NCBI RefSeq assembly: GCF_000015865.1
Contig: NC_009012.1
Coordinates: 558,001-622,000, forward strand
DNA from: Acetivibrio thermocellus ATCC 27405
GTDB taxonomy: Bacteria; Bacillota; Clostridia; Acetivibrionales; Acetivibrionaceae
Direction of reading: 5' to 3'
Length of the DNA: 64,000 nt
Part shown: positions 1-64,000 of the stretch, in pieces
How the letters are laid out: each line of letters starts with the position of its first letter
Numbering within the stretch: position 1 is the stretch's first letter
Notes under the pieces: model-generated
What the model saw: only the letters and a program-made list of their open reading frames with translations
Database searches by the model: none
Told to the model about the DNA's origin: nothing
Program-made: the position numbers and the translations under genes

Positions 1-1
1 A

Positions 2-64
2 AAGGAAGACAAGGGTTTGCTGGATTTTGCATCGGGTGAATATCCGAGTTTTATACCAGATTAG
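2..64 (+). CDS. 3' end of an upstream gene (partial)
   Basis: An open frame enters from the left edge and ends at TAG (62-64). The visible tail reads KEDKGLLDFASGEYPSFIPD. Its stop is 15 nt before the next start, so it is probably in one operon with sbp and ftsA. In related Firmicutes the genes before sbp encode FtsQ or DUF881 (YlxW/YlxX) proteins. Twenty residues are too few to tell which, and no family is claimed. Confidence 0.55.
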   Translation, partial: KEDKGLLDFASGEYPSFIPD

Positions 65-79
65 AGAGGGAGGAGCGGA

Positions 80-457
80 ATGATTCCTTTATTTGGTTTG
101 ATTATTGGAATTTTGATTGGAATATTTATTCCATACAGTATTCCTGAGCAGTATTCAAGCTATGTGGCAGTAGCTATTCTTGCGGCACTGGATTCTGTTT
201 TTGGAGGTATTGTTTCCACCATCCAGAAGAAGTTTGATATGGGAATTTTTCTGTCAGGCTTTTTCGGAAATGCTCTTTTGGCTGCCGCACTTACTTATAT
301 AGGGGACAAGCTTGGAATACAAATTTATTTCGCTGCGATATTTGCTTTTGGAAACAGACTGTTTTTAAATTTTGCTGTTATTCGAAGATTTCTATTGAAT
401 AAGTTAACCAAAAAGGATAATATTAAAGATAATATGATGGAAACTAAAGAAGCTTAA
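80..457 (+). CDS. sbp: Small basic protein Sbp (DUF1290), membrane protein
   Basis: A 125-residue integral membrane protein with about four hydrophobic segments (roughly 1-20, 28-45, 55-75, 80-100) and a charged, lysine-rich C-terminus. It matches the DUF1290 family found directly upstream of ftsA in Firmicutes, whose molecular role is unknown. GGGAGGAG sits just before the ATG. The position between an upstream cell-envelope-type gene and ftsA supports the name. Family assignment rests on recognition of sequence and context. Confidence 0.85.
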   Translation: MIPLFGLIIGILIGIFIPYSIPEQYSSYVAVAILAALDSVFGGIVSTIQKKFDMGIFLSGFFGNALLAAALTYIGDKLGIQIYFAAIFAFGNRLFLNFAVIRRFLLNKLTKKDNIKDNMMETKEA

Positions 458-501
458 AATCTTTTACATAAATGTTAATGGCATAATGGTGTTCAGGCAA
501 G

Positions 502-525
502 ACTTTTGATTTTCAAAAGTAAAAT
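502..525 (+). terminator. Weak hairpin between sbp and ftsA
   Basis: An 8-bp perfect stem (ACTTTTGA at 502-509 with TCAAAAGT at 513-520) with a 3-nt loop, followed by AAAATTTTTA. It could be a weak terminator or attenuator between sbp and ftsA. The stem is A/T-rich and the T-run is offset, so confidence is low. Confidence 0.3.
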
Positions 526-619
526 TTTTACTATGTCAAGGTCAACAAGAATAAAAACTGCTGATAATGTATGGCGATTGATAAGTATTCGTACTTTGGC
601 ATACAGGAGGTTTACATAA

Positions 620-1861
620 GTGGATGATATAATCAGTTGTATTGATATAGGTACTACAAAAGTATGTGCCATTGTAGCGAAACTTGATGAGAACGGCAAT
701 GTTGAAATATTGGGCAGGGCGACTGAACCGTGCAGCGGTGTGAAAAAAGGTGTAATTGTTGATATAGACAGTGTTTCCAATGCCTTAAAAAGTTGTGCTC
801 AAAAGATAAGGGCTTTGCTTAATATTGACATTGAGAATGTTTATGTAAACGTCATGGGGTCACATGTTGATGTTTTTTTTAACAAAGCTGCGGTTGATAT
901 TTTAAGGCCGGACCGTCAAATTACATCCGAAGATGTTGAGAGAACGCTGAAAAAGGTTGAGGATGTAAAGCTTCCTGATAATGTTCAGATTATTGATGTT
1001 ATTCCAAGACAGTATATTGTGGACGGTTGTGATGAAATAGTTGACCCTGTCGGAATGGCGGGAGTGAAGCTTGAACTTGAAGCGGATGTTGTAGTTGGAA
1101 AAATCACTACCTTCAACAATATTATAAAAAGCCTCGACAACGCCAATATCAAAGTAAATGGCTTTATTGCGGAAGCATTGGCGGTGGGTGATTTGGTTTT
1201 AAGTCCGGAGGAAAAAGATATAGGCGCAATTCTTATTGACGTCGGCGGAGGAGTTACAAACATATCCGTGTTCAAAAACAAGTGTCTCGCCCTGTATGAT
1301 TCCATACCTGTCGGAGGAGACCATATAACAAACGATATATCCATTGGACTTAAAGTATCATTGAATGATGCTGAAAAACTAAAACGGGATTATGGTTTGG
1401 CTCTTACTTCACTTATTGACAACGACCATGACATAACAATAAATGAGTTTAGCGAGAACACCAAAAGAACGATAAAGGTTTCCGAAGTTGTTGAAATAAT
1501 CGAGGCAAGAGTTCAGGAAATATTTTCGCTGTGCAAAGAAAGGCTTGAGCAAGAGGGAATCTTAAATGGTTTCAATGGGGGAATTGTACTGGCCGGGGGC
1601 GGCATTTCATATATTGACGGTTCTGTTCAGTCTGCAAAGGAAATCTTTGGCTTGCCTGTCAGGATTGTGTCTTACAAAGCCCTGGAAATAAAAAATGCCG
1701 AACATGTGACGGCAATGGCCACGGTAAAGTATGTTGCAAACAGAATCAAGTCTGAGGCAAAAGGCGGCGGTACTAAAAACAACAAGCCCGGCAAACAGAA
1801 GCAAAAAAAGGAATATGGTTTTCTGAAAAAAATAGCCAGTTTTTTTCACGGATTATTTTGA
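620..1861 (+). CDS. ftsA: Cell division protein FtsA
   Basis: An actin-like ATPase of 413 residues that tethers FtsZ filaments to the membrane and recruits the divisome. The N-terminus carries the phosphate-1 motif (DIGTTK, about 9-14) and a later stretch carries the phosphate-2 motif (DVGGGVTNI). The C-terminus ends in a basic linker and an amphipathic helix (about 397-413), the usual membrane-targeting sequence. The start is GTG at 620, 9 nt after AGGAGG (605-610). Length is normal for the family. ftsZ follows after an unusually long 325-nt gap. Confidence 0.97.
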   Translation: MDDIISCIDIGTTKVCAIVAKLDENGNVEILGRATEPCSGVKKGVIVDIDSVSNALKSCAQKIRALLNIDIENVYVNVMGSHVDVFFNKAAVDILRPDRQITSEDVERTLKKVEDVKLPDNVQIIDVIPRQYIVDGCDEIVDPVGMAGVKLELEADVVVGKITTFNNIIKSLDNANIKVNGFIAEALAVGDLVLSPEEKDIGAILIDVGGGVTNISVFKNKCLALYDSIPVGGDHITNDISIGLKVSLNDAEKLKRDYGLALTSLIDNDHDITINEFSENTKRTIKVSEVVEIIEARVQEIFSLCKERLEQEGILNGFNGGIVLAGGGISYIDGSVQSAKEIFGLPVRIVSYKALEIKNAEHVTAMATVKYVANRIKSEAKGGGTKNNKPGKQKQKKEYGFLKKIASFFHGLF

Positions 1862-2186
1862 CATGCTGGTTATAATTTTCAAATATACATTTTAATTGAT
1901 TTGGAATATAATTATTTTTAACTAGTTTTAAATCTTATATAAAATTTTTTCGATTTTTACCGATTAATATATCAAATTAAATCCTGAATGTATATCTTAA
2001 GTTTATAAATATTGGATGGGATACTTAAAATACAATCTTGCGCAATCTCCAATATTAATATATTATTAAATATTGAGGGAATAAATGTTACCCAATTAAT
2101 GAATTTAGAATGATATCTTTGTAAATTGGCATAGAAATTTTAATGAAGGTTTGGTTATTACGAATGAAAAAGAAGGGGGACTTAAG
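1862..2186 (+). other. ftsA-ftsZ intergenic region
   Basis: 325 nt of very A/T-rich sequence without a credible reading frame. It holds one promoter candidate (see 2038-2066) and the ftsZ ribosome-binding site. No terminator hairpin was found, so readthrough from ftsA is possible. Confidence 0.6.
2038..2066 (+). promoter_or_regulatory. Candidate sigma-A promoter of ftsZ
   Basis: TTGCGC (2038-2043), a 17-nt spacer and TATTAT (2061-2066). The -10 matches 5/6 of consensus and the -35 is weak. A private ftsZ promoter would fit the long gap from ftsA. Predicted from sequence only. Confidence 0.35.
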
Positions 2187-3281
2187 TTGCTGGAGTTTGA
2201 TATTGATATGGAACAATTTGCCCAGATAAGAGTTGTAGGTGTTGGCGGCGGAGGAAATAATGCTGTTAATAGAATGATAGATGCAGGATTGCGTGGAGTG
2301 GAATTTATTGCAATAAATACTGATAAACAGGCTTTGTATTTATCAAAGGCAAATACGAAAATTCAGATTGGAGATAAGTTGACAAAAGGTCTTGGAGCCG
2401 GAGCGAATCCTGAAATCGGGGAAAAAGCGGCCAATGAGAGCAGAGATGAAATTGCTCAGGCAATAAAAGGTGCGGACATGGTTTTTGTAACTGCAGGCAT
2501 GGGCGGAGGAACAGGAACCGGAGCTGCTCCCGTAGTTGCTGAAATTGCAAAGGAAATGGGAATTCTGACTGTCGGAGTGGTAACAAAGCCTTTTATGTTT
2601 GAGGGAAGAAAGAGAATGCAGCATGCCGAAAGAGGTATAGAGAACCTTAAAAACACTGTTGATACTCTGGTTACCATACCGAATGACAGACTGCTCCAGG
2701 TGGCTGAAAAGAAAACTTCCATTGTAGATGCCTTCAGGATAGCGGATGATGTGTTAAGACAGGGTGTACAGGGTATATCTGATCTTATTGCTGTACCCGG
2801 TTTGGTGAATTTGGACTTTGCAGACGTTAAAACCATTATGCAAAATACAGGGCTTGCCCATATGGGTATTGGACGGGCATCCGGCGACAACAGAGCTGAA
2901 GAAGCTGCAAGACAGGCTATTCAGAGTCCCCTTTTGGAGACATCCATTGAAGGAGCGAGAGGGGTTCTTCTTAATATTACCGGCGGGGCTGATTTGGGAT
3001 TATTTGAAGTTAATACTGCGGCAGAGCTGGTGCAAAAATCGGCTGATCCTGATGCGAATATTATTTTCGGTGCGGTTATTGATGAAAATTTGAAGGATGA
3101 GATTTTAATTACCGTAATTGCTACAGGGTTTGACAAAGTTCCTTCAATCAGGAAATCTGACAAGTCTGCTGTGGCTGATAAAGCGCCTTCGGCAACTTCC
3201 GGCGAAAAAGCTTCTGCAAGCCAGTTTGGGGCGGATGAACTCGAAATACCGACTTTCCTCAGGAGAAACAGATTTAAATAA
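2187..3281 (+). CDS. ftsZ: Cell division GTPase FtsZ
   Basis: Tubulin-like GTPase that forms the cytokinetic Z-ring. The glycine-rich tubulin signature GGGTGTG is at residues 106-112, the T7 synergy loop (NLDFADV) lies in the second half, and the C-terminal FtsA-binding tail ends [14 protein letters not shown]. The start chosen is TTG at 2187 (364 residues), 7 nt after GAAGGGGG (2172-2179), giving the usual N-terminus before RVVGVGGGG. An in-frame TTG at 2151 has a weaker binding site. A strong terminator follows. Confidence 0.97.
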
Positions 3282-3300
3282 ACACTTTTCAACAATAAAG

Positions 3301-3341
3301 CACAGGAGTATATCGAAAAGGATATACTCCTGTGTTTTTTT
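3301..3341 (+). terminator. Rho-independent terminator after ftsZ
   Basis: A perfect 14-bp stem (3301-3314 with 3321-3334), a 6-nt loop and seven T. It cleanly separates the division genes from the sporulation sigma-factor cluster. Confidence 0.92.
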
Positions 3342-3372
3342 GTCATAAGATTTTTTTATTCTATGCTTCAGT

Positions 3373-3405
3373 TTTACAAAATAAATATAAATTTATCTGT
3401 ATAAT
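3373..3405 (+). promoter_or_regulatory. Candidate spoIIG promoter with long spacer
   Basis: TTTACA (3373-3378) and TATAAT (3400-3405) are separated by 21 nt instead of about 17. The B. subtilis spoIIG promoter is known to have sigma-A-type boxes with an abnormally long spacer and to need Spo0A. The same geometry upstream of spoIIGA here is suggestive. No convincing Spo0A box (TGTCGAA) was seen next to it. Confidence 0.4.
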
Positions 3406-3516
3406 CAATAATAAAAATACATGCTTTTGCATATATGTTATTTAGGACAGTGCTTTATGTAAGGTACTGTAAGAATAATTTTCTCTATGATTTTGCCGGA
3501 TTCGGGGGTCGAGGGA

Positions 3517-4410
3517 ATGAAGGTATACATCGATGTGCTGGTAATGGAAAACATCGTTATGAATTATCTTATTTTACTGCTTACTGCCAAGTTTATGAGA
3601 CACAAGCCGTCTCATTTGCGTTTGTTTCTGGGGGCTTTGGCAGGGGCGGCATATGTGGTTGTACTGCTTTTGATGCCCAATTTGAAAGTATATTGCACCA
3701 CGTTGGCTAAATTTGCCTTGTCCCTCCTGATTGTTGCAATAGCTTTTTCTCCGGCCAAACCGGCACTTTTCATTAAAACACTGGCGGTATTTTATGTTTC
3801 GACTTTTATATTTGCGGGAGCGGCATTTGCATTTCTTTATTTGAATCAAACCGGCGGTTTTGTCAGGAACGGCATAGTGTACATATGGAATTCGAAAGGA
3901 ACGACCCTCTTTTTTGCTGTGGCAACCGTCGGCATAATTATAAGAATTTTCTGGGACATAGTACAGCAAAGAATTTCAAAAGAAAAGCTTCTCATGCCTC
4001 TAAAGATTGCTTTTGGAAATGGAACCATAGAATTGTTTGCTTTGGTTGATACCGGTAACTCTCTTTGCGACCCGTTGACCAACTCCCCTGTTGTGGTTGT
4101 GGAGTTTAATGCCATAAAAAACATATTACCCATGGAAATTCAGAGAATTTTTGATGAATCAAAGGAAAATGACCTGGACAGTGTGACCAAAATAGTGTCC
4201 GACTCCAAGTGGATGTCCAGATTCAGACTTATACCTTTTACCTCATTGGGCAAAGAGAACGGAATGCTGATTGGGTTCAGACCGGACTATATTGAAGTGG
4301 GGGAAAATGCGGAGAAAAAAGGAATAACGGATGTAATTATCGGCATTTATAACAGAGCTCTGTCAAAGAATAATAATTACAGTGCACTACTTAGCCCGGA
4401 ACTGATTTAA
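3517..4410 (+). CDS. spoIIGA: Pro-sigma-E processing aspartic protease SpoIIGA
   Basis: Membrane protease that cleaves the pro-sequence of sigma-E in the mother cell during sporulation, activated by forespore SpoIIR. The N-terminal half has about five hydrophobic segments and the C-terminal half is a cytosolic aspartic-protease domain with catalytic DTGN at residues 178-181. The start chosen is ATG 3517 (297 residues, MKVYIDVLVMEN). This matches the family N-terminus better than ATG 3487. It is followed directly by sigE, its substrate, as in other spore formers. Confidence 0.94.
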   Translation: MKVYIDVLVMENIVMNYLILLLTAKFMRHKPSHLRLFLGALAGAAYVVVLLLMPNLKVYCTTLAKFALSLLIVAIAFSPAKPALFIKTLAVFYVSTFIFAGAAFAFLYLNQTGGFVRNGIVYIWNSKGTTLFFAVATVGIIIRIFWDIVQQRISKEKLLMPLKIAFGNGTIELFALVDTGNSLCDPLTNSPVVVVEFNAIKNILPMEIQRIFDESKENDLDSVTKIVSDSKWMSRFRLIPFTSLGKENGMLIGFRPDYIEVGENAEKKGITDVIIGIYNRALSKNNNYSALLSPELI

Positions 4411-4462
4411 ATTGTAACTTTTCAACAACGAATATAAATTTTTTACGAAAGGGGTATATAAT

Positions 4463-5197
4463 ATGTTTTTTTTAAAGAAGCTGAAACTTTCTTTAATGGT
4501 TGGGTATATTAACTTACTTAACAAACTGAAGCTTTACAACAATTATCCTGTTTACTACATTGGGGGAAGTGAGGCTCTTCCGCCGCCGCTTACCAACGAT
4601 GAGGAAAATTATCTTTTAAGCAAGCTTGAGAAAAGGGATTTTGGGGTAAAGTCAATTTTGATTGAAAGGAATTTAAGACTTGTGGTTTATATTGCAAGAA
4701 AATTTGAGAATACCGGAGTGGGGGTTGAAGACCTTGTTTCCATTGGCACCATTGGACTTATCAAGGCAATTAACACATTTGACCCCAATAAAAATATAAA
4801 ACTTGCCACATATGCATCAAGGTGTATTGAAAATGAGATACTTATGTACCTTAGGAGAAACAACAGAATGAAGACAGAAATCTCAATAGATGAGCCGCTG
4901 AATGTGGATTGGGACGGGAATGAATTGCTTCTTTCAGATATTCTTGGAACGGAAAATGACCTTATCCACAGGAGTATTGAGGACGAGATAGACAAAGAGC
5001 TTCTTGCCATGGCAATGAAAAAGCTGTCTGTCAGGGAAAAGAAGATAATGGAGCTTCGATTTGGTCTTACAAACGGCGGAGTTGAAAAAACGCAGAAGGA
5101 AGTTGCCGATATGCTTGGTATTTCCCAGTCGTACATTTCCAGACTGGAAAAGAAGATTATCAGTAGGCTTAGAAAAGAGATAAGCAGAATGGTTTGA
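4463..5197 (+). CDS. sigE: Sporulation sigma factor sigma-E precursor
   Basis: Mother-cell-specific sigma-70 family factor of 244 residues. The hydrophobic/basic pro-sequence occupies about residues 1-30 and ends near [13 protein letters not shown] (31-43), the conserved processing region. Regions 2 and 4 are complete, with the region 4.2 helix-turn-helix around [27 protein letters not shown] lies upstream of the ATG. It follows spoIIGA and precedes sigG, the standard spoIIG-spoIIIG cluster. Confidence 0.96.
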
Positions 5198-5292
5198 TTG
5201 TAAAAAAATACAAGAAAAATTGAATGTTAGAATTCCCAATTACTTCGCGGTTTGTCAAGGTGTTTTTATGAAATTTTGTAGTCTTTTTAGCA

Positions 5293-5321
5293 GTATAAAA
5301 ATGACCTCCGTGGCAATAATG
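5293..5321 (+). promoter_or_regulatory. Candidate sigma-F/sigma-G promoter of sigG
   Basis: GTATA (5293-5297), a 14-nt gap and GGCAATAATG (5312-5321) match the sigma-F/sigma-G pattern (GYWTA and GGnRAnAnTW) except for the last base. sigG is known to be transcribed by sigma-F and then by itself. The -10 box overlaps the left arm of the inverted repeat at 5304-5350. Transcripts starting here, near 5328, would therefore lack that arm. Confidence 0.5.
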
Positions 5322-5350
5322 ATACTGACTTTAAATTATTGCCGGGAGGT
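5304..5350 (+). promoter_or_regulatory. Inverted repeat sequestering the sigG ribosome-binding site
   Basis: ACCTCC (5304-5309) pairs with GGAGGT (5345-5350), and GGCAATAAT (5312-5320) pairs with ATTATTGCC (5335-5343). This gives 15 paired bases with a small bulge and a 14-nt loop. The right arm contains the Shine-Dalgarno sequence of sigG. A conserved sigG leader hairpin occluding the ribosome-binding site is known in B. subtilis, and this looks like its clostridial counterpart. Confidence 0.75.
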
Positions 5351-5357
5351 TTTTTCT

Positions 5358-6131
5358 ATGCTAGTCAATAAAGTAGAAATATGTGGTGTGAACACATCAA
5401 AGTTGCCAGTACTTACCAATGAACAAAAGAAAGAGCTCTTCGAAAGAATGCATAAAGGAGATACCTCGGCAAGAGAGGAATTTATAAAGGGAAATTTGAG
5501 GCTTGTGTTAAGTGTTATCCAGAGATTTAACAATAGAGGGGAATATGTTGACGACCTTTTTCAGGTCGGATGTATAGGTCTTATAAAGGCAATTGACAAT
5601 TTTGACGTTACTCAGAATGTTAAGTTTTCCACATATGCTGTTCCCATGATAATTGGAGAAATCCGAAGATATTTGAGGGACAACAATGCGATTCGTGTAA
5701 GCAGATCTTTGAGAGATATTGCCTATAAAGCGCTTCAGGCAAAAGAAAAACTTACAAATCAAAATTCAAAAGAGCCTACCATAGAGGAAATAGCCAAAGA
5801 ACTGGGCCTTCCAAAGGAAGAAGTTGTGTTTGCTTTGGATGCAATACAGGATCCGATTTCTCTGTTTGAATCCGTGTATCATGACGGTGGAGATGCAATT
5901 TATGTGATGGACCAGGTAAAAGACGAGAAAAATAATGATGAAAACTGGCTTGAAGGTATAGCTTTAAGTGAAGCTATGAGAAAACTCAATGACCGGGAAA
6001 AGCTTATACTGAATTTGCGCTTTTTTGACGGCAGAACCCAGATGGAAGTTGCTGAAGAAATAGGAATATCGCAGGCCCAGGTTTCAAGACTTGAAAAAAC
6101 TGCGCTTATGCATATGAGAAAGTATATTTGA
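5358..6131 (+). CDS. sigG: Forespore sigma factor sigma-G
   Basis: Late forespore-specific sigma-70 family factor, 257 residues. The N-terminus NKVEICGVNTSKLPVL is the family hallmark. Region 2 is followed by regions 3 and 4, ending in the helix-turn-helix MEVAEEIGISQAQVSRLE. The start is ATG 5358, 7 nt after GGGAGGT (5344-5350). The longer frame from 5220 has no family similarity and contains the promoter. The ribosome-binding site lies in a hairpin, see 5304-5350. Confidence 0.96.
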   Translation: MLVNKVEICGVNTSKLPVLTNEQKKELFERMHKGDTSAREEFIKGNLRLVLSVIQRFNNRGEYVDDLFQVGCIGLIKAIDNFDVTQNVKFSTYAVPMIIGEIRRYLRDNNAIRVSRSLRDIAYKALQAKEKLTNQNSKEPTIEEIAKELGLPKEEVVFALDAIQDPISLFESVYHDGGDAIYVMDQVKDEKNNDENWLEGIALSEAMRKLNDREKLILNLRFFDGRTQMEVAEEIGISQAQVSRLEKTALMHMRKYI

Positions 6132-6248
6132 TGTTTTGATGTATATTTGTGTAATAGAAAATAGTTTCCACTGATTATCAATTAAAGGATAGAATTTATC
6201 AATTAAAGGATACAATGGGGATTGGAAACTATATTTCGATAAATTTTG

Positions 6249-6293
6249 AAGGAGTCAGGGAGCGGAAAACATTTTGATGTTCTCTGACTCCTT
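6249..6293 (+). terminator. Hairpin after sigG
   Basis: A 14-bp stem with two G-T pairs (6249-6262 with 6280-6293) and a loop of about 17 nt. The downstream stretch TTAATTAATG is not a clean T-run. It may be a terminator for the sigE-sigG transcript. Two copies of ATCAATTAAAGGATA lie just upstream (6177-6213). Confidence 0.5.
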
Positions 6294-6387
6294 AATTAAT
6301 GGGACAAAAGCCACTGTAACATATCATTTTTCGTAAAATCATATATTAAACGTAGAGATTAAAAAAGCCTTATTCGGTGGTGGTATT

Positions 6388-6648
6388 ATGAACAGGACGT
6401 CTGATTTTAGGGAAAAAGAAGTAATTAATATAAAAGACGGAAGGAGACTTGGATTTGTCAGCGATGTGGAAATAAATCTCCAAAGCGGCAGAATTGAGGC
6501 GATTGTAATTCCAAGCGGGGGAAGACTCCTTGGGCTCATTGGCAGAGACAATGAATGTGTTATACCTTGGGAAAAAATAAAAAAGATAGGGGAAGATATT
6601 ATTCTGGTGGAAATGGATGACAGATTTATACGAAAACATTTTGAATGA
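6388..6648 (+). CDS. YlmC/YmxH-family PRC-barrel protein
   Basis: A small 86-residue protein with a single PRC-barrel-like fold (GRRLGFVSDVEINLQSGRIEAIVI). It matches the YlmC/YmxH family of spore formers, found near sporulation genes and of unknown biochemical role. GGTGGT lies before the ATG. It sits alone between the sigG hairpin and nrdR, so it probably has its own promoter. Confidence 0.8.
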   Translation: MNRTSDFREKEVINIKDGRRLGFVSDVEINLQSGRIEAIVIPSGGRLLGLIGRDNECVIPWEKIKKIGEDIILVEMDDRFIRKHFE

Positions 6649-6795
6649 GTGCTGAATCAATAACGGTATTTATTAAAAACATTTTATAGTGTATTATATA
6701 AAAAGATATGTATTTTTACATAGCAAAAGATAGTATTTGATGGAAATGGATTTGCATAAAAAGTATTTCAAAAAAACAGTCGGAGGAGGTATGAA

Positions 6796-7251
6796 ATGAA
6801 GTGCCCATATTGCGGTTATATTGAGGATAGGGTTATCGATTCAAGGCCAACGGATGAGGGGTCGGCAATACGGAGAAGAAGAGAATGTTCCAAATGCCTG
6901 AAAAGATTTACCACCTATGAAAAGGTTGAAAGTCTTCCCATTATGGTCATAAAAAAAGACAAGAGCAGACAGGCTTTTGACCGGGAGAAGCTTTTAAACG
7001 GAATTTTGAGGGCATGTGAAAAAAGGCCTGTATCCATTGAACAACTGGAAAAACTGGTTGATGACATTGAGAGTCAAATTCATAATTCCCTGCAGAGGGA
7101 GGTTACTTCCAAAGATATCGGAGAAATGGTAATGGCAAAGCTCAAAAACTTGGATGAAGTGGCTTATGTTAGGTTTGCGTCGGTTTACAGGCAGTTTAAG
7201 GATATAAATACCTTTATGGACGAGCTTCGCAAGCTTTTAAACGAGAAGTAG
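6796..7251 (+). CDS. nrdR: Transcriptional repressor NrdR
   Basis: Zinc-ribbon/ATP-cone repressor of ribonucleotide reductase genes, 151 residues, the normal length. The zinc ribbon uses Cys3, Cys6, Cys31 and Cys34. The arginine-rich DNA-binding stretch (RRRR, 26-29) follows, then the ATP-cone (about 49-139) that senses ATP/dATP. GGAGGAGG precedes the ATG. No ribonucleotide reductase gene is in the window, so its targets lie elsewhere. Confidence 0.96.
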
Positions 7252-7306
7252 GAACATTGGGAAGCAAGCAGGAGTTAATTTACAAAAGAGGAAAGAGTGA
7301 TTAACC

Positions 7307-9178
7307 GTGAATGAAGTATTGGCTAAAAATCTGTCCCTTTTAAAAGAGTATCAGCCTGAAACATACCTGAAGCTTGACAGATACATAAAGGGAGAGTATG
7401 TTCCAAAGGACAATTCAGTGGAAAAAATACTTTTGGCCCGTCAGGACGATCTCATAATAAATATTTTGGTAAAATGCTCTGACAAAGATTTTCTGCTTTG
7501 TGACCATGAAAACCCGATTAATGAAGCTTATGCCTGGATTGACAAATATATTGACCCTTCCAACAAGGCGGACATTGTCTTTGGAATGGGATTGGCATTT
7601 CACCTTGAAGTTCTTCTTACAAGTTTTCCTAACAAAAAAGTAATTGTAATTGAACCCAATATAAACTTGTTTTATCAGATTGCCTGTATAAGAAATCTTG
7701 AGCCGGTGATTAAAAAGGCTGAAATAATTGTGGATGAAGACTTGGATGTTATACTTGAGAGAATAAATTCCTTGTTCTGGGATACGGAAAAGGGCGGGAT
7801 TCAGGTACAGCCTCTTGAGGTGTATGGTGAAATGTTTCCCGAAATGTGGGACAAGCTTCGGGACAGTTTCATAAAGCTTGCAAACAATTTCACTGTCGAT
7901 ATTGCAACCAGAAGGAAATTTGGAGAGCTGTGGGTGCACAATAATATAAAAAATCTCAACAAAATTTGTGAAGCCTCCAATGCCGGTGTTCTGGTCGGAA
8001 AATTCAAGGGCATTCCCGGTATATTGGTATCGGCCGGGCCTTCCCTTGAAAAAAACATCCACCTTTTAAAAGGTCTTGAGGATAAGTGTGTGATTATGGC
8101 AGCGGGAACGGCAGTACGAATTATGGAGGATTTCGGTCTGGCACCGCATTTTATGGTGGGAATTGACGCGGGAGCTAAAGAAGGGGAAATACATTCCAAC
8201 GTAAAAAACAAAGATATATATTTTATTTATTCAAACCAGGTTTCAACATATTCTGTGGATGGCTACAAAGGCCCCAAATTTGTTATGAATTATCCTATTG
8301 ACATGTATACGGCAGGCTTTTTTGAGTATGCCGGTATCAAGTCGGATTTTTTCCTAAGCGGGCCCTCGGTTGCCAATACCTGCTTTGACATCTTGTTTAA
8401 GATGGGCTGCGACCCGATTATAATTATCGGTCAGGACATGGCGTTTACATACGGAAGCATGTATGCAGGTGAGGTGCCGGGAACGGTTGTAGACGGTGCC
8501 GGGGAAGCAAAAAGAAGGGGATATGTTCTTGCAAAAGATATTTACGGAAATGAAGTTTATACCACCCGGCCATTTCTTGCAATGAGAAACTGGTTTGAAG
8601 GATATTTTGAAAAAGTGCGGGACAAAACGACAATAATAAATGCCACCGAAGGAGGACTGAATATTTCGTATGCCAGAAATGAAACTCTTGAGGCCGCACT
8701 AAAGAGCTGTAATTTATCAGAATCAGGCATTAAAGATCATATCAGGTCGCTGCATGAGGAAGGAAAATTTGCGGATACGGTAGCTTCAAAAATCGAGGAA
8801 TACAGAGCATACGTTCAAAGGGAGATAAGACGGCTGGAACAGCTTTCCAAAAGGCAGCTTGAGACAGCAGAGGATTTAAAGAGAGATGTTTATCATCCGT
8901 CAAAAAGCCGCTCAAGGTTTATTAAGGCTGTCAATTCAATAAATGAAATGTCGGACAGGGTTCTTCAATCTCCGATATACAATTCCCTTCTTAAAAATCT
9001 TGTTGAAATTGACTTTTATATTATAAAAGCGGAAGTGGACAGGTTAGTAAAGATATTAACAAAATATGACGATATAAAGAATGTATATGTGAATGCCATA
9101 TTGAGTCAGAATCAAAAACTCAACGCAAGCCTTGGCAAAATCAAGAAATTCTTTGACGAATCGGATGTTACTGCTTAA
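7307..9178 (+). CDS. DUF115 / motility-associated factor (Maf)-like glycosyltransferase family protein
   Basis: A 623-residue protein whose centre (about 215-420) matches the DUF115/MptE-like domain, with SAGPSL and VGIDAG motifs. In flagellated bacteria this family includes Maf proteins that transfer nonulosonic acids to flagellin, while archaeal relatives are pterin pyrophosphokinases. The start is GTG 7307 after GAGGAAAGAG. It is not in the fla operon but between nrdR and a cohesin gene. The substrate is unknown: flagellin and a surface glycoprotein are both possible. The C-terminal 150 residues look helical and charged. Confidence 0.75.
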   Translation: MNEVLAKNLSLLKEYQPETYLKLDRYIKGEYVPKDNSVEKILLARQDDLIINILVKCSDKDFLLCDHENPINEAYAWIDKYIDPSNKADIVFGMGLAFHLEVLLTSFPNKKVIVIEPNINLFYQIACIRNLEPVIKKAEIIVDEDLDVILERINSLFWDTEKGGIQVQPLEVYGEMFPEMWDKLRDSFIKLANNFTVDIATRRKFGELWVHNNIKNLNKICEASNAGVLVGKFKGIPGILVSAGPSLEKNIHLLKGLEDKCVIMAAGTAVRIMEDFGLAPHFMVGIDAGAKEGEIHSNVKNKDIYFIYSNQVSTYSVDGYKGPKFVMNYPIDMYTAGFFEYAGIKSDFFLSGPSVANTCFDILFKMGCDPIIIIGQDMAFTYGSMYAGEVPGTVVDGAGEAKRRGYVLAKDIYGNEVYTTRPFLAMRNWFEGYFEKVRDKTTIINATEGGLNISYARNETLEAALKSCNLSESGIKDHIRSLHEEGKFADTVASKIEEYRAYVQREIRRLEQLSKRQLETAEDLKRDVYHPSKSRSRFIKAVNSINEMSDRVLQSPIYNSLLKNLVEIDFYIIKAEVDRLVKILTKYDDIKNVYVNAILSQNQKLNASLGKIKKFFDESDVTA

Positions 9179-9260
9179 TTAAGGCGGCATGTTACAATGA
9201 CTTGATTTGTACAACATGGTATAATTATCTGAAAATACACAATAAATGAACGGGGTGCAT

Positions 9261-10037
9261 ATGATGAAAAAATGGCTGTGTATTTTGGTGATAGTCGTTT
9301 TGGCAAGTACATGTCTTATTGCTTATGCTGCTGAGGCAAACCAGTGGACGGCGTTGAGGGCAACGTTCAAGGTTTTTGTAAAAGGTGAGGAGTTTAAGTC
9401 CCAGGATCCGATAGTTGCCATCAACGGAAGGACCTATTTACCGCTTAAAGCAATAGGTGACGTGCTGGGAGTGGATGTGGTCTGGAATGAAGGATTGAGA
9501 CGTGTGGAAGTGGCAATGTCGGAAAATCAGAACGGCGATAAGCCGGATGTTGCGCCGGTTGTGGCAATTCATGAAGCTGAAACTGCGGACTATATACTGG
9601 ATGTGCTGGTTGAAGGGGTAAAGGCAAAAGCCGGTGATACAGTGGAGATACCTTTAAAATTTGAAAACGTACCGTCCCATGGAATACAGTCCTTTAACCT
9701 GAGTTTGTATTATGACAGCAAAGCCATAGAAGTTTTAAAAGTGGAACCGGGAAGCATAATTACGGATCCGGCGAACAATTTTGATTACAACATCGTTTAC
9801 AAGGATTCTGAAATAGTCTTTCTCTTTGATGATGACAAGCAAAAGGGTGAAGGGCTGATAAAGACTGATGGTGTTTTTGCAAAATTGACTGTAAGAATAA
9901 AACCTGACATTTTCAAAGACAGCGGATCAACTAAAAAATATAGTTTAATTACTTTTGGAGAAAGCAATTTCTGTGATTTTGATTTGAAACCTATTCTTGC
10001 AGTGCTTAAAGAAGGTAAAGTGGAAATTGAAAAATAA
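9261..10037 (+). CDS. olpC: Secreted anchoring protein with copper-amine-oxidase-like domain and type I cohesin (OlpC-like)
   Basis: Three parts in 258 residues. A signal peptide spans about 1-24, a copper amine oxidase N-terminal-like repeat about 27-85 (IVAINGRTYLPLKAIGDVLG), and a cohesin about 110-257. Type I cohesins bind dockerins of cellulosomal enzymes. C. thermocellum OlpC is recalled to combine these two domains and to sit on the cell surface, hence the symbol. No LPXTG motif or S-layer repeats are visible, so the N-terminal domain is the likely anchor. The start is ATG 9261 after CGGGGTG; ATG 9264 is equally possible. Confidence 0.82.
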   Translation: MMKKWLCILVIVVLASTCLIAYAAEANQWTALRATFKVFVKGEEFKSQDPIVAINGRTYLPLKAIGDVLGVDVVWNEGLRRVEVAMSENQNGDKPDVAPVVAIHEAETADYILDVLVEGVKAKAGDTVEIPLKFENVPSHGIQSFNLSLYYDSKAIEVLKVEPGSIITDPANNFDYNIVYKDSEIVFLFDDDKQKGEGLIKTDGVFAKLTVRIKPDIFKDSGSTKKYSLITFGESNFCDFDLKPILAVLKEGKVEIEK

Positions 10038-10064
10038 TTTATAAACACATATACAAAAAAAGTA

Positions 10065-10092
10065 AGGGAGACTTAAAAGGTCTCTCTTTTTA
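10065..10092 (+). terminator. Terminator after the cohesin gene
   Basis: An 8-bp stem (10065-10072 with 10080-10087, one G-T pair) with a 7-nt loop, running into five T. It indicates that olpC is the last gene of its transcript. Confidence 0.8.
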
Positions 10093-10196
10093 TTTGGCTA
10101 ATTTCCCGAGGCTTTACGGCTTTTATTTTTGTAACACATCAGCTGTGGTTAACATAAGATATAGAAGGATGACTGTGCATTCAAGGAGAGAGATTG

Positions 10197-10637
10197 ATGT
10201 CAAGAGTTGGAGGATTGTCAGCAAAAAGCATTTCTCAATTACTGTCAAACTATATTGGTGAAACCGTTACTATATTTACAAAAAGCGGCGGACAGTCGGG
10301 AGCAGGTTTTACCGGAGTGATTCTTTCTGTCAATGACTGTTTTGTGAGACTGATAACAAGAATTGGTCCGCCTCCGGGATGTGCCTTGGGTAATGCCTGT
10401 ACGGGATTTGACGTTGGAAATAAGTACGGAAAAGGCATTGCGCCTTCGGGTGGTGGATGCGGTATAAGCGGTGGTTATGCCGCAGGATATGGAAAAGGAT
10501 ACGGACCGATACTTCCCGCCAATGAAAACGGTGCGATAACCGCCGGTGGTTGGAATGGTTATCCTGTATATACCGTCGGTTCGGTGGCTGACATACCTGT
10601 AGACAGCATAGTAGCCTTTGTCCATAATGCGGTCTGA
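10197..10637 (+). CDS. Uncharacterised glycine-rich protein with LSm-like core (paralogue A)
   Basis: No named family is recognised. The protein has 146 residues. An N-terminal block (NYIGETVTIFTKSGG, about 18-32) and a C-terminal block (DIPVDSIVAFVHN) flank a Gly/Tyr-rich insert (about 75-120). The block pattern recalls an Sm/LSm-type beta-barrel. The same blocks recur in the convergent gene at 10703-11107, so the two are paralogues. The start is ATG 10197 after AAGGAGAG. A spore-surface role is possible but is a guess. Confidence 0.7.
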   Translation: MSRVGGLSAKSISQLLSNYIGETVTIFTKSGGQSGAGFTGVILSVNDCFVRLITRIGPPPGCALGNACTGFDVGNKYGKGIAPSGGGCGISGGYAAGYGKGYGPILPANENGAITAGGWNGYPVYTVGSVADIPVDSIVAFVHNAV

Positions 10638-10702
10638 TGGACGCCGGCTTTGAATTTGACATTTGGGAACGCAAAATCCGCAAATAAATATGTGATTTTG
10701 AT

Positions 10703-11107
10703 TCAGACAAGGTTATGTACAAAGGAAGTAATTTTGTCCACAGGAATTATGGCGAGTGATCCCAGAGGGCTGAAATGAGAATAAGACTGTCCCAAACCGT
10801 ATGAACAGACAGGATATAAAATACAGGGATTGTTCAGGGAGCATGCCGGGGGCAGAGCTATGGAAATAAGAAGCTCAATGTACACTTCATTTACAAATAA
10901 AAGTATGCCTGTAAAGCCTGCCCCGGAAATTCCTCCCGATTCAACGAATACGGTTACGGTTTCGCCTATGTAATTTGCCATATGGGCTGAAAAACAGGTA
11001 TTATCGAATAAAAAAGACTTTGCATCGAAAATTGTTTTACAGTCAGGCTTTTGCCTGATTTTTTCTATTTCCGTCTGTTTTCTTCTTCGCCTTCTCAGGA
11101 AAAACAT
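10703..11107 (-). CDS. Uncharacterised protein with LSm-like core (paralogue B)
   Basis: A 134-residue protein on the minus strand, facing paralogue A with 65 nt between their stops. It shares NYIGETVTVF, SGAGFTG, PPAC and IPVD-FVHN blocks with it, but lacks the long Gly/Tyr-rich insert. Its N-terminus is strongly basic (RRRRRKQ). The start chosen is ATG at 11107, 8 nt after AAGGAGG; an in-frame ATG 21 nt upstream has no binding site. Function is unknown. Confidence 0.68.
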   Translation of the reverse strand: MFFLRRRRRKQTEIEKIRQKPDCKTIFDAKSFLFDNTCFSAHMANYIGETVTVFVESGGISGAGFTGILLFVNEVYIELLISIALPPACSLNNPCILYPVCSYGLGQSYSHFSPLGSLAIIPVDKITSFVHNLV

Positions 11108-11433
11108 CAAACATTCCTCCTTACACATAATTTTAGGAGAATACGGCTATGATGCAGTTTGTGACGATAAGGTAATACATTTTGAGTTTCTATAATATAT
11201 CATAGCCTTAAATTGTAAAAATGGTTACTGTTGTAGAGTATAGGAGATAAAACAACAGAATTTTTATATAAATGGTTTTTATATAGACAATTTAGTGTTG
11301 TAAATTTGCAAAATCACTGCTATAAATTAAAAAATAAATAAAACAGATTTTTAAAAAAGATGTAGAATTTGTACAGGTTGTGGTATAATTATGTGGCGAT
11401 ATTTGGATAAAGTTTTGAAAGGTTGGGGGAAGG
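11108..11433. other. Divergent intergenic region before comM
   Basis: 326 nt of A/T-rich sequence between the minus-strand paralogue and comM, with no reading frame of note. It holds an interrupted inverted repeat (GGCTATGAT at 11145-11153 and ATCATAGCC at 11199-11207) and a promoter candidate for comM at 11361-11389. Confidence 0.5.
11361..11389 (+). promoter_or_regulatory. Candidate extended -10 promoter of comM
   Basis: TGGTATAAT (11381-11389) is an extended -10 element with a perfect TATAAT. The -35 position (TGTAGA, 11361-11366, 17-nt spacing) is poor, as is common for extended -10 promoters. It lies 45 nt upstream of the comM start. Confidence 0.5.
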
Positions 11434-12972
11434 ATGCTCTCAAAAATAAAAACGATGGGCTTGATGGGTATAGATGGGTATGTCGTGATAGTGGAAACGG
11501 ACATAAGCAACGGAATCCCGTCATTTGACATGGTGGGGCTTGGAGATACTGCTGTAAAGGAATCAAAAGAACGGGTGCGGGCGGCTATAAAAAATGCCGG
11601 TTTTGAGTTTCCGATAAAGAGGATTACTGTAAATCTCGCACCTGCAGACAAGAAAAAGGAAGGTTCTGCTTTTGACCTGCCAATAGCCCTGGGGGTATTG
11701 ACAGCAACGGAACAGATAAATAATAAAAATCTTGACAGGTATGCCTTTGTAGGAGAGCTTTCCCTGGACGGAGAAATAAAACCTGTAAGGGGCATTCTTC
11801 CCATGGTCTTAAGTGCAAGGGACAACGGTGTGGAAAACATAGTCCTGCCCATTGAAAATGCGGATGAGGCAGCGGTTGTAAAAGATATTAATGTGCTTCC
11901 GGCAAAGAATATAAGGGATGTGGTAAATCATTTAAACGGAGCACTGGAAATTAAGAAACATGAAGTTGACATTCAATCCATTTTTAACGGCAGTCTTGAT
12001 TTTGATGTGGATTTTGCTGACGTAAAGGGGCAGGAAAATGTAAAAAGAGCTCTCGAAGTTGCGGCCAGCGGAGGACACAACTGCCTCATGATAGGCTCCC
12101 CCGGAAGCGGCAAGACAATGATTGCCAGGAGGCTTCCGACAATTCTTCCTTTAATGACGTTTGAAGAAGCTCTGGAAGTAACAAAAATTCACAGTATTGC
12201 TGGCACTTTGCCCGCAAATACTTCTCTTATCACCCAAAGACCTTTCAGAGCCCCGCACCATACGATATCAAACGTCGGCCTGATCGGAGGAGGAAAAATA
12301 CCAAAGCCCGGCGAAATAAGTCTTGCCCATTACGGTGTGCTGTTTTTGGATGAGCTGCCGGAATTCAATAAGGATGCATTGGAGGTGTTAAGGCAGCCTC
12401 TTGAGGACGGTGTGGTGACTATTTCAAGAATTAACGCCACATTAACCTATCCTGCAAGAACTACATTGATTTGTGCCGCCAATCCGTGCAAATGCGGCAA
12501 TTACCTTGACAATACAAAAGAATGCACATGTACGCCAAAACAGATTCAGCAGTATTTAGGAAAAATCTCGGGCCCTCTTTTGGACCGAATTGATATACAC
12601 ATAGAAGTTGCATCGGTAAAATACAATGACTTAGAAAACGAGGAGGAAGGGGAAAAGTCAAGCGTTATAAGGGAAAGGGTGAACAGAACGAGAAAAATAC
12701 AGCAGGAAAGATACAAAGGACTTGGCATTTTTTCCAACGCGGAGCTTACACCGGCGTTAATCAGGAGATTCTGCAAACTGGATGACAAGTGCAAAGAAAT
12801 TTTGCGAAATGCATTTGAAAAGCTTGGATTAAGTGCAAGGGCGCATAACAGGATACTCAAAGTTGCCCGCACTATAGCCGATATGGAGGAAAGTGAGAAT
12901 ATAAAAGCGAATCATTTGTTGGAGGCTATACAGTACAGAAGTCTTGACAGAAAAAAATATTTAAATATTTAG
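11434..12972 (+). CDS. comM: YifB/ComM-family AAA+ ATPase (Mg-chelatase-like)
   Basis: A 512-residue AAA+ protein of the Mg-chelatase-like YifB/ComM family. ComM is a hexameric branch-migration helicase that aids integration of transforming DNA. An N-terminal Lon/ChlI-type domain covers about 1-170. Walker A GSPGSGKT is at 221-228 and Walker B ([10 protein letters not shown]) about 80 residues later. A CxC...C-x-C zinc-like cluster ([11 protein letters not shown]...CTC) is present, then a C-terminal helical lid. A start with GGGGGAAGG upstream fits. dprA, another DNA-uptake gene, lies 2 kb downstream. Confidence 0.93.
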
Positions 12973-12988
12973 AACAGGAGGAAACAGA

Positions 12989-13405
12989 ATGAAATCTTAC
13001 AGAAAGGAACTTGTATTTAATATTCCGTCAAGGAGGGCATATGTGAATATTACGCCCCAGGTACAGGCATGTATTGATGAAAGCGGTATAAAAGAAGGGC
13101 TTGTATTGGTTAATGCCATGCATATTACCGCAAGTGTTTTTGTAAATGACGACGAACCTGGGCTTCATCAAGACTTTGAAAAATGGCTTGAAACCTTGGC
13201 ACCGGAAAAACCGTACAGTCAGTATAAGCACAACGGATACGAAGATAATGCCGACGCCCATCTGAAACGCCAAATAATGGGACGTGAAGTGGTGGCGGCC
13301 ATTACCAACGGAAAACTGGATTTTGGGCCGTGGGAACAGATATTTTACGGAGAGTTTGACGGTAAACGGCCGAAAAGAGTTTTGGTGAAAATAATTGGTG
13401 AATAA
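12989..13405 (+). CDS. YjbQ family (UPF0047) protein
   Basis: A 138-residue single-domain protein with the family motif [18 protein letters not shown] and the C-terminal stretch [22 protein letters not shown]. YjbQ proteins form trimers, and some show thiamine-phosphate synthase side activity; the physiological role is unsettled. CAGGAGG precedes the ATG, and the gene follows comM by 16 nt, so the two are likely co-transcribed. Confidence 0.92.
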
Positions 13406-13434
13406 GCAAAGTTAAATGGATGGGGGTTAAAACA

Positions 13435-13797
13435 GTGAGGATTATTGGAAATATTATATGGCTGTTGTTTGGAGGAATTGTTTTGGCTTTGGGCTGGATG
13501 CTCGCAGGGTTGATTTTATGCATAACGATTATTGGAATACCTTTCGGTGTTCAATGCTTTAAAATTGGTGCGCTTGTGTTATGGCCTTTCGGCAGGGAAG
13601 TGCAGATTGGAAATTTTGGAGTCGGTGGATTGCTTCTCAATATCATCTGGATTATCTTTTTCAGATGGGAACTTGCTTTATCCCATTTTATTACGGGATT
13701 GCTGTTTTGCATAACAATTGTCGGAATACCCTTCGGCCTTCAGCATTTCAAGCTTGCGAAACTTGGACTTGTGCCTTTTGGAGCAAGAATAAATTAA
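13435..13797 (+). CDS. YccF-domain inner-membrane protein
   Basis: A 120-residue membrane protein made of two similar halves, each with a hydrophobic segment ending in a CITIIGIPFG or CITIVGIPFG motif, the YccF-domain signature. Function is unknown. The start chosen is GTG 13435, 8 nt after GGGGG (13422-13426), giving the family-typical N-terminus MRIIGNIIWLLFGG. An ATG at 13420 overlaps the binding site and is less likely. Confidence 0.88.
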   Translation: MRIIGNIIWLLFGGIVLALGWMLAGLILCITIIGIPFGVQCFKIGALVLWPFGREVQIGNFGVGGLLLNIIWIIFFRWELALSHFITGLLFCITIVGIPFGLQHFKLAKLGLVPFGARIN

Positions 13798-14003
13798 AAC
13801 AAATCAGTTTTAATGATATAATTGCATAAAACGTGGTATTTGTAATATACCGGATGCTTAATTGGAGAATATGATTGATTGACAAGTTGTTGGTGTAAAG
13901 ATTACTATATTTATATTATCATTGAAATGAATGTTATTGAAATGGATGTTTATATTGAAAAAGGCTTATTTGTTGAAAAGTACTGCTTTTGAGGAGAAAG
14001 GTC

Positions 14004-14759
14004 ATGACGAAATTAATATCATGGAATGTCAATGGTCTGAGGGCCTGTATAAACAAGGGATTTTTAGATTATTTCAAAAAAGCCGATGCAGATATATTTT
14101 GCATACAGGAAAGCAAGGTTCAGCCCGGGCAAATTGAGCTTGAACTTGACGGGTATCATCAATACTGGAATTATGCTGAGAGGAAAGGATATTCCGGTAC
14201 TGCGGTGTTTACCCGTATAAAGCCTCTTTGTGTTCAGAATGGTATTGGAATTGACGAACATGACAGGGAAGGCAGGGTAATAACCCTGGAATTTGACAAT
14301 TATTATTTGGTCAACGTGTATACTCCCAACGCGAAGAAAGAGCTGGAAAGGCTTGATTACAGAATGAAATGGGAGGATGACTTCAGAAATTATCTTGTCG
14401 GGCTTAAGGCCAAAAAGCCGGTGATTGTCTGTGGAGACATGAATGTGGCCCATAAGGAGATTGACCTTAAGAATCCGGAATCCAACAGAAGAAGCGCCGG
14501 TTTTACCGATGAAGAGCGCGCAAAATTTACGGAGCTTCTTAATGCTGGTTTTATTGATACTTTCAGATTTTTCTATCCTGATAAAACGGGTGCGTATACA
14601 TGGTGGTCATACATGTTTAATGCCCGTGCCAGGAATGCAGGGTGGAGAATTGATTATTTTTGTGTGTCGGAGGAACTAAAAGACCGTCTTGTAAGTGCCT
14701 CCATACATGATGATGTGATGGGCTCGGACCATTGTCCGGTAGAGCTTCAAATAAAATAG
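14004..14759 (+). CDS. exoA: Exodeoxyribonuclease III / AP endonuclease
   Basis: A Mg-dependent apurinic endonuclease and 3'-5' exonuclease of base-excision repair, 251 residues. Visible motifs are WNVNGLRA (about 7-14), the metal-binding Glu in CIQESKVQ (Glu36), the catalytic GDMN with HKEIDLKNP after it, and the C-terminal GSDHCPVEL (catalytic His243). The start is ATG 14004 after GAGGAGAAAGG rather than the in-frame TTG at 13989, which overlaps the binding site. Confidence 0.96.
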   Translation: MTKLISWNVNGLRACINKGFLDYFKKADADIFCIQESKVQPGQIELELDGYHQYWNYAERKGYSGTAVFTRIKPLCVQNGIGIDEHDREGRVITLEFDNYYLVNVYTPNAKKELERLDYRMKWEDDFRNYLVGLKAKKPVIVCGDMNVAHKEIDLKNPESNRRSAGFTDEERAKFTELLNAGFIDTFRFFYPDKTGAYTWWSYMFNARARNAGWRIDYFCVSEELKDRLVSASIHDDVMGSDHCPVELQIK

Positions 14760-14938
14760 CGACAATCAGAAATGTTGCAGCTGGGACATTGCCAATGATT
14801 GTATCCGGAAAACCTTGATTCAGTGAACAATACGTGATAAATTATTTTGTGAAAATGTGAGTAGTGCCGCTTAAAATTTGAAAAATCATTTGGTTTGCCT
14901 ATGGCATCACTTAAGCTCGTTTATGAAGGGGAATATTA

Positions 14939-16051
14939 ATGGAAAGTAATTTGAAAGAGTGGGTATGGCTAAGTTCCATTCCCGGAATTGGAGCAGTCAA
15001 GTCCAGAAAACTTCTGGAGCATTTTGGGGATATACATAATGTTTGGAGTGCCACTGCGGCTGAATTGGCTGTGCTTCCTTTTTTAAACAGGAAAGATATT
15101 TTAAATTTAACCAATGTAAAATTCAAGCAAGACGTTGAGCGGCATCTTGAAAATATCCACAAAAATGATATCAAGGTTATTACATTGGAAGATGAATTGT
15201 ATCCTGCGTACCTTAAAAACATATATGATCCTCCTTTGGTTCTTTATATGAAGGGAACCATTCAAGAGGAGGAAAAATATCTGGCTGTGGTTGGTTCAAG
15301 AAGAGCGACGTCCTATGGACTGGATATGGCGAAGAAAATATCCCGAGAGCTTGCTGAATGCGGTATTACCGTTGTAAGCGGCATGGCGAGGGGAGTTGAT
15401 TCTTTTGCCCATATGGGAGCTCTTGAAGTAAAAGGAAGGACCATAGCCGTTTTAGGGTGCGGTCTTGATATAGTATATCCATACGAAAATAAAAAACTTA
15501 TGGAAAATATAATTGAAAGCGGTGCCTGCCTGTCCGAGTACCTTCCGGGTACTACGCCGGTGCCGGGCAATTTTCCCGCGCGCAACAGGATTATCAGTGG
15601 TATTTCACTGGGAGTTGTTGTAATAGAGGCGGGAGAGCGCAGCGGTTCCTTGATTACGGCAAATTTTGCTTTGGAGCAGGGAAGAGAAGTTTTTGCGCTT
15701 CCGGGAAATGTCAACAGTATTAAAAGTACCGGAACCAATAAATTAATAAAAGAAGGGGCAAAAATAGTAACAGGAATTGACGATATATTAGAAGAATTAA
15801 ATATTTATTTCATCGAAGAAAATACAAAAGTCTCCTTTAACAAAAATCTTCAGGATGAAAGAATTTTAAGAGGCCTTGACAATGATGAAAAGAAAGTTGT
15901 GGAATGTTTGAAACTTGAGTCAATGCATATTGACAATATTGCAAGAAAAACCGGATTTGGCATACAGCTTGTTAATTCAATACTTGTAATGCTCGAATTA
16001 AAGGGAGTTGTTGAGCAGCTTCCAGGAAAGATATTCAAGTTAAAGTTGTAA
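14939..16051 (+). CDS. dprA: DNA-processing protein DprA (Smf)
   Basis: Loads RecA onto incoming single-stranded DNA in natural transformation; widely conserved also in species not known to be competent. The 370 residues comprise an N-terminal helix-hairpin-helix region (1-70), a Rossmann-like core with VVGSRRAT (117-124) and SGMARGVD (147-154), and a C-terminal winged-helix domain (about 305-365). AGGGGA lies upstream of ATG 14939. It is followed after 93 nt by topA, the common Firmicutes order dprA-topA-trmFO. Confidence 0.96.
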   Translation: MESNLKEWVWLSSIPGIGAVKSRKLLEHFGDIHNVWSATAAELAVLPFLNRKDILNLTNVKFKQDVERHLENIHKNDIKVITLEDELYPAYLKNIYDPPLVLYMKGTIQEEEKYLAVVGSRRATSYGLDMAKKISRELAECGITVVSGMARGVDSFAHMGALEVKGRTIAVLGCGLDIVYPYENKKLMENIIESGACLSEYLPGTTPVPGNFPARNRIISGISLGVVVIEAGERSGSLITANFALEQGREVFALPGNVNSIKSTGTNKLIKEGAKIVTGIDDILEELNIYFIEENTKVSFNKNLQDERILRGLDNDEKKVVECLKLESMHIDNIARKTGFGIQLVNSILVMLELKGVVEQLPGKIFKLKL

Positions 16052-16144
16052 GTAATAAATAATAATTGAAATATGACAATATTATAATAAATATTATAAT
16101 ATACTATTAAAAAAATAACAGATAAATATAACTGGAGGAAAAAG

Positions 16145-18253
16145 ATGGCTGACAAATTGATTATTGTTGAGTCTCCCGCAAAGGCACATACTATTGGGAA
16201 ATTCTTGGGAAAAGACTATAAGATAGTTGCTTCTGTCGGACATGTGAGAGACCTTCCCAAAAGTCAGATGGGGGTCGATATAGAGAATGATTTTACTCCC
16301 AAGTACATTACAATAAGAGGTAAGGGTGAAATAATTTCAAAACTTAAAAAAGAAGCAAAGAACGCAAGCACTATCTATCTTGCAACCGACCCTGACCGTG
16401 AGGGTGAGGCTATTTCGTGGCATTTGGCTACTTTGCTTAACATAGATAAAAATGAGAAATGCAGGATAACTTTTAATGAGATAACCAAAAATGCTGTTAA
16501 AAACGCCATAAAATCACCCAGGGAAATCAACATGGACCTGGTTGATGCCCAACAGGCAAGAAGGGTATTGGACAGGATTGTGGGATACAAGATAAGTCCC
16601 CTGCTTTGGAAAAAAGTTAAAAAAGGATTGAGTGCAGGAAGGGTTCAGTCGGTTGCGACAAGGCTTATCTGCGACAGGGAAGAAGAAATTGAAAAGTTTG
16701 TACCTGAGGAATACTGGACCATAACTGCAAAACTCTTAAAAGGTGGAGTAAAGGCTCCTTTTGAGGCCAAATTTTACGGTCTGGACAATAAAAAGACTGA
16801 ACTTAAAAGCGAGGAAGAAGTAAATAAAGTTCTGGATGAGATAAAAGACGCCGTGTTTGTGGTTCAGAAAGTGAAAAAAGGGGAGAAAAAGAAAAATCCT
16901 AACGCACCGTTTACCACCAGTACGATGCAGCAGGAAGCTTCCAGGAAACTGGGATTTTCCACAAAAAAGACAATGATGGTGGCACAGCAGCTCTATGAAG
17001 GAATTGAAGTAAAAGGTGTCGGGGCTGTGGGTCTTGTCACTTATATTCGTACCGATTCCACGAGAATTTCCGAGGAGGCGCAAAATCAAGCTGCAAAGTA
17101 TATTAAAGAAAAGTTTGGTGAAAGTTATCTTCCCAAAGAAAAAAATGTTTATAAAAACAAATCTGCCTCTCAGGATGCCCATGAGTGTATAAGACCGACA
17201 TCGGTTGAAATGGATCCTGAGTCTGTTAAGGATTCACTTACCAAGGAGCAGTACCGTCTGTATAAGCTTATATGGGATAGGTTCGTGGCCAGTCAGATGG
17301 CGCCGGCCGTATACGACACTATAAATGCGGATATTGAAGCCGGAAAATATCTTTTCAAGGCAAGCGGCTCCACTGTAAAGTTTCCTGGATTTACGGTCCT
17401 GTATCAGGAAGACAAGGACGATGAAACGGAAGAAGGAGAGGTCATTGTTCCGGAGCTTGCGGAAGGGGAAAGCTTAAAGCTTAAAAAGCTTGAACCCAGA
17501 CAACATTTCACCCAGCCGCCGCCAAGGTATACGGAAGCAAGCCTGGTTAAGGCTTTGGAAGAAAAAGGCATAGGAAGACCGAGTACTTACGCCCCCATCA
17601 TTACAACCATTTTGGCCCGGGGTTATGTGGTGAAGGAAGGCAAGACATTGGTTCCGACCGAGCTCGGGAAAATCGTTACGGATATTATGAAAAACTATTT
17701 TCAGGATATCGTGGATGTAGAGTTTACGGCTCAAATGGAGAAAACGCTTGATGAAGTGGAAGAGGGCGAAAAAAGATGGGTAGATGTCATGAGAAGCTTT
17801 TACTCCCAATTTGTTGATGTTCTGAAAAATGCGGAGGAAAAGATAGGCAATATTGAAGTTCCCGAGGAAGTAACCGATGAGATTTGTGAAAAGTGCGGAA
17901 GAAACATGGTAATTAAAGTTGGAAAGAAAGGAAGATTTTTGGCGTGTCCCGGTTTTCCGGAGTGCAGAAACGCCAAGCCTATTTTGGAGGATGCGGGTGT
18001 AACCTGTCCTAAATGCGGCGGTAAAGTGTACATTAAAAAGACGCGGAAAGGCAGGAAATATCTTGGTTGTGAGAATAACAACAGCGATCCCAAATGCGAT
18101 TTTATGACTTGGGATATGCCGTCAAAAGAAAACTGCCCGAAATGCGGAAGTTTTTTGCTTAAAAAGTATTCCGGCAGGAAGGTACAGCTAAAATGCAGCA
18201 ATGAAAACTGTGATTATGTAAAAACGGGGAAAGAAAAAAAGGAAGATGAATAA
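16145..18253 (+). CDS. topA: DNA topoisomerase I
   Basis: Type IA topoisomerase that relaxes negative supercoils. The 702 residues carry an N-terminal Toprim domain with IIVESPAKA (6-14) and TDPDREGEA (81-89). The active-site tyrosine is Tyr300 in VTYIRTDS. Three C-terminal zinc-ribbon units begin near residues 582, 620 and 660 (CEKCGR, CPKCGG, CPKCGS). TGGAGG precedes the ATG. trmFO follows at once. Confidence 0.98.
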
Positions 18254-18254
18254 T

Positions 18255-19565
18255 ATGATCGATTATATAAATGTGATAGGCGCCGGACTTGCCGGCTGTG
18301 AGGCGGCATGGCAGATTGCCAAAAGAGGAATAAAAGTTAAGCTTTTTGAAATGAAACCGAAAAAATTTTCACCGGCACATCATATGGAAACTTTCGCAGA
18401 GCTTGTTTGCAGCAATTCCTTGCGTTCAAACCAGCTGGAAAATGCAGTCGGACTCTTAAAAGAGGAAATGAGACTTTTGAACTCCATAATTATGAAATGT
18501 GCCGATGCTGCCCAGGTTCCTGCCGGAGGAGCTCTGGCAGTGGACAGAACAAAGTTTTCTCAAATGGTGACGGAGCTTATAAAACAAAATGAAAATATAG
18601 AAGTGATAAATGAAGAGGTACGGGAGCTGCCGAAGGAAGGAATTACAATTGTTGCCACAGGGCCTCTTACATCCGGGGATCTGTCAAAACATTTGGCGGA
18701 TTTTGTAGGTGAAGGCTATCTTCATTTCTTCGATGCTGCGGCTCCTATTGTTACTTTCGAGTCAATAGACATGAACAAGGCATTTAAGGCCGCACGTTAT
18801 GGAAGGGGAACGGATGATTACATAAACTGTCCCATGAACAAAGAAGAGTACGAGATTTTCTGGAATGAACTGGTGAATGCAGAACTTGCGGAAGTAAAGG
18901 ACTTTGACCGCGAAGTGGTTTTTGAAGGGTGTATGCCTGTTGAAACCATGGCCAAAAGAGGAAAGGATACTCTAAGGTTCGGTCCTTTAAAACCGGTAGG
19001 TCTTGTTGACCCCAATACCGGAAAGGAACCTTATGCGGTTGTTCAGTTAAGACAGGACAACAGTGAGGGAACCATGTATAATATGGTAGGTTTTCAAACA
19101 AGGCTTAAGTGGCCGGAGCAAAAAAGAGTGTTTCGATTAATACCGGGACTTGAAAATGCTGAATTTGTAAGGTATGGTGTAATGCACAGAAATACTTTCA
19201 TAAATTCGCCGGTACTTTTGGATGCCACATACTGCCTTAAAAAATCTCCCAATATTTATTTTGCGGGGCAGATTACCGGAGTTGAAGGATATGTGGAATC
19301 AGCCTCTTCAGGCATGGTTGCGGGAATTAATGCTGCCATGGATTTTCTGGGAAAGGATAGGGTTGTATTTCCGAAAAGTACAGCCATCGGTGCTTTGAGT
19401 CATTATGTTTCCGACAGCAGTATAAAAAATTTTCAGCCCATGAATGTTAATTTTGGCATAATGGAGAGCTTTCCTCTCAAAATACGGGATAAAAGAAAAA
19501 GAAATTATGAGACGGCAATGCGGGCTCTTAAGATTTTAAAAGAGTATGTTTCAAAGTATTCGTAA
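18255..19565 (+). CDS. trmFO: Folate- and FAD-dependent tRNA (uracil-54) methyltransferase TrmFO
   Basis: Forms ribothymidine-54 in the T-loop of tRNA using methylenetetrahydrofolate and FADH2. The N-terminal dinucleotide fold is [14 protein letters not shown]. The family stretch CSNSLRSN follows, and a C-terminal FAD motif lies around [16 protein letters not shown]. The start chosen is ATG 18255 (436 residues), 9 nt after GGAAG; ATG 18246 lies directly on the binding site. One nucleotide separates it from the topA stop, so the two are translationally linked. Confidence 0.95.
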
Positions 19566-20004
19566 ATAAATAAACAAGGCTTTTTGAATATAAATTTTTT
19601 AATTATAGAATGATTGTTGTTTTATTTTTGTTTAAATTATGAAAAAATATAAAATTATTATCATAATTTTGTGCAAAAACAGTTGTATTTTTTCACAAGT
19701 TGTGATAATATCATTTATAAGTAATGGTATTTTATGTATTAGCCAGATTTCATGCAGTTCTTTTTTGATTTTTTTCACTTGTCTTTAAAAAGTCGGGAGT
19801 ATTATTTGTACTTTTTGGTTTAATTTTTCCATAAAAGACTGAGAAAAGTAAATAGAGGTATATTCCTGTGTGAGTGTCAAGGTTAATAATACCATTGCAA
19901 CTCAAAAAAATAATGCAGGAAAATATGTTTATTTGTCGAAATATATTGAGAAGCATTACATTCTTAATTGATGGCAAAGTCAAAATACACAGGAGGTGTA
20001 TCCA
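19566..20004 (+). other. Regulatory region upstream of the fla/che operon
   Basis: 439 nt without a credible gene, very A/T-rich. It holds a sigma-A promoter candidate with an internal palindrome (19683-19711), leaving a leader of about 285 nt before flgB. A 6-bp hairpin presents the flgB ribosome-binding site in its loop (19985-20001, ATACAC/GTGTAT). No c-di-GMP riboswitch core and no sigma-D promoter (TAAA-N15-GCCGATAT) could be recognised. In Bacillus the genes xerC, hslV, hslU and codY lie at this place; none is here. Confidence 0.55.
19683..19711 (+). promoter_or_regulatory. Candidate sigma-A promoter of the fla/che operon with internal palindrome
   Basis: TTGTAT (19683-19688), a 17-nt spacer and TAATAT (19706-19711). 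The spacer contains the perfect palindrome TCACAAGTTGTGA (19693-19705), placed where a repressor would block polymerase. Which regulator might bind is unknown. Prediction only. Confidence 0.5.
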
Positions 20005-20409
20005 ATGCTGGGCAGAATTCTTGCAGGAACCGATGTGCTTGAAAAATCGTTGGATGCAGCATTGCTACGGAATGAAGCTATTTCACAGAACATAGCGAAT
20101 GTCGACACTACGGGTTATAAAAGAAAGACGGTTGCTTTCGAGGAATATTTGAATGATGCAAGAGCAAAAATTAAAGGTATAAGGACGAGGCCTGAACACA
20201 TCCCGGTGGGTGCCAGAGACGTGATGGACATTGATATAAAGGTTTCTGAGGATAGAAGTTCACTTTCAATGAGACTTGATGAAAATAATGTCGATATTGA
20301 AGAAGAAATGGCCCAGATGGCTAAAAACACCATCAAATATTATCTGCTTACGCAGAAAATCAGCGGTGACTTCAATAAAATCAAGTCCGTTATTAAAGAA
20401 GGGAGATAA
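20005..20409 (+). CDS. flgB: Flagellar basal-body rod protein FlgB
   Basis: Proximal rod subunit, 134 residues, exported by the flagellar type III system. The N-terminal rod signature ALLRNEAISQNIANVDTTGYK is followed by a disordered middle and a C-terminal helix. The start is ATG 20005, 8 nt after AGGAGG (19991-19996); the in-frame GTG at 19996 overlaps the binding site. First gene of the fla/che operon. Confidence 0.95.
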   Translation: MLGRILAGTDVLEKSLDAALLRNEAISQNIANVDTTGYKRKTVAFEEYLNDARAKIKGIRTRPEHIPVGARDVMDIDIKVSEDRSSLSMRLDENNVDIEEEMAQMAKNTIKYYLLTQKISGDFNKIKSVIKEGR

Positions 20410-20415
20410 TAAATC

Positions 20416-20859
20416 ATGGGATACTTCACTTCTCTTGATATAAGCGCATCTGCTCTTACAGCCCAAAGGTTGAGAATGGATACAATTTCACAGAATATTG
20501 CGAATGCAAATACCACAAGAACTGAAAACGGACAGCCCTATAGAAGAAAAACGGTGCTGTTTGAAGAAAAATCTTCAACCGGTTCATTTTCCGAATATCT
20601 AGAAAACAGCATCAGAGGAAAAACTGCGGGAGCGGGAGTCAGAGTAACGGGAATAGTGGAAGACAGATCTCCTTTTAAAAGAGTGTATGATCCCGGACAT
20701 CCGGATGCGGACGAGGAAGGATATGTTTTAATGCCAAATGTTGACGTAATTACGGAAATGGTGAATATGATTTCGGCAACGAGGGCGTATGAGGCAAATA
20801 TAACAGCTATAAACACTACAAAAGGTTTGGCAATGAAGGCGCTGGAGATCGGAAGGTAA
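20416..20859 (+). CDS. flgC: Flagellar basal-body rod protein FlgC
   Basis: Proximal rod protein, 147 residues, with the N-terminal rod motif ISASALTAQRLRMDTISQNIANANT. The C-terminal helix (NVDVITEMVNMISATRAYEANITAI) is typical of rod and hook proteins. It starts 6 nt after the flgB stop, with GGGAG upstream. Confidence 0.96.
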   Translation: MGYFTSLDISASALTAQRLRMDTISQNIANANTTRTENGQPYRRKTVLFEEKSSTGSFSEYLENSIRGKTAGAGVRVTGIVEDRSPFKRVYDPGHPDADEEGYVLMPNVDVITEMVNMISATRAYEANITAINTTKGLAMKALEIGR

Positions 20860-20917
20860 TCCGACGGTCTGTCTTTAAATATGAAAAATTCAATGACGTT
20901 GTTCAAGGAGGATATTT

Positions 20918-21232
20918 ATGGCTGTAAACGGTATTAATTTAGTAACTCCTTCGGTATCAGGAATTGATTTTACGGTAGGGAATACGATAAGTAATAAAAA
21001 TGAAAATGTTGTTCAGTCTTTCAGTGATTATTTGAAAAACGCCATAAAACAGGTGGATGAGCTTGAAAAACAGTCAAAGGCTGTTGCGGAGGATTTTGCG
21101 GCAGGCAAAACCGACAATATCCATGAGGTTATGATTGCCGCCCAAAAGGCAGATATAGCTATTCAATTTACATTGCAAATCAGGAACAAAATTTTGGATG
21201 CTTATAATGAAATAATGAGAATGCAGATCTAA
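20918..21232 (+). CDS. fliE: Flagellar hook-basal body protein FliE
   Basis: Small 104-residue junction protein between the MS ring and the rod. The family block is the C-terminal half (GKTDNIHEVMIAAQKADIAIQ followed by RNKILDAYNEIMRMQI). AAGGAGG precedes the ATG. Position flgBC-fliE-fliF is standard. Confidence 0.95.
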   Translation: MAVNGINLVTPSVSGIDFTVGNTISNKNENVVQSFSDYLKNAIKQVDELEKQSKAVAEDFAAGKTDNIHEVMIAAQKADIAIQFTLQIRNKILDAYNEIMRMQI

Positions 21233-21317
21233 TTGGTTGCATGTTTTACATATCACTTCTTTACTGGGTGCATAGATCTCACGAAAGATGATAACCGTTG
21301 ACTAAGGTGGTGGATTC

Positions 21318-22871
21318 ATGCCTGAGGTACTATCAAAAATGCAGCAGCAGGTCACAGATTTCTGGAAAAACCTGGACAAGTCCCAAAAAACGAGGATTCT
21401 TGTGACTTCCGGTATTTTGGTAGTTGTACTTACAATAGCCATAGTAATGCTTACAAGGACTACATATGTTCCTTTGATTACAGTTCAGGATCCTGATAGC
21501 ATTTCTGCTATTGAGGAGGCTCTGAAGGAAAGAAACATAAAATATAAGCACGGCGAGGGAAGGCGTATTCTTGTCGACTCAAAGGACAAGAATGAGGCTG
21601 AATTTGCTCTTGCATCCGCAGGATTGACTGAGCCGGGAATGACATTTGAGGATGCATGGAGCCTTCTTAAAGTAAGTTCTTCTGAGAGTGACAAAAAGCA
21701 GTTGTGGCAGAATTTCAAGAAAAACAGTCTTATTGCGAAACTTAAAATGTTTGACAATGTAAAAGACGCCGACATTGAGCTTACAATACCGGAAGATACC
21801 ATGTTTTTCACCGATTCAAAGAGTGAAGCCAAAGCAGCTGTCAGAATAACTCCCAAGGGAGAATTAACTCCCGAGCAGGTTGAAGGAATAGTTATGGTAG
21901 TTGCCTCGTCTATAGAAGGACTGGATCCTAAAAACGTAACGGTTGTAGACAATAACTTTAATATATTGAATCAAGATTTGTCAGACGGCATGAATATACC
22001 CTCGAGCCATTACAAGCTTAAACTTCGTATAAAGGAAGAGCTTGAAAAGAATATAAAAAACCTGTATTCCGGTCGTTCGGACAGCTATGACTTTATAAGT
22101 GTTGCCGTAAATCCGGTTTTGGATCTGGACAAAGTTACAAAGAACAGAAAAGAAATTGAAAAGCCTACCGGATTGGATGAGGCTGTAGTCAGTGAGGAAA
22201 GAAAAACCGAAGAGCTGATAAACGGAAATCAAGGCGGCGCTCCGGGAATGGATGCAAATCCGGGAACCGGGGATGTTCCGACTTATCCTATAGATGCAGG
22301 ACAAAACTCTTCTTATGAAAGCAAATCGGAGATAATAAACAGAATATTTACCGAGACATTGACAGCGGAAGAAAAAGCCATAGGGACAATGAATTTTCAA
22401 GAATCCTCAATGACGGTTGCCCTGTGGTATGGGAATAGAGTGCCTGATGACAGCAAACTGACAGATGAATTTATAGAAGAGTTTAAACAGGGGTTGAGCA
22501 ATGCTACAGGAATTCCTGTTGGAAAAATAACTGTTAACAAGCAGAAATTGGCACCTCAGGAGGAAGAGATAGTGCCAATGTCCGAAAGGATAAAACAATT
22601 TATAGATGATTATGGTTTCTTTGCACTGTTGATTATATTGATAATTGCGTTAATGCTTTCAGTAATGCCGAGGAAGAAAAAATCACCGCAGCTGGCGCCT
22701 GAACTTGCAACGGCGGGAGGTCCTAATGTTGATGAAGCTGAAGAAGAATTGCCTCCTATAAACTTTGAAGAACACTCTGAAATCAAGAAACAGATTGAAA
22801 ACTTTGTAAAACAAAAGCCGGAGTCAGTTGCGCAGCTTCTTAGAAATTGGTTGTCCGAAGACTGGGATTAA
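21318..22871 (+). CDS. fliF: Flagellar MS-ring protein FliF
   Basis: Forms the membrane MS ring on which the export gate and rotor assemble. It has 517 residues with two membrane segments (about 26-44 and 433-452) around a large periplasmic-type domain. The cytoplasmic C-terminal tail (about 480-517) binds FliG. The middle holds a Gly/Pro-rich loop (about 305-335). AAGGTGG lies upstream. fliG follows. Confidence 0.97.
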   Translation: MPEVLSKMQQQVTDFWKNLDKSQKTRILVTSGILVVVLTIAIVMLTRTTYVPLITVQDPDSISAIEEALKERNIKYKHGEGRRILVDSKDKNEAEFALASAGLTEPGMTFEDAWSLLKVSSSESDKKQLWQNFKKNSLIAKLKMFDNVKDADIELTIPEDTMFFTDSKSEAKAAVRITPKGELTPEQVEGIVMVVASSIEGLDPKNVTVVDNNFNILNQDLSDGMNIPSSHYKLKLRIKEELEKNIKNLYSGRSDSYDFISVAVNPVLDLDKVTKNRKEIEKPTGLDEAVVSEERKTEELINGNQGGAPGMDANPGTGDVPTYPIDAGQNSSYESKSEIINRIFTETLTAEEKAIGTMNFQESSMTVALWYGNRVPDDSKLTDEFIEEFKQGLSNATGIPVGKITVNKQKLAPQEEEIVPMSERIKQFIDDYGFFALLIILIIALMLSVMPRKKKSPQLAPELATAGGPNVDEAEEELPPINFEEHSEIKKQIENFVKQKPESVAQLLRNWLSEDWD

Positions 22872-22922
22872 TTGATTTTGGCAGTTTATTACAAAAGAAC
22901 AACAGGTGTAGGGGGTATTATT

Positions 22923-23945
22923 GTGGCTCGAGGTGGCTCCACAAAATCAGAACTGTCCGGAAAAGAAAAAGCAGCAATGTTGTTAATTGCTCTTGGGCCT
23001 GAAAGATCGGCAGAAATCTTCAAGCACTTGAAGGAAGATGAAATTGAGCAGTTGACTCTTGAAATTGCAAATATCAGAACCGTAAGTCCTGAGGACAAGG
23101 AAAGAGTTTTGGAAGAATTTTATCAGATATGTCTTGCACAGAACTACATTGCCGAGGGTGGAATAAATTATGCAAAAGAGATACTCGAGAAAGCTTTGGG
23201 TACTCAAAAGGCACTGGATGTTTTAAACAAGCTGACAGTGTCGCTGCAAGTCAGACCGTTTGACTTTGTAAGGAAGGCAGATCCGTCGCAGCTTATAAAC
23301 TTTATTCAAAACGAGCATCCTCAGACGATAGCGTTGATTCTGTCGTATTTGAAGCCTCAGCAGGCTTCAATTGTCCTGTCTGCACTTCCCCAGGACAAAC
23401 AGGCTGATGTTGCAAGAAGAATAGCAACGATGGACCGAACATCTCCCGAAGTAATAAAAGAGGTTGAAAGAGTGCTGGAGAAAAAGCTTTCCGCGATTGT
23501 TACCGAAGACTTTACCGCTGCCGGTGGTGTGCAGGCGATAGTTGATATTTTGAATAACGTTGACAGAGGAACCGAAAAATACATTATGGAAACTTTGGAA
23601 GTTGAAGATACCGATCTGGCAGAAGAGATAAAGAAAAGAATGTTTGTATTCGAAGATATACTTACTCTGGACAATCGCTCCATTCAAAGATTCCTGCGTG
23701 AAGTTGACAACAATCAGCTGGCCATTGCCCTTAAAGGAACCAATGACGAAGTTAAGAACAAGATTTTTGCCAATATGTCCAAACGTATGGCTGAAATGGT
23801 CAAAGAGGACATGGAATTCATGGGTCCTGTAAGGCTTAAGGATGTTGAAGAGGCTCAGCAGAAGATTGTAAATGTCATAAGAAAACTTGAAGACGCCGGA
23901 GAGATAGTAATCTCAAGAGGTGGGGGAGATGATATAGTTGTATAG
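22923..23945 (+). CDS. fliG: Flagellar motor switch protein FliG
   Basis: Rotor protein linking FliF to the C-ring and contacting the stator. The 340 residues show the N-terminal GKEKAAMLLIALG, the central EHPQTIALILSYL with the neighbouring armadillo repeats, and a C-terminal charged torque helix region (LKGTNDEVKNKIFANMSKRM). The start chosen is GTG 22923, 7 nt after GGGGG. The longer frame from 22872 adds 17 residues with no family match. Confidence 0.96.
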   Translation: MARGGSTKSELSGKEKAAMLLIALGPERSAEIFKHLKEDEIEQLTLEIANIRTVSPEDKERVLEEFYQICLAQNYIAEGGINYAKEILEKALGTQKALDVLNKLTVSLQVRPFDFVRKADPSQLINFIQNEHPQTIALILSYLKPQQASIVLSALPQDKQADVARRIATMDRTSPEVIKEVERVLEKKLSAIVTEDFTAAGGVQAIVDILNNVDRGTEKYIMETLEVEDTDLAEEIKKRMFVFEDILTLDNRSIQRFLREVDNNQLAIALKGTNDEVKNKIFANMSKRMAEMVKEDMEFMGPVRLKDVEEAQQKIVNVIRKLEDAGEIVISRGGGDDIVV

Positions 23946-24729
23946 CAACAAAGTTTTTAAAAGCAGTCAGATTAATATCGGAATTCCCGTTCAGATCAAA
24001 GTTCCTATTACTCCAGCTAATTATCAGAATGTTAAAAAAGTTAAAGAGCCTGAAATTGACTTTGATTCCTGTATAAATGAAAAGTCCGAGCTCCTCAGTA
24101 AAAAAGTTGAAAATGAAAAGGATGTTTTGGAGAAAGCCCGAAAGCAGGCAGATGAAATAATCAGGCAAGCCGAGCTTGAGGCGGCTAAAATATTGGAGGA
24201 AGCCAAGGAAAAGGGACTTTTGTTGATGGCGGAAATAGAGGAAGACAGCAGGCAAAAGGGATTTGAAAAGGGATATGAAGAAGCCAAAAGCCAGTATGAG
24301 GATTTGATTCAGGAGGCTGAGCTAATCAGGGAAAATGCATTAAAGGAATACCAGGAGACACTTCAAAGTATTGAAAAAGATGCGTTAAATATTATTTTAG
24401 ATATTTCCAGAAAAGTTATCGGCACAGAAATCAGCATGAACAAAGAAAAACTTCTGGAAATGATTGCACAGGCTTTTGAACGGTGTTCAAACAGGGAAAA
24501 CATAACGCTGAAAGTTTCTTCGGCGGATTATGATTTTATAATTGAAAACAAAGACAGAATTCTTTCAATGGTGGAAGGTATAGGGCAACTTGAAATCGTA
24601 AAGGATCAAGCTTTAAAGCTTGGTGCACTGATTCTTGAAACACCCTATGGAAGTGTGGATGCAGGAATGGATACAAAACTTAAAAAGATTGAAGAGGCAT
24701 TTTTCAAGGTATTGGCAAGTCGAAAATAA
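23938..24729 (+). CDS. fliH: Flagellar export ATPase regulator FliH
   Basis: Binds the export ATPase FliI and delivers it to the export gate. The 263 residues comprise a long charged coiled coil (about 45-150, rich in Glu/Lys/Ala heptads) and a C-terminal FliI-binding domain. The start is TTG 23938, overlapping the fliG stop by 8 nt, with GGTGGGGGAG upstream. Family assignment rests on the coiled coil, the C-terminal domain and the fixed place before fliI. Confidence 0.92.
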   Translation: MYSNKVFKSSQINIGIPVQIKVPITPANYQNVKKVKEPEIDFDSCINEKSELLSKKVENEKDVLEKARKQADEIIRQAELEAAKILEEAKEKGLLLMAEIEEDSRQKGFEKGYEEAKSQYEDLIQEAELIRENALKEYQETLQSIEKDALNIILDISRKVIGTEISMNKEKLLEMIAQAFERCSNRENITLKVSSADYDFIIENKDRILSMVEGIGQLEIVKDQALKLGALILETPYGSVDAGMDTKLKKIEEAFFKVLASRK

Positions 24730-24773
24730 TTTCACATTTCTAATAAATAAAGAATCCGGGATGGGAAAGCTTT

Positions 24774-26087
24774 ATGGCGACCATTGATTTTTCAAAATAT
24801 TATGATGTCTTGGATAACAGGGACTTTATCGAGTATACCGGAAAGGTTTCCAAAGTTGTGGGACTTACAATCGAATCCAACGGTCCCGAGGTTAACATTG
24901 GTGAAATCTGCAAGATAAACGCCTTAAGGGAAAACAAGGTTATATCTGCGGAAGCAGTGGGGTTTCGGGACAATAAAGTGTTACTTATGCCTTTAGGTGA
25001 CATGAACGGAATAGGTCCCGGAAGCAAAGTGGTGGCAACCAGGGATTATCTGTCCGTTGGTGTCGGCAATGCACTTATAGGAAGAGTAATTGACGGAATG
25101 GGAAGGCCCATTGACGGCAAAGGTGAGATTGTTACCGAGACTACATATCCCGTTGAAAATAAACCTCCGCATCCTTTAAAAAGGAACAGAATCAAGGAAC
25201 CATTGCCTTTGGGAGTGAAGACTATAGACGGTCTTTTGACTGTGGGCAAGGGACAAAGAGTAGGTATTTTTGCGGGAAGCGGCGTGGGAAAGAGTACTTT
25301 AATCGGAATGATTGCCCGAAATACAAAGGCTGATGTCAACGTAATCGCCCTTATTGGTGAAAGAGGTAGGGAAGTAAGAGAATTTATTGAAAAAGACCTG
25401 AAAGAGGAAGGATTGAAAAGATCTGTTGTGGTGGTTGCAACTTCCGACCAGCCTGCACTTATCAGACTTAAAGGCGCGCTTATGGCAACGGCCATAGCAG
25501 AGTATTTCAGAGATCAGGGAAAAGACGTACTTTTGCTTATGGATTCTCTTACGAGGTTTGCCATGGCCCAGAGGGAAATTGGGCTGTCAATTGGCGAACC
25601 ACCGGTTTCAAGAGGTTACACCCCTTCAGTGTTTTCGATAATGCCAAAGCTGCTGGAACGGGCCGGAAATTCTCAATCAGGGTCGATTACCGGACTGTAT
25701 ACGGTGTTGGTTGACGGTGACGACCTGACTGAACCCGTGACCGATACTGCCAGGGGAATTCTTGACGGACATATTGTTTTGTCCAGAAACCTGGCAAATA
25801 AAAACCAGTACCCTGCCATTGACGTTCTGGCGAGTGTGAGCAGGGTTATGCCGGATATAGTGGACGATGAACATCAAAAGATTGCAAACGATATCAAAAA
25901 GACCATGGCGATATACAGAGAAGCTGAGGATTTGATTAATGTCGGTGCTTATGCAAAAGGAAGCAATGAAAAAATTGACTATGCCATTGAGGTAATTGAC
26001 AAGATACAAGAATTTATTAAACAGGGTGTCCATGAACGATACTCTTATGAAGAGACTATAAATCTGATGAAAAATGTTTTGATTTGA
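24774..26087 (+). CDS. fliI: Flagellum-specific ATP synthase FliI
   Basis: ATPase of the flagellar type III export apparatus, related to F1-beta. The 437 residues carry Walker A GSGVGKST at 168-175, Walker B (DVLLLMDSLTRFA) and the catalytic GERGREVREF motif. Length is normal for the family. The ATG lies 44 nt after fliH, with GGGA upstream. Confidence 0.97.
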   Translation: MATIDFSKYYDVLDNRDFIEYTGKVSKVVGLTIESNGPEVNIGEICKINALRENKVISAEAVGFRDNKVLLMPLGDMNGIGPGSKVVATRDYLSVGVGNALIGRVIDGMGRPIDGKGEIVTETTYPVENKPPHPLKRNRIKEPLPLGVKTIDGLLTVGKGQRVGIFAGSGVGKSTLIGMIARNTKADVNVIALIGERGREVREFIEKDLKEEGLKRSVVVVATSDQPALIRLKGALMATAIAEYFRDQGKDVLLLMDSLTRFAMAQREIGLSIGEPPVSRGYTPSVFSIMPKLLERAGNSQSGSITGLYTVLVDGDDLTEPVTDTARGILDGHIVLSRNLANKNQYPAIDVLASVSRVMPDIVDDEHQKIANDIKKTMAIYREAEDLINVGAYAKGSNEKIDYAIEVIDKIQEFIKQGVHERYSYEETINLMKNVLI

Positions 26088-26117
26088 CAGTGTGGGTAAG
26101 CAGGGCAGGTGATAATT

Positions 26118-26567
26118 GTGGGAAAATTTGTTTTTAGAATGCAGTCTCTGCTGAACCTGAAAATTCAAATGGAAAACAGCCTTAAAAATGAACTGGGAAA
26201 AGCGGTCCGGGAATTGGAAAGGCAAAAGGATATATTAAACAGGCTCAATAGAGAAATGAATGAATGTATCGAAAACATAAACGGTAAATTTGGTGAAGGA
26301 ATATCGGTGGGAGAGCTTCGCAAATACAATACCTACATATCTTATCTTAGTGACAGGGTAAAGCTTCAAAAAGAAAATATTAAGAAAGCGCAATTAGTTG
26401 TCGATAAATATAGAGATAAGCTGATTAAAGCCATGCAGGAGCGAAAAGTGCTTGAAAAGCTAAGGGAAAAAAAGTATGAAGAGTATGTAAGAGAGCAGCT
26501 TAAGGAAGAACAAAAGCTCAACGACGAAATTGTAAGCTTTAACATAAGCAATTCGGAAGAAGAGTAA
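26118..26567 (+). CDS. fliJ: Flagellar export chaperone FliJ
   Basis: A 149-residue, almost wholly coiled-coil protein of the export apparatus, the gamma-like stalk of FliI. The N-terminus KFVFRMQSLLNLK is the family mark. The start chosen is GTG 26118; an upstream in-frame GTG at 26109 overlaps the probable ribosome-binding site (GCAGGTGA). Confidence 0.88.
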   Translation: MGKFVFRMQSLLNLKIQMENSLKNELGKAVRELERQKDILNRLNREMNECIENINGKFGEGISVGELRKYNTYISYLSDRVKLQKENIKKAQLVVDKYRDKLIKAMQERKVLEKLREKKYEEYVREQLKEEQKLNDEIVSFNISNSEEE

Positions 26568-26628
26568 AACTTCCAAAAAATATATTTTAAATAATAAATA
26601 CAATAAATAATGCTGTTGGGAGAGAGAC

Positions 26629-27459
26629 ATGGCAAAAGAAAAGATAAAAGAAACTGTTAAAAACCCTGAAGCGCAAGGAAGCGGAACTGAAAAAAAGAAA
26701 GCTGAAAAAAATGGTTTTCTGTTTGGGCTGCTTGTGCTGTTGATAACACTGATTGTCATAGTCAGTGTTGTCGGAGGGGTTTTTTTCATTGTCATTAAAA
26801 ACAATGTAAACGGGCTGGCGGAAAAATACAGAAACAACCTGAAAAATATTCCTGTTTTAAGAATGGCTTTGCCTCCTCCGCCGGCGGATTACGACCCTCT
26901 TGATCCAAAAAATCTCAAATTGGATGAGCTTATCGAAAAGTACAACCAGTTCCGGAAAGAAAACGGCGAGCTTGCAAAGAAACTTGAGGAAACTGAAAAA
27001 GCTTTAAATGAGCTTCAGAGCTCTCAAGCTGATATTGAGGCGTTGAGGAAGGAAAATGATCAGATAAAAGCGGAAATGGAAGCTCAAAAAACAAGATATA
27101 AAGAGGAACTGAAAAAAGCAGAGGAGCTTTTGGTACAAGCTGATAAAGAAGGATTTAAGGAATTTTATGAAAAGATGAACGAGAAACTGGCACAGAGCCT
27201 TTATGAAGAGATACTCAAGGAAGAGAAAGCCAATGAAAAGGCGAAGGAATTTGCCCAGATATACGAAAAAATGGACACCAAGGCTGCTGCAAAAATATTT
27301 GAAGAACTGGGCGATTCGCAATTGGACTTGGTTGTTGAGACGCTGAGAAACATGAAGAAAGATGTGGCTGCCGAAATTATATCGGAAATGAGCCAAAGCT
27401 ATGCGGCAAAAGTTACCGAGAAGCTTTCAAAAGTGTATGGAATTGAGTTTGAAAAATAA
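26629..27459 (+). CDS. YlxF/MotE-like membrane protein with MgtE-N-type domain
   Basis: A 276-residue protein with one membrane segment (about 31-55), a long coiled coil (about 95-190) and a C-terminal helical domain (about 195-275) resembling the intracellular N domain of MgtE. Such proteins occur between fliJ and fliK in Firmicutes (YlxF in B. subtilis). Relatives called MotE act as chaperones for stator proteins. It is a structural or stator-associated factor rather than a magnesium transporter, since it lacks the MgtE membrane domain. Confidence 0.8.
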   Translation: MAKEKIKETVKNPEAQGSGTEKKKAEKNGFLFGLLVLLITLIVIVSVVGGVFFIVIKNNVNGLAEKYRNNLKNIPVLRMALPPPPADYDPLDPKNLKLDELIEKYNQFRKENGELAKKLEETEKALNELQSSQADIEALRKENDQIKAEMEAQKTRYKEELKKAEELLVQADKEGFKEFYEKMNEKLAQSLYEEILKEEKANEKAKEFAQIYEKMDTKAAAKIFEELGDSQLDLVVETLRNMKKDVAAEIISEMSQSYAAKVTEKLSKVYGIEFEK

Positions 27460-27503
27460 AAAGTTTTCAAGATATTTGGACAATTTCGAAAGGAGGTGAA
27501 AAA

Positions 27504-29090
27504 ATGATAACTCAACATTTAATTCCCGATTTTATTGCAAAAATGACCGGTTCTACCGAAGTGCAAAAGTCGGCGGGCATGAAAAAAAGCTCTTCATCGC
27601 AGTTTAAAGATACCCTTGACCTGGCTGTCGAAAAGTCGTATGCATGGCAGAGCGGCACTAAATCCTATGAATATGCAATGGATATCAAAGACAGGCCTTA
27701 TCAGCGTTTGCAAAACAAAAACATACTGGACTCAGCCGAAACAAAGGAAAGAAGACCGGACAGAACCAAGCCTTTTAACAAAGCATCAAACCAGATAACA
27801 TCCAGGGCATCAGATAAGGCAGAACGCACAGCTTCTCCGGAAGAAGAAAACATCGAAGGCGAAAATGACAGAAAGCTGAAAGGGAAAGCTATGGAGAAAG
27901 CTCTGGCAGAAGTTCTTGGAATTAGTGTGGAAGAGCTGGAAAAGCTCATGGCTCAGCTGGGCATAAATTTTGAGAATGCTGACGGTGAAACGGGTATTCA
28001 GGAAGCTGCCGATAAAATTTCAGCATATCTGGGTTTAAACCAGGATGAGAAAATGGCTCTGGCAGAGATGATGTCCCTTGTTCAAAAGCAAGTTGAACAG
28101 GCCTTCAAGGATGTTCAGTCTGCGTATGATGCTGCAAGATACGACATGAAGGATGAGAATGAAGCTTATGGGGTCGAGCTTTTCCATGCTGAAACTGAGA
28201 CGGCGGTGGAAGATACTTCGGCGCTGAGAAATGATTTGGATGTTTCCAAAGTTTCTCAGGAAGTAAAAAATAAGCTCGATGAAGAAACGGACGGTTTCTT
28301 AAAGCAGATTGCCGCTAAAGTTGTGGAAGTGGTACAAAAGGATGAAAGTACAGCCGGATTGAAAACAGTGAGTGTGAATGGTGAAAACATTGAAGAGATT
28401 GGGTTGAAAACTGATGTGGAAGACATCGGCAATGTCAGGGAGGCAAAATATTCTTCGGATGAAAAAGACAGCGCCGACAACAGCGGAAACGCCGGCAGCG
28501 AGACATCATCCATGGCATCAAGAGGCGTTGAAGCGGAATCTGCAGCAAAAAACAGTAACAACATACAATTTGAAGCAGTTTCAAACTTAACTGTTCAAAG
28601 AGCAACAGGCCAGGCAGAACCGGACAAAACCCGAAATATTATTCCGGTTACAAATAAGGAAATAGTCGAGCAGGTTGTTGAAAAAGCAAAGGTGGTATTA
28701 AGCGGTGACAAAAGTGAAATGGTCATTGACTTAAAGCCGGAGCACCTTGGGAAGTTGGAACTCAAAATTGTTACCGAAAGAGGAATGGTTGTTGCCAAAT
28801 TTGTTGCAGAAAATGAGCAGGTAAAGGCAGCTTTGGAATCAAACATGAACATGCTCAAGGAATCTTTGGAAAAGCAGGGCTTTTTGGTGGAAGGGTTTAG
28901 TGTCACGGTCGGAGACAACAAAAGACGCGAGAACAGCAGAGACAAAACGAATCAGGGCACTGCGAACCAAAGAATATCCGGTGAAAAACTGCAGGTGTCG
29001 GATATGACCGGAGTTGAAAGAATGCAAAGAATTCATGAAAACATCGATCCTTACAGCTATGGGAGCAGCAGTATTGATTTAACTGCATAA
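27504..29090 (+). CDS. fliK: Flagellar hook-length control protein FliK
   Basis: Secreted molecular ruler and substrate-specificity switch, 528 residues. The N-terminal two thirds are charged and low in conservation, as is usual. The C-terminal hook-length domain (about 395-475) contains MVIDLKPEHLGKLELKI, the most conserved family block, and it ends in a disordered tail. AAAGGAGGTG precedes the ATG. Confidence 0.92.
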   Translation: MITQHLIPDFIAKMTGSTEVQKSAGMKKSSSSQFKDTLDLAVEKSYAWQSGTKSYEYAMDIKDRPYQRLQNKNILDSAETKERRPDRTKPFNKASNQITSRASDKAERTASPEEENIEGENDRKLKGKAMEKALAEVLGISVEELEKLMAQLGINFENADGETGIQEAADKISAYLGLNQDEKMALAEMMSLVQKQVEQAFKDVQSAYDAARYDMKDENEAYGVELFHAETETAVEDTSALRNDLDVSKVSQEVKNKLDEETDGFLKQIAAKVVEVVQKDESTAGLKTVSVNGENIEEIGLKTDVEDIGNVREAKYSSDEKDSADNSGNAGSETSSMASRGVEAESAAKNSNNIQFEAVSNLTVQRATGQAEPDKTRNIIPVTNKEIVEQVVEKAKVVLSGDKSEMVIDLKPEHLGKLELKIVTERGMVVAKFVAENEQVKAALESNMNMLKESLEKQGFLVEGFSVTVGDNKRRENSRDKTNQGTANQRISGEKLQVSDMTGVERMQRIHENIDPYSYGSSSIDLTA

Positions 29091-29105
29091 CAAGGAGGAG
29101 TCATA

Positions 29106-30077
29106 ATGGCAGTAGATGCTGTAGGCCGTCAAAAGACCATTCAGGAAATCATTGACAGTACCACAAACAAGTCGACTCAAAGAAATACCGGGGAACTGGG
29201 AAAAGATGAGTTTTTAAACCTTCTCATTACACAGCTTCAATATCAGGACCCTCTAAATCCTGTGGATGACAAGGAATTTATCAGCCAGATGGCACAGTTC
29301 AGCGCCCTGGAACAAATGCAGAACCTCAATAAAAGCTTTTCAGCCACAAAGGCCTTTGGCATGATAGGAAAATATATTACCGGTACTACCAGTAACGGCA
29401 GTGATTCAGGAGCCGGTTTTGTAGAGGGTATTGTACGCAGTGTGAAAATGGAAAACGGAAAAATTCTTTTGGAAGTCAATGGCTTGGATGTTCCGGTGGA
29501 TAATGTGCTCAGTGTTTCAGAAGAAAGCAATTATTATTACAAGTACAATAGTTCAAATATATCCCAATACACCGGAATTATCGGCTATGAAGTAAGCGGA
29601 AGTGTATATGATCCTTCCACCGGGGACATTGTCGGCGTGAGTGGAATTGTAAGGGAAATCCAGAAAGGTATTTATGAAGATTATGCTGTAATGGACGGTG
29701 TAGAGGTAATAATTTCCGGAATAGACACTGAATTTAATTCGGCAGATCCGAACTTTAGAAAGGATTACCTTACAGAAAACGTAGGCCAGGGAGTTTCTCT
29801 TATAATCACCGACGCATACGGTTATGGATTTAAGGTTCCTGTTACAGGGGTTCTTAAAGATTTCAAGATAGCACCGAACGGTAAGATTATCGGAATTTTG
29901 GATGGGGTATATGTGCCTGTGGACAGCATCAGCAATATAAAGAAACCATCTGCGAATACGGGCGCGGCTGACGGCACAAACGAAAACCCGCAGGTTGAAC
30001 AGTCCCAGACTGAGGAGTCTCAAGTGGAGGAACCTCAGGTCGGAGAACCCCGGGACGAAGAATCTGACAGTGTATAG
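29106..30077 (+). CDS. flgD: Hook assembly scaffold FlgD, long form
   Basis: Hook-capping protein needed for hook polymerisation. The conserved N-terminal block ELGKDEFLNLLITQLQYQDP (about 27-46) and QMAQFSALEQMQNL are present. At 323 residues it is more than twice the length of B. subtilis FlgD. The extra part contains two similar beta-rich segments (around VEGIVRSVKMENGKI and VSGIVREIQKGIYED) and ends in a Glu/Gln-rich repeat tail (about 295-320). It starts 15 nt after fliK. Confidence 0.93.
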   Translation: MAVDAVGRQKTIQEIIDSTTNKSTQRNTGELGKDEFLNLLITQLQYQDPLNPVDDKEFISQMAQFSALEQMQNLNKSFSATKAFGMIGKYITGTTSNGSDSGAGFVEGIVRSVKMENGKILLEVNGLDVPVDNVLSVSEESNYYYKYNSSNISQYTGIIGYEVSGSVYDPSTGDIVGVSGIVREIQKGIYEDYAVMDGVEVIISGIDTEFNSADPNFRKDYLTENVGQGVSLIITDAYGYGFKVPVTGVLKDFKIAPNGKIIGILDGVYVPVDSISNIKKPSANTGAADGTNENPQVEQSQTEESQVEEPQVGEPRDEESDSV

Positions 30078-30126
30078 TTGTTTAAGATATTCGGTAAATC
30101 ACGGGATGGGCAGGTGAGGTGATAGT

Positions 30127-30516
30127 GTGATTGTTAATAATAATTATTATGTAAATATCAGCAGGATTAACGGAAGCCAGAGAGCAATACCATCGGGCAA
30201 ACCTGACGGAAAAGTACAGGGAAGCTTTGAGGAGATTTTAGAGAGCAAGGTAAACGAAAATCGCGGACTGAAATTTTCAAAGCATGCTGAGATGAGGCTT
30301 CAACTGAGAAATATCAAGCTTACGGATGAACAAAAGGAAAAGATATCGAAAGCAGTCCAGAAAGCGGAAGAAAAGGGAGTAAAGGATTCCCTTGTACTTA
30401 TCGATGATATTGCTTTTGTTGTAAATGTACGAAACAGGACGGTTATCACCGCCGTAAACAGCAATGAGCTGAAAGAAAACGTGTTTACAAACATCGACGG
30501 AGCAGTGTTTGCATGA
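30127..30516 (+). CDS. Flagellar operon protein of the TIGR02530 type
   Basis: A 129-residue protein with the family core KFSKHAEMRLQLRNIKLT followed by a helix and a strand pair (SLVLIDDIAFVVNVRNRTVITAV). This family occurs only between flgD and flgE in Firmicutes flagellar operons. Its role is unknown, though it may be a regulator or chaperone of hook assembly. The start is GTG 30127 after AGGTGAT. Confidence 0.85.
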   Translation: MIVNNNYYVNISRINGSQRAIPSGKPDGKVQGSFEEILESKVNENRGLKFSKHAEMRLQLRNIKLTDEQKEKISKAVQKAEEKGVKDSLVLIDDIAFVVNVRNRTVITAVNSNELKENVFTNIDGAVFA

Positions 30517-30681
30517 TTTTTCAATCAAAAGTAAGAAACTTGCGATATAGTATTCTATGCTGAATTTGTGGCCGGACCCCTTCCGGGAGGCCATCTCTAT
30601 TCCGGACTGACAGAAGGAATAGAACCGATGCACCAACAGTTGATGGTTATGATTGACCGTAAAAGAAGGAGGTCGTTTATT

Positions 30682-32004
30682 ATGATGAGATCCATGTTTT
30701 CCGGAGTTTCAGGACTTCAGGCCCATCAGACAAAAATGGACGTTATAGGAAACAATGTGGCAAACGTTAACACCGTAGGTTTTAAATCAAGCAGGGTGAC
30801 GTTCCAGGAAGTTTTCAGCCAGACTTTAAAAGGAGCCAGCTCTCCTGATCCAACTACCGGGAGAGGAGGAACTAATCCCATGCAGGTGGGATTGGGTCTG
30901 GGAGTTGCAACCATTGACACACTCATGACTCGCGGAAGTGTTCAAAGAACCGATAATCCTACCGACCTTGCAATTGAAGGAGACGGATTCTTTATTGTAA
31001 AAGGCGGAAGCAGTGACACATTCAAATTCACAAGAGCCGGAAACTTCGGAATAGACAGACTGGGAAACCTTGTAACCGGAAGCGGACTGAATGTTTATGG
31101 CTGGCAGTCCTATACGAAACTGCCTGACGGAACCTATAAATTTGACACTGAAAGTCAAATTGAACCTATAAATCTTTATTCCGACGATGTGAATAAAAAT
31201 AAAAGAATGATAGCAGCAAAAGCAACTACTTATGCAATCTTTGAAGGAAATCTGGATGCATCCTATTCAATTTACAGCAGCGCAGCATCCGGCACATCCA
31301 GCAACAATAGATTCACTATGCCTGTTACGGTATATGATTCTTTGGGAAACAGCTACAAAATAAATATAAGTTTCTGGAAAACCGACGTTACAGGCGGTGT
31401 TACCACATGGACATGGCAGGTTGATTCGGGAAATGGGGTAACAGCATCGGGAGCTACCGGAACTATACTGTTTGACGATCAGGGACAGGTAATTGAAAGT
31501 TCCGCGGTTACACCCAGTATAACAATTATACCTGACAGCAGCGTTGGAAGCCAGAATATCAATGTGAAGCTGGACTTTTCCAGACTTACAATGTATGCGG
31601 CAGACAGTTCCGCAAAAGCTACAAATGTGGACGGATATCCGGCAGGTTCGCTTGTGACCTTCAGTATTGGTTCCGACGGAATGATTATGGGTATATACAG
31701 TAATGGTCAGCAGCAGCCGTTGGGACTTATAGCCTTGGCAAGTTTTGACAACCCTGCGGGTCTTGAAAAGGTAGGAGAGAATATGTATATTCCGACTTCC
31801 AACTCCGGAGAGTTTAAAAAAGGTGTCAAGGCAGGCACTGAAGGAGTGGGAACTTTAAGCCCCGGTACGTTGGAAATGTCCAACGTGGATCTGTCAAAAG
31901 AGTTTACTGAAATGATTATTACCCAAAGAGGATTTCAGGCAAACAGCAGGATAATAACAACTTCCGACGAAATGCTCCAGGAGCTTGTCAACCTTAAGAG
32001 ATAG
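30682..32004 (+). CDS. flgE: Flagellar hook protein FlgE
   Basis: The hook subunit, 440 residues. The N-terminal D0 motif is MFSGVSGLQAHQTKMDVIGNN, the middle is a variable Ser/Thr-rich domain, and the C-terminal D0 is SNVDLSKEFTEMIITQRGFQ. The start chosen is ATG 30682, 9 nt after AAGGAGG. A longer frame from 30568 lacks family similarity. The 165-nt gap before it contains a small hairpin (TGGCC 30569-30573 with GGCCA 30589-30593). Confidence 0.95.
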   Translation: MMRSMFSGVSGLQAHQTKMDVIGNNVANVNTVGFKSSRVTFQEVFSQTLKGASSPDPTTGRGGTNPMQVGLGLGVATIDTLMTRGSVQRTDNPTDLAIEGDGFFIVKGGSSDTFKFTRAGNFGIDRLGNLVTGSGLNVYGWQSYTKLPDGTYKFDTESQIEPINLYSDDVNKNKRMIAAKATTYAIFEGNLDASYSIYSSAASGTSSNNRFTMPVTVYDSLGNSYKINISFWKTDVTGGVTTWTWQVDSGNGVTASGATGTILFDDQGQVIESSAVTPSITIIPDSSVGSQNINVKLDFSRLTMYAADSSAKATNVDGYPAGSLVTFSIGSDGMIMGIYSNGQQQPLGLIALASFDNPAGLEKVGENMYIPTSNSGEFKKGVKAGTEGVGTLSPGTLEMSNVDLSKEFTEMIITQRGFQANSRIITTSDEMLQELVNLKR

Positions 32005-32017
32005 TATATAGGAGGAT

Positions 32018-32054
32018 GGGGAGTGTATGGTGGCCTGTCCGGCATACACTCTCC
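32018..32054 (+). other. Hairpin after flgE inside the operon
   Basis: A 12-bp stem with one G-T pair (32018-32029 with 32043-32054) and a 13-nt loop, 13 nt after the flgE stop and without a T-run. It may protect mRNA ends or attenuate the transcript rather than terminate it. Confidence 0.45.
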
Positions 32055-32076
32055 TGTATATAACTAATTAAAAATT

Positions 32077-32118
32077 TGTTAACGTAATGTTTCAGGTTGT
32101 TAACGTAGTGTTTCAAGG
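32077..32118 (+). repeat. Tandem 21-bp repeat, two copies
   Basis: TGTTAACGTAATGTTTCAGGT (32077-32097) is followed directly by a second copy (32098-32118) with three mismatches. Each copy begins with a GTTAAC palindrome, so the half-sites are two helical turns apart. It lies in the flgE-flbD gap, about 100 nt before flbD. Function is unknown. Confidence 0.7.
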
Positions 32119-32217
32119 ATGTAAGAAAAATGTCGAATAATGTGTTTTTGCTACAAAAAGCGTAATATTTTCATAAAAAATATTAATTTTCTATTGAGTT
32201 TTCGAGGTAAAAATATT

Positions 32218-32430
32218 ATGATTAAATTAACGAAGTTAAATGGCAAACCCTTTATTTTAAACAGTGATTTAATCGAATTCATTGAGCAGACTCCGGACAC
32301 AATTATTTCAACAACTACAGGAAAAAAGGTAGTTGTTGTCGAAAGTGTTGAGGAAGTAGTCGAAAAGGTTTTACAGTATAAAAGGAAAATCTATCTTTTT
32401 AAAGACGTGTTTATCAATCAAGACCGTTAA
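32218..32430 (+). CDS. flbD: Flagellar protein FlbD
   Basis: A 70-residue protein of the FlbD family found between flgE and motAB or fliL in Firmicutes and spirochaetes. The family core is IKLTKLNGKPFILN followed by LIEFIEQTPDTIISTTTGKK. The precise function is unknown. The start chosen is ATG 32218 after CGAGGT; the longer frame from 32140 adds 26 unrelated residues. Confidence 0.9.
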   Translation: MIKLTKLNGKPFILNSDLIEFIEQTPDTIISTTTGKKVVVVESVEEVVEKVLQYKRKIYLFKDVFINQDR

Positions 32431-32511
32431 CATCCTGATGCTCTTCATGTGTTAATCATAAATACCAATGCCTGGATTTACATCTATTCCAAAGATAAGG
32501 GGGCAGAGAAT

Positions 32512-33015
32512 TTGGAGCGTAAAAGTAGCTTTTTTGTTCTCATTGGCGTAGTTGCATTTCTATCATTAGCCCTTGCATTGTTGGCAGGATATATCTTCTT
32601 TGTACAGGGAGGAAGGGCAGAAGGTCCAAATTCATCAGTCAAAGTGGTTGTTACGCCTAAAGACAAAGATTTGCTGAAGATGAAACTTTTTGATGAAAAG
32701 ACACCTTTCAACCTTAAAAGTGCGGACTCAAAGAAGATATCTGTGATAGTTGTCAATGTTGAACTTTCCTATTTTGCCAAGGTTAAGGGCATCTCTGACA
32801 CTACAGCCAAAATAGAGTCAAATAAAAGCAAACTGCAGGAAATTGTCGGTACATATTTTCAGTCGTTGACTTTGGAAGAGGTTATGAAGTCCGATGCAAA
32901 GGAAAAAGCCAGGGCGGATCTCACAAAGATGATGAACGAGCAGTTACTGGCAAATGAAAATATAAATTCCGACATTATATATACCGTTGTGTTCGATCAG
33001 TGGTTCTACCAGTAG
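32512..33015 (+). CDS. fliL: Flagellar basal-body-associated protein FliL
   Basis: Single-pass membrane protein next to the stator, 167 residues. It has a membrane segment at about 7-29 and an extracytoplasmic domain with the typical C-terminus SDIIYTVVFDQWFYQ. The start is TTG 32512 after AAGGGGG. It follows flbD directly; the motAB genes that often lie between them in other Clostridia are absent. Confidence 0.9.
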   Translation: MERKSSFFVLIGVVAFLSLALALLAGYIFFVQGGRAEGPNSSVKVVVTPKDKDLLKMKLFDEKTPFNLKSADSKKISVIVVNVELSYFAKVKGISDTTAKIESNKSKLQEIVGTYFQSLTLEEVMKSDAKEKARADLTKMMNEQLLANENINSDIIYTVVFDQWFYQ

Positions 33016-33027
33016 GGGGTGCTTGGC

Positions 33028-34014
33028 TTGGGAGATATTCTGTCTCAAAATGAAATAGACGATTTACTAAAGGCCCTGAATACAGGTGAACTGGATGTCC
33101 AGCAAATCAGTTCCAAAATCGAGGAAAGGAAGATAAAAACCCACGATTTCAGAAGGCCCAGTAAATTTGCAAAAGATCATGTAAGGACTTTAAATGTTAT
33201 CCACGACAACTATGCAAGAATTATCACAAACTTCCTTTCAGGATATTTGAGGACTCTGGTTCAGGTAGAAGTTATTTCCGTTGAGCCGATAGCTTATTAT
33301 GAATTCAACAATTCAATATCAAATCCTGCGGTGCTTGCAGTTATTGATTTTGCTCCGCTGACAGGATCAATTATCCTTGAAATGGCACCACCTGTTGCTT
33401 ATGCACTGATTGACAGGATTCTCGGCGGAAAAGGCTTGCCAATTGAAAGAGTAAGGGAGTTTACGGAAGTTGAGATTGCCATTATCGAAAGAATTATCAT
33501 ACAGCTTGTAAACCTTATGAGAGAGCCGTGGGAAAACGTGGTGGAACTTAAACCCAGGCTTGAGAAAATTGAAACCAACGCCCAGTTTGCACAGATAGTC
33601 TCGGCCAATGAGACGGTGGCTTTGATTACTTTGGGAGCAAAAATCGGCGAAGTTGAAGGAATGATTAATCTTTGCATTCCTCATATAGTAGTAGAACCAA
33701 TAGTTTCAAAACTGAATACGAAGTTTTGGTTTTCCAGTGTTGAAAAAGAAGCAACAAAAGAAGACAAAGAAACCATTCAGAAAAAAATTGAGTATACAAA
33801 AGTACCTGTCAGAGCAATACTGGGAAGAGCAACCATTCAAGTGGCTGATTTTCTTGAATTACAACCGGGGGATGTAATAACTCTGGATTCAAACGTCAAC
33901 GGAAATCTTGATGTATTGGTGGGTGACTTGCTGAAATTCCGTGGTTCTCCCGGGGTTAAGAAAAACAGGAATGCGATCAAAATAACCGAAGTAATAAGAA
34001 GGGAGGATGAGTAG
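33028..34014 (+). CDS. fliM: Flagellar motor switch protein FliM
   Basis: C-ring protein that binds phospho-CheY through its N-terminal peptide (ILSQNEIDDLLKAL). A middle CheC-like domain and a C-terminal SpoA domain (VPVRAILGRATIQVADFLEL) complete its 328 residues. The start is TTG 33028, 8 nt after TAGGGGG; the in-frame GTG at 33019 lies on the binding site. Confidence 0.95.
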   Translation: MGDILSQNEIDDLLKALNTGELDVQQISSKIEERKIKTHDFRRPSKFAKDHVRTLNVIHDNYARIITNFLSGYLRTLVQVEVISVEPIAYYEFNNSISNPAVLAVIDFAPLTGSIILEMAPPVAYALIDRILGGKGLPIERVREFTEVEIAIIERIIIQLVNLMREPWENVVELKPRLEKIETNAQFAQIVSANETVALITLGAKIGEVEGMINLCIPHIVVEPIVSKLNTKFWFSSVEKEATKEDKETIQKKIEYTKVPVRAILGRATIQVADFLELQPGDVITLDSNVNGNLDVLVGDLLKFRGSPGVKKNRNAIKITEVIRREDE

Positions 34015-34015
34015 C

Positions 34016-35236
34016 ATGGAGGATATGTTGTCTCAGGCTGAAATAGATGCTTTGCTAAATGGTAGCTCATCGGAAGGGAATGAAGAAAACAGCGCAAATG
34101 AGGAGCTTACGTCACAGGAAATTGATGCATTGGGTGAAATAGGCAACATAAGTATGGGAACCTCTGCTACTACTCTTAACTCGTTGTTGGGACAAAGGGT
34201 AGTGATAACAACTCCCAAAGTATCAGTATGTACATGGGAAGAATTAGCGAAAGAATATCACAGTTCTTATGTGGCTGTAAAAGTCGAATATACTGAAGGA
34301 CTTGACGGTATGAATCTTCTTCTTTTAAAAGAGGACGATGCCAAGGTGATTACCGATTTGATGATGGGCGGAGACGGCAGTAATAAAGAGGGAGAATTGA
34401 CGGATTTGCACTTAAGTGCAATCAGTGAGGCAATGAATCAAATGATTGGTTCTGCAGCCACTTCAATGTCTTCGATGTTTAACAAGAGAATAGATATTTC
34501 GCCTCCGAAAGTGTTTCCCATGACATTGGACGCTGCCGTTCCTGAAGCGGAATTTCCAAGGGGCGACAAGATAGTAAAAGTTGCATTTAAAATGGTTATC
34601 GGAGAATTGATTGACAGTCAAATTATGCAGCTTTTGCCTATCGATTTTGCCAAAAAAATGGTTAGTAATATTATGAATTCCAAACCCGAGGACAATCAGG
34701 TAATAGAAGAGGTTGCTGCATCAGCTGTTCAGGAACCTGTTGCCGGACAGCATAATGAGCAGTATTATCATGCTCAACCGTCTCAGCAGCCGTATCAACA
34801 GCCGCCTCAGCAGCCGTATCAACAACCGTATCAACAACCATACCATCAACCGTATCAGCAACAATATCAGCAGTATTACCAGCCGTATGAGCAGCCACCC
34901 AGACAAAATGATGGATACCGCAATCCTATAAATGTGCAACCTGCACAGTTTGAAGCTTTTGATGACGGTTCGAAAATCTCAATTGACAAGAAAAACATCG
35001 GGCTTATCATGGATGTGCCGCTTCAGGTTACAGTTGAGCTTGGACGAACCAATAAACTTATTAAAGATATTTTGGAATTCGGACCTGGTTCAATAATTGA
35101 GCTTGACAAGCTTGCAGGTGAACCCGTGGATATTCTGGTAAACGGGAAAGTAATTGCCATAGGTGAAGTTGTGGTTATAGATGAAAGTTTTGGTGTCAGG
35201 ATTACAGACATACTTCATCCGTCGAAAAGGCTTTAA
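34016..35236 (+). CDS. fliY: Flagellar motor switch phosphatase FliY (FliN fusion)
   Basis: Firmicutes-type fusion of three parts. An N-terminal FliM-like peptide (MLSQAEIDALLNG) is followed by a CheC-type CheY-P phosphatase domain with both active-site helices (DALGEIGNISMG and SAISEAMNQMIG). The C-terminal FliN SpoA domain covers about 325-405. The two halves are joined by a Gln/Pro/Tyr repeat linker (about 253-300). The start is ATG 34016, 9 nt after GGAGG; ATG 34007 is too close. 406 residues. Confidence 0.95.
   Translation: MEDMLSQAEIDALLNGSSSEGNEENSANEELTSQEIDALGEIGNISMGTSATTLNSLLGQRVVITTPKVSVCTWEELAKEYHSSYVAVKVEYTEGLDGMNLLLLKEDDAKVITDLMMGGDGSNKEGELTDLHLSAISEAMNQMIGSAATSMSSMFNKRIDISPPKVFPMTLDAAVPEAEFPRGDKIVKVAFKMVIGELIDSQIMQLLPIDFAKKMVSNIMNSKPEDNQVIEEVAASAVQEPVAGQHNEQYYHAQPSQQPYQQPPQQPYQQPYQQPYHQPYQQQYQQYYQPYEQPPRQNDGYRNPINVQPAQFEAFDDGSKISIDKKNIGLIMDVPLQVTVELGRTNKLIKDILEFGPGSIIELDKLAGEPVDILVNGKVIAIGEVVVIDESFGVRITDILHPSKRL
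34772..34905 (+). repeat. CAG/CCG/TAT coding minisatellite in fliY
   Basis: Imperfect tandem repeats with periods of 12-15 nt encode QQPYQQPP- and QQPYQQPYHQPY-type units in the linker between the two FliY domains. Such tracts can gain or lose units by slippage without breaking the frame when the period is a multiple of three. Confidence 0.8.
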
Positions 35237-35277
35237 GCTTTCATCATAAACTGTCAATGTCCGGGTAAAGCAAAGCT

Positions 35278-35301
35278 AAGTTACTGTTTAAGTTACTGTT
35301 T
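35278..35301 (+). repeat. Perfect 12-bp tandem repeat upstream of cheY
   Basis: AAGTTACTGTTT occurs twice in direct succession in the 119-nt gap between fliY and cheY. A TTGACA hexamer follows at 35315-35320, but no convincing -10 box is at the right distance. It may be a binding site or a chance duplication. Confidence 0.6.
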
Positions 35302-35355
35302 TGTATTTATCAGTTTGACAATAGTATAGACAATAATTTTAAGGAGAGGGTATCA

Positions 35356-35718
35356 ATGGGAAAAAGGATTCTTATAGTTGATGATGCAGCGTTTATGAGA
35401 ATGATGATAAAAGATATTTTAACGAAAAACGGTTATGAAGTGGCAGGAGAAGCGGAAAACGGAGCACGGGCAATTGACAAGTACAAAGAGCTTAATCCGG
35501 ATTTGGTAATTATGGATATTACCATGCCGGAAGTGGACGGTATAGCGGCTGTAAGAGAAATCAAGAAAATCAATGCCGATTCCAAAATTATAATGTGCTC
35601 CGCCATGGGTCAGCAGGCCATGGTTATTGAGTCAATTCAGGCGGGAGCAAGGGACTTTATTGTAAAGCCTTTCCAGGCCGAAAGAGTGGTTGAAGCGGTA
35701 AAAAAAGTTCTGGGCTAG
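35356..35718 (+). CDS. cheY: Chemotaxis response regulator CheY
   Basis: Single-domain receiver, 120 residues. The acidic pocket is DD at 9-10, the phospho-acceptor is Asp54 (VIMDITMPE), and the conserved Lys is in VKPFQ near the end. When phosphorylated by CheA it binds FliM and FliY. AAGGAGAGG precedes the ATG. Its position after fliY is as in B. subtilis. Confidence 0.96.
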   Translation: MGKRILIVDDAAFMRMMIKDILTKNGYEVAGEAENGARAIDKYKELNPDLVIMDITMPEVDGIAAVREIKKINADSKIIMCSAMGQQAMVIESIQAGARDFIVKPFQAERVVEAVKKVLG

Positions 35719-35787
35719 TTTTGCAAAATAACAGTTTACTGATTAATAGAGTGTACAGATGGTCAACGGTGGGAAAGGAAGTATAAA

Positions 35788-36285
35788 ATGGAGACTTTTA
35801 TCAGTGCCGTTATGTTTACCGTTGTTTTTGGTTCTGTGCTCTTTTTGGCATATGTCACCACGAAATTTATCGGAACCAGAACAAACAAAATTGTTAAAGG
35901 CAAATATATAAAAATAATCGAAACGGTCAATTTGGGATTTGACAGCAGGCTTCATCTTGTAAAGGCCGGAGAAGAGTTTGTGCTGATATCAACTTGCGGG
36001 AAAAATGTCCAGATGTTGGCCAAGGTGAAATTGGAAGGCTATTATTCCGATGAAGCCGAAGAAACTGAAAACGATTTTAAATTCAGGGAAATTTTTAGTA
36101 AATATGCACAGGGCTTTTCAAAGAAGATGGAAGGTATGTCTTTTTTCAAAGCGGAAAGCGGTGAGAAAGAACAAACCGGAAGTGTACCGGTATTTAATAC
36201 AAATTTGAACCGGCTTAAAAAAATTACGGCAAGTATCGCAAGTTACAAGACAGAAGATGGAGAGGAATATACCAATGAAAACTAG
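35788..36285 (+). CDS. fliO: Flagellar biosynthesis protein FliO (FliZ)
   Basis: A 165-residue protein with one N-terminal membrane segment (about 5-26) and a cytoplasmic domain carrying the family stretch GKYIKIIETVNLGFDSRLHLVKAGEEFVL. It is a scaffold for assembling the FliP-FliQ-FliR export gate. GGAAAGGAAG precedes the ATG. It overlaps the start of fliP by 11 nt. Confidence 0.88.
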   Translation: METFISAVMFTVVFGSVLFLAYVTTKFIGTRTNKIVKGKYIKIIETVNLGFDSRLHLVKAGEEFVLISTCGKNVQMLAKVKLEGYYSDEAEETENDFKFREIFSKYAQGFSKKMEGMSFFKAESGEKEQTGSVPVFNTNLNRLKKITASIASYKTEDGEEYTNEN

Positions 36286-37057
36286 GCTAAAATATCTTGG
36301 GATTATTTTATTAACAATAACAGTATTTATGTTAATAACGTCAAATGTTTATGCAGAGCCTGACTCAATAGCTTTGCCAAAACTAGGCTTTACGGTGGAA
36401 CCTTCCGACAATCCCCAGGATGTTTCGACCACTATTCAGATAATTGTGCTTTTAACGATTCTGTCATTGGCTCCATCTATATTAATTATGATGACAAGTT
36501 TTGTCAGAATAATCATCGTGCTTTCCTTTTTCAGGAACGCGATTGGAACCCAACAAATGCCGCCGAATCAAGTTTTGATTGGGCTAGCTTTGTTTTTAAC
36601 CCTGTTTATCATGAGGCCTGTATTAACGGAGATAAATGAAACTGCTTTTAAGCCTTACACAAATCAGGAAATTACTCAGGAAGTTGCTTTGGAAAGGTCT
36701 TCGGATATTATCAAAAGGTTCATGCTAAAGCAAACATCCAAAAATGATCTCGGTCTTTTCGTATCGCTTTCCGGCATGGAAACACCCATAAAAGAAGAAG
36801 ACATTCCAAAACTTCCGTTAACCATAGTTATTCCGGCGTTTATAATAAGTGAGCTGACAATAGCTTTTAAAATAGGTTTTTTAATATATATACCGTTTCT
36901 GGTAATTGACATGGTGGTTTCAAGTACTCTTATGTCCATGGGTATGATGATGCTTCCTCCTGTAATGATATCTCTTCCTTTCAAGATATTGCTGTTCATC
37001 ATGGTGGGAGGATGGAATCTTATGACGCAGATGATAGTAAACAGTTTTGTTACATAG
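36275..37057 (+). CDS. fliP: Flagellar export gate protein FliP
   Basis: Core gate subunit, 260 residues, with a signal-like N-terminus (about 1-25) and four membrane segments. The family blocks are SFVRIIIVLSFFRNAIGTQQMPPNQVLIGLALFLT and IDMVVSSTLMSMGMMMLPPVM. The start is ATG 36275, 9 nt after GGAGAGG. ATG 36257 lies in the binding site. Confidence 0.96.
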   Translation: MKTRLKYLGIILLTITVFMLITSNVYAEPDSIALPKLGFTVEPSDNPQDVSTTIQIIVLLTILSLAPSILIMMTSFVRIIIVLSFFRNAIGTQQMPPNQVLIGLALFLTLFIMRPVLTEINETAFKPYTNQEITQEVALERSSDIIKRFMLKQTSKNDLGLFVSLSGMETPIKEEDIPKLPLTIVIPAFIISELTIAFKIGFLIYIPFLVIDMVVSSTLMSMGMMMLPPVMISLPFKILLFIMVGGWNLMTQMIVNSFVT

Positions 37058-37109
37058 AGTGGTTGTGCATTATTTTACAAAAATAAAACTATGAGAAAGG
37101 GAGAGTGTT

Positions 37110-37379
37110 ATGGAGCAGGGATTGGTAATGGAATTGGCGCAAAAGGCAATTATGACGGTTTTATATGTGGCTGCACCAATGCTCGGGCTTAGCTTGCTTG
37201 TAGGTCTTGCGGTAAGTATTTTTCAGGCCACGACCCAGATTCAGGAGCAAACTCTTACTTTTATACCTAAAATATTGTCTGTGCTCGGAGCAATAGCAAT
37301 TTTTGGCCCGTGGATGCTGAGAGTGTTGATTGAATTCACCCAGGCAATTTACATGAACATAAATCACTACATCAGATAA
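37110..37379 (+). CDS. fliQ: Flagellar export gate protein FliQ
   Basis: An 89-residue, two-helix membrane subunit of the export gate, with the family motif GLAVSIFQATTQIQEQTLTF between the helices. AAGGGAG precedes the ATG. Its position between fliP and fliR is invariant. Confidence 0.96.
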   Translation: MEQGLVMELAQKAIMTVLYVAAPMLGLSLLVGLAVSIFQATTQIQEQTLTFIPKILSVLGAIAIFGPWMLRVLIEFTQAIYMNINHYIR

Positions 37380-37408
37380 CTTAAATTTATAAACCGGAGG
37401 ACAATAAA

Positions 37409-38194
37409 TTGTTTGTTTTGGAAGGAATTTTGCATGTTGATATAGAAGTATTTATGTTAATATTCGTTAGAATGACAGGTCTGTTCGTAATAGCTCCCAT
37501 TTTTGGCTCAAGGAATATTCCGACATATTGCAAAATAGGGTTTTCATTCATGACGGCATTGATACTTGTAAATACCATAAAAGTTCAGGAGCTTTATTTT
37601 AGCAATATTTACGAATATTTTATCCTTGTTTTGAAAGAGTTTTTGGTGGGAATTACCTTAGGTTATGTGGCATATATGATTTTCACGGCTATTTATGTTG
37701 CGGGGCAGTTTATAGACATGCAGATTGGGTTTGGAGTGGTAAATGTAATTGACCCCTTGAACAGTACACAGGTATCTATTACGTCAAACTTTTATTTCCT
37801 GCTGTGCATGCTGGTTTTCCTGATTTGCAGGGGCCATTATATATTGATAAGAGCATTGTTTGCCAGTTACAATTATATACCCGTGGGAACCGGTGTGTTT
37901 GGAGAGGATATGGTAAATGATATAGTAAGGGTTTTTGGAAACATATTTCTGATTGCTTTCAAAATCAGTGCACCTATTACCATATCAATAATGATAAGCG
38001 AGGTGGCACTGGGAATTGTTTCAAAAACAGTACCGCAGCTTAATGTATTTATGGTGGGAATGCCTCTTAAGATTATTCTGGGATTGGCTGTGATGGTTAT
38101 TACAATACCGATGTTTTTAAACCTTGTTGAAAACCTGATAACGGGTATAGACAATGAAATGCACATTTTTCTCAAGGATATGGCACCAAAATGA
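37409..38194 (+). CDS. fliR: Flagellar export gate protein FliR
   Basis: A 261-residue membrane subunit with about six hydrophobic segments. The family stretches RMTGLFVIAPIFGSRNIP and QFIDMQIGFGVVNVIDP are present. The start is TTG 37409 after GGAGGA. Its end overlaps flhB by 4 nt, which suggests coupled translation; in some Clostridia FliR and FlhB are even fused. Confidence 0.95.
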   Translation: MFVLEGILHVDIEVFMLIFVRMTGLFVIAPIFGSRNIPTYCKIGFSFMTALILVNTIKVQELYFSNIYEYFILVLKEFLVGITLGYVAYMIFTAIYVAGQFIDMQIGFGVVNVIDPLNSTQVSITSNFYFLLCMLVFLICRGHYILIRALFASYNYIPVGTGVFGEDMVNDIVRVFGNIFLIAFKISAPITISIMISEVALGIVSKTVPQLNVFMVGMPLKIILGLAVMVITIPMFLNLVENLITGIDNEMHIFLKDMAPK

Positions 38195-39369
38195 AACTGA
38201 AATATTTTCTGAAAGAAGTTTTATCGAAGTTTGGAAAAAATAAAGAATTTAAAATCCATCAAACAAGTACCGGAAGAATAAAGGCAAACTTACAGCTTTT
38301 TGCGGATAACGGCGAGAAAACTGAAAAAGCCACTCCGAGAAAAAGATCAAAGGCAAGAGAAGAAGGTCAGGTACTTCAGAGCAGGGAACTGAATTCGGCA
38401 ATAGTGCTTCTAAGTGCATTTGTAACACTAAGGATTTTCGGACAATACATGTATGAAGAAATTTTAAAATGCCTGAAAGTTGCTATAACCGTTTATCCTT
38501 TAAATGACGGCTTGTTTACAATTGATGGTTTGTTCGAACTTTATGGTGAAACAGTGATAACTTTTTTGAAAATTGCCACTCCGGTGCTTATGGTGGTGCT
38601 GATTGCAGGCATTGGTTCTGCATATGCCCAGGTTGGATTTTTGTTCACTACCAAGACACTGGGAATAAAGCTAAGCAGGATTAATCCTTTAAAAGGATTT
38701 AAAAGGATTTTTTCACTAAAATCTTTAGTTGAGCTTTTAAAGTCGATTATAAAAATTGCACTAGTTGGTTATATAGGCTATGGATACATCAAAGGTGAAA
38801 TGACAAATGTATTGGGCATGATGGACGTGGATGTGGTAAGTTCTGCATCGTTTCTTGGTTCTACAATTTTAAACGCGGCGATAAGAATGTGTATTGCCTT
38901 TGTTGTTATAGGTGTTGCCGATTACGGTTACCAGTGGTGGGAATATGAGAAGAGTCTTAGAATGTCAAAACAGGAAATCAAGGAAGAAAATAAAGAAGTT
39001 GAAGGAAATCCGGAGATAAAATCAAGAATAAGGCAGAAGCAAAGACAGATGTCAATGAGGAGAATGCTTCAGGATATCCCGAAAGCAGATGTGGTTATAA
39101 CAAACCCGACGCATTATGCGGTAGCTATTAAATATGACCCTAAGGAAGCAGATGCTCCTGTTGTTGTTGCAAAGGGACAGGATTATATGGCCTTGAGAAT
39201 AAAGGAAATAGCAAAAGAGCATAAAGTGGAAATTGTAGAAAACAAACCTCTTGCACAAACACTTTACAAAACCGTGGAAATAGGCGGCAAAATACCTCCT
39301 GAGCTATACCAGGCGGTAGCCGAGGTTCTTGCCTTTGTATATAGCTTAAAAGAAAAAATGAAGAAATAG
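38191..39369 (+). CDS. flhB: Flagellar export switch protein FlhB
   Basis: Substrate-specificity switch of the export apparatus, 392 residues, with four membrane segments and a cytoplasmic autocleavage domain. The self-cleavage motif NPTH is at 305-308. The family N-terminus LQLFADNGEKTEKATPRKR begins only at about residue 34, so the protein has an extra charged leader of about 33 residues. No in-frame start codon near residue 34 was found, and the ATG at 38191 overlaps the fliR stop. The leader therefore seems real. Confidence 0.95.
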   Translation: MKLKYFLKEVLSKFGKNKEFKIHQTSTGRIKANLQLFADNGEKTEKATPRKRSKAREEGQVLQSRELNSAIVLLSAFVTLRIFGQYMYEEILKCLKVAITVYPLNDGLFTIDGLFELYGETVITFLKIATPVLMVVLIAGIGSAYAQVGFLFTTKTLGIKLSRINPLKGFKRIFSLKSLVELLKSIIKIALVGYIGYGYIKGEMTNVLGMMDVDVVSSASFLGSTILNAAIRMCIAFVVIGVADYGYQWWEYEKSLRMSKQEIKEENKEVEGNPEIKSRIRQKQRQMSMRRMLQDIPKADVVITNPTHYAVAIKYDPKEADAPVVVAKGQDYMALRIKEIAKEHKVEIVENKPLAQTLYKTVEIGGKIPPELYQAVAEVLAFVYSLKEKMKK

Positions 39370-39409
39370 CATCATTGGTAACTAATGTTGCACATAAGGG
39401 GTGAAACGA

Positions 39410-41440
39410 GTGAAGGCCAAAATTGGAGATATTTCCGTAGCAGTTATGTTTGTTGCAATTGTACTGATAATTATCCTGCCTGTCCCAAGTGGAGTTTTGG
39501 ATATTCTTCTTGCACTTAATATATCGTTGGCTGTTGTGATTCTCTTAAATGTCGTTTACTCAAAAGAGCCGCTTCAATTGTCGGTATTCCCTTCCTTGCT
39601 GCTTTTTACTACGCTGTATCGCTTGGCGCTGAACATTAAGTCGACAACATTGATACTTGCGCAGGGAGAGGCAGGAGAGGTTATCCGGGGATTCGGAAAC
39701 TTTGTTGCCCAGGGAAATCTTGTGGTGGGTGCCATAATCTTCTTAATCATTACCATTGTTCAATTCCTTGTAATCACAAAGGGTACCGAGAGAGTTTCCG
39801 AAGTTGCTGCAAGATTTACCCTTGACGCAATGCCGGGTAAGCAAATGGCGATAGATGCCGATTTGAATGCCGGCCTTATAACTGAAGCCGAAGCCAAAGA
39901 AAGAAGAAAGAAGATACAGAGAGAATCCGATTTTTACGGGGCCATGGACGGTGCCACCAAGTTTGTAAAAGGGGATGCCATTGCCGGCCTCATAATAACC
40001 ATAATAAATGTTGTTGGTGGAATTATAATTGGTGTGATAATGAGAAATGAAGAAATTGGCGAGGCTTTACAAAATTATGCAATACTTACCATAGGAGACG
40101 GACTGGTAAGCCAGGTGCCGGCGCTTTTGATATCGGTGGCAACCGGACTTATAGTTACAAAGTCCACTTCCGATGAGGGTATAAGCAATGATTTGAGAAG
40201 GCAGATAGTTTACAATCCCAAAGTATTCTTTATAGCCGCAGGTTTTTGTATATTGCTGTCAATACCTTTGGCGACATTGCCTTTCCTGGCACTGGCGGCT
40301 TTATTTATAATAGTCGGCCTGCAGCTTAAGAAACAAAGTGTTGAGGTTGAAAAACAGGAAGAAATACAGATCGAGAAGAATGAGGTTGAGGAGATAAGGA
40401 AACCGGAAAATGTTGTAAATTTGCTTCAGGTTGACCCTATAGAGCTTGAATTTGGCTATGGTATCATACCTCTGGCGGATGTCAACCAAGGCGGGGACCT
40501 TTTGGACAGGGTGGTTATGATCAGAAGGCAGCTTGCTCTGGAACTTGGAATGATAGTGCCTATAATAAGGCTTAGAGACAATATACAATTAAATCCCAAT
40601 GAATATGTGATAAAAATAAAAGGAGTTGAGGTGGCCGGTGGCGAATTAATGCTTGACCACTATCTTGCAATGAGTCCAGGATTTGTGGAAGAGGAGATAG
40701 AGGGGATCAAGACAACGGAACCGGCATTTGGTTTGCCAGCCGTGTGGATAACCGAAGCACAAAGAGACAAGGCTGAAATGCTGGGATATACTGTGGTTGA
40801 TCCGCCATCCATAATTGCAACTCATTTGACTGAAGTAATTAAAGCCCATGCCCATGAACTGACAGGAAGACAGGAAGTTCAGACAATTATTGACAAGGTG
40901 AAAGAAAATTATCCTGCCATAGTGGAAGAGCTTGTTCCGAAAGTAATGACAATCGGAGAAATTCAGAAAGTAATTGCAAACTTGTTAAAAGAAGGTGTAT
41001 CGGTAAGGGATATTGTAACAATACTGGAAACTTTGGCAGATTATGCGCCGATTACCCATGACACCGACATGTTGACGGAATATGTAAGACAAGCTCTTGG
41101 AAGGGCAATTTCCAAAAAGTTTATCAGGGATAAAAAATCTACGGTTATCACTTTGGATCCAAAACTTGAGCAAATGATTATGGATTCTGTTCAAAAAACG
41201 GAGCATGGTTCTTATATTAATTTGGAACCAAGTGTTATAAATAAAATTTTAAACAATTTGTCAAAGCAAGTTCAGAAACTGGTGCAGCTGGGCCAGCAGC
41301 CTATAGTTCTTGCTTCACCTTTTGTAAGACTGTATTTTAGGAGACTGTCGGAACAGTCCATACCGGGACTGGTGGTACTGTCATACAATGAGCTTGACCC
41401 AAGTATTGAGATTCAGTCAATAGGGACGGTGAGCATCTGA
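39410..41440 (+). CDS. flhA: Flagellar export protein FlhA
   Basis: Largest export-gate component, 676 residues, with eight N-terminal membrane segments and a cytoplasmic nonameric ring domain from about residue 330. Conserved blocks are RFTLDAMPGKQMAIDADLNAG and ESDFYGAMDGATKFVKGDAI. The start chosen is GTG 39410 (KAKIGDISVAVM), about 7 nt after AAGGGGTG. An upstream GTG at 39401 overlaps that site. Confidence 0.97.
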   Translation: MKAKIGDISVAVMFVAIVLIIILPVPSGVLDILLALNISLAVVILLNVVYSKEPLQLSVFPSLLLFTTLYRLALNIKSTTLILAQGEAGEVIRGFGNFVAQGNLVVGAIIFLIITIVQFLVITKGTERVSEVAARFTLDAMPGKQMAIDADLNAGLITEAEAKERRKKIQRESDFYGAMDGATKFVKGDAIAGLIITIINVVGGIIIGVIMRNEEIGEALQNYAILTIGDGLVSQVPALLISVATGLIVTKSTSDEGISNDLRRQIVYNPKVFFIAAGFCILLSIPLATLPFLALAALFIIVGLQLKKQSVEVEKQEEIQIEKNEVEEIRKPENVVNLLQVDPIELEFGYGIIPLADVNQGGDLLDRVVMIRRQLALELGMIVPIIRLRDNIQLNPNEYVIKIKGVEVAGGELMLDHYLAMSPGFVEEEIEGIKTTEPAFGLPAVWITEAQRDKAEMLGYTVVDPPSIIATHLTEVIKAHAHELTGRQEVQTIIDKVKENYPAIVEELVPKVMTIGEIQKVIANLLKEGVSVRDIVTILETLADYAPITHDTDMLTEYVRQALGRAISKKFIRDKKSTVITLDPKLEQMIMDSVQKTEHGSYINLEPSVINKILNNLSKQVQKLVQLGQQPIVLASPFVRLYFRRLSEQSIPGLVVLSYNELDPSIEIQSIGTVSI

Positions 41441-41441
41441 A

Positions 41442-42653
41442 ATGAAAATCAGAAGATACATTGGAAAAGATACTCAGGAAGCTTTGTTAAAAGTAAAAAT
41501 GGATCTTGGCAGTGACGCCATAATATTAAACACCAGAAAGATAAGGCAGAAAGGTTTTTTCAAAATGTTTTCAAAACCTTTGGTTGAGGTTCTGGCTTCC
41601 GTGGATGACAATTATGGTACAAATTCCAGAAGAACAGCTTATGAAAGCAGAGGAAAAAATGACAGAGGATATGATGTCGTATCAGGTGGTAATTTGAGTT
41701 ATAATGAAAATTTAAGAAGTAAATTTGACGAAAAAGAGGAAAAAATACATCTTTTAGAGAATAAAATAATTGGCATGGAGGAGAAAATCAATAAGATTTA
41801 TGAGCAAATCCAAAAACCTTCTGAAAAGCTGATTGCTGCGACAAATGATGATAATGAGCAGCCGCAGTCCAAAGTTCTTGATCTGTTTTACAACAATCTG
41901 TTGAAAAATGAAGTGGATACTGAGATAGTAAAACAGCTTATCAGTGTTGTGAGAGGAAAGGTAAAAGAAAATGTAAGTGTCAGTGAAACTGCATCAATAC
42001 TCTACAACCTTATTTCGGAAATGATGGGCAAACCTTCGGATATAAAGCTGAGGAATGACGGCAAGCCGACGGTAGTGATGCTGGTAGGGCCGACCGGTGT
42101 GGGTAAAACCACCACTTTGGCGAAGATTGCCGCAAATTATTCATTGAATCTCAACAAAAATGTCGGATTGATTACTGCCGACACATATCGTATCGCAGCC
42201 GTGGAGCAGCTTAAAACTTACGCAGATATACTGGGAATGCCTCTTAAAGTTATATATTCGGCCAATGAAATTCAAGATGCAATAAAAGAATACAGTGATA
42301 AAGATTTGATACTTATTGACACTGCGGGAAGAAGTTATAAAAACAAAGAACATTTTGACGAGCTTAAGACACTGGTCGAGGTAACCAATGCCGATGAAAT
42401 TTATCTGGTGTTAAGTACTACGACAGGTATGAGAAACTGCAGGGAAATCATTGAACACTATAGCTTTTTGGAAAACTACAAACTTATCTTTACAAAACTG
42501 GATGAAAGTTCAGCGTTAGGGCTTATACTTAATTCAAGACGCCTGACCAATAGGGATTTATCATTTGTCACAACCGGACAGAGTGTGCCGGATGATATTG
42601 AGCTTGCGAATGTTGACATGATAACAAAAAATTTGTTGGGGAGCATTTCGTAG
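41442..42653 (+). CDS. flhF: Flagellar SRP-like GTPase FlhF
   Basis: Signal-recognition-particle-type GTPase that governs flagellar placement and number. The 403 residues have a basic N-terminal domain, a coiled linker (about 90-135) and an NG domain. P-loop GPTGVGKT is at 216-223, with DTYRIAAVEQLKTYA and DTAGRS following. flhG, which activates it, starts at the next base after the stop. Confidence 0.96.
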   Translation: MKIRRYIGKDTQEALLKVKMDLGSDAIILNTRKIRQKGFFKMFSKPLVEVLASVDDNYGTNSRRTAYESRGKNDRGYDVVSGGNLSYNENLRSKFDEKEEKIHLLENKIIGMEEKINKIYEQIQKPSEKLIAATNDDNEQPQSKVLDLFYNNLLKNEVDTEIVKQLISVVRGKVKENVSVSETASILYNLISEMMGKPSDIKLRNDGKPTVVMLVGPTGVGKTTTLAKIAANYSLNLNKNVGLITADTYRIAAVEQLKTYADILGMPLKVIYSANEIQDAIKEYSDKDLILIDTAGRSYKNKEHFDELKTLVEVTNADEIYLVLSTTTGMRNCREIIEHYSFLENYKLIFTKLDESSALGLILNSRRLTNRDLSFVTTGQSVPDDIELANVDMITKNLLGSIS

Positions 42654-43562
42654 ATGATGGATCAAGCAGAAAAACTCAGACAAATTATAGACGATTTGAA
42701 ATTCAGAAATGCTGTGACTTTAGATAATCCCTCAGGCGTCAGGGAAAAAACCGCCAAAGTCATCACTGTAACCAGTGGAAAAGGCGGTGTGGGCAAGACC
42801 AATATCACAATAAATCTTGCCATAGCCTTAAGTGAACTTGGCAAGCGAGTTACAATTTTGGATGCGGATTTTGGATTGGCAAATATCGATATCCTTTTAG
42901 GGATTGTGCCCAAATATACACTGGTGGATGTTTTGTATGACAAGAAAAATATACTTGAGGTTTTGACCGACGGACCTAAAAACATAAAGTTCATGTCCGG
43001 AGGTTCAGGTGTTGAAGAACTGGTAAAGCTTGACAGCACGCAGCTTGAGAAGTTTGTCAGCAATATTTCTCTTTTGGACAAACTGTCGGACGTTATACTG
43101 ATTGACACGGGAGCAGGACTTTCGGAAAGTGTGATGAGCTTTGTGATGGCGGCCGATGAGGTGTTTCTTGTAACAACTCCCGAGCCGACTTCCATTACAG
43201 ATGCTTATGCACTTATAAAAATGATATCAAACAGGGAAAATAACAAAATAATAAGGGTGGTTGTCAACAGAGCTGAAAATGCAAATGAAGCAAAAGACAT
43301 ACTGAACAGGCTTTCAATGGTGACGGAAAAGTTTCTTGCAATGAAGCTTTATCCGCTGGGATTTATCCCCCAGGACGAATCGGTAATAAAAGCGGTAAAA
43401 ATGCAGCAGCCGTTTTCTTTGAGCTTCCCTAAATGTGATGCCACAAAGCATATAAAAGAGATTTCAAAAAGACTTATAGAAGGAAGTACCGGCCTGTCCA
43501 ATCGGCAGGAAGGTGGAATAAAGGGCTTTGTGCGAAGACTGGTAAACCTTATGAATGCTTGA
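42654..43562 (+). CDS. flhG: Flagellar number regulator FlhG (YlxH), MinD-like ATPase
   Basis: MinD/ParA-type ATPase, 302 residues. The N-terminal DQAEKLR helix that stimulates the FlhF GTPase is at 3-9. The deviant Walker A GKGGVGKT is at 42-49, and a C-terminal amphipathic helix (GFVRRLVNLMN) suits membrane binding. GGGGAG lies 9 nt before ATG 42654. Confidence 0.95.
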   Translation: MMDQAEKLRQIIDDLKFRNAVTLDNPSGVREKTAKVITVTSGKGGVGKTNITINLAIALSELGKRVTILDADFGLANIDILLGIVPKYTLVDVLYDKKNILEVLTDGPKNIKFMSGGSGVEELVKLDSTQLEKFVSNISLLDKLSDVILIDTGAGLSESVMSFVMAADEVFLVTTPEPTSITDAYALIKMISNRENNKIIRVVVNRAENANEAKDILNRLSMVTEKFLAMKLYPLGFIPQDESVIKAVKMQQPFSLSFPKCDATKHIKEISKRLIEGSTGLSNRQEGGIKGFVRRLVNLMNA

Positions 43563-43604
43563 CGGCAAAAAATCGTATCAGGAGTATTTATACGGAGGTA
43601 AAAT

Positions 43605-44279
43605 ATGAGGTTTAATGAATTGGGCGTAGGGTTGAAGCTCGAATTAAAACTTGAAGGTTCGGATGAAAAAAACGGCGATTCTGTCTTTGTCAGCGAATTT
43701 GAATGGGCTGAAAATGACAGGATAATATATATTGCAGCTCCGATAAAGGGGGGAAAAATTTACCCTGTCAGTGTCGGTGAAGAACTTGCCATAGTGTTTA
43801 TAAAAAGCGACAACCTTTATGAATTTAAAGGAAAGGTTATTGGCAGAGAGGTAAGACATAATATAAGTCTTTTGCGGGTTGAAACCTTGTCTGAGATAAG
43901 AAAGATACAAAGACGGGATTTCTTCAGATTTGATTGTTCAATTCCGATAAGCTACAGGGTAGTGGAAAAGGATAGAATCAATATATTACAAAGAAGATTT
44001 ATAAAGTCATATACCAGAGATATAAGCGGCGGAGGGGTGTGTATAAGGCTTAAAGAAAGAATCGAGACCGGAGAGCTTCTGGAATGTGAATTGTTCTTGA
44101 ATGATTTTAATAAAGTAAGTTTTTTGGGAAGAGTGGTAAGGCTTACAGAATACGACAGCAAAAATGATGTTTATAAATATGAGATAGGAGTTAAATTTGA
44201 AAAGATTGAGGAAAGAGACAGAGAAAGAATTATAGGATATATATTTCAGGAACAAAGAAGACTTATAAAAAAGGGTTGA
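43605..44279 (+). CDS. PilZ-domain c-di-GMP-binding flagellar brake protein (YcgR/YpfA-like)
   Basis: A 224-residue protein with an N-terminal YcgR-type domain (about 1-95) and a C-terminal PilZ domain. The c-di-GMP contact motifs are visible: RRDFFR at 103-108 and DISGGG at 139-144. Relatives slow flagellar rotation when c-di-GMP is high. It is co-transcribed between flhG and cheB, with GGAGG before the ATG. Confidence 0.88.
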   Translation: MRFNELGVGLKLELKLEGSDEKNGDSVFVSEFEWAENDRIIYIAAPIKGGKIYPVSVGEELAIVFIKSDNLYEFKGKVIGREVRHNISLLRVETLSEIRKIQRRDFFRFDCSIPISYRVVEKDRINILQRRFIKSYTRDISGGGVCIRLKERIETGELLECELFLNDFNKVSFLGRVVRLTEYDSKNDVYKYEIGVKFEKIEERDRERIIGYIFQEQRRLIKKG

Positions 44280-44288
44280 TGTTGCGAT

Positions 44289-45353
44289 ATGATTTGGAAT
44301 CTGAAGCAAAAAATCACTGTGTTGGTAGTTGACGATTCAGCCTTTATGAGAAAAGTAATATCGGATATTCTAAACAGCGATGAAGAAATCAAGGTTATTG
44401 ATACAGCAAAAAACGGTCTTGAGGCTATTGAAAAGGCGCAAAAGCTAAAACCGGACGTTATTACCCTGGACTTGAAGATGCCTGTTATGGACGGCCTCGA
44501 GTGCTTAAGAAAACTGAATGAAACCATGCGCATTCCGGTTATTATGTTAAGCAGCATTACCAAGGAGGGAGCGGAGGCAACCATTCAGGCTTTGGCCGAA
44601 GGAGCAATGGACTTTGTTGCAAAACCTGAAAACATATTTGATATGAAAGAAGAAAGAATAAAGAATGAGATAATTGAAAAAGTAAAAATTGCAAAAAACT
44701 ACAAATATTTTAAAAGCGACAAAAAGAGCACGGGTACTGTAATAAAAGCCAATACAACCCAAAGCAGGATTCGCAATATCGTAGTTATTGGTACTTCCAC
44801 CGGCGGACCGAGGGCACTTCAGGATGTTTTGCCGCTTTTTCCGGCAAATGTGGACGCAGCTTTTTTGATAGTACAGCACATGCCCGGAGGATTCACAAAA
44901 TCTTTGGCTGAAAGACTTGATTCCATGTGCAATGTAAAGGTAAAAGAAGCTGAAGATGATGAGATTATTGAAAATTCCCATGTATACATTGCTCCCGGAG
45001 ACTTCCATATGCTTCTTGAGAAGAATGGCAATGATACATTTAAAATAAAGCTTTCCAAAGATCCCCCGTTGGGAGGTCACAGACCGTCTGTTGATGTAAT
45101 GATGGAATCGGTGTCCAATACAGGATTTAAAAATGTTGTTGCGGTCATAATGACAGGGATGGGACGGGACGGAAGTGAAGGCATCAAAAAGCTCAAGAGT
45201 GTAAACAATGCATATATAATTGCACAGGATGAAAGCTCATGCGTTGTATTTGGTATGCCAAGGGTCGCAATTAGCACCGGAGTAGTGGATGTTGTTGTAC
45301 CGCTGAAAGAAATAGCGAATGAGATTATGAAAATAGTGGGGGTGCATGAATAA
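44289..45353 (+). CDS. cheB: Chemotaxis methylesterase CheB
   Basis: Response-regulator methylesterase/deamidase of chemoreceptors, 354 residues. The receiver domain (1-125) has phospho-acceptor Asp61. The C-terminal esterase domain carries the catalytic Ser170 in GTSTGG, the catalytic His in VQHMPGGFT and the Asp in MTGMGRDG. No matching cheR methyltransferase gene is in the window. The ribosome-binding site is weak (GGGTTGATG). Confidence 0.95.
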   Translation: MIWNLKQKITVLVVDDSAFMRKVISDILNSDEEIKVIDTAKNGLEAIEKAQKLKPDVITLDLKMPVMDGLECLRKLNETMRIPVIMLSSITKEGAEATIQALAEGAMDFVAKPENIFDMKEERIKNEIIEKVKIAKNYKYFKSDKKSTGTVIKANTTQSRIRNIVVIGTSTGGPRALQDVLPLFPANVDAAFLIVQHMPGGFTKSLAERLDSMCNVKVKEAEDDEIIENSHVYIAPGDFHMLLEKNGNDTFKIKLSKDPPLGGHRPSVDVMMESVSNTGFKNVVAVIMTGMGRDGSEGIKKLKSVNNAYIIAQDESSCVVFGMPRVAISTGVVDVVVPLKEIANEIMKIVGVHE

Positions 45354-47431
45354 TGGACATGAGTCAATACCTCGAGATTTTTATCGACGAAACAAAAGAG
45401 CACTTGCAAAGTTTGAACCAATCACTGCTTGAATTGGAGCAAAATCCGGATGATACATCGGTTCTGAATGAAATATTCAGAGTTGCCCATACATTAAAAG
45501 GCATGTCCGGTACAATGGGTTTTACTAAAATGGCAAAGCTGACCCATGATATGGAGAATGTTTTACAGGCACTGAGAAACAATCAAATAAAAGCAACTTC
45601 AAAACTTGTGGATTTGCTGTTTAAATGCCTTGATGCTCTTGAAAACTATACTGATAATATTGTAAACACCGGAAATGAAGGCAGCAATGAATATAACGAT
45701 ATCATTAAGGAACTTAATGATATCGTTCAAACGAAATCATCTGACGGAGGACAGCAAAAATCGTCTTTATCCGGGAAAAAAGTTTCGGACCTGGATGGAA
45801 CTTCAAAAGAGGAAAATCAACATCCGACTGCCGCAATCAAGCTTAATCAGTACGAACTGAATGTTGCAGCCAAAGCAAGAGAAATGAATATGAATGTCTT
45901 TAAAATTACAGTCGTACTGAATAAAGGCTGTGTTTTGAAGTCGGCCAGGGCATTCATTATATTTCAGACATTGGAAAGACATGGGGAGATTATCAGGTCC
46001 GAACCGAAAGTTGAAGACATTGAAGATGAAAAGTTTGATTTTGAATTTACCGTAGTATGCGTGACAAAAGAAAACGAAGAGGTATTTATAAAGGATATTA
46101 ACGGAATTGCCGAGGTTGACGAAGTAATTGTAGTTCCGATAGATATTCCTGAGCTGAAAACCTCAACAGTTCAGAATGATGACAATTATGAGCGGGAAAA
46201 TGTTCAAACAGGCGGAGAAGAAGTGCATGTCCAGGAAGAGAAAAGTGAATCGAATACTTCATCTCAGGTCCATAAAACCAAAACCGGAAAAACTGTCAGG
46301 GTTGACATTGACAGACTGGATGTATTGATGAATTTTGTAAGTGAGCTTATTATCATTAAAACCAGACTTGCCGGCCTTAGCGGAAGTGATAATGCTCAAA
46401 CTTATAATGAGACGATTGAGTACCTGGATCGAATAACAACAAGTCTCAATGACGCAGTTATGAAGGTTAGAATGGTACCGGTTGAGATGGTGTTCAACAG
46501 ATTTCCGAGAATGATAAGGGACATTGCCAGAGAGCTTGGAAAAGAGATTCAGCTTAATATGTCCGGTGTGGAAACCGAACTTGACCGAACGGTTATTGAC
46601 GAGATAGGAGATCCCCTTATCCATTTGCTTAGAAACTCGGCAGACCACGGGATCGAACCAAAAGAGAAAAGACTTGCGATGGGCAAGCCTGCCGTCGGAC
46701 ATATTAATTTGCGGGCTTATCAGGATGGAGACAATGTTGTAATTGAAGTAGAGGACGACGGACAGGGAATAGATGTGGAAAAGGTAAAGAAAAAAGCTGT
46801 TGAAAAAGGGCTTGTAAAGAAAGAAATAGTCAATACCCTGTCACAGAAGGATATTATTGATTTCCTGTTTAAACCGTCCTTCAGCACTTCCGACAACATT
46901 ACAAACATATCCGGAAGAGGTGTGGGGCTTGATGTGGTAAAAACCAAAATCGAGCAGCTTGGAGGTGTTGTTGAAGTTGAAACGGAGGCGGGAAAAGGAA
47001 GCAAGTTTATAATAAGACTTCCTCTTACCCTTGCAATAATACAGGCGCTTTTGGTAATGGTCGGTAATGAAAAATATGCAATACCTCTTAGCAGTACCAA
47101 GGAAATAATAAAGGTAACTCCGGAACAGATAAAGACGGTTCAAAAGCAGGAGGTAATTTTGCTAAGAAACATGGTGGTTCCGATAGTAAGGCTTGATAAA
47201 ATTTTGGAAGTTCCTCCGGTGGAAAGAAAAAAGAAAGACATGACTGTGGTTATTGTAAAAAAAGGAGAAAAACTTTCCGGCTTTTTGGTAGATTCGCTGA
47301 TAGGGCAGCAGGAAATTGTTATAAAATCACTGGGCAAGCTCCTTTCAAACATTAAGGGAATTGCCGGTGCCACTATATTGGGAGACGGAAATGTTGCATT
47401 GATACTGGATGTTAATTTACTTGCCGTGTAG
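45353..47431 (+). CDS. cheA: Chemotaxis histidine kinase CheA
   Basis: A 692-residue kinase with five domains. HPt carries phospho-acceptor His46 (FRVAHTLKG). A CheY-binding P2 domain covers about 155-270, followed by a dimerisation domain (about 320-385). The ATPase domain shows N-box LIHLLRNSADHG, G1 VEVEDDGQGID and G2 GRGVGLDVV. A CheW-like domain covers about 560-690. The ATG overlaps the cheB stop by one base. Confidence 0.97.
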   Translation: MDMSQYLEIFIDETKEHLQSLNQSLLELEQNPDDTSVLNEIFRVAHTLKGMSGTMGFTKMAKLTHDMENVLQALRNNQIKATSKLVDLLFKCLDALENYTDNIVNTGNEGSNEYNDIIKELNDIVQTKSSDGGQQKSSLSGKKVSDLDGTSKEENQHPTAAIKLNQYELNVAAKAREMNMNVFKITVVLNKGCVLKSARAFIIFQTLERHGEIIRSEPKVEDIEDEKFDFEFTVVCVTKENEEVFIKDINGIAEVDEVIVVPIDIPELKTSTVQNDDNYERENVQTGGEEVHVQEEKSESNTSSQVHKTKTGKTVRVDIDRLDVLMNFVSELIIIKTRLAGLSGSDNAQTYNETIEYLDRITTSLNDAVMKVRMVPVEMVFNRFPRMIRDIARELGKEIQLNMSGVETELDRTVIDEIGDPLIHLLRNSADHGIEPKEKRLAMGKPAVGHINLRAYQDGDNVVIEVEDDGQGIDVEKVKKKAVEKGLVKKEIVNTLSQKDIIDFLFKPSFSTSDNITNISGRGVGLDVVKTKIEQLGGVVEVETEAGKGSKFIIRLPLTLAIIQALLVMVGNEKYAIPLSSTKEIIKVTPEQIKTVQKQEVILLRNMVVPIVRLDKILEVPPVERKKKDMTVVIVKKGEKLSGFLVDSLIGQQEIVIKSLGKLLSNIKGIAGATILGDGNVALILDVNLLAV

Positions 47432-47447
47432 AAGGGAGTTGAAGGAT

Positions 47448-47912
47448 GTGGAAGAAAGAGCCAACATGGAAAGCAAACAATATGTTGTTTTCAAACTGGG
47501 AAAGGAAGACTATGGACTGGACATTCAAAAGGTGACGACAATTGAAAGAATGATGCCGGTTGCAAGGGTACCGAAAACTCCCGATTATATAAAGGGTGTA
47601 ATAAACCTAAGAGGAGAAATAATCCCAGTAATGGATCTTAGAAAAAAATTCGGCTTGCCTCCGGTTGAGGAGACTGATGAAACGAGGATCATTATTCTGA
47701 AGTTTGATGATATTACTTTTGGAATAATTGTGGATGAAGTTGATGAAGTACTGGATTTGACAGAGGAATCCATAGAAAATGTATCAAGTTTTTCCAATGA
47801 TGTTTCGATGGACTATATATACGGAGTCGGCAAAGTAGGGGACAGGATTGTTACTCTTTTAAACCTTGAAAAGCTTACGGATATTGATGAAGAAGACAAA
47901 CAAGGGGATTAG
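47448..47912 (+). CDS. cheW: Chemotaxis coupling protein CheW
   Basis: Adaptor linking receptors to CheA, about 154 residues. The fold is a single CheW domain with KVTTIERMMPVARVPKTPDYIKGVINLRGEIIPVMDLR. The start is uncertain: GTG 47448 lies 9 nt after AAGGGAG (47432-47438), while ATG 47466 gives 148 residues and fits the family N-terminus equally well. Confidence 0.95.
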   Translation: MEERANMESKQYVVFKLGKEDYGLDIQKVTTIERMMPVARVPKTPDYIKGVINLRGEIIPVMDLRKKFGLPPVEETDETRIIILKFDDITFGIIVDEVDEVLDLTEESIENVSSFSNDVSMDYIYGVGKVGDRIVTLLNLEKLTDIDEEDKQGD

Positions 47913-47916
47913 GAAA

Positions 47917-48537
47917 ATGAGTGTAAATTTTGATAATCTTGACAATATACAAATTGATGTTTTGCGGGAGATAGGAAATATTGGCTCGGGGAATGCAGCT
48001 ACTGCTTTGGCGAAGATGTTGAATAAAAGAGTTAACATGGACGTTCCCCAAGTAAAAGTGCTTCAGTTTCAAGAAGTGAGCGATATTTTAGGTGGAGCCG
48101 AAATTCCGGTGGTTGGCCTTTTGCTTAGGGTTACCGGTGACATAAGCGGCAGTATAATGTTTATTCTTGAAAAAAAGGCTGCCGGTGTTCTGGTTAACAT
48201 CCTGATGGGGAAACCTTTGGATGAAATTGTTGTCTTCGATGAGATTGCGATTTCAGCTCTGAAGGAAGTAGGCAATATTCTTGCGGGTTCGTACCTTTCG
48301 GCTTTATCTACTTTGACGAACTTAAACATACTGCCGTCGGTGCCTGAACTTGCAATTGACATGGCGGGAGCGATAATAAGTGTTCCGGCAATCGAATTCG
48401 GAAAACTTGGAGATTCGGTTCTGTTCATTGAAACTGAATTCTCTGAAGGCAGTACAAAAGTTGTGGGAAATTTCTTCCTTGTTCCTGATATTGATTCTTA
48501 TGAAGTATTATTAAAAGCATTAGGAGTCGCTAATTAA
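47917..48537 (+). CDS. cheC: CheY-P phosphatase CheC
   Basis: A 206-residue CheY-P phosphatase with two intact active-site helices (DVLREIGNIGSGNAA and SALKEVGNILAGSYL). It also binds CheD in the B. subtilis-type adaptation loop. The start is ATG 47917 after AAGGGGA; the longer upstream frame overlaps cheW. It overlaps cheD by one base. Confidence 0.95.
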   Translation: MSVNFDNLDNIQIDVLREIGNIGSGNAATALAKMLNKRVNMDVPQVKVLQFQEVSDILGGAEIPVVGLLLRVTGDISGSIMFILEKKAAGVLVNILMGKPLDEIVVFDEIAISALKEVGNILAGSYLSALSTLTNLNILPSVPELAIDMAGAIISVPAIEFGKLGDSVLFIETEFSEGSTKVVGNFFLVPDIDSYEVLLKALGVAN

Positions 48538-49022
48538 TGGGAAATATTATAAGAATTGGGATGGCTGATTTGAAAGCATCGCATCATCCTGCGATATTAA
48601 CTACTCTGGGACTTGGGTCATGCGTGGGAATAGCACTTTATGACAGAACTACAAAAATAGTGGGGCTGGCTCATGCAATGCTTCCTGACAGTTCCCAGGT
48701 AAAAAATAAAACTAACGCCGCAAAATTTGTAGATACCGCTATTGAACTCCTTGTGAAAGAAATGCTGAGTCTTGGCGCGTCAAAGAAAAGAATTGTCGCA
48801 AAGCTGGCCGGAGGAGCGCAGATGTTTACTTTTACACAAGGAGCCGAATTAATGCGTATCGGTCAAAGAAATGTGGCGGCGGCAAAAAGCAAACTGGAGA
48901 GTCTCGACATTCCCGTAGTCTCCGAGGATACCGGAGGTAATTACGGGCGTACTGTTGAGCTTGATTCGGAGAGCGGCATGCTCCTGATTAGAACCATAGG
49001 ATATGGAACTAAACAAATATGA
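48537..49022 (+). CDS. cheD: Chemoreceptor glutamine deamidase CheD
   Basis: A 161-residue deamidase of receptor glutamines that also activates CheA. The catalytic Cys lies in TTLGLGSCVGIALYD and the catalytic His in GLAHAMLPD. It is translationally coupled to cheC (TAATG). The CheC-CheD pair fits the B. subtilis type of chemotaxis. Confidence 0.96.
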   Translation: MGNIIRIGMADLKASHHPAILTTLGLGSCVGIALYDRTTKIVGLAHAMLPDSSQVKNKTNAAKFVDTAIELLVKEMLSLGASKKRIVAKLAGGAQMFTFTQGAELMRIGQRNVAAAKSKLESLDIPVVSEDTGGNYGRTVELDSESGMLLIRTIGYGTKQI

Positions 49023-49036
49023 GAGAGGATTGACAA

Positions 49037-49435
49037 ATGGACTACATGCGCAAAATGCCGTTTATAATGGGTGCTTCTGCTGCGATTGTAATAGGAATAA
49101 TCAGTTATAACAATGGCTATGACCTAAAGGCAATTTGTGTCAGAATGACAGCCGGTATGATTCTCTTCTTTGCTGCCGGTGTGTTGCTAAGAAAGGTTAT
49201 AAACAGTATTTATGAAGAAGTAAAGGAAAAAAGTGAGCTTCAAATCCACAATACCAATGAATCTCAGAATACCGGTAAAAAAGAACATGAAAAAAATCAT
49301 GGAATTGATTATAGAGTAGGCGACGAAACACCGAACTTGAAAAATAATGAAAAAATTGAAGACAACGTGCTTTATGATGAAGAGTTCAGACCGCTTGAAG
49401 CAAGCCGTGTTACAGTTAAGGACGACAAACAATAA
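49037..49435 (+). CDS. Uncharacterised membrane protein of the che operon
   Basis: A 132-residue protein with two hydrophobic segments (about 7-24 and 32-52), then a charged, Asn/Glu/Lys-rich cytoplasmic tail. No named family is recognised. Its place between cheD and sigD, with stop-to-start distances of 14 and 50 nt, ties it to the motility operon. GAGAGGA precedes the ATG. Confidence 0.7.
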   Translation: MDYMRKMPFIMGASAAIVIGIISYNNGYDLKAICVRMTAGMILFFAAGVLLRKVINSIYEEVKEKSELQIHNTNESQNTGKKEHEKNHGIDYRVGDETPNLKNNEKIEDNVLYDEEFRPLEASRVTVKDDKQ

Positions 49436-50108
49436 GTTTCAAATTTATATATATATAAATAAAAAATGGGTAATGGGGGATTAATATGGCATCCGCGAGC
49501 AACAAACAACTGGAATTATGGAAACAGTATGCTGATACTAAAAATCCTGCGATAAAAGAACAACTGATTATTGAATACTCAAATATTGTCAAGTACATTG
49601 CAGGCAGACTCAGCATATACTTTGGTTCCAATGTTGAATATGATGATTTGATCGGATATGGAATATTTGGCCTCATTGACGCAATTGAGAAGTTTGACAT
49701 CAACAAGGGAGTCAAGTTTGAAACTTATGCGTCGTTAAGGATCAGGGGCTCAATTATTGACAGTATAAGGGAGCTGGATTGGGTTCCAAGATCTTTGAGG
49801 CAGAAGAATAAAGAACTGGAAAAGGTCTATGCCGAAATAGAGAATGAACTTGGACGTTCCGCTTCGGACAAAGAGGTGGCGGACAAGCTTGGAATAACCG
49901 TCGATGAATTGAACAAACTATTAAATGAAGTAAATCTTTCATCGATGATATCTTTGGAAGAGTTTTTGGAGCAAAACTATGAGATAGGTGTTACGACAGC
50001 TCCGGAAAGCAGGGATGAAAAACCCGAAGGTTATATAGAAATGGCGGAGCTCAGAGAAATACTGGCAGATGCTATAAGCAAACTCCCGGAGAAAGAAAAA
50101 ATGGTTAT

Positions 50109-50125
50109 TACTTTATATTATTTTG
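50109..50125 (+). repeat. Left copy of the 17-bp target duplication
   Basis: TACTTTATATTATTTTG, part of the sigD codons for T-L-Y-Y-F. An identical copy lies at 51348-51364. The pair brackets the insertion sequence and is best read as a target-site duplication. Confidence 0.88.
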
Positions 50126-50131
50126 GGGAAG

Positions 50132-50150
50132 TTGTAAAATAAAATGCCGT
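50132..50150 (+). repeat. Left terminal inverted repeat of the IS
   Basis: TTGTAAAATAAAATGCCGT matches the reverse complement of 51325-51343 at 16 of 19 positions, with AAATGCCGT identical. Confidence 0.8.
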
Positions 50151-50235
50151 AATATATAGAAAACTCATGGTAATCCATTGTAAAATGTTTAATAACCAAA
50201 GAAAAACATTAGCAAAGGAGTACCATGAGTTATAT

Positions 50236-51279
50236 ATGAATAATAACACAGAAACAAGAAAAAACAAACACCTAAATGAAAGAGAAAGATACGCCATAGA
50301 GTTGTACCTAAAAGAAAAGTATACAGTAACGGAAATAGCAAAGAGGTTGGGCAGGCACAGAAGGACAATAGAAAGAGAAATAACCCGTGGGACAATATAT
50401 TTACAAAATAGTGATTTAACATACAGAAAAGAGTATTGTGCAGATGTAGCCCAAAGGAGATATGTAGAGAACGGGAAGAATAAAGGTCCACGGTTAAAGA
50501 TAGGAAATGACCATGAATTAGTGAGGTATATAGAATCAAAGATAATAAATGAAAAATATTCTCCTGATGCTGTTATTGGACAAATAAAAGCAAAGGGACT
50601 GAAGTTTAAAACGAGTATCTGCACGAAAACACTATATAACTACATTGATAGAGGGGATGTATTTTTAAGACTAACGAATAAATATTTGCCAGTGAAAAAG
50701 GATGGTAAAAAACGCATATATCAAAGGGTAAAGAAGATAGCACTGAAAAATCTTAAGGGAAGCAGCATAGAGGAAAGGCCGAAAGAAGTTAACGATAGGA
50801 AGGAATATGGACACTGGGAGATGGACTGTGTAGTAGGCAGAAAAAATAGCGCAGCAGTATTACTGGTATTAAGTGAACGAAAGACAAGAGAAGAAATAAT
50901 TCTTAAACTACCAGACAAAACGCAGGAATCAGTAATCAAAGCAATAGATGAATTAGAAAGGAAGTATAGAAGGAAATTTAGGGAGAAGTTTAAAACGATA
51001 ACAGTAGATAACGGGACAGAGTTTTTGGACTATAGAGGGATAGAGAAATCAAAAACAGAGCCAGGCAAGGACAGGACGAAAGTGTATTATGCTCATCCTT
51101 ATAGTTCTTGGGAAAGAGGAACGAACGAAAATATTAATAAACTGATAAGAAGATTTATACCAAAAGGAACAGATATATCAAAAGTAAGTAAAGCAAAAAT
51201 AAAAAGTATAGAGAGATGGATTAATGAATATCCAAGAAGAATGTTTGGTTATAGGTCAGCCATAGAAATGGCGGTATGA
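50236..51279 (+). CDS. IS30-family transposase
   Basis: DDE transposase of about 347 residues. The N-terminal helix-turn-helix (LNERERYAIELYL followed by TVTEIAKRLGRHRRTIEREI) is typical of IS30. The catalytic triad is Asp in HWEMDCVVG, Asp in ITVDNGTEF and Glu in SSWERGTNEN (D197, D258, E293 from this start), followed by the family stretch NKLIRRFIPKGTDIS. The frame extends upstream to 50167 and the true start is unclear; ATG 50236 is the last before the conserved part. No frameshift or internal stop is seen. Confidence 0.92.
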   Translation: MNNNTETRKNKHLNERERYAIELYLKEKYTVTEIAKRLGRHRRTIEREITRGTIYLQNSDLTYRKEYCADVAQRRYVENGKNKGPRLKIGNDHELVRYIESKIINEKYSPDAVIGQIKAKGLKFKTSICTKTLYNYIDRGDVFLRLTNKYLPVKKDGKKRIYQRVKKIALKNLKGSSIEERPKEVNDRKEYGHWEMDCVVGRKNSAAVLLVLSERKTREEIILKLPDKTQESVIKAIDELERKYRRKFREKFKTITVDNGTEFLDYRGIEKSKTEPGKDRTKVYYAHPYSSWERGTNENINKLIRRFIPKGTDISKVSKAKIKSIERWINEYPRRMFGYRSAIEMAV

Positions 51280-51324
51280 TGTATAGAATTTATTCCAGTA
51301 AGCAATGGATTTACCAAATTTTGC

Positions 51325-51343
51325 ACGGCATTTAATATTGCAA
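51325..51343 (-). repeat. Right terminal inverted repeat of the IS
   Basis: Read on the minus strand this is TTGCAATATTAAATGCCGT, the partner of 50132-50150. Confidence 0.8.
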
Positions 51344-51347
51344 TTTA

Positions 51348-51364
51348 TACTTTATATTATTTTG
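51348..51364 (+). repeat. Right copy of the 17-bp target duplication
   Basis: TACTTTATATTATTTTG, identical to 50109-50125. The next base (51365) continues the sigD frame. Confidence 0.88.
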
Positions 51365-51534
51365 AAGATTTGACATTGAAAGAAATTAGTGCGATAATGA
51401 AAGTGTCGGAGTCTCGAATTTCTCAATTGCACACCAAAGCGATTCTGCGTCTTAGAGGTAAGCTTGCACGTCACAAAAGTATTTTAAGTGATTGACAAAG
51501 TTTATAATCAAGCAAAAAAAGGGGGGATACCCGC

Positions 51535-53163
51535 ATGAGAGATGTTACGAAAGGCTCATTCAATGACAGTCCGAATAACGGTTTTTTTGAGATCCAGTAT
51601 AAGGAAGACGGAGTATATCTTACAGTGCATCCGCCAATAGGAAAAGGCAAGGCGGTTGAAGTAAACGATGTAATAAGCAGGCTTACGCAGAAGAAAATTG
51701 TCTATGATAAAGAAATGGTTGAATTGGCTGTTCAGAGAGCGTCAAACGTACCTGTGAAAATTGGCGAACCTCAGGAGGAACTTAAACTTGATGCGACAAT
51801 AGATGTTAACATTTCCCCGGACAAAATGAAAGCAACAATGGTAATAAGACCCCCTGACGGTGGAAGAATGCTTACTAAAGACGAGATGATGGAGATTTTG
51901 AAAAACAGCGGGGTAAGATACGGAATAAACGAGTCAATGCTTGAGAATGTTTCAAAATATCCTGTCTATAATGAGATTATAGTAATTGCCGAAGGTACGC
52001 CTCCCATAAACGGACAGAATGGAAAAGTGGAATTCCATTTTGATTTGAAAAAAGAAAGAAAACCTACTATCCTTGAGGATGGAAGGGTGGATTTCAGAGA
52101 ACTGAATCTTATTGAAAGTGTAAAAAAAGGACAGGTTCTCTGTACACTGGTTCCTCCGCTTCCGGGTACACCGGGCAGAACGGTGGAGGATATCGAGGTT
52201 CCGGCTTTGGACGGAAAACCTGCCGTGCTTCCAAAAGGGAAAAATGTTGAAATAAGTGAAGACGGACAAAGTCTTATTGCCGGCATAGACGGACAGGTAA
52301 ATTATATAGACGGCAAGGTAAGTGTTTTTGCCAATTATGAAGTTCCTGCAGACGTTGACAACTCCACCGGAAACATAAGTTTTGTAGGCAATGTTATCAT
52401 AAGAGGAAATGTTTTGTCCGGTTTTACCGTTGAAGCCGGAGGCAGTGTTGAGGTAATGGGAGTGGTGGAAGCTGCCGTTATAAAGGCCGATGGTGACATT
52501 ATTCTAAGAAGGGGAATGCAGGGGCTTGGAAGAGGAATATTAAAAAGCGGCGGTGACATAATTGCAAAATATATAGAAAACAGCATTATTGAAGCCAAAG
52601 GTGACATAAAAGCCGAGGCAATAATGCACAGCAACGTAAAATGCGGAAACAAGCTGGAGCTTTCCGGCAAGAAAGGTCTTTTGATAGGCGGAAAATGCAA
52701 AGTGGGAAAAGAAATAGTAGCGAAGGTTATCGGTTCGTATCTTGCCACTCACACCGATATTGAGGTGGGTGTTGATCCGCAGATTAAAGAGCGCTACAAG
52801 GAGCTTCGGGATGAGATTCGGAAAATAGAAGAGGATTTGGTTAAAGCGGAACAGGCCATAACAATATTAAAGAAGCTTGAGGCCGCAGGAAAGCTTACTC
52901 CGGAGAAGCAGGAACTGATGGCCAGAAGCATTAGAACAAAGATTTATTATTCGAACAGGCTTGGTGAATTAAAAGAAGAATTGATAATAACAGAGCAAAG
53001 GCTTCAGAAGGAGGCTGACGGAAAAATCAGGGTATTTGATCATATATATCCGGGAACAAAAGTTACAATAGGGACGAGCATGATGTATGTCAAAGAGGAC
53101 CTGCAATATTGTACATTATACAGGGACGGGGCTGATATAAGAGTTGGGCCTATTGACAAATAA
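51535..53163 (+). CDS. fapA: FapA family protein (DUF342)
   Basis: A 542-residue protein with the DUF342/FapA fold. An N-terminal alpha/beta part (about 1-180) leads to a long right-handed beta-helix of short Gly/Val-rich repeats (about 185-400, such as GNVIIRGNVLSGFTVEAGGSVEVMG). A C-terminal coiled coil covers about 420-500. The family often sits in flagellar operons and has been linked to flagellar and polar assembly, but the mechanism is unclear. AAGGGGGGA precedes the ATG. It lies 39 nt after the end of the broken sigD. Confidence 0.85.
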   Translation: MRDVTKGSFNDSPNNGFFEIQYKEDGVYLTVHPPIGKGKAVEVNDVISRLTQKKIVYDKEMVELAVQRASNVPVKIGEPQEELKLDATIDVNISPDKMKATMVIRPPDGGRMLTKDEMMEILKNSGVRYGINESMLENVSKYPVYNEIIVIAEGTPPINGQNGKVEFHFDLKKERKPTILEDGRVDFRELNLIESVKKGQVLCTLVPPLPGTPGRTVEDIEVPALDGKPAVLPKGKNVEISEDGQSLIAGIDGQVNYIDGKVSVFANYEVPADVDNSTGNISFVGNVIIRGNVLSGFTVEAGGSVEVMGVVEAAVIKADGDIILRRGMQGLGRGILKSGGDIIAKYIENSIIEAKGDIKAEAIMHSNVKCGNKLELSGKKGLLIGGKCKVGKEIVAKVIGSYLATHTDIEVGVDPQIKERYKELRDEIRKIEEDLVKAEQAITILKKLEAAGKLTPEKQELMARSIRTKIYYSNRLGELKEELIITEQRLQKEADGKIRVFDHIYPGTKVTIGTSMMYVKEDLQYCTLYRDGADIRVGPIDK

Positions 53164-53189
53164 AATTATATTTATGGAAGTGATGCCGG

Positions 53190-53501
53190 ATGTCGATTAA
53201 ACCCATTGATTTTCAGATGATGATTCCAAAAACAGCCGAGATATCAAAAATACAAAATGATCAACAGCAGAAAAGTGTCGTTGTTAATGAGCAGCAAACC
53301 AATATAACACGGCAGAAGTTCGAGGAAAACGTTAATACCGTGCATGCAAGGGAAAATGCTGAAAAAGTGCGAATAGACAGTGAACAGAAAAAGAAAAAGG
53401 AAGAAAGAGGCCGGAAAAAAAATCCAAACCGAGCCAAGTACGGAACAAAAGGAGAAAAAGAGCCGGAAGAACAAACAAGTGTGATAGACATAAGATTATA
53501 A
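53190..53501 (+). CDS. Small charged protein of the flagellar operon, unknown
   Basis: A 103-residue, highly charged, probably disordered or coiled protein (Lys/Glu/Arg-rich from about 60 on) with no membrane segment. No named family is recognised. Spacing (26 nt after fapA, 35 nt before the next gene) and the ribosome-binding site GGAAGTGATG put it in the operon. Confidence 0.65.
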   Translation: MSIKPIDFQMMIPKTAEISKIQNDQQQKSVVVNEQQTNITRQKFEENVNTVHARENAEKVRIDSEQKKKKEERGRKKNPNRAKYGTKGEKEPEEQTSVIDIRL

Positions 53502-53536
53502 ATTTAATACCAGACAAAGGATAAAGGAGTGATGAA

Positions 53537-54121
53537 ATGACGGGTTTTTATGCAAGTATGATGTTTATAGGGATCTTATTGATAATTGTGTCCCTGGTTT
53601 TAATTTTTCTGGATAAGTGGAAATCGAGCGAAACTGAGAAGAGAATTGATCAAAAAAGGGAGGAACTTGCAAAAATTATTGCAGATGCAGATCTTATGGT
53701 TCAGGAGCTGAACAAATTTTCCGATTATATCATTTCCCAAGTGGAGCAAAAGAATAAAGAAACGCTCGATTTGATTAAAAATGCCGAGGAGAGGCTGGAA
53801 AAGTTAACAAAAGAGTATGCCAGTGCATCAATGGATTCGGGCAATGAAAAGTTTGTTACCAATACGGAAGATTCCTATGCAGGCGGTAAGTCTGATCTTG
53901 TCATTGAAAACCTGAAGTTTGAAGAAGATGCGCCTGTAAGTGCTGCAAAACCTTATCAGATAAAACTTCAGGGCGTAAAGGATGAGAAAGTCATACCCAT
54001 AAACAGCAAGCATAAGGAAGTTTTAGCATTGGCTCAAAAAGGTCTTAATGAAACTGAGATAGCGAAAAAGCTGAGCATGGGCAAGGGTGAGATACAGCTT
54101 ATTCTTGGTGTAAACAAATAA
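53537..54121 (+). CDS. SwrB/YlxL-like membrane protein (DUF6115)
   Basis: A 194-residue protein with one N-terminal membrane segment (about 5-25), a coiled coil (about 35-95) and a C-terminal helix-turn-helix-like block (EVLALAQKGLNETEIAKKLSMGKGEIQLIL). This architecture matches SwrB of B. subtilis, which lies just after sigD and helps activate the flagellar export machine. Position here is equivalent. AAGGAGTGATG provides the ribosome-binding site. Confidence 0.7.
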   Translation: MTGFYASMMFIGILLIIVSLVLIFLDKWKSSETEKRIDQKREELAKIIADADLMVQELNKFSDYIISQVEQKNKETLDLIKNAEERLEKLTKEYASASMDSGNEKFVTNTEDSYAGGKSDLVIENLKFEEDAPVSAAKPYQIKLQGVKDEKVIPINSKHKEVLALAQKGLNETEIAKKLSMGKGEIQLILGVNK

Positions 54122-54152
54122 AAGAACTTTATTTTTGTTTGCGGGGGATTGT

Positions 54153-54782
54153 ATGGGAAGGTTTCACATTAAAAACATACTGTTGGGTATTGGAATGGGT
54201 TTGGTGCTTACGGCATTGACAGGTATTATTTATTCTGCCGGAAGGGAACCTCAAATGAGCAAAGAGGAAATAATGGCAAAGGCAAGGCAGTATGGCATGG
54301 TTCCAAGCAACGAGATAATTGAAGAATCTGAAAACGAACTGGTTGATGAGGAAGAAGCGGAGGTGGAGCCGGCCGGAAAACAGGTGGATAATGAAAATAT
54401 ACAGGTTCATGCGAGTGATGGCCTGGAAAACAACGAAGAAATGAAATCACAACCGACTCAAAATCCGGAAGTTACCAAAGATGCGCCGGTTCAACCAACC
54501 GCAAATCCGGATAATGCTGAAAATGTACAGATCCAGCCTGCATCAACTCCGGAGAACGTTGAAAAAAGACAGGTTAAAATAAAGATAGCTCCGGGGGATA
54601 ATTCGTATGTTATTTCCAAAAAGCTTGTTGAAGAAGGGTTGATAGATAATGCCAATTCCTTTATAAATGAAATCAGAGCAATGAAGCTTCAGACATCTAT
54701 ACAGGTGGGAGAATACACTATTGAGGAAGGAACTGATATTAAAACCATTATAAGAATAATTTGCAAAAGAAAAAAAATATAA
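54153..54782 (+). CDS. Membrane-anchored protein with C-terminal MltG/YceG-like domain
   Basis: A 209-residue protein with one N-terminal membrane segment (about 6-28), a Glu/Pro/Gln-rich spacer (about 50-135) and a C-terminal block of about 65 residues (GDNSYVISKKLVEEGLIDNANSFI...VGEYTIEEGTDIKTII). The block resembles the LysM-like part of MltG-type endolytic transglycosylases. The catalytic MltG domain itself is absent, so a peptidoglycan-binding role is more likely than an enzyme. The start chosen is ATG 54153 after GCGGGGGA. Last gene of the fla/che operon. Confidence 0.6.
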   Translation: MGRFHIKNILLGIGMGLVLTALTGIIYSAGREPQMSKEEIMAKARQYGMVPSNEIIEESENELVDEEEAEVEPAGKQVDNENIQVHASDGLENNEEMKSQPTQNPEVTKDAPVQPTANPDNAENVQIQPASTPENVEKRQVKIKIAPGDNSYVISKKLVEEGLIDNANSFINEIRAMKLQTSIQVGEYTIEEGTDIKTIIRIICKRKKI

Positions 54783-54826
54783 AGGAAGGCTTAATTATTC
54801 AAGGCTGATTATCAAAAACAGGGATT

Positions 54827-54862
54827 AAAAAAGAGCTTGATAAATTTAAGCTCTTTTTTATT
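54827..54862 (+). terminator. Terminator of the fla/che operon
   Basis: A perfect 12-bp stem (54827-54838 with 54848-54859), a 9-nt loop and a T-rich 3' arm. It marks the end of a transcription unit that starts near 19.7 kb. Confidence 0.88.
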
Positions 54863-55007
54863 TTGTGCAAATTTATTATGTGCAAAAATTCAAAGGGTAA
54901 AATTATTGTTTTGCGGCAATAATCGATAATGGGAAATATTTGTAATGCTTTCAGTTGATGTGTTATTATGTATCAAAATTAAAAGTTTCAGGAAAGAGGT
55001 GGATGGT

Positions 55008-55811
55008 TTGAGAAGCAAAATTATTGTACTTGCAGCCTTGATTCAGCTTATTTTATTTTCAGGATGCATGTCTTCAGAACTTGTTTTAGGACCAAAAAAG
55101 GAAGTAAGTTTGTACAGTGAAAAGATTGTAGAGGCCGGAGGGCCTTTAGTTTTGGACATTTTCTGTGATTCAGGCAACATTGAAATGTACACTTGGGATA
55201 AAGATGGAGTAAAGTTTGAAATGACAAAAAGGGTAAGAGGAACTGAAAGTGAAGAGATTTTGTCTCAAAAACTCAATAATTTCAATATTGACATAAACGA
55301 GAACGAAAATAAAATTATTTTCAAGTCGGAGTACAAAGGCAAAGATAAAAATCCCATTGACAAAAGCATTGATTTAAAAATATATGTTCCGAAAGCTGAA
55401 AAAACCTTAAACTTAAAACTGGATATCGGAAATATAAAATTCTACGACGATATCAAGGGAGTTTTAAACGCTGATATAAACATGGCAAATATGGAGATTA
55501 ACAGGTTTGTCGGTGTGGTGAATATCGAAGGGGATGTGGGAAACGTAAAAATATCCAGCGGCAAAATATCCGGAAAATCCAGTATAGTCAAGAACATAGG
55601 AAACATAAGCGTAAAGGCTGAATTTGAAGAAGGAGGAGATTATACTTTTAAAACCGGGACAGGAAATATTGATTTAATGCTTCCTTACGGCTCAAAAGTT
55701 TCTTTTGAAAGTGTGGGAGAGCTGGAGGTAAATGAATTTAATGACTTTAATCACTCTACAAAAGCAAAGGTGGAAACTTCGATGGGCAAAATTGCAATCA
55801 CGGGATATTAG
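55008..55811 (+). CDS. Lipoprotein with DUF4097-like beta repeats
   Basis: A 267-residue secreted lipoprotein with signal peptide and lipobox LFSGC (Cys at about 21). The mature part consists of repeating strands with GNI/GNV turns (for example DIGNIKFYDD, GDVGNVKISSG, NIGNISVKAEF, GTGNIDLM). This is the pattern of DUF4097/putative adhesin beta-solenoids. Function is unknown. The start is TTG 55008 after GAGGTGG; the longer frame from 54945 would bury the signal peptide. Confidence 0.75.
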   Translation: MRSKIIVLAALIQLILFSGCMSSELVLGPKKEVSLYSEKIVEAGGPLVLDIFCDSGNIEMYTWDKDGVKFEMTKRVRGTESEEILSQKLNNFNIDINENENKIIFKSEYKGKDKNPIDKSIDLKIYVPKAEKTLNLKLDIGNIKFYDDIKGVLNADINMANMEINRFVGVVNIEGDVGNVKISSGKISGKSSIVKNIGNISVKAEFEEGGDYTFKTGTGNIDLMLPYGSKVSFESVGELEVNEFNDFNHSTKAKVETSMGKIAITGY

Positions 55812-55962
55812 ATAAATTTTTATTTATTCCTAAGATATTTATGATATTTATATTTATGATATACTTTTGTTGAGGATTGAAATATGAAATGGGTTATATG
55901 TGATTAAATCCCTTGTGTTATGAATTGACGGTTGTTCGCGAAATAACGGCAGGAGGACAATT

Positions 55963-56514
55963 ATGAGAACTTTTGTAGCGGTTGATTTTAATACGGAATT
56001 GAAAAAAGAAATATTAAAACTTCAGACACAACTTAGAAATTTGGCTGTTTCGGGAAGATGGAAATATATTAACAATTTTCACCTTACCCTGAAATTTCTG
56101 GGTGAAATAGAAAAATCCAAGGTTCAAGATATTAAAAAAGGGCTTGATGAGGTATGTGGCAAAACCCAAAAATTTTGTCTTAATATAGACGGACTTGATT
56201 TTTTTCCGGGAAACGGCTGCCTTAGGGTGCTGTGGTTGAAGCTTGCCGGTGAGCTTGAAAGCCTTCACAGCCTTCAGTCGGAAATAGACATAATGTTGGA
56301 GAAACTGGGGTTTGAAAAGGAAAAAAGACGCTATGTGCCGCATGTAACCATAGCACAGGATGTGGTGTTCAACAAGGATTTTGAAGAAATTAAAGGTCTT
56401 GTTGGAAACTATCGGTTTGCAACAATTGAAGTTCAGAGCGTTAATCTTTTTAAAAGCGAGCAAATAGGTGGCAAACGGGTTTACACTCCGTTGACGGAGC
56501 ACAAGCTTGTTTAG
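55963..56514 (+). CDS. thpR: RNA 2',3'-cyclic phosphodiesterase (2H family)
   Basis: A two-histidine phosphoesterase of the LigT/ThpR family, 183 residues, acting on RNA 2',3'-cyclic phosphates. Both HxT motifs are present: HLT at 40-42 (FHLTLKFLG) and HVT at 127-129 (YVPHVTIAQ). Length is normal. GGAGGA precedes the ATG. It stands alone between two lipoprotein genes. Confidence 0.93.
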   Translation: MRTFVAVDFNTELKKEILKLQTQLRNLAVSGRWKYINNFHLTLKFLGEIEKSKVQDIKKGLDEVCGKTQKFCLNIDGLDFFPGNGCLRVLWLKLAGELESLHSLQSEIDIMLEKLGFEKEKRRYVPHVTIAQDVVFNKDFEEIKGLVGNYRFATIEVQSVNLFKSEQIGGKRVYTPLTEHKLV

Positions 56515-56615
56515 TTGACAAGATATGCAGAGTGGAGTAAAATTAGCCGTGGATGCTACTTTAGTTTTTTCTAATCTGATTATGGTTAATTTTAATATAA
56601 AAAAGGAGATTTAAC

Positions 56616-57851
56616 ATGAGAAAAAAATATGTAGCATTGGCGGTAATTGTTTTTCTTATAGGAATTTCAGCTCTTGGTGGCTGTAATTTCAGATCTGACA
56701 GTGTTGCCGTTGTAAATGAGAAAAATACCGGCACTTATGAAAATGATTTGGATCAAAAGAAAGTAGCGGATGCTGCAAAAGACGGCACAGTTGGTACTGT
56801 AAGTGAAACTGTTTACAGCACCGTCCAACCCACGGCAACTCCCGAAAAAGAGTTAAAGATTGTTGCGGTGGGAGACATTCTTTTGGGCCGGGGTGTGGGC
56901 ATGAGGCTTAAAAACGGCAATAAAGACTTTACATATCCTTTTCTTGAGGTCAGGGACATCCTAAGGAAAGGGGACGTTGTGTTTGGCAATCTGGAAGAGC
57001 CCATTACATCAAGCACTCATTCCCTTACAGGCATAAAAGAAGGCGGAAAATATGTGCTCAAAAATGATGTTGAGGCGATAGAGGGGATTAAGTATGCCGG
57101 ATTTAATTTGATGAACCTTGCGAACAACCACATACTTGATTATTATGAGCGCGGGCTGTTTGATACGATGGATATTTTGGATAAAAACGGTATCAAGTAT
57201 GCCGGAGCGGGAAGAAATTTGGAAGAAGCCAGAAAGCCCGCAATAATGGAAGTAAAGAGCATGAAAGTGGGAATGCTGGCTTACACCGATATGGCGGAAA
57301 TTGTGTACAAGGGCAATCCGAACTACAAGTTTGCGGCCGGAGAGGACAAGCCGGGGGTTGCACCAAGACCTTTGAAATTTGACGATTCCATAAAAAAAGA
57401 CATAGAAGAGTTACGGAGCAAGGTGGATATTTTAATTGTTTCACTTCACTGGGGAGTGGAGGAAAGCTTTGAAGTTCTGCCTGAACAGAGGGAATTTGCC
57501 CACAGTCTTATAGATAACGGAGTGGATGTAATATTGGGACACCATCCCCACCAGTTCCAAGGTATAGAAATCTACAAGGGCAAACCTGTTTTCTACAGTC
57601 TGGGTAATTTTATTTTTGATCAGAACGATCCCGAAAACCAGGAGTCCTTTATTGTGACACTTGATTACAAAGGCAGCAGACTGACAGGAATAGAGGCTGT
57701 ACCCGTGAGAACAATCGGAAAAATACAGGTAGTTCCTCAAAAAGGAGATGAAGCAAAACCTATTTTGGAAAGAGAGAAAAATTTATGTAATAGGCTTGAT
57801 ACAAACTGCATTATAAAAGATGACAAATTATATTTTGAAATTGGAAAATAA
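56616..57851 (+). CDS. CapA-family lipoprotein (calcineurin-like metallophosphatase fold)
   Basis: A 411-residue lipoprotein with lipobox ALGGC (Cys at about 23), a short disordered spacer and a CapA/PgsA-type domain. Visible blocks are VGDILLGRGV (about 86-95), NLEEPIT, LANNHILDY, HWGVE and GHHPHQFQGIE. PGA-capsule CapA is the named member, but many homologues occur without capsule genes, as here, where no capB or capC is seen. The true substrate is unknown. AAGGAG precedes the ATG. Confidence 0.88.
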   Translation: MRKKYVALAVIVFLIGISALGGCNFRSDSVAVVNEKNTGTYENDLDQKKVADAAKDGTVGTVSETVYSTVQPTATPEKELKIVAVGDILLGRGVGMRLKNGNKDFTYPFLEVRDILRKGDVVFGNLEEPITSSTHSLTGIKEGGKYVLKNDVEAIEGIKYAGFNLMNLANNHILDYYERGLFDTMDILDKNGIKYAGAGRNLEEARKPAIMEVKSMKVGMLAYTDMAEIVYKGNPNYKFAAGEDKPGVAPRPLKFDDSIKKDIEELRSKVDILIVSLHWGVEESFEVLPEQREFAHSLIDNGVDVILGHHPHQFQGIEIYKGKPVFYSLGNFIFDQNDPENQESFIVTLDYKGSRLTGIEAVPVRTIGKIQVVPQKGDEAKPILEREKNLCNRLDTNCIIKDDKLYFEIGK

Positions 57852-57903
57852 TGATAATATAATTAAGTTGGACGTATTTTGACAAAATAAAATCATAAAG
57901 TGG

Positions 57904-57931
57904 TTGCATTTGTCGAGATTTGTGATATCAT
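57904..57931 (+). promoter_or_regulatory. Candidate sigma-A promoter of pflB
   Basis: TTGCAT (57904-57909), a 16-nt spacer and TATCAT (57926-57931). Reasonable boxes in a long gap before a highly expressed gene type. Prediction only; a start nearer the gene is possible. Confidence 0.4.
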
Positions 57932-58041
57932 TGGATAGTAAATTATATTTTAGGTTAAAAATGGAAAAATAGTTTTTTATTTAAACTTTATTTTTAAACT
58001 TTATTTAAAATATCAAAATAATTGCCTTTGTATTTTACTTA

Positions 58042-58067
58042 TTGTACAATATATTTGTACAATATAT
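58042..58067 (+). repeat. Tandem 13-bp repeat with TTGTACAA palindromes
   Basis: TTGTACAATATAT occurs twice in direct succession. Each copy holds the perfect palindrome TTGTACAA, with centres 13 bp apart. It lies about 170 nt upstream of pflB and could be a regulator binding site. Confidence 0.7.
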
Positions 58068-58236
58068 TAAGGAAAAAAATACTTTTGTAGCGACTTAAAA
58101 GTCAATTGAATGGACCAATAAAGGACCTTTTCAAATTTGTCAAGGTATTTTAGGACAATTTTTTTTATTTTGGATATTGTTCTTGTTTATTGGGTAAATA
58201 TATAGTGACATTTTAGATTTGAAAGGGATGAGAAGG

Positions 58237-60465
58237 ATGGATGCATGGCGCGGATTTAATAAAGGCAACTGGTGCCAGGAAATTGACGTTCGTGATTTTA
58301 TAATTAGAAATTATACTCCTTATGAAGGCGATGAAAGCTTTCTTGTAGGACCTACGGATAGAACGCGGAAACTTTGGGAGAAGGTTTCCGAACTGTTAAA
58401 GAAAGAACGGGAGAACGGCGGGGTATTGGATGTTGATACCCATACAATTTCAACGATTACGTCTCATAAACCTGGATATATAGATAAAGAACTTGAAGTT
58501 ATTGTCGGGCTTCAGACGGATGAGCCTTTAAAAAGAGCCATAATGCCGTTTGGCGGTATACGTATGGTGATTAAGGGAGCCGAAGCTTATGGCCACAGTG
58601 TGGACCCTCAGGTTGTTGAAATATTCACAAAGTACAGAAAGACTCATAACCAGGGAGTTTATGATGTATATACTCCCGAAATGAGAAAAGCCAAAAAAGC
58701 CGGGATTATTACAGGACTTCCCGACGCATACGGCAGAGGAAGAATAATTGGCGATTACAGAAGGGTTGCACTTTATGGCGTTGACAGGCTGATTGCTGAA
58801 AAAGAGAAAGAAATGGCAAGTCTTGAAAGAGATTACATTGACTATGAGACTGTTCGAGACAGAGAAGAAATAAGCGAGCAGATTAAATCTTTAAAACAAC
58901 TTAAAGAAATGGCTTTAAGTTACGGTTTTGACATATCTTGTCCTGCAAAGGATGCCAGAGAAGCCTTTCAATGGTTGTATTTTGCATATCTTGCAGCAGT
59001 CAAGGAACAGAACGGCGCGGCAATGAGTATTGGAAGAATTTCGACTTTCCTTGACATATACATTGAAAGGGATCTCAAAGAAGGAAAACTCACGGAGGAG
59101 TTGGCTCAGGAACTGGTTGACCAGCTGGTTATAAAGCTGAGAATTGTGAGATTTTTGAGAACTCCTGAGTATGAAAAGCTCTTCAGCGGAGACCCCACTT
59201 GGGTAACCGAAAGTATCGGAGGTATGGCGCTGGATGGAAGAACGCTGGTTACAAAATCTTCGTTCAGGTTTTTGCACACTCTTTTCAACCTGGGACATGC
59301 ACCGGAGCCCAACCTTACAGTACTTTGGTCCGTCAATCTTCCCGAAGGCTTTAAAAAGTACTGTGCAAAGGTATCAATTCATTCAAGCTCCATCCAGTAT
59401 GAAAGCGACGACATAATGAGGAAACACTGGGGAGACGATTATGGAATAGCATGCTGTGTTTCTGCTATGAGAATTGGAAAACAGATGCAGTTCTTCGGTG
59501 CAAGATGCAATCTTGCAAAAGCTCTTCTTTACGCTATTAACGGCGGAAAGGATGAAATGACGGGAGAACAGATTGCTCCGATGTTTGCACCGGTGGAAAC
59601 CGAATACCTTGATTACGAGGACGTAATGAAGAGGTTTGACATGGTGCTTGACTGGGTGGCAAGGCTTTATATGAACACCCTCAATATAATTCACTACATG
59701 CATGACAAATATGCCTATGAGGCGCTGCAGATGGCATTGCATGACAAAGACGTGTTCAGGACGATGGCATGCGGAATAGCCGGTTTGTCTGTGGTGGCAG
59801 ACTCCCTTAGCGCGATAAAATATGCAAAGGTTAAACCGATACGCAATGAAAACAACCTCGTTGTTGACTACGAAGTTGAGGGTGATTATCCTAAATTCGG
59901 AAATAACGACGAACGTGTTGATGAAATTGCAGTGCAAGTAGTAAAAATGTTCATGAACAAGCTTAGAAAGCAAAGGGCTTACAGAAGTGCCACTCCGACC
60001 CTTTCCATACTTACCATAACTTCAAACGTGGTATATGGAAAGAAAACCGGAAACACTCCTGACGGCAGAAAAGCTGGAGAACCTTTGGCGCCGGGAGCAA
60101 ATCCGATGCATGGAAGGGATATAAACGGAGCATTGGCTGTACTGAACAGTATTGCGAAGCTTCCCTATGAATATGCCCAGGACGGCATTTCATATACTTT
60201 CTCCATAATTCCAAAAGCTCTGGGAAGAGACGAGGAAACCAGAATAAACAATCTTAAATCAATGCTTGACGGATATTTCAAGCAGGGCGGCCACCACATA
60301 AATGTAAATGTGTTTGAAAAAGAGACACTGTTAGATGCCATGGAACATCCGGAAAAATATCCACAACTTACCATAAGAGTGTCCGGGTATGCAGTGAACT
60401 TTATAAAGCTTACACGGGAGCAACAGCTGGATGTTATTAACAGAACGATTCACGGAAAGATTTAA
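58237..60465 (+). CDS. pflB: Pyruvate formate-lyase
   Basis: Glycyl-radical enzyme that converts pyruvate and CoA to formate and acetyl-CoA in anaerobic metabolism. The 742 residues contain the two adjacent active-site cysteines (Cys406-Cys407 in GIACCVSAM) and the radical glycine Gly717 in the C-terminal RVSGYAVNF motif. The start chosen is ATG 58237, 9 nt after AAAGGGA; TTG 58219 is in frame but on the binding site. The activating enzyme follows after 26 nt. Confidence 0.97.
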
Positions 60466-60491
60466 TTAAAAGTAATAGAAGGGACGGGGCA

Positions 60492-61208
60492 ATGACATTA
60501 AAGGGCAGGATACACTCATTTGAATCTTTTGGGACACTGGACGGACCGGGTATAAGATTTGTGGTTTTCATGCAGGGCTGTCCCTTGCGTTGTATATATT
60601 GCCACAACAGGGATACCTGGGATGTTAATGCGGGGAGTGAGTACACTCCCCGGCAAGTAATTGATGAAATGATGAAATACATAGACTATATAAAGGTCTC
60701 CGGAGGCGGAATAACTGTTACCGGCGGGGAGCCTGTTCTCCAGGCCGATTTTGTGGCCGAGGTGTTCAGACTTGCAAAAGAGCAGGGAGTGCATACGGCG
60801 CTGGATACCAATGGATTTGCTGACATAGAGAAGGTTGAAAGGCTTATAAAATACACCGATCTTGTATTGCTGGATATAAAGCATGCCCGGGAGGATAAAC
60901 ATAAGATAATTACCGGTGTGTCCAACGAAAAAATCAAGCGTTTTGCGCTGTATCTTTCGGACCAGGGAGTGCCTATCTGGATAAGATATGTCCTTGTCCC
61001 CGGATATACCGACGATGAAGATGACCTTAAAATGGCGGCTGATTTCATAAAAAAGCTTAAAACGGTGGAAAAAATCGAAGTTCTTCCTTATCACAACATG
61101 GGAGCATACAAATGGGAAAAACTTGGTCAGAAATACATGCTTGAAGGAGTAAAGGGGCCGAGTGCGCAAGAGGTGGAAAAAGCAAAGAGGATTCTGTCAG
61201 GCAAATAA
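60492..61208 (+). CDS. pflA: Pyruvate formate-lyase activating enzyme
   Basis: Radical SAM enzyme that installs the glycyl radical on PflB, 238 residues. The [4Fe-4S] cluster cysteines are Cys30, Cys34 and Cys37 (CPLRCIYC). The N-terminal GTLDGPGIRF and the GGEP-type motif VTGGEPVLQ are typical of the family. GAAGGGACGGGG precedes the ATG. Its stop codon lies inside the shared terminator. Confidence 0.96.
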   Translation: MTLKGRIHSFESFGTLDGPGIRFVVFMQGCPLRCIYCHNRDTWDVNAGSEYTPRQVIDEMMKYIDYIKVSGGGITVTGGEPVLQADFVAEVFRLAKEQGVHTALDTNGFADIEKVERLIKYTDLVLLDIKHAREDKHKIITGVSNEKIKRFALYLSDQGVPIWIRYVLVPGYTDDEDDLKMAADFIKKLKTVEKIEVLPYHNMGAYKWEKLGQKYMLEGVKGPSAQEVEKAKRILSGK

Positions 61209-61241
61209 TAAAAGCTTTTTTCTTTTATTATTTGCTTTTTT
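61201..61241. terminator. Bidirectional terminator shared by pflA and the convergent exonuclease gene
   Basis: A perfect 14-bp stem (61201-61214 with 61222-61235) and a 7-nt loop, followed by T on the + strand and preceded by A on the other side. It overlaps the stop codons of both convergent genes, so each gene's last codons form one arm. Confidence 0.88.
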
Positions 61242-61875
61242 CTATTACCAATTTGCTTTGCTTAAGTTTAGGTTTGGTTTTGATGAGTTTTTTAATGTTT
61301 CTTTTATATTTATCTTTTATATGAACAGTGTTGTAAACTTCCAAATCCAGTTTGTCAAATATTGATTTAAAAATCTTTGCCGTATACTGGGCGTCAGTTA
61401 ATGCCCGGTGAAGATTTTCGTCTATTTCAACTCCAATCAAGGCCAGAGCATTTTCAAGGCTGTATCTTTGACCCGACGGCAGATGATAAATTGCTGAAAA
61501 CTGTTTTTGAATGTCAATGTTTCTTTTAAGCCAGTCAATTTTTATTCTGTTGAATTTACAGTTCAATATCAGATTGAGTACATCGTCGTGGCCCCAACTG
61601 ATTAGAAGATAGTCGTCTCCAATCCATCGAATAAATTGTTTTATGACATTTCTGAAACTGTCCGCACTGTTAATTTGCTCCTGAGTAATTTTGGTTTTTT
61701 GCTTAACCACGGAAAAAAGTTTTTTAAAGTATTTTGGCTTGATGAAAGAGCTAAACATGCCTATTTCCTGCAGGTTTTCATTCAGCTTTATTGCCCCAAT
61801 CTCAATAATTTCATTGGGAATACTGCTTTTAAAGGGTTTACTGTTAAGTTCCAGGTCATATACTATGTAATTCAT
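61228..61875 (-). CDS. DEDDh-family 3'-5' exonuclease
   Basis: A 215-residue protein with the exonuclease fold of the DnaQ/RNase T superfamily. The catalytic residues are visible: Asp7 and Glu9 (VYDLEL), Asp in SWGHDDVLNL, and His plus Asp in HRALTDAQYT near residue 160. The C-terminus is very basic, which suits nucleic-acid binding. It resembles the KapD/ERI-like group; the substrate (DNA or RNA) cannot be told. It is convergent with pflA. Confidence 0.85.
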   Translation of the reverse strand: MNYIVYDLELNSKPFKSSIPNEIIEIGAIKLNENLQEIGMFSSFIKPKYFKKLFSVVKQKTKITQEQINSADSFRNVIKQFIRWIGDDYLLISWGHDDVLNLILNCKFNRIKIDWLKRNIDIQKQFSAIYHLPSGQRYSLENALALIGVEIDENLHRALTDAQYTAKIFKSIFDKLDLEVYNTVHIKDKYKRNIKKLIKTKPKLKQSKLVIEKSK

Positions 61876-62130
61876 GCGCTTATCTCTACTTTCTTTTTAG
61901 TTTTTAATTTGTTTTTAATTAAATCTGTCGATGGTCATTGAAATTATGTTCAAAACCAGGTTTATTTATAATCTATTATGTTATGAAAAACCGTGTTTTA
62001 TAACTTTAGGGACAATGGTATTTTAAGCTATACAGCATTATTTGTCCATACCTGGGTTAACATATTATCACTGAAAAAGGGAGATTATATATTTGTAATA
62101 CTTTTTATTATTAAATTTGGAGTGGTGTTC

Positions 62131-62541
62131 ATGAAGTTAAAATTTGGCGTAATAATTCTTGCAGTTTTTTTACTTGCAGGCTGCAGCTCCAATATAAATT
62201 ATGATGACAAAAATAATGTTGAATTTACAAGGCTTAACCAGGAGAATACACTTGATGTGGGTTCTGATCAAATCAGGATACTGAGTGCCAATACAACAGT
62301 GGGCTATGAAGAATATGCAAGCATCAGCATAATCGGTAAACCCGAGGAAACATATACCATAACGTCAAGATACAAATGGGGCGGAGAAGATGTCACTGTC
62401 GTTGAGAAAAGGAAGGCAAACAGAGACGGAGTTGCGACATGGGTGTGGAAGGTGCGGTCAAACACAATACCGGGAACTTATCCGATAGTAATAACCGGGG
62501 GAAATCAGCGGATTGAAACATCCTATACGGTCCGGCCGTAG
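62131..62541 (+). CDS. Small lipoprotein, unknown
   Basis: A 136-residue lipoprotein with signal peptide and lipobox LLAGC (Cys at about 18). The mature part is a single predicted beta-sandwich-like domain (ILSANTTVGYEEYASISIIGKP...TWVWKVRSNTIPGTYPIVITGG), which recalls Ig-like or invasion-type folds. No named family is recognised. The start is ATG 62131 after GGAGTGG. The longer frame from 61993 places the signal peptide internally and is unlikely. Confidence 0.75.
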   Translation: MKLKFGVIILAVFLLAGCSSNINYDDKNNVEFTRLNQENTLDVGSDQIRILSANTTVGYEEYASISIIGKPEETYTITSRYKWGGEDVTVVEKRKANRDGVATWVWKVRSNTIPGTYPIVITGGNQRIETSYTVRP

Positions 62542-62569
62542 ATAAGAAAACAGTAGATAAGAAAACAAT

Positions 62570-62612
62570 AAAAAACTATTACACAATTAAAAATTGTTGT
62601 AATAGTTTTTTA
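62570..62612. terminator. Bidirectional terminator between the lipoprotein gene and oadG
   Basis: A stem of about 19 bp with one bulge (62570-62588 with 62592-62611) and a 3-nt loop, with A and T runs on either side. It can serve both convergent units. Confidence 0.85.
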
Positions 62613-62659
62613 TTTAAACTAATATAACTTAAATTTACTAATTATAAACAATTTAAACA

Positions 62660-62821
62660 TTAAACGTTGTCAGGATTTGAGTTCTCTTTATCAAATTTAT
62701 TGCAAAAATATAGCAAGAGTTTCGTTATAATATAAAATAATATTAAAACGGTAAATACTCCAGCAAGTCCTAACAAAGCTACATTGATACCACTGGAGAA
62801 TGCTTCCCAATTTATTTTCAT
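62660..62821 (-). CDS. OadG-like small membrane subunit of a sodium-pump decarboxylase
   Basis: A 53-residue protein, MKINWEAFSSGINVALLGLA at its N-terminus, with one membrane helix (about 13-38) and a short charged tail. The start lies 10 nt after AAGGGG on the minus strand and 17 nt after the oadB stop. Sodium-pump decarboxylases have a small gamma subunit with just this layout (one N-terminal helix, GLAGVFTVLILF type). Identification rests on the helix pattern and adjacency to oadB. Its short length means it is easily missed. Confidence 0.72.
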   Translation of the reverse strand: MKINWEAFSSGINVALLGLAGVFTVLILFYIITKLLLYFCNKFDKENSNPDNV

Positions 62822-62838
62822 TAAAAATCATCCCCTTT

Positions 62839-63948
62839 TTACATAAATAGTGGAACCAGTGCAAGGATCATACCACCGGCAACTATTGAACCTAATTGTC
62901 CGGAAACATTTGCACTAATGGATTGTGCTATTATGAAGTTTGTAGGATCCTCCTTGGTAGCCAACTGCTGAACAACCCTAGCAGACATTGGAAATGCGGA
63001 AATTCCTGCAGCACCGATCATTGGGTTTATTTTTTTCTTTAAGAACAAATTCAATATTTTTGCAAAAATTACTCCGCCGGCAGTGTCAAATATGAAAGCA
63101 ACCAGTCCCAAACCGATAATTAACAATGTACGCTTATTAAGGAATTGCTCTCCTACCATTGTTGAACCTATTGTAATACCCAAAAGTATGGTTACAATAT
63201 TGGCAAGTTCGTTTTGAGCGGATTTGGATAGTCTCTCCAGCACACCACATTCCCTGATAAGGTTTCCAAACATTAAGAATCCTACAAGGGCGACACTGGA
63301 TGGTGCAATAAGTCCGGCCAGCAATGTAACTATTATGGGAAACAAAATTTTGACTGACTTTGGTACTTTTTCCTCGGTGTATTCCATCCTTATAAGTCTT
63401 TCTTTTTTAGTGGTGAGGAGTTTGATAACCGGAGGTTGAATTATCGGAACCAGAGACATGTAAGAATATGCGGCTACGGTAATGGGACCGATAAGACCCG
63501 GAGCAAGTTTTTGGGCAACGACTATGGAAGTAGGACCGTCAGCAGCACCAATGATACCGATTGTAGCAGCTTCAGCTAAATCAAAACCGAGTAAAGTTGC
63601 AACCAGCATTGTAGCAAAAATACCGAACTGGGCGGCTGCACCGAAGAACAACATAAACGGATTTTTGAGTAATGGACCGAAATCAATCATCGCACCTACG
63701 GCGATAAAAATTAATACCGGAAAAAGTTCAGTCTTTATTCCTGCGTTGTATAAGATGCTTAATACACCCTCTTCACCTAAAGCATTTGAAAAAGGTATGT
63801 TTGCCAGAATTGTGCCGAATCCGATAGGAAGTAAAAGAGTTGGTTCATATTCTTTCGCTATTGCAAGGTAAATAAGTATACCTGCAATAATAAACATGGC
63901 AATGTTTTGCCAACTCATACAAAGTATACCTTTAAGAAGCTCTTGCAC
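62839..63948 (-). CDS. Sodium-ion-translocating decarboxylase beta subunit (OadB family)
   Basis: A 369-residue polytopic membrane protein of the OadB/GcdB/MmdB family, which couples decarboxylation of a carboxybiotin carrier to sodium export. Conserved blocks include GAMIDFGPLLKNP, IIGAADGPTSIVV with the essential Asp, and GIIGAADGPT-type repeats toward FPMSARVVQ. The start is GTG 63948, about 7 nt after GGGGG. The substrate (oxaloacetate or methylmalonyl-CoA) cannot be decided without the alpha subunit, which is not in the window. Confidence 0.9.
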   Translation of the reverse strand: MQELLKGILCMSWQNIAMFIIAGILIYLAIAKEYEPTLLLPIGFGTILANIPFSNALGEEGVLSILYNAGIKTELFPVLIFIAVGAMIDFGPLLKNPFMLFFGAAAQFGIFATMLVATLLGFDLAEAATIGIIGAADGPTSIVVAQKLAPGLIGPITVAAYSYMSLVPIIQPPVIKLLTTKKERLIRMEYTEEKVPKSVKILFPIIVTLLAGLIAPSSVALVGFLMFGNLIRECGVLERLSKSAQNELANIVTILLGITIGSTMVGEQFLNKRTLLIIGLGLVAFIFDTAGGVIFAKILNLFLKKKINPMIGAAGISAFPMSARVVQQLATKEDPTNFIIAQSISANVSGQLGSIVAGGMILALVPLFM

Positions 63949-64000
63949 AATGAGTCCCCCTTATTATAATTTTTATTCCCATTAAAGTATATTTGTTTTA

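Follow-up and report, generated by a model that had tools for sequence, protein, structure and literature searches.

A hairpin joining the sigG promoter spacer to the sigG Shine-Dalgarno sequence, a probable read-through silencer in Acetivibrio thermocellus and other endospore formers

In Bacillus subtilis, expression of the operon ahead of sigG begins before there is a forespore. Misplaced activity of sigma-G does harm in this organism, according to the available sections of Mearls 2018 (PMC5942855). Three transcripts, spoIIGA-sigE-sigG, spoIIGA-sigE and sigG, are described for B. subtilis and C. acetobutylicum in the available part of another study (PMC3789822), and these relatives therefore have both read-through into sigG and an end before it. 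For C. difficile sigG a minimum of two promoters has been suggested, with one located before spoIIGA (available parts of PMC7438776 and PMC3789822). Two different hairpins at the B. subtilis sigG ribosome-binding site (RBS) appear in the available text of Mearls 2018 (PMC5942855). A large one, of at least 20 pairs, does not form in PsigG transcripts and has been proposed to keep read-through RNA from PspoIIG from being translated; references 9 and 52, the latter a 1988 PNAS paper, are cited for this proposal. The hairpin tested experimentally is a separate, 5-bp one within the PsigG leader (–6.2 kcal/mol, 2–4-fold effect). No discussion of the conservation of the large hairpin beyond B. subtilis was found in that text, and the available parts of PMC5171806 and PMC3789829 offered nothing on either a read-through hairpin in clostridia or an anti-Shine-Dalgarno sequence in the promoter spacer. 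No other paper on either subject was recognised in the literature searched, an incomplete body with most subscription papers outside it.

We analysed a stretch of 64,000 nucleotides, from position 558,001 to position 622,000, of the Acetivibrio thermocellus ATCC 27405 genome (hereafter the window; all features below are on its plus strand). NCBIfam models identify the consecutive genes ftsZ, spoIIGA, sigE, sigG, a YlmC/YmxH-family sporulation gene and nrdR. The sigma-E processing peptidase gene spoIIGA (3487..4410; TIGR02854, 237 bits, above cut-off), at the head of the presumed read-through transcript, is followed by sigE (4463..5197; TIGR02835, 404 bits, above cut-off) and sigG (5358..6131; TIGR02850, 497 bits against a cut-off of 457); the available part of a published table lists them as Cthe_0446, Cthe_0447 and Cthe_0448 (PMC4236516). 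All three lie on the same strand with sigG directly downstream, and 160 bases separate the sigE stop from the sigG start.

The first-pass annotation had placed at 5304–5350 a hairpin that buries the sigG Shine-Dalgarno (SD) sequence GGAGGT, and folding returned it at exactly these coordinates. The left arm (5304–5309 and 5311–5320, with G5310 bulged) and the right arm (5335–5350) enclose a 14-nt loop (5321–5334), and the SD (5345–5350) lies entirely within the right arm. The core forms 16 pairs (6, a 1-nt bulge, then 10) at –21.2 kcal/mol. With its flanks (5295–5365) the stem grows to 23 pairs at –23.9 kcal/mol, touching the edge of the sigG start codon and having the at least 20 pairs of the B. 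subtilis-type RBS-covering hairpin; this fold has a z of –5.3, and 0 of 200 dinucleotide shuffles folded equally well. A longer read-through RNA (5100–5460) still folds the hairpin. An Rfam search of bases 3200–6900 gave zero matches up to an E value of 1.

The left arm coincides with a predicted promoter, PsigG, of sigma-F/G type. Its –35 element GTATA (5293–5297) is followed by a 14-bp spacer (5298–5311) that holds the SD-complementary ACCTCC, and by the –10 element GGCAATAATG (5312–5321), whose first nine bases lie within the left arm. From the site of the –10, transcription is predicted to begin at 5328. The left arm thus takes in the spacer from ACCTCC onward, which is the greater part of it, and runs on into the –10, where it ends; it is therefore absent from any transcript started downstream of that –10. 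An overlap of this arm with the –10 box had been noted at first pass; it is real for the nine –10 bases, and ACCTCC itself belongs to the spacer.

Opening the SD would cost 12.7 kcal/mol in the predicted read-through RNA, compared with 1.4 kcal/mol in RNA from the predicted start at 5328; a further set of folds gave 12.2–12.5 and 1.2–1.5 kcal/mol, and at 60 °C the costs are 8.7–9.3 and 0.9–1.1 kcal/mol, respectively. These energies are for RNA alone, with ribosomes, co-transcriptional folding and proteins ignored. Among 297 predicted gene starts (long reading frames with an SD-like sequence, from the window and twenty 20-kb stretches, 464 kb of genome), sigG ranked first for SD opening cost, at 12.7 kcal/mol against a median of 2.1.

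This contrast bears on the idea that the hairpin damps translation from within the PsigG transcript, for which the precedent is the small B. subtilis RBS hairpin with its –6.2 kcal/mol and 2–4-fold effect (PMC5942855, available text). We regard this as scarcely credible here: a transcript begun anywhere past the –10 would leave the arm behind it, opening the SD of the native leader costs only 1.2–1.5 kcal/mol, and such hairpins were reported in only 4 of 13 Clostridia (Mearls, available text of PMC5942855). An RBS hairpin of about –6 kcal/mol was not evident in the window's predicted PsigG leader, where the native fold has three pairs around the SD. The first-pass statement that the known B. 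subtilis hairpin lowers sigG translation matches the other B. subtilis hairpin, the 5-bp one inside the PsigG transcript, which is not evident in the window. A near-identical inverted repeat, TTTCTCCTTGGGAGG, occurs at the sigG SD of five Paenibacillus-titled loci (L194, L199, L200, L210 and L212, with one base different in L199) and resembles the small RBS hairpin described for Bacilli.

For comparison across species, 205 sigG upstream regions were collected, mostly from Clostridia. All 55 order-level matches were used, together with 76 of the 94 at class level (6 shared with the order level; the 18 left out were mostly the weakest) and the best 80 of 592 loci, a subset skewed to close relatives. 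One region (L196) was left out before counting because no start codon was found. Of the 204 regions with a recognisable start, 192 had a promoter score of at least 13 and formed 93 clusters at 70% identity, the window's cluster being the window and 50 others; the 12 loci left out for a score below 13 were L094, L102, L106, L115, L116, L121, L124, L130, L131, L151, L176 and L204. Apparently identical genomes present in two collections (e.g. L134/L064 and L135/L091) were counted once through clustering.

The sigma-F/G consensus is GNATA, a spacer of 14–15 bp and a GGNAATAAT-like –10. Scored against it, the window's GTATA-N14-GGCAATAATG is a strong match, reaching 15.7, at a fitting distance before sigG. 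Scores of at least 13 were found in 192 of 204 sigG upstream regions vs. 2.2% of 1020 shuffles, and scores of at least 14 in 172 of 204 vs. 0 of 1020. The bare pattern was no rarer genome-wide than a reversed control (20 vs. 19 matches), and it is therefore position and conservation that make PsigG credible. Within the window's cluster, 49 of 51 members have the 14-bp spacer, and all 6 loci titled Paenibacillus or Bacillaceae have it too. The available text of Mearls gives 14-bp spacing for 14 of 15 Bacilli and for only 3 of 13 Clostridia (PMC5942855), so that the window's lineage resembles Bacilli in this respect. The –10 and the start codon are 36 nt apart in the window and 26 to 155 nt apart over the 192 loci. 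Long insertions between –10 and SD are seen in L021, L031, L073, L081, L084–L086 and L090; in L081 and L084–L086 the insert is an inverted repeat of its own (AAAGTCAAT..ATTGACTTT), and the SD-complementary bases are still in the spacer.

A second conserved feature lies about 40 nt before the –35. This block, TTGTCAAGG..TTT..AAAATTTT (TTGTCAAGG..AAATTTT in the window, 5252–5277), is shared by the window, L001, L009, L024, L042, L072, L098, L100 and others. The word TGTCAAGG is present in 63 of 192 loci and 10 of 93 clusters, and its start precedes the –35 by 39 or 40 nt in 58 loci, by 41 nt in 1 and by 50 nt in 4. Because the spacing is nearly fixed, with the small set about one helical turn further away, the block suggests a DNA-bound activator site or an UP-like element. 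The word TTGTCAAGGTATTTT, followed by a T-rich stretch, also occurs at 58137–58170, before an ORF at 58219 that we take to be pyruvate formate-lyase-like, and the element is therefore not confined to sigG. In the genome, TTGTCAAGGNNTTT matches six places. Pattern searches with the TTGTCAAGG block identified no binder.

On average, the promoter segment pairs better with the SD region of its own locus than with those of other clusters. Across the 93 clusters, the –35/–10 segment paired with its own SD region at a mean of –13.35 kcal/mol, compared with –9.69 kcal/mol on permutation, and 0 of 20,000 permutations were as low (sd of permutation means 0.28). These permutation tests were made on 70%-identity clusters and ignore kinship (the tree). 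Against the segments of other clusters, 26 of 93 clusters individually reached p ≤ 0.05. When the left window was slid from 110 upstream to the leader, the signal peaked at the spacer/–10 (z –13.5), which is the hairpin's left arm; partly overlapping edge windows gave z of –5.8 and –6.8, and z was 0 to –2.1 elsewhere, with as few as 29 clusters represented in the leader windows. When the right window was slid instead, the signal peaked (z –9.6) at –18..–9 from the start codon, i.e. at the SD, and was weaker on both sides. Since neighbouring windows give little signal, shared composition is an unlikely cause of the coupling. Individual loci achieve the same pairing with different sequences: in L100, AACACACCT pairs with AGGTGTGTT, and in L061, CCTCTGTCC pairs with GGATGGAGG, with two G-U pairs. 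Cognate pairing that beats permuted pairing, with signal peaks at the spacer/–10 and the SD, indicates that the spacer/SD pairing is probably kept by selection.

The same data speak to the nature of the conserved object. The centre of the inverted repeat falls close to the predicted start, and the repeat is highly conserved in the window's group, as would be expected of a DNA palindrome at PsigG bound by a regulator. Arm sequences nevertheless differ across clusters while pairing of each arm with its own SD stays better than permuted, so that RNA pairing fits better than one fixed recognition sequence, and we hold a palindrome of this kind to be very improbable.

The extent of the RNA pairing was gauged with a within-locus control, in which a locus's own upstream DNA windows served as the reference (92 clusters, 191 sequences; L037 was excluded as its upstream sequence is too short). 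Values of p ≤ 0.05 were obtained for 37 of 92 clusters, which hold 117 of the 191 sequences. The other 55 clusters failed this control, and the hairpin is therefore common in the sample, not universal. Within the window's own group (56 distinct rows) no covariation was detected, with 77.0% of cells paired vs. 76.7% with rows permuted, because the arms are too conserved; with arms near-invariant there, the evidence for selection comes from the wider set. Among the 12 loci with low promoter scores, a wider upstream stretch gave p ≤ 0.05 in six (L106, L115, L124, L131, L151 and L176). Four sigG regions that lack a good promoter of this kind (L094, L176, L124 and L204) carry an upstream stretch able to pair with the bases around the start codon (p = 0.067, 0.029, 0.038 and 0.124, respectively), as in L124, where ATAGCAATAC is complementary to GTATTGCTAT.

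Just past the stem is a U-run (5351–5355), a possible intrinsic terminator tail that partly pairs with the A-run beside the –35; the loop has 14 nt and the upper stem is A/U-rich. The stem and U-run could thus form an intrinsic terminator of the spoIIGA-sigE transcript that halts polymerase before sigG, with SD burial as a by-product. Consistent with this, a separate spoIIGA-sigE transcript is reported for B. subtilis and C. acetobutylicum (available part of PMC3789822), 49 of the 51 sequences in the window's cluster have at least 5 T among the 8 bases past the stem, and a U-run accompanies 20 of 37 strong-arm clusters compared with 8 of 56 others (Fisher p = 7e-5). The terminator score is weakly positive (3.9), and a terminator scan limited to loops of 3–8 nt did not pick out this hairpin, the loop here being longer. 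Against termination as the main function, 17 of the 37 strong-arm clusters retain the pairing with the U-run missing, and the right-side coupling peak is on the SD. Presence of the U-run is also explicable otherwise, since part of it pairs with the A-run beside the –35 and lengthens the stem. We consider termination as the primary role rather unlikely. SD occlusion we take to be the shared function, and termination a possible addition in the window's lineage.

Gene order provides a further comparison, with sigE found upstream in 173 of 204 loci. In 55 of the 66 clusters with adjoining sigE, the SD is costlier to open in the read-through RNA than in the native one (medians 5.5 vs. 1.8 kcal/mol). 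Pairing in these 66 clusters was not significantly stronger than in the 23 clusters for which the search found no sigE upstream (Mann-Whitney p = 0.18); those 23 show the coupling as well (z –5.5, 0/5000). The threat may therefore be more than spoIIG read-through, and the hairpin might act as a general insulator, shielding sigG from any incoming transcription and not from spoIIG specifically. Besides the coupling in the unlinked clusters, L105, L118, L122 and L125, which have long same-strand non-sigE frames upstream, point in this direction. The within-locus control is less favourable, being passed by 7 of the 26 clusters that lack sigE or have it at a distance above 450 nt vs. 30 of 66 sigE-adjoining clusters; L126 passes it even though its long upstream frame is on the opposite strand, and some unlinked loci may be recent descendants of a sigE-linked state. 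General insulation is accordingly a tentative reading that we think doubtful.

We favour a read-through silencer that forms part of the sigG promoter itself, with a probability of about 0.76. RNA reading through from spoIIGA-sigE would carry the PsigG spacer and –10, which would fold over the sigG SD, and as far as the start codon's edge, with 16 to 23 pairs; with the SD folded away, ribosomes would be unable to start on this RNA. RNA made from PsigG by sigma-F, and later sigma-G, would begin past the –10, lacking the left arm and leaving the SD open. With read-through RNA silent and PsigG RNA open, synthesis of sigG protein would be confined to the forespore, where PsigG fires, even with the gene linked to an operon that is switched on earlier. 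In the window's lineage, the U-run may also terminate part of the read-through. Hairpin structure, promoter overlap and the coupled change of the arms across species are computed results; to these the model adds read-through in A. thermocellus, the position of the 5′ end, an effect on translation and the cell type concerned, which we infer. Neither transcript-start data nor a spoIIGA-sigE-sigG transcript was recognised for A. thermocellus (C. thermocellum) in the literature searched, most subscription papers being outside its coverage.

The promoter-choice switch proposed at first pass draws partial support from the anatomy, the difference in predicted folding and the spacer/SD coupling across species; it is not a new idea. 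What is new is the breadth across lineages and the coupled arm change, the hairpin idea itself having been proposed already. Reference 52 of Mearls 2018 is said to be Masuda et al. 1988. We would give even odds that an anti-SD within the –35/–10 spacer is an old, widely kept design of endospore formers, acting as a filter for promoter choice. If so, a spacer that is otherwise free would be selected as an RNA that exists only when its promoter is not used, and sigG could stay joined to, or move beside, other transcribed genes without misplaced or mistimed synthesis. The comparative data make an old one-species proposal a feature kept in many spore formers, and they name the bases for mutation. 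They also suggest that the spacer between promoter elements, usually taken as free, can be selected at the RNA level.

The window's hairpin is real, probably under selection and most likely a read-through silencer. Its nearest counterpart is the B. subtilis read-through hairpin, described at the same locus with at least 20 pairs over the sigG RBS, excluded from PsigG transcripts and proposed to block translation (Mearls 2018, available text). Likened to it by description, the window's hairpin has an arm made of the spacer and –10, and a U-run past its stem. The small B. subtilis RBS hairpin of the same study likewise occludes the sigG RBS; it differs in having 5 bp and –6.2 kcal/mol, in lying inside the PsigG transcript and in having been tested experimentally (available text). 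Intrinsic terminators or attenuators overlapping an SD likewise place a stem and then a U-run just before the coding start; unlike them, the hairpin described here lacks the U-run in 17 of 37 strong-arm clusters. The window's hairpin would also need no alternative antiterminator or ligand, as the choice would lie with the promoter.
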